This document shows positions 1 through 33,207 of a DNA stretch of 33,207 nt, piece by piece (the stretch's first letter is position 1; each line of letters opens with the position of its first letter). A program made the position numbers and the translations under genes. The stretch is from the NCBI GenBank assembly GCA_028696455.1, contig JAQVGZ010000010.1, forward strand, positions 1 to 33,207. The letters are read 5' to 3'. The stretch is from Desulfotomaculaceae bacterium (GTDB lineage Bacteria; Bacillota; Desulfotomaculia; Desulfotomaculales; Pelotomaculaceae). Under the pieces are notes generated by a model. The model saw only the letters and a list, made by a program, of their open reading frames with translations, searched no databases and had not been told where the DNA came from.

Positions 1-683
1 GTCGGACTTTCTTCAAGTGCTTTTTTCACCTCATAATCCAAGTCATTAACCACTAACTCATTATACTGAGGCTTATCCACCAATATCGGCTTGTCTTCCG
101 GCCACAGTCCTACTAAGAAGTTAAACTTTTGATAGGCGTCATCAAGTGCTTTTTTGTTCGCTTCAAGGGTGGACCTTGCTGTTGTAACCGCTGCTTCTGC
201 TTGAATCATCTCTAATTTACTCAACATGCCGACCCGGTAACTAACTGAAGCGACAATGCGCTGCCATTCTTCATTTTTTAACTGTATTTCTGCCAGCTTT
301 ACATTTTCTATTGCTTGAAGTAGACCATTATACGACTGATAAACCTGCATTATAACACTATCTTCTTCAGCGGCATAAGCTCGTTTAGCCATACGCCAAT
401 TTAAATCCGCCTGCTGCAGTCCGGTGAAGGCCCTTTCTGCCTCTGTCGTTGAGGGCTCCAGAGGGGTATACTTTACTTTATCGGCAGCAGTATCACGTAA
501 TTTAAAGCTTCTATCAATATCATAGTTAGCATTTTTCAGTGCATTGCTATTTGACTTGGCCCTTTCAACAGCTTGTTGAAAAGTTAACTCTGGTGTTTCC
601 GGTTCCCTCGCTAGGGCACTATTTATTGCAATAATAAAATTTACGGCAATACATAGCACCAATAGCATAGCAATCCTGCGCAA
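1..683 (-). CDS. TolC-family (outer membrane efflux protein-like) protein, 3' end cut by window edge
   Basis: About 227 residues are visible and the C-terminal part lies outside the window. After an N-terminal hydrophobic signal (about residues 1-22) comes the typical OEP/TolC opening, ELTFQQAVERAKSNSNALKN. A long heptad-rich helical region follows, including YRVGMLSKLEMIQAEAAV and ending in NFLVGL, the usual helix-turn-helix pattern of TolC repeats. TolC proteins form trans-envelope channels in diderms; homologues in Gram-positive Clostridia have no settled role. The start is taken as TTG at 683 because a GGGGGG ribosome binding site lies 8 bases upstream; an ATG inside that G-run region is in another frame. 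It has its own sigma-A-like promoter and lies downstream of secreted stalk-domain genes. Family call is confident; function in this cell is not known. Confidence 0.82.
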   Translation of the reverse strand, partial: MRRIAMLLVLCIAVNFIIAINSALAREPETPELTFQQAVERAKSNSNALKNANYDIDRSFKLRDTAADKVKYTPLEPSTTEAERAFTGLQQADLNWRMAKRAYAAEEDSVIMQVYQSYNGLLQAIENVKLAEIQLKNEEWQRIVASVSYRVGMLSKLEMIQAEAAVTTARSTLEANKKALDDAYQKFNFLVGLWPEDKPILVDKPQYNELVVNDLDYEVKKALEESP

Positions 684-738
684 AAATAATACCCCCCATC
701 AGATAATTAGTTAGACAACTTAATTATCATCTGCATTT

Positions 739-767
739 AATATATCTTGTATTATTTATTCAGTCAA
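739..767 (-). promoter_or_regulatory. Sigma-A-like promoter for the TolC-family gene
   Basis: On the minus strand TTGACT (762-767) and TATATT (739-744) are separated by 17 bases, each matching the consensus at five of six positions. Transcription would begin near 732, about 50 bases before the TTG start at 683. It lies just past the terminator of the preceding gene, so the TolC-like gene looks independently transcribed. Confidence 0.65.
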
Positions 768-770
768 GGA

Positions 771-804
771 AAAATTTAATCCGGGGGCAGTAACCCGGAT
801 TAAA
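771..804 (-). terminator. Rho-independent terminator after the 447-aa stalk protein gene
   Basis: An 11-bp perfect inverted repeat, TTTAATCCGGG (775-785) and CCCGGATTAAA (794-804), encloses an 8-base loop. On the minus strand the stem is followed by four T residues (771-774). It lies 11 bases past the stop codon of the gene ending at 816. Confidence 0.85.
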
Positions 805-815
805 AATCCCTGTAA

Positions 816-2159
816 TTAATTAATTATAATGGTTTCATTTTCCTCGTTCCAAATAATGTTAGCGCCAAATGCCTGTGCAACCCAGTGCAGCGGCACCATC
901 GTGCGGCCTGGCTCCACAACTTCAGGCTTTGCGTCCATGCTCACGGAGCTCCCATTAATATACATTATATTGCTATTAACAACAAATTTAATAAATCTTG
1001 TACCTTTTATGATTACCACACTTCGGTCGGAAGGATTCCATAAAATATCGTGATCGGGAATATCAAGAGCTCTTGCGATATAGCGAACAGGCAGGTAGGT
1101 AATGCCTCTCTTAATATATGGGGCGGTGTCCATTTTGTATTCCGTACCATTTTGTATAAAATGATCCTTACCAATGATGAAGGCAACGCCAGGCCTGATC
1201 AGGTCGGCTACCTGCAATTTCCCAGCAAAGCCAGCCGTCCCGCCAATTTCAACAATTAAATCACCAGTCATATCCGGTGCAATATACACTTCCATATCTT
1301 TAAGCTGTAAATCTACTGCCGCTTTAGAAGCCCCCGCAAACTTAAATTCCGCTGTTCTCCCGTCGTTACTAATTACCCCGGTCACTTTTAAACCATTGTT
1401 TTCAGCATCGCACAACTTTTCCCACCTGGCTCCTAAGGGTAATTGAAAGGTTATACTCGTGTCATTAATGAACTGACGGGCAGTGTCTTCCGTAATTTTT
1501 ATCGTACCTATCCTCTGCCCCCCGAGACCGGCGTATACACTTCTTACACCCGTACATTCCACACTAACATAAAGATTATCATTATAGGCAAAACCTGAAT
1601 CATCAAAGGCATCAATTGTTATTCCTATATTACCTTCATACCCTGATGCCACAAAAATTCTTTTGGGATAAAGATAGAAGCAACAATCCTGACCAGGTTT
1701 CGGTTCAGCAATTACTTCCATTTTTACTTCTCTTTCATTTAAGCTGGTAAAACTTAAAACTGAGGTACTGTTTTGGAAAAGACCATTTTCTTTGCCGGCA
1801 TATTTACCAGGAACCAAAACATAGTTTTTTGTTCCATACCGGATGCCGTCAGTATCGTATGTAATGCTATTCCATTGCTCGGTGCTCTGTATCCATCTTG
1901 ATGCAGAAGATATGTTGGATTTTACATCCGCTGTAGTCCAAATGAAGCCTTCAGGCAACCTAAATATAACAAAATCATTTTTATGCAGTCTTCCTGCGGT
2001 GAATTTAGCAAAGATACCTCCCAGTTCATTTACAGAATTTCCAGATACGGCTTCGATCGAAACCGGCTCATAAACGGCAGGTTCAGCAAATACCGATGTT
2101 GGTATTATTGTCAGCAACAAAAAGACAACAATCAATACAGGAACATGCATTAACTTCAT
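816..2159 (-). CDS. Secreted stalk-domain (copper amine oxidase N-terminal domain) protein, 447 aa
   Basis: An exported protein with a signal peptide at residues 1-25 (cleavage likely after VFA). Two related beta-rich modules follow, about 28-200 and 200-322; each has an LP-x-G-x-x-W core (FRLPEGFIW, FQLPLGARW), and the second ends in GDLIVEIGGTAG. The last 120 residues hold two tandem stalk domains (PF07833 type) with the markers YLPVRYIARALD and MVPLHWVAQAFG. No amine oxidase catalytic domain is present, so copper chemistry should not be assumed; these domains probably serve in surface display or binding. The ATG start has GGAGG 8 bases upstream. Its modules match the middle of the 733-aa protein nearby. 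No terminator was seen between it and the 301-aa gene upstream, so co-transcription is possible. Confidence 0.85.
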   Translation of the reverse strand: MKLMHVPVLIVVFLLLTIIPTSVFAEPAVYEPVSIEAVSGNSVNELGGIFAKFTAGRLHKNDFVIFRLPEGFIWTTADVKSNISSASRWIQSTEQWNSITYDTDGIRYGTKNYVLVPGKYAGKENGLFQNSTSVLSFTSLNEREVKMEVIAEPKPGQDCCFYLYPKRIFVASGYEGNIGITIDAFDDSGFAYNDNLYVSVECTGVRSVYAGLGGQRIGTIKITEDTARQFINDTSITFQLPLGARWEKLCDAENNGLKVTGVISNDGRTAEFKFAGASKAAVDLQLKDMEVYIAPDMTGDLIVEIGGTAGFAGKLQVADLIRPGVAFIIGKDHFIQNGTEYKMDTAPYIKRGITYLPVRYIARALDIPDHDILWNPSDRSVVIIKGTRFIKFVVNSNIMYINGSSVSMDAKPEVVEPGRTMVPLHWVAQAFGANIIWNEENETIIIN

Positions 2160-2268
2160 AATATTACCTCCATATACAAGCTTTTATACTTTATTTTAAT
2201 TCTATGGAAACATGGATATCCCTGCAATAGTGCTGAATTAATCCATTATATCCTGGCTAATGTATATA

Positions 2269-3174
2269 TTACTGTTTTATTATAATAGATTGGGTAGCAT
2301 CATCCCATACGACATCACAACCCAGAGCCTGTGCCACATAACGAATCGGCACCATAGTTCGCCCCGGCTCCACTAGCTCAGGGACAACATCCATTATAAA
2401 GTTCACACCATTGATATTAATGGTGTGGCTGCCAATGACCATCTTGACCACGCAGTCACCTTTAACCATGGTTACACTTTGGTCAGACTGGTTCCAAATA
2501 ATGTTAGCATCTGCAACACCAGCTGCATAAGCAGTATAACGGACCGGCAGGTATGTGCGGTTTTCCTTCATATAGGGCACCACATCCATGTTATACTCGA
2601 CGCCGTTAACTGTATAATTTGTATCACCAATCCTGAAAATAATTTCACATACTTCATCCTTAGGGGCAGGTATATTTACTTTTCTTCCAGTAGCCTTGCC
2701 GACTACCACTGTACCGTTCACAAACTGACCGTAAAGCTCGGTTACCTTGACTTTCACATCACCGGCAGCACAATCCCTGGCGTCAACTTGAAGAGCAACC
2801 CACCCCCGATAATCATTGCCACTAATTTTAGAAGTAATAACAACCTTATATGTTTTTTCGTCTATTGGAGCTAACATCAGACTGCCTGCATCAGAACGAT
2901 AACTACCATATGTAGCACTAATTATGCTCATTCTTTTGTTATCGGAATCTATGACCTCCAAAAGTGCTCCACTGTTACCTTGAATTGGTTCAATATCAAT
3001 CATGAACATTCCCAGTTGCTGTCTTGCTGAAGCTGATACACCAGGATTGAATGTCTCAGCCGTAATTTGCTCGTAAGTGGTACCCGCGCATGCCAATGCC
3101 GGCACTATTATGCCTGCCAGCATCGACAGGTTAAGCAGGATAGCGATTAACCTAATATGTCCCTTTTTGTCCAC
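2269..3174 (-). CDS. Secreted stalk-domain protein, 301 aa (short paralogue)
   Basis: Signal peptide at residues 1-30, then an N-terminal module (31-165) very close to the start of the 733-aa protein: both begin GTTYEQ, contain an IQG(N/D)S(G/A)AL motif and a DA(R/K)DCA(A/E)GDVKVK motif. After a short linker come two stalk domains (about 180-301; YLPVRYTAYAAG and MVPIRYVAQALG). It lacks the three central LP-x-G modules of the long paralogue, as if that part were deleted. The start is GTG at 3174, with GGGGGG 8 bases before it. A strong terminator lies between it and the 733-aa gene upstream, so it probably has its own promoter, though no good one was found. Function unknown; presumably a wall or surface protein. 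Confidence 0.84.
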   Translation of the reverse strand: MDKKGHIRLIAILLNLSMLAGIIVPALACAGTTYEQITAETFNPGVSASARQQLGMFMIDIEPIQGNSGALLEVIDSDNKRMSIISATYGSYRSDAGSLMLAPIDEKTYKVVITSKISGNDYRGWVALQVDARDCAAGDVKVKVTELYGQFVNGTVVVGKATGRKVNIPAPKDEVCEIIFRIGDTNYTVNGVEYNMDVVPYMKENRTYLPVRYTAYAAGVADANIIWNQSDQSVTMVKGDCVVKMVIGSHTININGVNFIMDVVPELVEPGRTMVPIRYVAQALGCDVVWDDATQSIIIKQ

Positions 3175-3224
3175 TTAATTTCCCCCCATTTAAAAATACC
3201 GCGCCTTCCACAACTTTAGTCACA

Positions 3225-3261
3225 AAAAAGAGACCTGGTCTACAAAACCCGGTCTCTTTTT
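3225..3261 (-). terminator. Rho-independent terminator after the 733-aa stalk protein gene
   Basis: AAAAAGAGACC (3225-3235) and GGTCTCTTTTT (3251-3261) form an 11-bp stem with a 15-base loop. T or A runs lie on both sides, so it could work in both directions. It sits 20 bases past the stop of the 733-aa gene and separates it from the 301-aa gene. Confidence 0.85.
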
Positions 3262-3281
3262 ATTACTATTTAACTAGTTAA

Positions 3282-5483
3282 TTATTTTACAGTTACTGAC
3301 TGAGTTGTAGCATCCCACTCTACTTCACAGCCGAGTGCTTGTGCCACATAACGGATGGGCAGCATAGTGCGGCCTGGATCAACAAGCTCAGGAGCAACAT
3401 CCATAGTAAAGTCTACACCGTTGATGTACATAACTGAACTGCCAATAACCATCTTGACCACGCGGTCTCCCTTTACTAGAATCACACTCTGGTCAGCCTG
3501 GTTCCACATAATGTTGGCATCTACAACACCGGCAGCATAAGCAGCATACCGGATCGGTAGATAAGTGCGATCGCCACTGATGTAGGGTGCTACATCCATG
3601 GTTTTTTCTACGCCGTTAACAGTATATTTGGTATCACCAATCTTGAAGATAGTTTCATAACTGGCATCTGAGGGAGCAGGTGTAACACATTTAGCGTTTA
3701 CTACTCTTGCAGCCCACTCCACTGCCGGGAAAATACCAGTTTCTTTAATTGTGAAGTCACCTGAGTTATCATCATCAATGTCGGGTTTGAAAGGCAGACC
3801 GTCATAATCAGCATCCGAATCATAAAGGTCATCAATTGCATCCGGGTCGTTTACTTCGTTGACAGCAACGCCGCCGATCTTAACTTGTACGTCGCCTTCG
3901 GCAACGGTGCGGTCTACTTTATACTCAATGCCGCTGATTTTGATCTTGCTAGCCTTAGTACTGGTACCCAGTACAGGGATAGTCAGTACATTATCGTCTA
4001 CATCGATATTCTTGTCGTCAATTTCAAGGTCACCTTCCACTACCTCTACATCCGGAGTTACCTGGAAGTCAACGCCAGAGGGGAGCACTACCAGCAAATC
4101 TTTACCATCATTAATAGCTTCCGCTTTGCCTTCAACGATCTCGATGTCTCCGGCAGCCTGGTTTTGCATACCAATCTTCACTTCGGCCACATTAGCAGTT
4201 GCTTTAATAGCTGGCTCGATTGTTGCCACTGTGGCTTCACCCTTCACACCGGCACTGCCGCCAACCACGATATTAAAATCACCGGTTTCGTTTACAGCAA
4301 GGTGAACTTTACCTTTCTTAAACTCAATTTTCCCACCTTCGCTACCGCTGGAACCTTTTTTAACAGTATACTTAAGGATGCGACCGTCGGTTCCAATAGC
4401 TACAGGATCATCTAGAACAATACCTTTAGTTGTTTCAACCTTAGGAACATTATACCATCTGGCATTGGTTGGCAGGGTCAGGGTAATGGTCCTTTTTTCA
4501 AATAAACTGCCGGGAGCACCTTCTTGAACTACAACCGTACCAATTTCTTGTTCAAGCTGACCAGCCACTACTGTCGTGGCATCATCTTCAGTTACTTCAA
4601 CTGTGTATTCCGCATATACGGCAATAGTCAAATCTGCCGGAGCAATATCAGAGTCACCGCTGATACTTACATTCACGTCACCATATTTGGCCTTACTGTC
4701 ATCGACAACGATGTCGGCTGTAATGTCCAATACTGATTTAACAGTACTTGCCTTATCAACATCCAGGAACAGGTAGCGGCTGTTGCTTCCTACGTATGCG
4801 CTACCAAGATCAACATTACCGGATAAAAGACTTACATCCGCATCTCTCCAGCTAAAACCTGACGGCAGAACAATTTTAACGCTTTCGTTGCCAGCTTCAA
4901 ATGCGCCCGCTACTGATTCAGTCAGACGGAAGGTAACACTACCGCCTTCTTCAGTAATAGACGGAACACTGATCACTTCGATAGCTACTTCACCACTGGC
5001 TGCCTTGCCGACTACTACTTCACCGCTCGACAACTGGCCGGAAAGCTTAGTAATCTTTACTTTAACATCGCCTTCAGCACAATCCTTGGCGTCAACTTTA
5101 ATCGTGATTGTCCCCTTATATTCTTCACCATTATTTAAGGATTCCAAAGATACCTTAAATGTTTTATCATCGACTGGTTCAACACTTAAACTTCCAACAC
5201 CTGAAGTATAATTTTCAAAATCCACGTCATTAATTTCAAGCCTGGCATTCTCAGCATCCAGTACTTCTATAAGCGCTGCACTGTCACCTTGAATAGGATC
5301 AATATTGATCATGAATGTTCCCAGTGCTAGATCCGCCGCTCCATCGGAATCAGGGTTGAATCCTTTGGTAGTTACCTGCTCATAAGTGGTTCCCGCAAAT
5401 GCCGCCATCGGCACACACAGGGTTACCAACATTGACAGGGCAACTAAAATAGACAAGAACTTTCTACTTTTCTTGTTCCTCAC
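3282..5483 (-). CDS. Large secreted modular stalk-domain protein, 733 aa
   Basis: Signal peptide 1-30 (cleavage after AFA). Then an N-terminal module (31-165) and three related beta modules at about 168-290, 292-425 and 430-545. Each module has an LP core (VLPSGFSW, TLPTNARW, VLPSGVDF) and ends in a GD-x-x-(V/I)-x-(I/V)-(S/G)-G strand. A very acidic segment at about 546-577 contains DSDADYDG and DIDDDNSGD, resembling calcium-binding loops. Two stalk domains (about 608-733; YLPIRYAAYAAG and MLPIRYVAQALG) close the protein. The GTG start has a near-ideal AGGAGGG 7 bases upstream, suggesting strong expression. It could be an abundant wall or S-layer-associated protein; no SLH or LPXTG anchor is present. 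It combines the module content of the two smaller neighbours. Confidence 0.86.
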   Translation of the reverse strand: MRNKKSRKFLSILVALSMLVTLCVPMAAFAGTTYEQVTTKGFNPDSDGAADLALGTFMINIDPIQGDSAALIEVLDAENARLEINDVDFENYTSGVGSLSVEPVDDKTFKVSLESLNNGEEYKGTITIKVDAKDCAEGDVKVKITKLSGQLSSGEVVVGKAASGEVAIEVISVPSITEEGGSVTFRLTESVAGAFEAGNESVKIVLPSGFSWRDADVSLLSGNVDLGSAYVGSNSRYLFLDVDKASTVKSVLDITADIVVDDSKAKYGDVNVSISGDSDIAPADLTIAVYAEYTVEVTEDDATTVVAGQLEQEIGTVVVQEGAPGSLFEKRTITLTLPTNARWYNVPKVETTKGIVLDDPVAIGTDGRILKYTVKKGSSGSEGGKIEFKKGKVHLAVNETGDFNIVVGGSAGVKGEATVATIEPAIKATANVAEVKIGMQNQAAGDIEIVEGKAEAINDGKDLLVVLPSGVDFQVTPDVEVVEGDLEIDDKNIDVDDNVLTIPVLGTSTKASKIKISGIEYKVDRTVAEGDVQVKIGGVAVNEVNDPDAIDDLYDSDADYDGLPFKPDIDDDNSGDFTIKETGIFPAVEWAARVVNAKCVTPAPSDASYETIFKIGDTKYTVNGVEKTMDVAPYISGDRTYLPIRYAAYAAGVVDANIMWNQADQSVILVKGDRVVKMVIGSSVMYINGVDFTMDVAPELVDPGRTMLPIRYVAQALGCEVEWDATTQSVTVK

Positions 5484-5828
5484 TTATTTCCCTCCTAAAA
5501 ATTTTATTTTCTCTACGAGGCACTGCGGACTTTCCCCATATTAGTACACTCTTTTGAAGCTCCTTCACCCCCCTTTTAATAAGAACCATTGCTGTGAATA
5601 TGCTGAGAATATTGCTACTTAATTTAAGGTACAAAATCCTTTAAAAAATTACCAGTTAGCCAACGAGTTAAGAACATCTATATGGTCAGACAATTCACCG
5701 CCATACAGTCTGTCTTTTCCTCTTTTGCTACCTGATTACTTAGACAACCAGCCCCCTCCAAAAGTTCCATCAACACCAAAAATATTTTTACCAATACACA
5801 CCACCCCTTATAAAATAAGCCGATGCAA
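5484..5828. other. AT-rich intergenic region between divergent genes
   Basis: No convincing gene is visible here. Going leftward it must contain the promoter of the 733-aa gene. The best candidate is TTGTAC and TATTCT with a 17-base spacer near 5600-5630, which is weak. Close to that gene lie its AGGAGGG ribosome binding site (5491-5497) and a further purine-rich stretch near 5560-5580 on the minus strand. No repeats or RNA gene were recognised. Confidence 0.4.
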
Positions 5829-5857
5829 TTGACACCAAAACCCCATAACCTTATAAT
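5829..5857 (+). promoter_or_regulatory. Perfect-consensus sigma-A promoter upstream of the ECF sigma gene
   Basis: TTGACA (5829-5834) and TATAAT (5852-5857) are separated by exactly 17 bases, an exact match to the housekeeping consensus. Transcription should start near 5864, leaving a leader of roughly 155 bases before the likely GTG start at 6020. A strong constitutive promoter is unusual for an ECF sigma factor, which more often drives itself; control may then rest on the anti-sigma factor or on the leader. Confidence 0.8.
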
Positions 5858-5941
5858 TAATAACAGTCATTCAATATTTTCAAACTTTTAATCACAGATC
5901 AAACTTAATAGACCATATAAATTTTTCAATGAGCCTACCGC

Positions 5942-5961
5942 GGCCGGAACTTTATCCGGTC
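5942..5961 (+). promoter_or_regulatory. Hairpin in the leader of the sigma factor mRNA
   Basis: GGCCGGA (5942-5948) pairs with TCCGGTC (5955-5961) across a 6-base loop, with one G-U pair. No T-run follows, so it is not a terminator. It lies about 25 bases upstream of the first ribosome binding site and may affect translation or mRNA stability. Confidence 0.4.
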
Positions 5962-5999
5962 TATCTGTGTCTAACAGGTTAAACGGGAGGTTTTATTGT

Positions 6000-6005
6000 A
6001 TGTAA
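6000..6005 (+). other. Possible start-stop element (ATG-TAA) ahead of the sigma gene
   Basis: ATG is followed at once by TAA. GGGAGG (5985-5990) lies 9 bases upstream, a good initiation context. The TAA overlaps the AAGGAG (6004-6009) that would serve the GTG start at 6020. A ribosome stalled or terminating here would cover that second binding site. It may be coincidence. Confidence 0.3.
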
Positions 6006-6019
6006 GGAGTGGACTTCCC

Positions 6020-6616
6020 GTGGATGATACCAGGTTGCTAGTAAAAAGGGCAAAGGAAAAAGACCTTTCTGCTTTTGAAGAGTTGGTACGCATCCACCAA
6101 AATAGAGTGTACACACTGGGTCTGCATCTTTCTGGCAATCGCGAGGATGCCCAGGACCTAGCGCAGGAAGCGTTTATTAGAGCATACAGAGCGCTTGACA
6201 GTTTTCGAAACGAAGCAGACTTTAGCACCTGGTTGCATCGTATTACAGTAAATGTTTGGCTGAATTTACGGCGTAAGAAAGTGAAACAGCAGATGTCACT
6301 GGATGAACCATACCGGAGTGAGGATGGCAGCGAAATTCAGCATGAGGTAGCCAGTGAAAACGATGACCCTCTCTGGGTGCTGGAGCAAAAAGAGTTAAGG
6401 GATCTGGTCAAGGTAGCGCTTATGAGGCTTTCAGATGAGCACAGAATGGTGCTGGTACTGAGAGAGATAGAAGGGTACAGTTATGATGAAATATCGCGTG
6501 TGTTAGGTTGTACACTTGGTACGGTAAAATCACGACTCAGCAGGGCACGTGAGATAATGAGGCGCAGAATGACAGAACTGGCGCGGGAGAATGGTGAAAA
6601 ACTACCCGTGGACTAG
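6020..6616 (+). CDS. sigW: ECF-type RNA polymerase sigma factor (SigW/RpoE-like)
   Basis: This group of sigma factors directs RNA polymerase to envelope-stress promoters. Region 2 is visible from FEELVRIHQNRVY through NREDAQDLAQEAFIRAY to FSTWLHRITVNVWLN. Region 4 runs from LSDEHRMVLVLREIEGYSY to LGTVKSRLSRAREIMRRRM, with its helix-turn-helix. No other domain is present. The start is uncertain: TTG at 5996 (GGGAGG 5 bases upstream) gives 206 residues, while GTG at 6020 (AAGGAG 10 bases upstream) gives 198 and begins VDDTRLLVKRAKEKD, which is how SigW relatives begin. The GTG is preferred. The next gene, 17 bases on, encodes a zinc-finger anti-sigma factor, the expected partner. The symbol reflects family likeness, not proven orthology. 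Confidence 0.88.
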   Translation: MDDTRLLVKRAKEKDLSAFEELVRIHQNRVYTLGLHLSGNREDAQDLAQEAFIRAYRALDSFRNEADFSTWLHRITVNVWLNLRRKKVKQQMSLDEPYRSEDGSEIQHEVASENDDPLWVLEQKELRDLVKVALMRLSDEHRMVLVLREIEGYSYDEISRVLGCTLGTVKSRLSRAREIMRRRMTELARENGEKLPVD

Positions 6617-6633
6617 GAGAAGGTGACAGCCAA

Positions 6634-7734
6634 ATGGATTGTCGAAAGGCATTATTACTAATATTGCTCCACCAAGACGGGGTTATATCATCAACAGAGC
6701 AAGAAGTACTAAAAGAACATGTGGACAGCTGTATGAGCTGTGCTCAGGAACTGGCGTTGCAGCAACGGCTTTCCAGGGTGCTACAGAAGATGCGACAGGA
6801 AGAACTGCAGGCGCCGCCGGAGTTATGCGGTATGATCATGAATAGAATACGGGCAGAACACAAAAGCGTATTTGCATGGTTGCCGGCCGAATGGCGAAAG
6901 GCGATTGCTGCAGCAGCAGCGATCTTACTATTCGCAGGTGGTGCTGCAGGAGTAAATATGGGATTAAATATCCCGGGCGGAAATGGCAGCAATAATGTAG
7001 CAATTACGACCGAAACTGATTTGCCAAACAAGGCTGACAGTAATGACAAAATCGGACCTGATAGCTCCAACCAAACAACAGGAAGAAACGATGCGCATGA
7101 AGAAACAACAGAAACTGTTATTGGCACTACCAATGGCAATAACATTGATGTGCCGAACGGCATACCCGAAAACAATGAAGCAACAGAAAATAGTGAATCA
7201 GCAGATGTTATTAATCGTTCCATAGCTGCTCACGGTAACAATAACAACAATCCATCTAACTTCGTTGATTTAACATCTCAGGACAGTACCAATGTCCTGT
7301 TAAGTAAACGAATGCAAGTGACCAGTACAATCTTAAAGCTGGCTGTCGACGACCTCACTGATGCTAGAGCCAGGGCGGTATCAATAGCGGCTAGCGCAGA
7401 TGCTTCTACCCAGGTATTTCCTGAGCAGAACGGGAATAAAAAGATTGTAGTATTAAGATTAACTGCGGATTTAGATCGTGCAGAGGATTTGCTGGCAGGT
7501 CTTGCCAGGCTTGGAGAAAAAATTGAGATGCAAGACGAGAGCCGAGACATTACTTCCTTCTATAATAATACAGAATTGCAATACAATGATTTGCTGAGTA
7601 AAATAAATACCAGCACTAATACTGAAGAACGCCGGCAAATGGAGGCGCAGGCTACATCCTACAAACAGCAACTAGAAAATATGAACATGGAGGCAGGTAA
7701 GAGGGTAATAATGTTATGGCTAGAAGGAAGTTAG
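6634..7734 (+). CDS. Membrane-anchored anti-sigma factor with ZAS zinc finger and large outside domain
   Basis: The N-terminal cytoplasmic part has the ZAS / zf-HC2 motif H29-x3-C33-x2-C36 (HVDSCMSC), which binds and holds ECF sigma factors. One membrane helix follows at about 89-108. An Asn/Thr-rich, low-complexity linker covers about 112-215. The C-terminal part (about 222-366) resembles DUF4349 proteins: a compact alpha-beta stretch (TSTILKLAVDDLTDARARAV), then a coiled coil (about 305-355) and a final strand. It would lie outside the membrane, where it could act as a sensor. Release would need regulated proteolysis or a conformational change. The start ATG follows AGGAG overlapping the sigma gene stop, so the pair is one operon. 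Confidence 0.85.
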   Translation: MDCRKALLLILLHQDGVISSTEQEVLKEHVDSCMSCAQELALQQRLSRVLQKMRQEELQAPPELCGMIMNRIRAEHKSVFAWLPAEWRKAIAAAAAILLFAGGAAGVNMGLNIPGGNGSNNVAITTETDLPNKADSNDKIGPDSSNQTTGRNDAHEETTETVIGTTNGNNIDVPNGIPENNEATENSESADVINRSIAAHGNNNNNPSNFVDLTSQDSTNVLLSKRMQVTSTILKLAVDDLTDARARAVSIAASADASTQVFPEQNGNKKIVVLRLTADLDRAEDLLAGLARLGEKIEMQDESRDITSFYNNTELQYNDLLSKINTSTNTEERRQMEAQATSYKQQLENMNMEAGKRVIMLWLEGS

Positions 7735-7767
7735 AAAACGTTGGCTATCTTTACGATTGTTTAAAAT

Positions 7768-7799
7768 GCCAGGCTCAATCAGCCTGGCTATATTTATTT
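7768..7799. terminator. Terminator between convergent genes
   Basis: GCCAGGCT (7768-7775) and AGCCTGGC (7781-7788) form an 8-bp stem with a 5-base loop. On the plus strand a T/A-rich tail (TATATTTATTT) follows, and on the minus strand ATTTTAAA. It can end the sigma/anti-sigma transcript and perhaps that of the protease gene reading towards it. Confidence 0.75.
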
Positions 7800-7850
7800 A
7801 AATAATTTGTTTACTTTAGCTAATTTTATGCATAGGGTCTAAATAATTAT

Positions 7851-10800
7851 TTACCCGGTCAACTGAAAGCAAACAAACATTAACCGCTCCACCAGTATTC
7901 TTACCTCATCTATTGTCACCGGTTCTTCAGGCACAAAACTACCAGGTGGCCGTCCACAGAATAAACCTTTGGCGGTAGTTTTGGCAATAGCTTCGCCAGC
8001 CCAGGGGGGAAAATCCCCTGAATCTGCGTAATATGGTCCCGTTGTTTGTTTACATTCTCCTACCCCCAAATCGCTCAGCACAGCGGCAAACACTACCGCG
8101 GCCTCAGCACGGGTCAGTGTTTTCTGGGGAAGGAAACTGCCGTCTGGATATCCCCTGATCACTCCCCTGGCTACAGCCTCAGCTACAGCCGGATGTAAAG
8201 CCAACGGGATTGCCTCCATGTCGTTGAATGAAAGCAGCGACTCACTGGCGCCTGACCAGTTAAGCAAGCTAGCCAGCGTAACAACTATCTGCAATCGTGT
8301 AATCGGTGCGTCGGTCCAATTAACATCTTCCGCAGGCGTAGTATCCTTTAAGACGTCTGTCATTAATCCGACAACGCTTGTTGACATATCAACACCATCT
8401 CTATCGCTCCAGCCGTTGCCGGCTATCTTTCTGCCTGCCACCCCGCCAGTTTGCCTATTTACTGCAACTAGAATAAAATCAAACATATCGTCGCCGTTCC
8501 CTGCCGGACAACTAAAACCAAACCCGCCATAATTATCTACCGGCACAACTTGTACAGAACTTCCTTTCCACAAGTATACCTCAGCATCATCCCCAGCCCT
8601 CCCGGTCACCCCAAGACGGCCCTGCAGGTTAATAGCAGATGACAAAAACACAGGCGGCGGCGCATTAGAGCGGGCATTTACCGAAAAGAGCACGTATCCA
8701 GTAGGCTGCGGGGCTACTGCATATTCCAACTCAACTTTTTCACCAGGTAACAAAACACCGGGCAATACTGGATAATCGTTTTTATAAACGCTAGTCAATT
8801 CAGAAATGCGGTACTGCCTGCCTTCTGCGGTAGTGATCGTGCCTGTATCTTGATTGTAATCTGTTAAAGTGCTCTTAGTAATAAATGTTTCCGCCAGGTC
8901 CAGCCTCCAGACTTCTTTACCACCGGGGTCGGTTGTAACCCTGATCCTACTCTCTGCAGTAATGGCATCGACCGTAGTCTTAATTCCCCAGCGATAAATA
9001 ACCGCGTCTGGATGTAGATAAAGAGAACAGTAGTGTCCGTTTTCATTAATAAAGTAAAGCATCCTGTCCTTTCTGGTAAAGTCGACAACTTTGCCATACA
9101 AAACGTTGCTATAAGCCACTAATCCGATGGCTTCGCCAGTATCCGTCAGCAATATTGCAGTAACATGGTCGCCTGGCTTTATTTTCTCAAAGCTAGTACT
9201 TTCTCGATCTTTTTTGATCGGCGCACCAGGAAAAAGCCGGTACGTTGTCCCGTTCTCCAACCTGACCTCACCTGTAGATGCAACCGTTTCACGCACCGTA
9301 CCAAGCGCTACCCATCGCTTCACAGCTAGATACTGAACTTCGCCAGTGGAAGGCGCAAGGTGCAGACGAACAGGCATTCCAGGCATGATTTCCTCCAGTT
9401 CATCCAGGGCGCCAGTAGCAAATGGCATGTCCGAAAAACTGGTATCGGTATATCTATCCTCATAAAAGTAAGCCGCTACGGGCGAAACCCTGAATGCTCC
9501 CCCGTTACCAGCAAGGTAAAGTGTTTTTTGCCCGTTCTCGATATGGACAGCCGCAACAACTCCTTCCCGCTCGGAATAGGCAACATGGGCCTGTCTTATT
9601 GTCTGGTTTACTGGGTTAATCACAGCACTAATTTCAATTCCAGCCGGTAGCTCACCTGGTACAGCAGCCTTTCCATTTAATTGCAGGCCGCCTGCCGGGT
9701 CTAGAATGTAACCTCCTGTTCTTGAATTTGGATCAATTTCTGTAAATATCGTACTATCCGCAATATTAAGCGCCTTTACACCAACAGCTCGCCATAAGCG
9801 GGCAGCAACATAAACCTTCTCTGGTGTACGGAAAACCGCCGCCCCGGGGAACAGATGCTCTGCATCTACCGGGGCAATGCTATCATTAATCAGATTGTTC
9901 ACAGACACGTCATTGAGGCCGATGCTTGTGTCGTCAGCCAGCGCAACCTGCGGCCCAGCGACCTCTGCAACCGTATTCTGCGCCGCAGGCTGGCCCCAAA
10001 CCAGAGCGTAATCCTGAGACGGTTCGGCGTTGCCAGCCACCACATTCCGGTGAATGGTCTGACCATAAACCTGCACGGTATAATCTCCGGGAACGGGTGA
10101 GTTCAAGTAGACCTGCTCCACATTATTTATGCGATCCGGTAAATTATTGCCAAGAAAATGATTTCCATAAAAGACCTTCCCGTCAGGGGTCCTGACCATG
10201 AGATTAAGGTCATTGATAAGAGCCTGAGCTCTGCCCGGATCTGCAGGCGGGTCGCTCCAGACAAGAGTGGCTTTAAAAGGCGTGGATGAATCTAACACAT
10301 GAAAGGTATAAGTTGACTCACTGCCCTGGGATATCCCTGCTGCTTCTTCCTTCACCATAAAGATACCTTCTTGCAGAGCAATCACTGTTCCGGCCAAGTC
10401 TATGACCCCGAAACCATCCCGCCCGGAGCCTCCTGACAGGGGGCGGGCCCCGTTGATCAGCACAGCTTTGAGCAACGCGGCTGAAGGGTTAGCTATACTT
10501 GAGTACTCCTTAAAATATTCCCTTAGCAGGGCTATTGAGCCCCCGGCAACAGCTGCTGCCATACTGGTTCCCTGCAAGCACGTGTATTCAGGGTATCCTG
10601 GCAGGTTACCTTTCACTAAGCGCGACCGGGCGGAGATCACCGCAGAAGCTGGCGCCAACAATTCCGGCTTAATCCGCCCGTCCCCGGCCGGGCCGCGGGA
10701 TGAGAATTCGTCAGGCGAACAAGGATCTATCACTCCGGAAACCATTGCAGGCCGCGATAGATTGGAGGCACCTACGACTAGGGCATTTTTAGAGTTGGCT

Positions 10801-11510
10801 TCAGAAGTAATAGAGCCGGCAGAAGGGCCGGCATTACCTGCGCCAAAAACCGGCAAGAAGTCGGGGTGTGTACGCACAAATTCATCTATTTGCGCAGCTG
10901 CTTCCTGGTAAGCATTAGGACCGCCGCCCCAACCGTCCACATGAACACGGGAGCCTGCCGAATAAGCCGGCCAGAACAAGTCCACCAGGTTTTTTGGTGG
11001 CTCCGCCTCGCCGGATTCATTAAGGATAGACTGAAAGTAGATACTTGCTTCTGGCGCCACACCACGGAATTTGCCTTCCGACGCCGCACCTGTCCCCGCA
11101 ACTGTTGCCGCCATGTGGGTGCCGTGCCCGTCAGGATCATCCGGCACGTCCCGCCCGGCCAAGGATCGCAACATTACCACCTTGGGCATCTTTCCCGGGG
11201 AACTCTGCAAGTCAGGGTGCAAGTCATTAATGTTTCCGGCATCTAGCCCGCTGTCAGCAATAGCTACGATTTGGCCGTTACCAGTTAGTCCTTCCGGAAC
11301 AATAAACCCTGACACATTTACTGCTGTAGCACCGGTTATATCCCTGGCGCGATCATTTAGGAAAGATACTGTAGGTGTATAATGGAAAGAAGTGTTTCCT
11401 AGTAACAAGGTTGCAACTATGACTAGAAGGATGACAAACGCACCACAGAATAGTAGCACCCGGCTTTTAGCCAAGTCTTTTTTAAAACAGGATCCATCGA
11501 AGCAATTCAT
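7851..11510 (-). CDS. Membrane-anchored KP-43-like S8 subtilisin protease with C-terminal SLH repeats
   Basis: A serine protease of about 1219 residues. A membrane anchor or signal lies at 18-38. The catalytic triad is Asp86 (IADSG), His129 (DGHGTH) and Ser316 (GTSMAA), with oxyanion Asn226 (GAGNAG). A jelly-roll domain follows (about 415-530: ATLVWSDPPADPG, LINDLNLMV, NNVEQVYLN), as in Bacillus KP-43. No I9 propeptide domain is seen. About 500 residues of unassigned beta-rich sequence come next, then SLH repeats in the last 170 residues (GVIRGYPDGSFLPQ, LTRAEAAVVFAAVL), which tie proteins to wall polymer. The frame extends to TTG 11594, but that codon lies in a terminator hairpin. ATG 11510 is preferred although its GGGGGAG is only 2 bases away; ATG 11546 is an alternative. 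Confidence 0.85.
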   Translation of the reverse strand: MNCFDGSCFKKDLAKSRVLLFCGAFVILLVIVATLLLGNTSFHYTPTVSFLNDRARDITGATAVNVSGFIVPEGLTGNGQIVAIADSGLDAGNINDLHPDLQSSPGKMPKVVMLRSLAGRDVPDDPDGHGTHMAATVAGTGAASEGKFRGVAPEASIYFQSILNESGEAEPPKNLVDLFWPAYSAGSRVHVDGWGGGPNAYQEAAAQIDEFVRTHPDFLPVFGAGNAGPSAGSITSEANSKNALVVGASNLSRPAMVSGVIDPCSPDEFSSRGPAGDGRIKPELLAPASAVISARSRLVKGNLPGYPEYTCLQGTSMAAAVAGGSIALLREYFKEYSSIANPSAALLKAVLINGARPLSGGSGRDGFGVIDLAGTVIALQEGIFMVKEEAAGISQGSESTYTFHVLDSSTPFKATLVWSDPPADPGRAQALINDLNLMVRTPDGKVFYGNHFLGNNLPDRINNVEQVYLNSPVPGDYTVQVYGQTIHRNVVAGNAEPSQDYALVWGQPAAQNTVAEVAGPQVALADDTSIGLNDVSVNNLINDSIAPVDAEHLFPGAAVFRTPEKVYVAARLWRAVGVKALNIADSTIFTEIDPNSRTGGYILDPAGGLQLNGKAAVPGELPAGIEISAVINPVNQTIRQAHVAYSEREGVVAAVHIENGQKTLYLAGNGGAFRVSPVAAYFYEDRYTDTSFSDMPFATGALDELEEIMPGMPVRLHLAPSTGEVQYLAVKRWVALGTVRETVASTGEVRLENGTTYRLFPGAPIKKDRESTSFEKIKPGDHVTAILLTDTGEAIGLVAYSNVLYGKVVDFTRKDRMLYFINENGHYCSLYLHPDAVIYRWGIKTTVDAITAESRIRVTTDPGGKEVWRLDLAETFITKSTLTDYNQDTGTITTAEGRQYRISELTSVYKNDYPVLPGVLLPGEKVELEYAVAPQPTGYVLFSVNARSNAPPPVFLSSAINLQGRLGVTGRAGDDAEVYLWKGSSVQVVPVDNYGGFGFSCPAGNGDDMFDFILVAVNRQTGGVAGRKIAGNGWSDRDGVDMSTSVVGLMTDVLKDTTPAEDVNWTDAPITRLQIVVTLASLLNWSGASESLLSFNDMEAIPLALHPAVAEAVARGVIRGYPDGSFLPQKTLTRAEAAVVFAAVLSDLGVGECKQTTGPYYADSGDFPPWAGEAIAKTTAKGLFCGRPPGSFVPEEPVTIDEVRILVERLMFVCFQLTG

Positions 11511-11592
11511 GACTCCCCCAATAGACAAGAAAAATTTAATAATCATTAAATAAACATTTTCGACAGCATTTAGAAATTTCCTCTTTAAATGC

Positions 11593-11621
11593 AAAAACAG
11601 TTAACCAAATTAACTGTTTTT
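11593..11621 (-). terminator. Rho-independent terminator downstream of spoIIID
   Basis: AAAAACAGTTAA (11593-11604) and TTAACTGTTTTT (11610-11621) form a 12-bp stem with a 5-base loop. It ends in T-runs on either strand. The 170 bases between spoIIID and this hairpin hold no clear gene, only a weak hairpin with six T residues near 11735. Confidence 0.75.
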
Positions 11622-11790
11622 CTTGTATCTTATATCAATATCTTACAGAATCATTTTAAACCAATAAATTCGCGGCGCCTATACCATACGGTATTGCTGT
11701 CCCTTAATCAGCTTGTCCCCTTTCATACCAGAAAAAAGGATTGCTCCTGCGCAAAAAAATTTTGGTTTTCAATAATGACCGACATTTCTG

Positions 11791-12057
11791 TTATTGAGCT
11801 GACTGTTTCTGTAAATCTTTATATTTTCTCCGGGTGGCTTCTCCACCCCGTAGATGGCGCTCAGCCTTGTTATATTCGAGTATGGCTTTTATTTCTCTGG
11901 CAAGCTGTTTGTTCAGTGAGGGTAACCGCTCTGTCATGTCCTTGTGGACAGTGCTTTTACTCACCTGAAACACCTGGGCGGCCTGCCGTACTGTAGCGTG
12001 AGACTCCAGGATGTATTCGCATATATCGATTACCCGCCTTTGAATATATTCCTGCAT
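11791..12057 (-). CDS. spoIIID: Sporulation transcriptional regulator SpoIIID
   Basis: SpoIIID is a small DNA-binding protein that acts in the mother cell during sporulation, activating and repressing many sigma-E genes and helping switch on sigma-K production. The 88 residues align with the family from YIQRRVIDICEYILES, through the helix-turn-helix QVSKSTVHKDMTERLP, to the basic C-terminal helix with the signature RHLRGGEATRRKYK. GGAGGT lies 6 bases before the ATG. It is transcribed in the same direction as spoIID, with a 144-base gap and a probable terminator between them. No clear sigma-E promoter was seen upstream. Its presence is the strongest single sign that the organism forms endospores. 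Confidence 0.96.
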   Translation of the reverse strand: MQEYIQRRVIDICEYILESHATVRQAAQVFQVSKSTVHKDMTERLPSLNKQLAREIKAILEYNKAERHLRGGEATRRKYKDLQKQSAQ

Positions 12058-12182
12058 TGCCTACCTCCAAATGTGGCAGCCGGTGGTCAGACAACAGAAA
12101 AATCTGAGCTTTAAGCTGTTACTGACAACCTCTACCTTCGTTAGTTAATATATATGTGAGGTAGGCCCAAAATGTTCATAAA

Positions 12183-12200
12183 AAGACCCCGTAAGGGGCG
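12183..12200 (-). terminator. Probable terminator directly after spoIID
   Basis: On the minus strand GCCCC and GGGGT pair across the loop TTAC and are followed by CTTTTTA. The stem is short (four G-C pairs and a G-U pair) but the T-run is good. It begins 1-2 bases past the spoIID stop codon. Confidence 0.5.
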
Positions 12201-12201
12201 C

Positions 12202-13167
12202 TTATTTTTCAGAAATTTTAGTTATTTCCACACCACTGTAGTAGTGCCCTAAAATGACCTGGTGTTTATAGCCATGCTCAGCCATGCCCTTCGCTCCATA
12301 CTGGCACAGTCCCACGCCATGTCCGTAGCCGATGGTATTAAATGTTACCCCATTTTCCGTCACCTGCCAGGTAAAATTAGTGGAACGCAGCCCCAGAAGG
12401 TCTCTCACAGCTACTGCAGAAAAATGACTGTCACCGATAATAATACTCTTTGGCCTGCCGGTTTCCGTCTTTTCCTGGACTTTCATTACTGGTAGGGAGT
12501 TAGCTCCGGCAGATACAGCTACGGCCTGAAGGGAGACGCCCATTGCCCGGTCAATTTCCTCAAAGCTGAAGGAGACTGACTGGAGCGGTTCAGGGTCTGC
12601 ATCATAGGGGCAAGATACACTACGGAGATAAGGGACCTTATCCCTCCAGACATCTTCAGAGTTTTCGGTACTGCCGCTACAAGAGGCATGATAAGCAGGG
12701 TCAATTAGCTCACCCTGGTAGGTCAGCACCATTCCAGCCGTGTCGTTAACGGCCTTTTTTACCTTATAATAATAATTATAATAGCTAACTGTCCCCCAGC
12801 GTTTTTTCAGGTCTTGCCTGGATAACCAGGCCTGACCATGACGGTGGTCGTCACATATATCTGCGCCGGGATGTAGTGGATTGGCCACACCACCGGCGCT
12901 CAGCCGCTTGACAACATATGTCCTGGCTGCTATCGCCTGTGCTTTCAAAGCTTCGAGCGGAAACTCGGCGGGCATCTCAGCGGCCACCACCCCGACCAGA
13001 TAATCTTCCAGCTGCATTTGCTGGACATTATTCTCCTGGTGCAGATAAACCCTGACTACCGTCACCCCGGGAACATATTTAGCATATATTTGATTGCTTT
13101 TTATATATGGGAGTCCCAGGACCAGCGCGGTTGCCAGAAGTGAAACGCCAATTACCAACCTGCGCAA
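12202..13167 (-). CDS. spoIID: Stage II sporulation protein D (SpoIID), peptidoglycan lytic transglycosylase
   Basis: SpoIID is a membrane-bound enzyme of the mother cell that cuts glycan strands during engulfment of the forespore, in the DMP complex with SpoIIP and SpoIIM. The N-terminus has one membrane helix. The hallmark LEDYLVGVVAAEMPAEFP contains the catalytic Glu (about residue 64), followed by KAQAIAARTYV. Cys and His residues of the family core are present (ASCSGSTENSEDVW, VSCPYD), and the C-terminal signature GYGHGVGLCQYGAKGMA is complete. The longest frame begins at GTG 13176, but the AAGAAGG binding site overlaps that codon; TTG 13167, 8 bases downstream of it, is preferred (321 aa). 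It follows ywmB by 16 bases and is probably co-transcribed with it. Confidence 0.95.
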   Translation of the reverse strand: MRRLVIGVSLLATALVLGLPYIKSNQIYAKYVPGVTVVRVYLHQENNVQQMQLEDYLVGVVAAEMPAEFPLEALKAQAIAARTYVVKRLSAGGVANPLHPGADICDDHRHGQAWLSRQDLKKRWGTVSYYNYYYKVKKAVNDTAGMVLTYQGELIDPAYHASCSGSTENSEDVWRDKVPYLRSVSCPYDADPEPLQSVSFSFEEIDRAMGVSLQAVAVSAGANSLPVMKVQEKTETGRPKSIIIGDSHFSAVAVRDLLGLRSTNFTWQVTENGVTFNTIGYGHGVGLCQYGAKGMAEHGYKHQVILGHYYSGVEITKISEK

Positions 13168-13183
13168 AGATAACACCTTCTTT

Positions 13184-13960
13184 CTAATACTCGGTTAGGA
13201 TAATTGGGGACGCAACATAAACGCTGGTTGCGTGATCCGCCGTACTGCGTCGCAAAGCCACATTAAGGTTTATATCTTTCCCGGCATAACGCATATAGCC
13301 AGGAAGCCGTGCGCTGTAACCGGTCAGACTGACCAGGTTTTCCTTTGTTGTCCTTTCCTGTATAGCCGCACCGGCGCTGCTCATCATATCTTCAGCACAA
13401 GCTGTTAGTTCCATATCGCCAAGCACTGTGTTTATTCTTCCAGATAAAGTTACGGCCACGTGAAAATCCTCGCCGCATTGCTTAAGTGCCTTGCCCACTC
13501 GCTTTCTGTAAATTCCTGTCTTACTATAATCAGCCCCTGCCACATTGACCATTACATGGGAAATCTTTTCACCTTGCGGCAGGACCATTACCTGACCCAC
13601 TATGGTAACCGGACTGCCGTCAGACAACTCACCCTGAATCTTTGAACCACAAGCGTAAGCATTCTGCCAGTTTTCCGCTTTAAGTACTATCCCTTTTAAC
13701 CCCAGTGGTTCAGCAACCATGCTAGCTATTTCCACCGAATCTCCCACACCGGGCATATTCCCGTCAACTTTTACCAAGCCCGTGATATAGGTTGAGCTTA
13801 GCTCAGCCCCCGAAGACTTAATTAAATTCATTAAGACATCTTCTTCTCTGCTTTTATCGAGCGATTTATTGCTCGTAAGCACCAGGAGCATAACAGCAAA
13901 AATTAGGATAATAGGCAACCACATTAAAAAGAGCTGTTTTCTTTGACCGATACCGGGCAT
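13184..13960 (-). CDS. ywmB: YwmB-family protein (DUF1779), membrane-anchored
   Basis: The family is conserved in spore formers and has no firmly known biochemical role. In Bacillus subtilis ywmB lies just before murAA and spoIID. The protein here (258 aa) has one N-terminal membrane helix (about residues 10-28) and an outside domain. It ends in the family-typical strand SVYVASPIILTEY; the Bacillus protein ends similarly in TEY. Another family feature is a single mid-protein LSGRIN segment. The frame extends to GTG 13969, but AGGTGG sits 5 bases before ATG 13960, which is preferred. It lies beyond the ATP synthase terminator, so it must have its own promoter; none was convincing in the 80 bases available. 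Confidence 0.82.
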   Translation of the reverse strand: MPGIGQRKQLFLMWLPIILIFAVMLLVLTSNKSLDKSREEDVLMNLIKSSGAELSSTYITGLVKVDGNMPGVGDSVEIASMVAEPLGLKGIVLKAENWQNAYACGSKIQGELSDGSPVTIVGQVMVLPQGEKISHVMVNVAGADYSKTGIYRKRVGKALKQCGEDFHVAVTLSGRINTVLGDMELTACAEDMMSSAGAAIQERTTKENLVSLTGYSARLPGYMRYAGKDINLNVALRRSTADHATSVYVASPIILTEY

Positions 13961-14027
13961 TATTTCCACCTAAAATAGTATATGATATTACATCTACTAT
14001 TCTTACCATATATTAACTTATAAATAC

Positions 14028-14057
14028 AAAAAAAAGAGTTCTGTCCAAAGACAGAAC
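14028..14057 (-). terminator. Strong terminator of the ATP synthase operon
   Basis: On the minus strand GTTCTGTC and GACAGAAC (14038-14045 / 14050-14057) pair in an 8-bp stem with a 4-base loop, followed by TCTTTTTTTT. It lies 20 bases past the atpC stop codon. Confidence 0.92.
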
Positions 14058-14076
14058 CCATATGATATACTATTTT

Positions 14077-14478
14077 TTACTGAACTGCGTTTAACCGGTT
14101 GAGCGCTCGCCTCAGAGCCAGTTCAGCCCTTAAGACATCCAGATCAGGCGCTTTTTCAGCCAGCCTCTGCTCAGCGCGCATCTTCGCAGCCTCAGCACGC
14201 GCAACGTCAATTTCATCAAGCCTCTCCACAGCGGTAGCCAAAATAGTTATTTTACTGTCCCTGACCTCCATAAAGCCACCGCTCACTGTCATAATAATCC
14301 GATTTTCATCATGATCGAATTTGAGCAATCCAATCTTCAGAGGGGTAATCAGTGCTGCGTGCTCAGGCAGTATACCAAGCTCACCTTCAGCCCCGGGGGC
14401 GATTAAATATCTTATATTATCGCTGAAGACTTTTTTCTCTGGTGTAACTATTTCTAGTCGCTGGGTCTTATCCGACAT
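14077..14478 (-). CDS. atpC: F1Fo ATP synthase epsilon subunit (AtpC)
   Basis: Epsilon is the central-stalk subunit that links gamma to the c-ring and restrains ATP hydrolysis. The 133 residues match the family length. The N-terminal beta-sandwich has LEIVTPEKKVFSD and APGAEGELGILPEHAAL. The two C-terminal helices run from ARAEAAKMRAEQRLAE to ALRRALNRLNAVQ. The frame could begin at 14511, but ATG 14478 (MSDKTQRLEIV) fits the family, with AAAGG about 11 bases upstream. It is the last gene of the operon, about 114 bases after atpD, and is followed by the operon terminator. Confidence 0.96.
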   Translation of the reverse strand: MSDKTQRLEIVTPEKKVFSDNIRYLIAPGAEGELGILPEHAALITPLKIGLLKFDHDENRIIMTVSGGFMEVRDSKITILATAVERLDEIDVARAEAAKMRAEQRLAEKAPDLDVLRAELALRRALNRLNAVQ

Positions 14479-14592
14479 ACAATCCACTGCCTTTCTATAT
14501 GTATCACACATATATATTTCTGCGTGTTAGCGCAGGGTCCAGAGCCCCCTTTGCGGAGGCCCTGGCCGGGCAAGTACCTGCTGACTAGTTTA

Positions 14593-16882
<2,290 letters not shown>

Positions 16883-16936
16883 ATAGGTTTCTCACCACCT
16901 TGTTTCTACTAACACCGGCGATCTTCTTTTTAATTT

Positions 16937-18460
16937 TTACCCAAGTCCATGAGCAGCCTTAAAATCAGCCTTAAAAGCCTCAATAGCCGCTCTCAAGTCT
17001 TTATCCGTCTTGTCACTCAAATCGCCTGTCTTGCGAATGTCTTCGAGAATTGATCCTTTATTTGCTCTCATAAACTTGAGGAATTCCGCTTCAAAGGGCA
17101 ATACCTGCTCCACCGGCAGGTCATCTAAATAACCATTGGCCGCGGAAAAAATGCTCGCTACTTGCTCTTCCACGGGCATCGGTACATACTGGTTCTGCTT
17201 CAACAGTTCCACCATACGTTCACCACGTGTCAATTTGGCCAGAGTAGCCTTGTCCAAATCTGACCCAAACTGCGCAAAAGCAGCTAATTCACGGTACTGG
17301 GCCAGGTCCAAACGCAGGCTGCCGGCAACCTTCTTCATTGCCTTAACCTGAGCCGCACCACCGACCCTGGATACCGAGATACCCACGTTAACGGCCGGCC
17401 TGATACCAGCATAAAAAAGGTCAGGCTCAAGGAAGATTTGCCCGTCTGTGATAGAGATTACGTTTGTCGGAATATAAGCGGAAACGTCACCAGCCTGGGT
17501 TTCGATAATCGGCAGCGCAGTCATGGAACCGGCGCCAAGGTCATCGGAAAGTTTGCAAGCCCGCTCTAAAAGACGGCTGTGCAAGTTAAAAACGTCACCC
17601 GGATAAGCTTCACGTCCGGGTGGCCGCCGCAGCAGCAACGATAGCTCGCGGTAAGCAGACGCTTGCTTGGACAGGTCGTCATAGACGATCAACACGTGCT
17701 TACCCTGGGACATAAACTCTTCACCCATCGCTGCCCCGGCAAAGGGAGCAATGTATAGAAGTGGCGCCGGATCAGAGGCGGTCGCGGAAACGATAATGGT
17801 ATAGTCCATGGCGCCAGTATCCTGCAGGCGCTGCATCACATTAGCCACAGTAGACTGTTTCTGTCCAACAGCCACATAGATGCAAATCACATCTCCGCCC
17901 TTCTGGTTAATGATCGCATCAATAGCAATCGCTGTTTTACCAGTCTGGCGGTCACCCAGGATTAGTTCCCTCTGGCCACGGCCAATCGGGGTCATCGAGT
18001 CGATAGCCTTTAGACCGGTCTGCAGTGGCTGGTGCACCGACTTCCGGAACATAACACCCGGTGCGATTTTCTCAACGGGTAGATATTTATCACTCTTGAT
18101 CGGACCTTTTCCATCCAGCGGCTGTCCGAGTGGGTTTACCACCCGGCCAATTAAGGCATCACCAACGGGCACGGATACGATCCGGCCGGTACGCTTAACT
18201 GTGTCACCCTCTTTAATATGCTTGTACGGTCCGAGAATAACACAACCAATGTTGTCTTCTTCCAGGTTAAGAGCCATTCCCAGCACTCCGCCGGGGAACT
18301 CCAGCAATTCCATGGACATACATTCCATCAAGCCATATACCCGGGCAATCCCGTCACCAACCTGGATCACGCTGCCGGCGTCAGTCATCTCGATCTGTGC
18401 CTGGTACTTATCTATTTGCTGGCGAATAATCGAACTTATTTCTTCAGGTCGCAAATTCAT
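16937..18460 (-). CDS. atpA: F1Fo ATP synthase alpha subunit (AtpA)
   Basis: Alpha forms the F1 hexamer with beta and carries the non-catalytic nucleotide sites. The P-loop GDRQTGKT is at 169-176. The catalytic arginine finger is expected in the [12 protein letters not shown] segment, which is complete. The N-terminal [16 protein letters not shown] helix would bind the delta subunit. At 507 residues it has the usual family length with no gaps. It lies 25 bases downstream of atpH and 54 bases before atpG, in the standard bacterial order. Confidence 0.98.
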
Positions 18461-18485
18461 ACTACTGGCTCACCCCTATCTATTG

Positions 18486-19028
18486 TTAACTAATTTGCTT
18501 GAGGCTTTCTTCGAAGGCGGCCAACCTTGCCTTAATCGTACCGTCAATAACTTTGTCTCCAATGTATACCAATACTCCACCAACTAGAGACTGATCAACA
18601 GCATAAACAGACAGTACATTTTTGCCGGTCAGCCTGGCCAGCAATTGGTCGATAGATTTCTTTTCTTGGTCCTGCAGCTCCACTGCCGAATTAACCCGGG
18701 CTGCCACTATATTACGATCCGCGTTTGCTTTGACGATAAACTCATCCACTATATCTCCCAGGAATGTCTCTCGCCGGCGATCTATCAGCAAAGAAAGAAA
18801 GTTTCTGGTTAAATCCAAGACCTTTCCCTTAAACAATTTATCCAGCAAGTCTTTTTTTTCGGCAGCGATAATCTGGGGGTGATAGAGTATTTTTTGTAAA
18901 ACATCATTCTTATTGATAATAGCTACGACTGTCTTTAACTCGTCTTCAACTCTATCTACCTCTTTTATTTTTACAGCAAGGTTATACAGGGCTTCCGAGT
19001 AACGCCCCGCAACAGCTCCCTTTAGCAT
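18486..19028 (-). CDS. atpH: F1Fo ATP synthase delta subunit (AtpH)
   Basis: Delta sits on top of F1 and ties it to the peripheral stalk formed by the b subunits. The 180 residues show the family's N-terminal helical bundle ([47 protein letters not shown]) and the C-terminal signature [20 protein letters not shown]. Its start overlaps the end of atpF by 7 bases, implying translational coupling, which suits a pair whose products bind each other. Confidence 0.96.
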
Positions 19029-19513
19029 AGCAGCTCCCCTGCCTCTTTAACGAAGTCCTTTACCATCTTGTGTTGGATATCTTCATCAATCTGTTGGTTG
19101 ATTATCTTACCTGCTACAAGGATTGCCAGAGTTGCGGCTTCATCACGCATTTCGGCCACTGCTTTTTCTTTTTCATGCTTAATCTCAACAAGCGCGGCGT
19201 CCTTTAACCTTTTCGCCTCATTTTTGGCGCTTTCGATTATTTCGGCAGCCTGTTCTTCACCAGCCTTGGTGGCCTTTTGGATTATTTCCTGAGCCATCTC
19301 ACGGGTACGTTGCATTTCAGCTTCATACTCCGCTTTAATTTGCTCAGCCTGCTGCCGTTCCTGTTCGGCAGTAGTTATACTGTCAGCAATAAGCTGTTGA
19401 CGATCGGACAATAACTTCCCCAGTGGTTTAAAGGCAAACTTTTTTAATAAAAACAGCAAAATTAAAAAGTTAATAATCTGTCCAATCAACGTTCCATTTG
19501 GAAAATTCTCCAA
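19022..19513 (-). CDS. atpF: F1Fo ATP synthase b subunit (AtpF)
   Basis: The b subunit forms the peripheral stalk. An N-terminal membrane helix ([20 protein letters not shown]) is followed by a long charged helix of about 120 residues rich in Glu, Lys, Gln and Ala, which dimerises as a coiled coil. Only one b-type gene is present, so the stalk should be a homodimer. The frame allows TTG 19519, but the G7 ribosome binding run is only one base from it; TTG 19513 lies 7 bases downstream of that run and is preferred (163 aa). The 158 bases between atpE and this gene are rich in hairpins. Confidence 0.95.
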
Positions 19514-19519
19514 AACCAA

Positions 19520-19677
19520 TCCCCCCCATTCGAACGCCGGGCGTCAAGCACCTGACGCCGGGTAAATTCGGTTCATCAACCGGGGTCCGTCAAGTCCGGT
19601 CACCGGTAAACCAGCTGGTTAATCCATCCACTGGAGGGTACATATTACATCCGGTTCCCGGCGCCTGACCCCCATTT
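19520..19677 (-). repeat. Hairpin-rich spacer between atpE and atpF
   Basis: This non-coding 158-base stretch contains a 7-bp hairpin (GGCGTCA 19540-19546 with TGACGCC 19553-19559), a 12-base perfect palindrome AACCAGCTGGTT (19609-19620), ACCGGT and GGCGCC palindromes, and a near-repeat GTCAGG(T/C)GC. None is followed by a long T-run, so full termination is unlikely. Such structures could stabilise or process the mRNA so that more c subunit is made than b, since the c-ring needs many copies. Confidence 0.55.
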
Positions 19678-19935
19678 TTAGCCACCTATATAACCCATTA
19701 AAATGAAGCCCATAACGATCGCGATAACCGGCAAGGCCTCGACCAGGCCAAAAAAGATAAAAAAGCTACCCATTATGGTACCCTTGGCTTCCGGTTGGCG
19801 TGCAATCGCCTCAATCGTCTTGCTGCCAAGAACACCGTCACCGATAGCAGCGCCAGCAGCGCCCACGCCCATAGCTAAACCCATTCCAATAGCGGCTCCA
19901 GCAGATAAAATTTCGTTTTCCACCCGTATGCCCAC
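19678..19935 (-). CDS. atpE: F1Fo ATP synthase c subunit (AtpE)
   Basis: The c subunit forms the rotating proteolipid ring in the membrane. Its 85 residues make two membrane helices joined by the polar loop with the signature ARQPEAKG. The ion-binding carboxylate is the Glu in FGLVEALPVIAIV. The residues after it (Ala-Leu) differ from the Glu-Ser-Thr of sodium-dependent rings, and the first helix has Asp in AIGDG where the sodium type has Gln. By family knowledge this points to proton use. The N-terminal ten residues are a polar extension before helix 1. Confidence 0.97.
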   Translation of the reverse strand: MGIRVENEILSAGAAIGMGLAMGVGAAGAAIGDGVLGSKTIEAIARQPEAKGTIMGSFFIFFGLVEALPVIAIVMGFILMGYIGG

Positions 19936-20006
19936 CTTTCAAGAATAATTAATGTTGAAGAGTATTTTACACTTGACTTCCAAGCAAGACAAGAATCTGA
20001 AATTAT

Positions 20007-20774
20007 TTACTCGTGCTCAGCAATAGCCGTGGCAATATAGTTAATGCTAAGCACGGTAAAAACATACGCCTGGATGAAGCCCACAAAGATACTAAAGCCC
20101 AACCATATCACTGAAGCAATAAAACCTCCAGTCAGTTGATACCACCCATAAAACATCCCCAACCAGGTGCAAATCAGGATCTCACCGGCGTAGATATTCC
20201 CGAAAAGCCGGCAGGCCAGTGTTAGCGGCTTGACAAATTCCTCTATCAAATTAAGCGGAAGAAAGAAGAAATATGGCTTGAACCAATGCTTAAAGTAACC
20301 GATGCCCTTGTACCTAATACCATAAAACCAGATCAGGATAAATGTGATTAAAGCCAAGGCGAAAGCAGTATTGGGATTAGCTGTCGGGGAAGTGAAGGTC
20401 GGTATCAAACCAAGTAAGTTAGAAATCAAAATAAATATAAAAAACGTTAAAACAATGCTGAGCAGGCTGCTTCCCCTTTGCGGGTCCATAGTCTGACTAA
20501 CCTGGCCCCTAATTCCCTCAAACATCATCTCCAAAACATTTTGCGTCCCGTGCGGGCGGCGCAAGTTCATATTGCGGGTGGCGATAATAACAAATACCAC
20601 GATCAAGATCATGACCAGCCAGGTCATGATCATCGTTTTCGGGCTGAATTCCATATTCATCCCGCCGATAGCTAAATTCCACATCACCTCTTTGCCATGG
20701 GAATCTTTCTCCCATAGATGTAAAACACTGCCCCACAGATCCAACCTACTTTCTACCTCATGTAAGCTTAGCAC
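20007..20774 (-). CDS. atpB: F1Fo ATP synthase a subunit (AtpB)
   Basis: Subunit a provides the two half-channels for ions next to the c-ring. The 255-residue protein has five to six hydrophobic segments. The essential Arg is R189 in LTLACRLFGNIYAGE, followed by the C-terminal helix SIFVGFIQAYVFTVLSINYI. Other family marks include SNLLGLIPTFTSPTA. The start is uncertain: GTG 20774 follows AAAGGA by only one base, and an ATG at residue 31 (MWNLAIGG) is another candidate. The longer form is given. It lies 22 bases after atpI. Confidence 0.95.
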   Translation of the reverse strand: MLSLHEVESRLDLWGSVLHLWEKDSHGKEVMWNLAIGGMNMEFSPKTMIMTWLVMILIVVFVIIATRNMNLRRPHGTQNVLEMMFEGIRGQVSQTMDPQRGSSLLSIVLTFFIFILISNLLGLIPTFTSPTANPNTAFALALITFILIWFYGIRYKGIGYFKHWFKPYFFFLPLNLIEEFVKPLTLACRLFGNIYAGEILICTWLGMFYGWYQLTGGFIASVIWLGFSIFVGFIQAYVFTVLSINYIATAIAEHE

Positions 20775-20796
20775 GTCCTTTTTTCACCCCCTTTAT

Positions 20797-21201
20797 TTAC
20801 TTTTGATTGTTATTGAAAAGAGCCCTCCCGCCGGCTCTCTTGCACCAGATCACCACAATGATAAAAACCACGTGGGGCACAAAAATGCCTGCCGCAGTTG
20901 CAAAAATGCTCACCCAGCCGGTCCAGGCGACAACAAACAAAACCGCCATAATGAGGAGCAACCGCAGTCCGAGCCCGATATGAATCTGCATTCTAGCCTT
21001 ATTAATGTCCGCTTTCTCGGTAAAATTAAGCCTTTTGGCCAGAAAAAAAGCACTCCACATACCGGTGGCAATGCCGACCACTAGGCCCCACACAATGTGG
21101 TCCCCGGGTCGCGACACCAATACAAGGATAAGCAATAACATAAGCAAGCCGGATATTTTTAATGCCTTGACTAACTGGCCATTAAAATCCAAATCCTGCA
21201 T
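20797..21201 (-). CDS. atpI: ATP synthase subunit I (AtpI family)
   Basis: A small membrane protein (134 aa) of the ATP synthase I family (PF03899 type), which helps assemble the c-ring. Four hydrophobic segments are visible (ISGLLMLLLILVLV; IVWGLVVGIATGMWSAFFLA; LGLRLLLIMAVLFVVAW; AAGIFVPHVVFIIVVIW), with short charged ends. AGAGGAAG lies about 9 bases upstream of the ATG. The gene starts 6 bases after atpZ and precedes atpB, the usual place. The sequence is poorly conserved in this family, so much of the call rests on position and topology. Confidence 0.82.
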   Translation of the reverse strand: MQDLDFNGQLVKALKISGLLMLLLILVLVSRPGDHIVWGLVVGIATGMWSAFFLAKRLNFTEKADINKARMQIHIGLGLRLLLIMAVLFVVAWTGWVSIFATAAGIFVPHVVFIIVVIWCKRAGGRALFNNNQK

Positions 21202-21207
21202 ATTAAC

Positions 21208-21486
21208 TTACTTCCTCTCTCCCAAAAACCTCTGCAAGGTTTTAAAAATAGCTATGAACCCCATTACCAGCCCTATCAGGACTCCTGCCAGCATTAACCA
21301 GGGACCGGTATCAAATTTACGGTCCAGAAACTGTCCGCAGTAATAGCCTGCTACTGTCATGATGGCGATTTCCGCACTGATAGCCGAAGCCATTCCTAAT
21401 GTCTGAAAGGCCTGGTTTTGATTACTCCGTTTGTCCTTATCTTTATTTATTTCCGGATGATTTTCCTTTTCTATCTTTTTCTTCAT
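21208..21486 (-). CDS. atpZ: AtpZ/AtpI-type small membrane protein of the ATP synthase operon
   Basis: The 92-residue protein has a highly charged N-terminal tail (about 1-25) and two membrane helices (AISAEIAIMTVAGYYCG and WLMLAGVLIGLVMGFIAIF), with the family-typical LDRKF/GPWLMLAGVL join. Members of this family (PF09527 type) are encoded first in many Firmicute atp operons and act with AtpI, reportedly as an assembly or cation-handling factor. It is the first gene after the probable operon promoter. Confidence 0.8.
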   Translation of the reverse strand: MKKKIEKENHPEINKDKDKRSNQNQAFQTLGMASAISAEIAIMTVAGYYCGQFLDRKFDTGPWLMLAGVLIGLVMGFIAIFKTLQRFLGERK

Positions 21487-21521
21487 ATTTCTAATGCATC
21501 CTTACTAAAGTGAGCATGCAC

Positions 21522-21550
21522 ATTATAATACTCCATTTATATGTTCTACA
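21522..21550 (-). promoter_or_regulatory. Probable promoter of the ATP synthase operon
   Basis: On the minus strand a perfect TATAAT (21522-21527) lies 17 bases from TGTAGA (21545-21550), a weak -35 with three of six matches. Transcription would start near 21515, about 30 bases before the atpZ ATG. No clear terminator separates it from wecB upstream, so some readthrough is possible. Confidence 0.5.
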
Positions 21551-21617
21551 TAAAAAACAGGATTCCTCCATAGGTTAAGTTAAATTTTAAAAAATAAAAA
21601 GTCAAAAGCTGGTCTAT

Positions 21618-22778
21618 TTAGCTAAGATTTGGCGGATAAAATTCCTCAACAGCTCTCTGTGAAATCCCAAACTTAAACTTGATTGCCTGCAAGATCCGCT
21701 GTGAAGCGCAACCGTCGCCGTATGGGTTGATTGCGTTGGCCATTTTACTATAAAAACCGCGGTCATCCAGTAGTCGCCTGGTTTCAGAAGCCACGTCCTC
21801 CCTGGCGGCTCCTACCAACCGCACGGTACCGGCTGTTACCGCCTCGGGGCGCTCAGTAGTATTGCGCAAGACCAGCACTGGCTTGCCCAAAGCAGGTGCC
21901 TCTTCCTGAAGTCCACCGGAATCACTTAAAACCAGATAACTGCAGCCAATTAGGTTGACAAAAGGCTGGTATTCAAGAGGATCGATCAGGTGCACCCGTT
22001 TGAGTCCGCCCAGTTCTTCTTTTACTACATCTCTGACCAGAGGGTTCTTATGTACCGGAAAGATCACTTCCACGTCCTGGTAGAATGTCACCACTTCCCT
22101 GAGCGCCTGATAAATTTCACGCATCGGTTCGCCCAGGTTTTCCCTGCGGTGGGTTGTTACCAGCAAGACCCTGCGTCTGCCGTAGTCAATCTTACTTAAT
22201 ACCGGATCGGTAAATTTATATCCCTGCCGCACTGTAGCCAGCAGTGCGTCGATCACTGTGTTTCCTGTCACAAAGATATTTTTACTGGATATGCCTTCGC
22301 TGAGAAGATTTCGCCTGGCCGTGGGAGTGGGGGCAAAGTGCAGGTCGGCCAGCACCCCGGTCAAATGACGATTAATCTCCTCTGGAAAGGGGGAAAACTT
22401 GTCATACGTCCGCAGTCCTGCCTCAACATGCCCCACCGGTATCTGCAGATAGTAGGCGGCCAGGGCTGCTGTAAAAGTGGTAGTAGTATCGCCATGCACC
22501 AGGACCAGGCCAGGTCTCTCCGATTGAAAGACAGCTTGCAGTCCGGACAGCGCCCGGCTGGTAATGTCGAACAGGTTCTGGTTTGGTCGCATAATATCCA
22601 AATCGTGATCAGGACTGATCTTAAAAAGCCCCAGTACCTGGTCAAGCATCTCCCTATGCTGGGCAGTAACTACTACTTTACAATCGATCTCATCCGGGTA
22701 CTTCTTCAGTTCTTGCACCAGCGGGGCCATCTTTATCGCCTCAGGCCTTGTCCCGAATACAGCCATTATTTTCAACAA
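21618..22778 (-). CDS. wecB: UDP-N-acetylglucosamine 2-epimerase (non-hydrolysing)
   Basis: The enzyme interconverts UDP-GlcNAc and UDP-ManNAc in the cytoplasm, supplying ManNAc for teichoic acid linkage units and other wall polymers. It has a two-domain GT-B fold of about 386 residues. Family motifs are all present: GTRPEAIKMAPL, HGDTTTTF, GHVEAGLRT, TTHRRENLG, HKNP and LSDSGGLQEEAP. The start is TTG at 22778 (the next codon is also TTG; ATG at 22766 is another option), with AAAGG some 13 bases upstream. In Bacillus the orthologue mnaA lies in the same place ahead of the atp operon. Wall-linked SLH proteins need such polymers as anchors, which may connect it to the SLH protease in this window. 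Confidence 0.95.
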   Translation of the reverse strand: MLKIMAVFGTRPEAIKMAPLVQELKKYPDEIDCKVVVTAQHREMLDQVLGLFKISPDHDLDIMRPNQNLFDITSRALSGLQAVFQSERPGLVLVHGDTTTTFTAALAAYYLQIPVGHVEAGLRTYDKFSPFPEEINRHLTGVLADLHFAPTPTARRNLLSEGISSKNIFVTGNTVIDALLATVRQGYKFTDPVLSKIDYGRRRVLLVTTHRRENLGEPMREIYQALREVVTFYQDVEVIFPVHKNPLVRDVVKEELGGLKRVHLIDPLEYQPFVNLIGCSYLVLSDSGGLQEEAPALGKPVLVLRNTTERPEAVTAGTVRLVGAAREDVASETRRLLDDRGFYSKMANAINPYGDGCASQRILQAIKFKFGISQRAVEEFYPPNLS

Positions 22779-22807
22779 TTATTTTACACTGCCTTTCGAC
22801 CTGACTC

Positions 22808-23275
22808 TTAATTTGTAGTATCTAAGCCACCACGGCAAACCAGCTCAACCCCAGCTTCTTCAAACATCTCCAGTGCCAGCGGGTCTGGATAACTACCCTG
22901 GTAAACCACTTTCCACACACCAGCATTAATTAATATTTTAGCGCAAAGCAGGCAGGGCTGGTAAGTAACGTAGCATACAGCACCTTTTACGGCAATGCCG
23001 TACATGGCTGCCTGAACCACAGCATTCTGCTCGGCATGCATTCCACGGCAAAGTTCATGGCGCTCACCGGAAGGTACCCCCATTTGCTCACGCAAACAGC
23101 CGGTATCCAGACAGTGCCTTATGCCAACCGGGGCCCCGTTATAACCACTGGCAAGAATCCGCCGGTCTTTAACAAGCAGCGCTCCGACCTGACGCCGCAG
23201 ACAGGTGGACCGGTAGGCCACAACTCTGGCAATATCCATAAAGTACTGGTCCCAACCTGGCCGTTCCATGCTCAT
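22808..23275 (-). CDS. comEB: dCMP deaminase family protein (ComEB-like)
   Basis: It probably deaminates dCMP to dUMP, feeding thymidylate synthesis. The zinc site is visible: H80 and the proton-shuttling E82 in [10 protein letters not shown], with C108 and C111 in PCLLCAK. The region with SGYNGAPVG and the Cys residues C55, C60 and C76 form the second zinc site often found in this family. Length about 155 residues is normal. The frame begins at GTG 23278; ATG 23275, 4 bases after AAGAGG, is chosen, and ATG 23269 is also possible. It starts 9 bases after the end of glyA. No competence genes are nearby, so the name refers to sequence only. Confidence 0.9.
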
Positions 23276-23283
23276 CACACCTC

Positions 23284-24525
23284 TTAATACAGGGGATACT
23301 GATCACATAGCTTTTTTACTTTAGCCCTCGCGCTATCCAGTTTGGATGTATCTTCACGATGGACAACGGCATAATCAATAATTTCGGCAATCTGAACCAT
23401 ATCCTCTTCATTTAGCCCGCGCGTGCTGACTGCAGGTGTGCCAATGCGAATACCACTGGACGTATTAGGTGGCAGCGGGTCAAATGGAATTGGATTTTTA
23501 TTTACCGTCACCCCTACACTGTCCATTAGTTCCTGGGCCTCTTTCCCGGTAATGTTTTTACTGCGCAAGTCAACCAGGATCAGGTGATTGTCAGTACCTC
23601 CTGAGACCACCTCAAAACCGCGCTCAAGCAAAGCCGCGGCCAGCGCTTGCGCGTTATTCACTACTTTTTGCTGGTATTCTTTAAATTCAGGCTCCATCGC
23701 TTCTTTAAAAGCTACCGCCTTGGAGGCTATTACATGCATCAGGGGTCCGCCCTGAATCCCCGGAAAGACTGCTTTGTTTATTTGGGCGCTGTACTGGTCC
23801 CTGCTTAGAATTAACCCGCCCCTCGGTCCACGCAAAGTTTTATGGGTAGTAGTGGTAACCACGTCTGAGTATGGAACAGGACTCATGTGTAACCCGGCCG
23901 CAACCAGCCCGGCAATGTGGGCCATGTCGACCATCAAATAGGCCCCTGTTTCCTGGGCCATTTCACTAAACTTGGCAAAATCAATAGCCCGGGGATAAGA
24001 ACTGGCGCCCGCAATGATCATTTTTGGCTTATGCTCCCTGGCAATCGCCTGTACTTTTTTATAATCTATCATACCTGTCTCTTTTTCTACACCATAAAAA
24101 ACAAAATTAAAATACTTGCCCGAAATATTAATAGAACTGCCATGGGACAGGTGACCACCATGTGCAAGGTTCATGCCAAGGATAGTATCCCCTGGATTCA
24201 ACAGTCCATAGTATACGGCAGTGTTTGCCTGCGCCCCGGAATGGGGCTGGACGTTAGCAAACTCAGCCCCGAACAATTCCTTAGCACGGGAAATGGCCAG
24301 GTTTTCTGCTATATCAACAAACTCGCAACCCCCGTAATACCGCCTTCCTGGATATCCTTCGGCATATTTATTGGTCAGCACCGAACCCTGTACCTCCATC
24401 ACGGCACAGCTTGCGGCGTTTTCTGAAGCGATCAGCTCAAGAGTATGGCGCTGCCGCTGGATTTCTAGTTCAATGACGCGGGATATCTCCGGGTCAACTT
24501 CCGAAAGCGGGCGCATCAAGCTCAT
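23284..24525 (-). CDS. glyA: Serine hydroxymethyltransferase
   Basis: A PLP enzyme that converts serine and tetrahydrofolate to glycine and methylene-THF, the main source of one-carbon units. The PLP lysine is K229 in [14 protein letters not shown], the same number as in E. coli. Other family motifs are [34 protein letters not shown] and [14 protein letters not shown]. At 413 residues it has normal length. The frame allows TTG 24531, but GGAGG lies 7 bases before ATG 24525, which is chosen. It follows rpiB by about 30 bases, as in the Bacillus ywlE-rpiB-glyA order. No riboswitch or T-box was seen upstream. Confidence 0.98.
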
Positions 24526-24556
24526 AAACAATCCTCCCCATTGCCGGTAAAATTAC

Positions 24557-25015
24557 TTACCGGCTGCATCGATTATATTTCTGCTCAATAGCTGCTATTT
24601 TCTCTACCCGGCGGGCATGCCGCCCAGCCTTAAATTCCGCCTCTAGCCAGGTGGTAACAATATCCCTTGCCAGCCCGGGACCAATTACCCGCTGCCCCAG
24701 CGTCAAAATATTGGCGCAGTTATGTTCTCTGGCCGCCCTGGCGGAAAACGTGTCATGGCACAGGGCCGCCCTTATCCCGGGCACTTTGTTGGCGGCAATC
24801 GCCACACCAATGCCTGTTCCGCAACAAAGGATGCCACGGTCAAAATCACCGCTGCGCACCCCCTCCGCCACTATCAGCGCCAGGTCGGGATAATCCACAG
24901 CCTCCTCGGAGAAAGCGCCAAAATCCTTGTATTTTATACCAGCTTCACCAAGCAGCCCGGCAATTTCCTCTTTTAACTTAAACCCTCCATGGTCACTTGC
25001 TAAGGCAATATTCAT
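24557..25015 (-). CDS. rpiB: Ribose-5-phosphate isomerase B
   Basis: It interconverts ribose 5-phosphate and ribulose 5-phosphate in the pentose phosphate pathway. The LacA/RpiB fold is marked by ASDHGGFKLKE at the N-terminus and by the active-site GILCCGTGIGVAIAANK, where Cys65 is the likely catalytic base. The phosphate-binding CHDTFSARAAREHNCAN follows, then LTLGQRVIG. At 152 residues it is typical in length. The start ATG is well placed. It lies between ywlE and glyA as in Bacillus (where it was called ywlF). Confidence 0.95.
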   Translation of the reverse strand: MNIALASDHGGFKLKEEIAGLLGEAGIKYKDFGAFSEEAVDYPDLALIVAEGVRSGDFDRGILCCGTGIGVAIAANKVPGIRAALCHDTFSARAAREHNCANILTLGQRVIGPGLARDIVTTWLEAEFKAGRHARRVEKIAAIEQKYNRCSR

Positions 25016-25106
25016 ATTTCATTAACCCTCTTTAACAGTGAGATACTATTAGCCACATGGTTCGACAATGATAAAAGGAAATCCTTTAATCCTGACCAAA
25101 AAATCC

Positions 25107-25562
25107 TTATTGCTTCCAAAACCTTTCTAAAACACAGAAAATTAGAGACTCAAGTTTTTTAGCACATAAACGATAAACTTCAACAGAGCTCCCAATCGGA
25201 TCCGGCACATCCTCCTCAAACCCGGCATATTCAGCAATAGTAAAAACCTTTCCTGCTGCCTGTGGCTGGATGCTCCGGACATGCTCTCGATGTGCGCGGG
25301 TCATAGTCAGAATTAAGTCGGACTTACTGATAATCTCCGGCGTCAAACGGGTTGCGCGGTGTGCGCTAAGGTCCACCCCCAGCCCGGCCAGCGCCGCCAC
25401 AGCTTCTTTGGTAGCCGGTGCGCCGGGCCAGGCAGCTACCCCAGCAGATGAAACTGTCAGTTTGTCAGCTCCCTCTGGGTTCTCTGAAAGGATTTTGCGC
25501 GCCAGGGCCTCAGCCATACTGCTCCGGCAAGTGTTTCCTGTACAGACAAAAAGCAAATTCAT
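25107..25562 (-). CDS. ywlE: Low-molecular-weight phosphatase, probable protein-arginine phosphatase (YwlE-like)
   Basis: The P-loop CTGNTCRS begins at Cys7, with Thr11 and Arg13. In YwlE the Thr at that place favours phospho-arginine over phospho-tyrosine, which usually has Ile or Leu. The general acid Asp lies in VPDPIGSS. YwlE reverses the marks placed by the arginine kinase McsB, which tag proteins for ClpCP. The residue after CRS is Ser rather than the usual Pro, a mild departure. The frame extends to GTG 25577, but ATG 25562 (MNLLFVCTGN) fits the family start, with AGGTGG 11 bases upstream. It comes 54 bases after sua5. Confidence 0.88.
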   Translation of the reverse strand: MNLLFVCTGNTCRSSMAEALARKILSENPEGADKLTVSSAGVAAWPGAPATKEAVAALAGLGVDLSAHRATRLTPEIISKSDLILTMTRAHREHVRSIQPQAAGKVFTIAEYAGFEEDVPDPIGSSVEVYRLCAKKLESLIFCVLERFWKQ

Positions 25563-25616
25563 AAAGGCTATCACCACCTGGCTGAATATATAAGCATACT
25601 TATTATGCTTGAAAAG

Positions 25617-26711
25617 TTATACATGAATAATCCGGCCGCCAGCCGCCTTGCGCAACCGGTTCATCACAGCCAAACCCACACCACGGTCATCAATGCCCTC
25701 CGCCAGGATCAGTTCTACGTCCGTTTCATCGAAAAGCCGCAGAGCAGCAAACAGTTTAGCCGCCACAGTTTCAGGCTGAGACCGTCGCCCCACCAGGATC
25801 ACTTCCCCAGTATTTGTAAAATCAGCGCTGTCTTCGTACGACAGGATACCCACCCGCCTGCCTCTATCCCGGTATTCGCTGGCCAATTCTTTAATCTTTA
25901 GAGCAACTGCCTCCGCCCGGCCCTCAACTATTAATAATTGCGCGCGAGGAGCATAGTGGGTGTATTTCATGCCAGGGGAACGTGGCCGGCCTTCCCCTTT
26001 ATTAGCGTACAGGGCCTGCGGGTCAACATTTACAGTCCCCAGTACCAGGCAAAGTTCTTCCGGGGTGATTCCGCCAGGCCTTAATACAGTTGGCTCCGGC
26101 AGCGTCAAATCGAGGACTGTTGACTCTACTCCAACACCGGCTGGCCCCCCATCCAGAACCATGTCGATCTGCCCTTCCAGATCGTTTAAAACATGCTGCG
26201 CTGTTGTCGGGCTGGGCCGCCCCGAGGTATTGGCACTGGGCGCAGCAACGGGAACACCCGCGGCGTGAATCAAACCAAGTGCTACCGGATGACGGGGCAT
26301 GCGCAGCGCAACCGTGTCCAGTCCGGCAGTAACTTCCGCCGGCACCCCCTTACCCACCGGTAAAATAATAGTAAGTGGCCCCGGCCAGAAGGCATCCATA
26401 AGTTCTTTTGCCACGCCGGGCGCCTCTTTAACCAGCCCGCCAATCGCCTCCCGGCTGGCGACATGGACTATCAATGGATTGTCCGCAGGACGGCCCTTGG
26501 CTTGAAAAATACCTTTTACCGCCCGCCCATCCAGGGCATTTGCTCCGAGACCGTAAACGGTCTCGGTAGGAAAGGCCACCAGCCCTCCCTGGCGCAAGAT
26601 CAGGCCCCCAGCTTCTAATAGCTCAGCTTCTGGATTAACTAAATTAACTTTTATGTACTTTGTTGCAATTCCTTTGTTCGTATCATAATTTTTAGGACTA
26701 CCTTCATGCAT
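25617..26711 (-). CDS. sua5: Threonylcarbamoyl-AMP synthase (Sua5/YwlC type)
   Basis: It makes L-threonylcarbamoyl-AMP from threonine, bicarbonate and ATP, the first step of t6A synthesis at position 37 of ANN-decoding tRNAs. The YrdC domain (about 28-210) shows LVAFPTETVYGLGANA, FQAKGRPADNPLIVH, APSANTSGRPSPTTA and the GVESTVLDL strand. A C-terminal Sua5 domain (about 240-364) makes it the longer type (364 aa). The ATG start overlaps the prmC end by 8 bases. It sits between prmC and ywlE, as in Bacillus, where other small genes lie between them. Confidence 0.95.
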   Translation of the reverse strand: MHEGSPKNYDTNKGIATKYIKVNLVNPEAELLEAGGLILRQGGLVAFPTETVYGLGANALDGRAVKGIFQAKGRPADNPLIVHVASREAIGGLVKEAPGVAKELMDAFWPGPLTIILPVGKGVPAEVTAGLDTVALRMPRHPVALGLIHAAGVPVAAPSANTSGRPSPTTAQHVLNDLEGQIDMVLDGGPAGVGVESTVLDLTLPEPTVLRPGGITPEELCLVLGTVNVDPQALYANKGEGRPRSPGMKYTHYAPRAQLLIVEGRAEAVALKIKELASEYRDRGRRVGILSYEDSADFTNTGEVILVGRRSQPETVAAKLFAALRLFDETDVELILAEGIDDRGVGLAVMNRLRKAAGGRIIHV

Positions 26712-27564
26712 GCTTTCGATGGGCTACAACCAGCCTGTCCCTCCCAGCCAGGTCCTTTTGGACCGTTACTTCCCACAGCGTAGGCTGCAAAAGCTTTGCT
26801 ACAGCCTCCCGCTGATCGCTGCCGATCTCGGCCAGCAGTATTCCGCCGGGCCGAAGAATAGTTGCAGCCCCAGGGATGAGACGTCTATACAGATCCAGTC
26901 CGTCCGTCCCCCCGTCCAGCGCTGACACCGGTTCAAATAACCGCACCTCCCGCGGCAGCGAGGGAAGATCACCGGTGGCAATATAAGGCAGATTAGCCGT
27001 AAGCAAGTCTGCTCTTCCGGCCAAGTTGAGTCCTGATAGTGGCGCAAGCAAGTCCCCCTGATAAAACTTGACACGGTTTTCCAAACCATGTCGGATGGCA
27101 TTCGACCTGGCTGTCTCGATAGCCTCCCGGGACTGCTCTGTAGCGTAAATCCGGACATCAGGCCTAAAGTAAGCCAGACTAACAGCAATCGCACCGCTGC
27201 CAGTGCCTGCGTCAACAACCACGGCTCCGGGTGGCGCTAGTTGCAACGCCAATTCAACCATCAGCTCAGTCTCCGGCCGGGGTATTAAAACAAAGTGATT
27301 AACAGCAAAGCTTAATCCCATAAATTCCTTATAGCCGGTAAGATAGGCAACCGGCATGCCATCCCGTCTTTTGTCAACCATCATTTTAAACCTGGCTTCT
27401 TCGCCTGGCGTTAGGATCTTTTCCCAATCCCTGTAAAGCCCTGCCCGGTCATGTCCAGTGACATGAGCCAGTAGCACCTCGGCATCCAGTGCGGGAGAAG
27501 CAGAACCGCTTTCGATAAGTTGGCGTCTGGCCAAGTTGATGGCCTCTTTAATCATTGCAGACAT
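26704..27564 (-). CDS. prmC: Release factor glutamine methyltransferase (PrmC/HemK)
   Basis: It methylates the glutamine of the GGQ loop in peptide release factors, using SAM. The N-terminal helical domain (1-90) is followed by the SAM-binding core with VVVDAGTGSGAIAVSLA and FVLIPRPETELMVE. The family's NPPY active motif, which holds the target glutamine, reads NLPY here (191-194), an unusual change to leucine. At 286 residues it is normal in length. It lies directly downstream of its substrate gene prfA (61-base gap), the conserved arrangement. Two possible ATG starts lie 9 bases apart; the first is given. Confidence 0.94.
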   Translation of the reverse strand: MSAMIKEAINLARRQLIESGSASPALDAEVLLAHVTGHDRAGLYRDWEKILTPGEEARFKMMVDKRRDGMPVAYLTGYKEFMGLSFAVNHFVLIPRPETELMVELALQLAPPGAVVVDAGTGSGAIAVSLAYFRPDVRIYATEQSREAIETARSNAIRHGLENRVKFYQGDLLAPLSGLNLAGRADLLTANLPYIATGDLPSLPREVRLFEPVSALDGGTDGLDLYRRLIPGAATILRPGGILLAEIGSDQREAVAKLLQPTLWEVTVQKDLAGRDRLVVAHRKHA

Positions 27565-27625
27565 AATACCCCATTACAAATATGATCATCTGTAACTATT
27601 TATTACTAAAGTTTAGAATTAAATA

Positions 27626-28693
27626 TTAGCCCACCTGGTTTAGAAGATCTGCCTGGTCGGTGGTTATCAAGGCATCGATAATCTCATCCAAATCCCCTTC
27701 CAGGACCACGTCCAGCCGGTGCAGGGTCAAGCCAACCCGGTGGTCTGTGACTCTGTTTTGGGGAAAGTTATACGTGCGAATCCGCTCGCTGCGATCACCC
27801 GTTCCAACCATAGACCGGCGCGTGCTTGCCATCATTTGCTGGTGCTCCCTCTGGGCATGGTCAAGTAGGCGGGCCATCAATACTTTCATGGCCTTATCTT
27901 TATTTTTGTGCTGAGATTTTTCATCTTGCATGGAAACAACTATTCCGGTAGGGATATGTGTAATCCGCACAGCAGACTGGGTGGTATTGACCGACTGGCC
28001 ACCGTGACCGGATGCGCAGAACACATCTATGCGCAGGTCAATCGGATCAATCGCCACATCCACCTCCTCGGCCTCAGGCAGCACTGCCACCGTGGCTGCC
28101 GAGGTATGGATTCTTCCCCCTGACTCAGTGGTAGGGATCCGCTGCACCCGGTGCGCGCCACTTTCAAATTTAAGCCGGCTGTACGCGCCCCGCCCCTCAA
28201 TAAGAAAGACTACTTCCTTAAAACCGCCAATATCTGTATAATTAGCGCTTAGTATTTCTGTTTTCCAGCCTTTGTTTTCTGCAAAGCGGGAATACATCCG
28301 GAATAAATCCGAAGCAAACAGTGCTGCCTCTTCACCGCCGGTGCCCGCCCGTATTTCCATAATAACATTTTTCTCATCATTGGGATCTTTGGGCAGCAGC
28401 AGCATCTTTAGCTTGCGTTCCAGTACCGGCTTGCTCTTAAGCAGTTCATCAAGCTCTACCTGGGCCATTTCACGAATTTCCGTATCCTTCTCTTCATCAA
28501 GAATCATTTGGGCATCTTTAATTTCTTTAACGGTCTTTTGATAATCCCTAAAGACACTCACTACATCAGTCAAGTCTGCATGTGCCTTTACGTACTGCTG
28601 CCACCGGCTAAGATCAGTTATTATCTCCGGGTCTGCGATTAATCTACCCAGTTCTTCATACTTTTCCTCCAATGCAGCCAATTTATCCAGCAT
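27626..28693 (-). CDS. prfA: Peptide chain release factor 1
   Basis: RF1 recognises UAA and UAG stop codons and triggers release of the peptide. The codon-reading tripeptide is PTT at 187-189 (within [14 protein letters not shown]), and the catalytic GGQ is at 231-233 ([16 protein letters not shown]). The long N-terminal helical domain is complete. With ATG 28693 the protein is 355 residues, the normal size; the frame runs further up to 28726 without good reason for use. Upstream, the stop of a short open frame overlaps this start (see the possible remnant at 28683-28775). Its modifier prmC follows. Confidence 0.98.
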
Positions 28694-28775
28694 TTTCAAT
28701 CTCACCCGCCTTCCGCACTGCCGCAAAATCAGTTATATCAACTTCCACCTGCTCATCATCAGAACTAATTTTATT
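28683..28775 (-). pseudogene. Possible C-terminal remnant of a lost gene before prfA (DUF1385-like)
   Basis: A 30-codon open frame without a good start ends in TAA (28683-28685), overlapping the prfA start by 11 bases. It reads [17 protein letters not shown] and then a charged tail. The DD-x-Q-(V/I/L)-EV pattern resembles the end of DUF1385 (YqhQ-like) proteins, which related Clostridia encode next to prfA. The likeness is short and judged from memory, so this is only a suggestion; chance is a fair alternative. Confidence 0.22.
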
Positions 28776-28814
28776 CTAAAAGTTAAAATCGCCAGCGTAT
28801 TCTTGTATAATCAG

Positions 28815-28839
28815 AAATAGCAGAGCAACCGCCCTGCTA
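28815..28839 (-). terminator. Possible terminator after rpmE
   Basis: On the minus strand TAGCAGGGC and GCTCTGCTA (28831-28839 / 28818-28826) pair in nine positions, one of them G-U, around a GGTT loop. Only three T residues follow at once, then a T/A-rich stretch. It lies 7 bases past the rpmE stop. Confidence 0.5.
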
Positions 28840-28845
28840 CCTGTC

Positions 28846-29049
28846 CTACTTTTTTAAGCCGTATTTTTTACGGAAGCGTTCGGCCCTTCCGCCAGTTTCT
28901 ATAGTCCGTTGCGATCCTGTATAAAATGGATGGCACTTGGAGCAGATCTCCACACGCAATTCCTGCTTAGTGGAGCCGGTTTCAAAGGTTTCACCACAAA
29001 CACAGGTTACTTTGGCTTTCCCATATTTCGGATGTATCGCTTCTTTCAT
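28846..29049 (-). CDS. rpmE: Ribosomal protein L31 (zinc-binding form)
   Basis: L31 bridges the two ribosomal subunits. The 67-residue protein starts [10 protein letters not shown]. It has four Cys residues at 16, 18, 36 and 39 (VTCVCGETF and [12 protein letters not shown]), so it is the zinc-containing form; many bacteria also keep a Cys-free paralogue used in zinc shortage. ATG 29049 has AGAGGTGA 6 bases upstream and is preferred to GTG 29058. It lies downstream of rho and upstream of prfA, as in Bacillus. Confidence 0.97.
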
Positions 29050-29099
29050 CGGGTTCACCTCTTTCCATAAAAATAAAACAGCCAGGGATACACTTTCTT

Positions 29100-29128
29100 A
29101 TTTTAGCATAACAGCCATCTCCCTGCAA
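29100..29128 (-). promoter_or_regulatory. Probable extended -10 promoter for rpmE
   Basis: On the minus strand TAAAAT (29100-29105) is preceded by TGC, giving an extended -10 form. TTGCAG lies at 29123-29128 with a 17-base spacer. The start of transcription would be near 29093, about 45 bases before rpmE. The -35 match is weak. The promoter lies in the short gap after the radical SAM gene. Confidence 0.42.
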
Positions 29129-29138
29129 GAACAACCTT

Positions 29139-30392
29139 TTACTTAACCGGGTGGCTGAAGTTTCCTACTTTGAGGTCCGGCACTTCATGAAGTACCTCAA
29201 TCAAACCGGGTATACCAAACAAGTCTTCCTCAGCATCAGGTAAATGTTGATACAGCAAATCAGGATCAATATTCAAGTTGCGCAGCTGCACCATTTTTAC
29301 CCCCGTTTCTCCAATCAGATTCACTAAAGCCGCTACTTCTTCTGCCCGATCGGTTAGCCCGGGAAATACCAGAAGGTTCAGCGAAGTATACACGCCGAGC
29401 GAGGCTGCCTCCTTAAGCGAATGACGGACATCAGCCAGGCTATAGCTCTGTGGACGGTAGTAGGCGTTGTATACGTCTTCCCGGGCGCTGATTATGCTGA
29501 TCCGAACGGCATCCAGGCCAGCGCGGCAAATATCACTCACTCCAGCACTATAACCGCCGTTGCTGTTCATATTAATCGTGCCCCGGCTCGTTGAGGCACG
29601 GATTAATTCAATTGCCCGCGCAATAGTACCAGCTGCCAGCGATGGCTCACCTTCACAACCCTGCCCAAAGCTAATGATGGCCCCCTCCCCGTTTTTTAAG
29701 TGAGGCGCCGCTACTTCAACCACAGCTGCCGCATCCGGACTGGATTCGATTCGCGCTTGAGGAGACGGGCAACACTCTGCCGGTTGCAAGGATATACAGC
29801 CCAGGCAGCGGGCATTACATACCGGGGAAACGGGTATGCCCCCCTCCCACCGGCCATAAAAAATATTCTGGGCGGTAAAGCAGTGATACTCCAACGCACA
29901 GTGGGATAATTGCCTAAGGATAGGGTTTTCCGGGAATATAGCCAGTCTGCTTTTTACTAGCAATGGCAGCTCAGCAGTATCGTAATGGACCGGGTCCCAA
30001 TGTTCCGGATCATCGGTGCGCCGGACCGCAGCATACAGCTCACCCTCCCGACAGGCCACAGCGGTGTATCCCAGTAAGGGCAAGGCGCTCTCCTGCCTGC
30101 TTCTTGTATAAGAAGGCAAATAGGTACGGGTATAACCCTGGGGAAGAAGTGCTCCGACTGCCCAGGACCGTCCCCCGGTCCATGGGTTATATTCAAGAGT
30201 AGTAAAAGACCCGTCACGGGTCATTCCCACCGGTACCCCGCCAGGTACCATCACTAAAGCAGCTCCGGCAGGAAGCTTTTCCATATCCTCACCGGACAGT
30301 TCAACAAAACGATCTCCGGTCCGGCCAGTGGCGCGCAAGGTGTGGTGGTCATATAGCTGGCCGTTATCACCGGCAAAAAGCAGGCGGTACAA
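29139..30392 (-). CDS. Uncharacterised radical SAM protein
   Basis: The iron-sulfur motif CNARCLGC (Cys 192, 196 and 199) is the CxxxCxxC of radical SAM enzymes. After it the partial TIM barrel shows ISFGQGCEGEPSL, a glycine-rich SAM-contact stretch, then INMNSNGG, LDAVRISIISARED and SLNLLVFPGLTDRAEEV. The N-terminal 185 residues form a separate region with no motif I recognise; extra Cys residues lie at ECCPSP shortly after the cluster motif. The substrate is unknown. The frame allows ATG 30407, but the GGAGGG binding site covers that codon; TTG 30392, 7 bases beyond, is preferred (417 aa). It has its own sigma-A-like promoter and lies between the peptidase gene and rpmE. Confidence 0.85.
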   Translation of the reverse strand: MYRLLFAGDNGQLYDHHTLRATGRTGDRFVELSGEDMEKLPAGAALVMVPGGVPVGMTRDGSFTTLEYNPWTGGRSWAVGALLPQGYTRTYLPSYTRSRQESALPLLGYTAVACREGELYAAVRRTDDPEHWDPVHYDTAELPLLVKSRLAIFPENPILRQLSHCALEYHCFTAQNIFYGRWEGGIPVSPVCNARCLGCISLQPAECCPSPQARIESSPDAAAVVEVAAPHLKNGEGAIISFGQGCEGEPSLAAGTIARAIELIRASTSRGTINMNSNGGYSAGVSDICRAGLDAVRISIISAREDVYNAYYRPQSYSLADVRHSLKEAASLGVYTSLNLLVFPGLTDRAEEVAALVNLIGETGVKMVQLRNLNIDPDLLYQHLPDAEEDLFGIPGLIEVLHEVPDLKVGNFSHPVK

Positions 30393-30439
30393 TATTTGGC
30401 CCTCCATGAGCGTATTAAATAATCACACAGATCTTAATT

Positions 30440-30468
30440 AATATAACTTGTAAAATAATATATGTAAA
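30440..30468 (-). promoter_or_regulatory. Sigma-A-like promoter for the radical SAM gene
   Basis: On the minus strand TTTACA (30463-30468) and TATATT (30440-30445) are 17 bases apart, each matching five of six consensus positions. Transcription would begin near 30433, about 40 bases before TTG 30392. Confidence 0.65.
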
Positions 30469-30522
30469 GTATGCCTCCGGTCAGCTCACAAAAAAACAGG
30501 AAAGATCCTTTTAGTCACGCTC

Positions 30523-30565
30523 AATAAAAACCGATAGTATCCTTTTAATGGCTACTATCGGTTTT
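30523..30565 (-). terminator. Rho-independent terminator after the LysM-M23 peptidase gene
   Basis: AAAACCGATAGTA (30527-30539) and TACTATCGGTTTT (30553-30565) form a 13-bp perfect stem with a 13-base loop. On the minus strand a T-run (TTTTTATT) follows. It lies about 90 bases past the stop codon at 30654. Confidence 0.85.
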
Positions 30566-30653
30566 CCAGCTTTCCATCATGGATTCAGTTATATAATTAA
30601 ATCCTGGCACATCACTTAAAAAGCGTTGCATAAGTGGCCATAAATTTTATAAT

Positions 30654-31517
30654 CTAACCGAAATAACTTTCCTGACTTAAGCATGTCAGAGGGTCTATTG
30701 GAACGCCATTTAATAATACTTCCAGGTGCAGGTGGGGGCCGGTGGAATGGCCGGTGCTACCGGCAAGGGCGATCACCGTGGTTGAATCAACAACACTGCC
30801 CTCAGTTACAAACAGTTTTGCGCAATGAGCGTAAAGCGTGCGCATCCCACTGCCGTGGTCGATGATTACAGCCAACCCGTAGGTACCCCTGGGACCGGCG
30901 AATACTACCCTGCCAGGCGCCGCCGCCCGCATTGGAGTATTCTCCTCAGCTGCAATATCAATGCCTTCATGAGGACGTCCGTCCCGCAATCCAAAGGAGG
31001 AGGTTATCGTGCCTATTAATGGCCAGGCCAGCGGTCTAACCTGCACGCCTGCGATAACCGGCATAGCTGCCCCATTATCTGCGTTTTTACAGGGAATGGT
31101 TAATTGACTGCCGGCGATTATGTTATCAACGTTTGAGAGCTTATTCCTGGCCGCAATTAAACTCGCATCCACCCGGTACTTCCTGGCTATGCCAGAAAGC
31201 GTTTCCCCGGACTGAACCAGGTGTACAGTATAGCCGGACGGCACTATGAGCAACAGGCCAGCATGGATACGGTCCCGGTCAAGCAAGCCATTTGCTGCTG
31301 CAAGAACTTCTTCAGAAACACCGCTCCCCATGGCAATATTGGAAAGCGTATCCCCGGGCTTAACCTCATACAAAGTGTGAGCCACAGCTTCAATAGTTGG
31401 CGGGGGCATAATGTAAGGTCCGCCATCCAAAATGCGCTCATCAAGCCGGGCTGCTGCCGGGCTGACTGTCCACATAATAACCAACACTAATATAATTGCT
31501 ATGAGAGTCTTTTTCAT
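30654..31517 (-). CDS. Secreted LysM-LysM-M23 peptidoglycan endopeptidase
   Basis: A signal peptide (about 1-23) is followed by two LysM repeats (48-93 and 96-142), which bind peptidoglycan. The M23 (LytM-type) metallopeptidase domain covers about 160-280. The zinc ligands H183 and D187 (HEGID) and H264 (HLHLE) are present, as are the catalytic H231 (YAH) and H262, so it should be active. It would cut peptide cross-links in the wall. ATG 31517 with AAAGGTGA upstream is chosen over the longer frame to 31541. The ribosome binding site could be masked by an upstream sequence. It could serve growth or spore formation; no sporulation promoter was recognised. It lies between rho and the radical SAM gene. 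Confidence 0.92.
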   Translation of the reverse strand: MKKTLIAIILVLVIMWTVSPAAARLDERILDGGPYIMPPPTIEAVAHTLYEVKPGDTLSNIAMGSGVSEEVLAAANGLLDRDRIHAGLLLIVPSGYTVHLVQSGETLSGIARKYRVDASLIAARNKLSNVDNIIAGSQLTIPCKNADNGAAMPVIAGVQVRPLAWPLIGTITSSFGLRDGRPHEGIDIAAEENTPMRAAAPGRVVFAGPRGTYGLAVIIDHGSGMRTLYAHCAKLFVTEGSVVDSTTVIALAGSTGHSTGPHLHLEVLLNGVPIDPLTCLSQESYFG

Positions 31518-31520
31518 AAT

Positions 31521-31574
31521 AAAATCACCTTTCCGAAACACTAATAACTAGTTTTTCCAGAAAAGGTGGATTTT
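31521..31574 (-). promoter_or_regulatory. Inverted repeat that could mask the ribosome binding site of the M23 peptidase gene
   Basis: The minus-strand ribosome binding region AAAGGTGATTTT (31521-31532) is complementary to AAAATCCACCTTT (31562-31574), with one bulged C. The two arms, 12 base pairs, are about 30 bases apart. Folding would hide the ribosome binding site, so translation might depend on unfolding by a protein, temperature or a ligand. Confidence 0.4.
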
Positions 31575-31627
31575 ATACCTGCACAATCATGTTACCACAT
31601 AATAATCCTGGTCTGCTTTTACTTGAT

Positions 31628-32944
31628 TTAACTTCCTGTATTGCATGCACCCCTACGGGCCGGCTCCGTCCGGTTCATATTTGCCTCGGCGCGCCGCAGA
31701 TGGCGAAAAGCGTGGAGTAAATCGTGATTTGTCCTGGTTCTATTGAGCTGTTCAAGAAGCATTTCCATGCTTTCCGTGGGATTCGCGCCACTGGTAGCTT
31801 TACGAAACTGCCAGATCATTTCCAATTCGTCTTTGGAAAGCAGTAACTCTTCCTTGCGCGTACCCGAACGCTGTACATCAACAGCCGGAAAAATCCTTCT
31901 TTCCGCCAGACGTCTGTCCAGGATCAGCTCCATGTTGCCAGTGCCTTTAAATTCTTCAAAGATTACATCGTCCATCCTACTGCCAGTTTCAACCAGGGCA
32001 GTAGCTAAAATAGTCAGGCTACCGCCTTCTTCAATATTACGTGCAGCGCCAAAAAAGCGCTTTGGCTTATGCAGGGCGGCCGGATCCACACCACCTGACA
32101 AGGTGCGGCCACTTGGCGGCACCACTAAATTATGAGCGCGGGCTAAACGGGTGATACTATCCAGCAGAATCACTACATCATACTTATGCTCTACCAACCG
32201 CTTCGCTCGCTCCAGGACCATGTCAGCCACTTTAATGTGGTTTTCAGGAGGTTCGTCAAAAGTTGAGCTTATTACCTCACCATTTACTGATCGCTCAATA
32301 TCGGTGACTTCTTCCGGTCTTTCATCAATTAATAATACGATCAATACAATTTCCGGGTGGTTCTCTGTGATACTGTTGGCAATTTCCTTTAGGAGAATAG
32401 TTTTACCTGCTTTAGGCGGGGAAACAATCAGGCCGCGCTGGCCTTTCCCGATAGGGGCAACAAGGTCGATAATACGGGTGGAGGTCTTATCCGGATTGGT
32501 TTCCAGGGTGATGCGCTGCAGTGGGTACAGTGGGGTTAACCCGTCAAAATGAAACCTCTCCGTTGACTGCTCCGGGTCAATGCCGTTTACTTGCTCAACC
32601 CTAAGCAGCGCGTAGTACCTTTCGCTTTCCTTAGGCCGTCTTACCTGTCCGGCAACCATATCGCCAGTGCGTAAATCAAAGCGTCTGATCTGTGAGGCAG
32701 ATACATAAATGTCATCCTGACTGGGAAGATAGTGCAAGGGCCGGAGAAATCCGTAACCGTCAGGCAGTATTTCCAGTACGCCCTTTGCAAACATTAAACC
32801 GTCTTTCTTGGTTTGGGCCTTAAGAATTTCGAGAATAAGTTCCTTTTTGCGGTGCTTATAATAAGCTGGCAATTCAAAATCTTTAGCTATTTTGTAAAGC
32901 TCGACCATGGTTTTGCTCTCAAGGTCGGCATAATTATAGTTCAA
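31628..32944 (-). CDS. rho: Transcription termination factor Rho
   Basis: Rho is a hexameric RNA-dependent ATPase that ends transcription of untranslated RNA. The N-terminal helical domain (about 1-45) leads to the RNA-binding cold-shock-like domain ([26 protein letters not shown]). The ATPase core has a P-loop SPPKAGKT (175-182), [30 protein letters not shown] and [21 protein letters not shown]. The frame allows TTG 32962, but AGAGGG lies 6 bases before TTG 32944, which is chosen (438 aa). No long N-terminal insertion is present. In Bacillus rho also lies just upstream of rpmE; here two genes separate them. Confidence 0.97.
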
Positions 32945-32992
32945 TGGCAACCCTCTCTTCAAAGGGAATATCCAGAATTATTTGAGCCGCTA

Positions 32993-33207
32993 TTATTTAT
33001 ATAACCAGTACAGATATATTTTATTCACTATTGCCTCGCTGTCTAATTTCCAGCTAAAAAATAAACCACCAACCAGGCTACTGTTGGTTGACCAGGTTTC
33101 CAACCAGGAAGGGGTAGCCATAATCGAAACACAATCCACAAACACATTATCACCGGCAATAACGATCCCGGGCCTGCTAATGTCATTTAATGAGGCTTTA
33201 CTAGTTA
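32993..33207 (-). CDS. C-terminal end of an unidentified gene, cut by the window edge
   Basis: An open frame of about 70 codons runs from the window edge to TAA at 32993-32995, some 50 bases before the rho start. It includes ISRPGIVIAGDNVFVDC and ends in NKIYLYWLYK. No motif is recognised and codon evidence is slight, so it may not be a gene. If real, it is probably in the same transcript as rho. Confidence 0.35.
   Translation of the reverse strand, partial: TSKASLNDISRPGIVIAGDNVFVDCVSIMATPSWLETWSTNSSLVGGLFFSWKLDSEAIVNKIYLYWLYK

Follow-up and report, generated by a model that had tools for sequence, protein, structure and literature searches.

A sigma factor/anti-sigma factor locus predicted to control its own operon and a probable S-layer protein gene in Desulfotomaculaceae and related spore-formers

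ECF sigma/anti-sigma factor pairs and S-layers are each of a known kind. The closest described regulators, RpoE-RseA (ECF02) of E. coli and SigW-RsiW of B. subtilis, resemble the pair analyzed here in combining a membrane anti-sigma factor with autoregulation and an available site-2 protease. The anti-sigma factor here is of the zinc type, as is RsiW, and the predicted promoters carry GGAACTT, the -35 element of E. coli RpoE (PMC8103513). However, the RpoE and SigW regulons comprise tens of genes, whereas the promoter motif of the present locus is found essentially at two operons, those of the sigma factor and of one surface protein; in addition, the outside domain of our anti-sigma factor is DUF4349-like, and PrsW, which acts at site 1 for RsiW, is absent from the genome. 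FecI-FecR-FecA is alike in that the sigma/anti-sigma pair adjoins the surface component under its control, but here there is neither a TonB receptor nor an outer membrane, and the surface component would be a structural layer protein.

Two further comparisons concern the surface proteins themselves. Swol_0133 of Syntrophomonas wolfei is the most abundant protein of the membrane fraction and a predicted S-layer protein of 78,098 Da (PMC3582634). Like the surface protein of our locus (StalkC), this very abundant protein is of ~78 kDa and has a C-terminal PF07833 domain as its sole domain, and the same lineage has StalkC beside the sigma pair; no regulator has been described for Swol_0133, and the likeness is one of these features rather than of compared sequences. 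TolC, OprM, and CusC share with the TolC-like protein of the locus a two-repeat long-helix fold, and its best PDB matches all belong to this family, but the protein here has a mature chain of ~340 aa, shows no barrel in its model, and occurs in hosts without Omp85 or an outer membrane. In the literature available without subscription, no ECF sigma factor was found that serves an S-layer gene alone, nor any TolC family of monoderms that lacks the barrel.

The window, i.e., the whole stretch of DNA analyzed (33,207 nucleotides), makes up the initial 33 kb of a 51-kb contig in a draft genome of 2.7 Mb; its features are collected in Table 1. A preliminary description had read an ECF sigma factor, an anti-sigma factor, stalk proteins, a TolC-like protein, and an SLH protease in the first 11.5 kb, and all of these were found in their places, except that the start given for the protease, 11510, is an internal ATG of a longer ORF. 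The word "stalk" is merely the name of the PF07833 domain. Because the window begins at base 1 of the contig, the TolC-like gene is truncated by the contig end. Beyond the protease lie spoIIID, spoIID, and then the ATP synthase operon; mbl, which in most relatives is found between the protease and spoIIID, is missing here (window positions 11595-11790), as it is in the two genomes placed in the same genus.

Table 1. Features of the locus, in window coordinates.
Feature	Position	Strand	Evidence
TolC-like gene, N-terminal 227 aa	3..683	-	PF02321, 38.1 bits
Predicted sigma-A-type promoter of TolC-like gene, TTGACT-N17-TATATT	739..767	-	consensus match; equivalents in relatives
Predicted intrinsic terminator 3' of stalkA	775..804	-	11 pairs and T tail; consensus match only
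stalkA, exported, C-terminal PF07833	816..2159	-	Pfam; similarity to StalkC end
stalkB, exported, PF07833, short version of StalkC	2269..3174	-	Pfam; similarity to StalkC
StalkC, 733 aa, signal peptide, C-terminal PF07833	3282..5483	-	Pfam, model
StalkC leader, ~256 nt between ECF -10 element and StalkC start	5484..5739	-	
Predicted ECF promoter of StalkC, GGAACTTTTGGAGGGGGCTGGTTGTCTAA	5740..5768	-	motif scan
Perfect sigma-A consensus 5' of sigma gene, TTGACA-N17-TATAAT	5829..5857	+	consensus match
Predicted ECF promoter of sigma/anti-sigma operon, autoregulatory, GGAACTTTATCCGGTCTATCTGTGTCTAA	5946..5974	+	motif scan
ECF sigma factor (SIG)	5996..6616	+	Pfam Sigma70_r2 and r4_2; NCBIfam sigma70-ECF above cut-off
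Membrane anti-sigma factor (RSI)	6634..7734	+	zinc-binding motif, TM segment, linker, DUF4349-like outside domain
Likely terminator (inverted repeat) where the anti-sigma and protease genes converge	7768..7788	n/a	
Subtilase (S8) with C-terminal SLH domains	7851..11594	-	Pfam, catalytic motifs

SIG is a protein of 206 aa with PF04542 and PF08281 domains, and its score of 107.4 bits against TIGR02937 (cut-off 42.9) places it among the ECF sigma factors. Its best NCBIfam matches are SigW (152.9, cut-off 209) and RpoE (140.6, cut-off 236); both fall below the curated cut-offs, and SIG was therefore rejected as an equivalog of either, being judged to work like SigW/RpoE without being classed as one. 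The anti-sigma factor has HxxxCxxC at residues 29-36 (H29-C33-C36), one TM segment at ~91-109, and a gene adjoining that of its sigma factor, all of which are features of class I zinc-binding anti-sigma factors; zf-HC2 was found in 37/42 of its orthologs. The TM segment is followed by a low-complexity linker of ~108 residues, 72% of which are N, S, T, P, G, D, E, or Q, and by a C-terminus that can only be called DUF4349-like in the window protein (15.7 bits, against a PF14257 gathering threshold of 27.7), with PF14257 matches in 36/42 orthologs at E values up to 0.05 (best 1.8e-10). The same genome encodes an M50 site-2-type protease. In the draft genome of Pelotomaculum sp. PtaB.Bin104 (8% contamination), the sigma gene and block occur in as many as eight divergent versions, on contigs C13, C15, C25, C55, C123, C142, C145, and C244; these are true paralogs or else reflect a mixture of strains.

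StalkC is a predicted exported protein with a signal peptide, a pI of 4.2, three Cys residues, and no SLH domain. Its model is a row of Ig-like beta-sandwiches with the PF07833 domain at the end, for which Foldseek returned generic Ig-domain matches only. The codon adaptation of StalkC (0.789) was the highest of the 21 window genes compared, using a reference set that included the ATP synthase genes and excluded StalkC itself. The end of StalkC is 46% identical to stalkA over 120 aa, and stalkB corresponds to the StalkC N-terminal domain plus the PF07833 domain (45% over 190 aa and 58% over 183 aa). The StalkC adjoining the sigma pair of S. wolfei subsp. methylbutyratica has a mass of 77,701 Da, but a second StalkC-like protein of 759 aa is encoded nearby, so that Swol_0133 could be either; by size, domain, and lineage rather than by sequence, Swol_0133 is likely a StalkC ortholog. 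The Desulfotomaculum reducens surfaceome contains an OEP protein, Dred_3141, and a PF07833 protein, Dred_3143 (PMC4137172), which, going by their gene numbers, would belong to this block. StalkC is thus probably an S-layer subunit, its abundance being known from a relative only (PMC3582634). The 256-nt StalkC leader was also considered as a structured RNA, an idea that was rejected because Rfam gave no match and the RNAalifold covariation term was unfavourable; the leader is partly conserved in the family, with AGCAGCAA-type words and a hairpin-like GCCTGCC/GGCAGG.

The sequences upstream of 59 sigma and 34 StalkC genes were searched for dyads by counting spaced word pairs, with no prior pattern. 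Both sets yielded the same dyad, GGAAC...GTCTA, present in 50/59 sigma and 29/34 StalkC upstreams as compared with at most six in shuffled sequence, and the full motif reads GGAACTTTT-N13-TGTCTAA. Weight matrix scores above 12 were obtained for 53/59 sigma and 29/34 StalkC upstreams, and for 0/72 protease upstreams, 0/31 TolC-like upstreams, and no shuffled upstreams; because the sigma and StalkC sites served to build the matrix, their counts are a measure of fit, whereas the zeros at the other genes are informative. Nor does the motif lie directly upstream of stalkA (2159) or stalkB (3174) in the window. For lack of the motif, the protease and TolC-like genes were rejected as targets of ECF control, as were stalkA and stalkB as direct targets. 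With a -35 element equal to that of E. coli RpoE, the predicted promoters of both the sigma gene and its target have RpoE-type specificity as judged by sequence. Where StalkC has moved away from the sigma gene, the motif has moved along with it. Because the motif occurs at the sigma and StalkC genes, never at the protease or TolC-like gene, and travels with StalkC, the sigma pair most likely controls its own operon and one surface protein.

Other promoters were predicted around these. The perfect (12/12) sigma-A consensus upstream of the sigma gene, which was seen in three loci only, is a possible basal promoter. A sigma-A-type promoter precedes the TolC-like gene in 24/31 loci, where 1.3 would be expected, and together with the terminator 3' of stalkA it sets the TolC-like gene of the window apart from the stalk genes; the gene is accordingly predicted to be expressed separately, from a housekeeping-type promoter of its own. 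A TGTCTAA at 716-710 (-), followed by CTAATTATCTGATGG, also lies upstream of the TolC-like gene. Although it looks like the StalkC promoter around its -10 element, no -35 element accompanies it, and it was taken to be chance or a relic.

Sixty related genomes were searched with the anti-sigma factor, protease, and sigma factor, and orthologs of the three were found to adjoin one another. The order common to most families of the order is TolC-like gene, stalk genes, StalkC, divergent sigma and anti-sigma genes, and convergent protease. Three families (seven genomes) had no anti-sigma factor, no full-length protease, and no exact motif, i.e., the whole module is absent. When 84,980 species genomes were scanned with the middle region of the protease, 80 named loci were obtained, in Pelotomaculum, Desulfotomaculum and allies, Moorella, Heliobacterium, Heliorestis, Syntrophomonas, Ammonifex, and others. 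An anti-sigma gene lies near the protease in 61 of the 62 loci long enough to tell, and in 55 of those 61 the two are tail-to-tail, with a median gap of 196 bp. StalkC was found in 34/50 loci, with none within reach in the other 16, and a TolC-like gene in 30/49. The preliminary description had named non-conservation of the neighbors as grounds for abandoning its proposal; the block is in fact conserved, and co-location, once its sole evidence, has now been joined by a promoter motif with no equivalent matches in shuffled sequence. Of the four places where a shared ECF promoter had been suggested, only that upstream of 5483 proved to have one (as does the sigma gene). The idea of a system acting at the surface survives, but since the motif is confined to 5483 and the sigma gene, and the TolC-like gene has its own promoter, the block is not the single co-regulated "remodelling" regulon that had been envisaged.

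The catalytic motifs of the subtilase are intact (D114-S-G, G-H-G-T-H 156-160, and G-T-S-M-A 342-346), and with its Asp-His-Ser triad and SLH domains it is an SLH-anchored S8 protease. On promoter evidence it appears to be a conserved but separately expressed neighbor of the ECF regulon, with a candidate role in anti-sigma cleavage or surface processing. Some Pelotomaculum loci have two extra genes between the protease and the anti-sigma gene, encoding a PQQ-type beta-propeller protein and an SLH-domain protein (12592-13752 and 13712-15220 in locus L115). That the subtilase serves in maturation or turnover of the surface protein, or in the general degradation of wall proteins, and has no part in signalling, is a possibility to which we give some credence, though short of favoring it: its SLH domains anchor it to the wall and separate expression suits housekeeping maintenance, but a dedicated maturation protease should share the promoter of the surface protein, which no protease gene does, and the loci that lack StalkC within reach nevertheless keep the protease with the sigma pair. 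Alternatively, the subtilase could be the site-1 protease, cutting the exposed anti-sigma linker if the surface layer is absent or damaged and so starting intramembrane proteolysis. Its conservation with the anti-sigma gene while lying outside the regulon fits such an upstream role, as do the tail-to-tail arrangement, the long cleavable linker, and the presence of the M50 protease without PrsW; furthermore, among good-quality genomes, 35 have both the anti-sigma factor and the protease, eight have neither, two have the protease alone (in both cases at a contig end), and one has the anti-sigma factor alone. Against this, signal peptidase acts at site 1 in other sigma pairs (RsiP; PMC8844934), and in one genome the protease and sigma pair are on different contigs; the assignment is therefore a tentative one.

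The extent of the regulon bears on whether SIG is instead a general envelope-stress sigma factor of the SigW/RpoE kind, whose broad regulon would include the surface protein as just one member. The best NCBIfam matches of SIG and its -35 element (PMC8103513) would suit such a role. In a genome-wide pattern search, however, the exact motif occurred only twice in the genome of the window, at the two sites of Table 1, which share one intergenic region; allowing two mismatches gave 13 sites against five for the control, and there may thus be weak additional SIG targets. The 60 relatives contain 83 exact sites, against one for the reversed pattern, typically one to three per genome and mostly at sigma and StalkC genes. 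Twenty regions around off-locus sites were read among the relatives, and sites preceding StalkC paralogs or homologs were found in ten genomes (two such sites in one of them). Across the wider phylum the motif is present in 52/398 genomes, and of 42 sites in 40 stretches, 18 precede a stalk protein, seven a sigma gene, 12 another gene, and five none; in one of these genomes the StalkC site is 550 kb from the other site. Some of these sites precede an SLH-type protein or no recognized gene, and in two genomes of one other family the exact motif precedes a 158-aa protein, which is a possible extra regulon member. These sites count in favor of a broader stress role, and because of them the regulon is best called narrow rather than strictly single-gene, but with so few sites per genome a general stress sigma factor is improbable. 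Mere conserved chromosome order was rejected as highly improbable because, although the Desulfotomaculales block does adjoin mbl-spoIIID-spoIID-atp, the sigma pair is kept without spoIIID in 23 of 54 testable loci (including Moorella, heliobacteria, and Syntrophomonas), the module thus persisting without the spoIIID/atp flanks, and the promoter follows StalkC when the latter has moved.

Full-length relatives of the TolC-like protein are ~360-400 aa long. For the Pelotomaculum propionicicum protein, AlphaFold2 gave an all-helical model (pLDDT 90.1) without strands of three or more residues, and Foldseek of a full-length relative gave TolC and other outer membrane factors as the best PDB matches (E 1.4e-11, TMq 0.77). 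The helical OEP fold is therefore indicated both by PF02321, above cut-off in the window gene, and by structure in a relative, whereas the transmembrane beta-barrel and outer membrane that go with TolC are not: the model has no strands, and Omp85 was found in 0/59 relatives, which by that test makes the hosts monoderm. A strong Omp85 match (231 bits) does occur in the genome of the window, outside the window itself (contig C2, 2346-3287), but this contig is probably a contaminant of the draft genome, and an outer membrane in the hosts was rejected. The protein is predicted, from the model of this relative, to be a TolC relative that has lost the barrel and kept the helical part.

We have good confidence in reading the block as a dedicated S-layer control unit, in which SIG drives itself and the StalkC surface-protein gene; what supports this at the level of sequence is the pair of predicted promoters, their conservation, and their near-exclusivity. 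The RpoE-like SIG would be held by the membrane anti-sigma factor, whose outside part, linker plus DUF4349-like domain, would be long enough to cross the wall. Release would proceed by stepwise proteolysis of the anti-sigma factor, perhaps on a signal that reports the condition of the wall or S-layer; the SLH-anchored subtilase is a candidate for the first-step protease or for a surface processor. Once released, SIG would transcribe its own operon, giving positive feedback, and also StalkC, with stalkB and stalkA then probably transcribed by read-through from 5483. The barrel-less TolC-like protein would be a constitutively expressed surface or wall component of the same layer. Taken to its full extent, this would make the locus a self-contained S-layer homeostat of monoderms: the wall-crossing anti-sigma factor senses the layer, the subtilase begins the destruction of the anti-sigma factor if the layer is missing, and SIG then remakes the layer protein and little else, with the barrel-less TolC tube as a standing part of the envelope. 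In this complete form we regard the scheme as speculative and doubtful.

Little is understood of the way in which bacteria maintain a complete S-layer. The predicted motif, two promoters, and one target span several orders of anaerobic spore-formers involved in methane, acetogenesis, and sulfur cycling, and a regulon of so small a size could be tested by a single deletion. The locus also shows that TolC-family proteins occur where an outer membrane is lacking, and it would give a likely function to the protein that dominates the surface of a syntroph.
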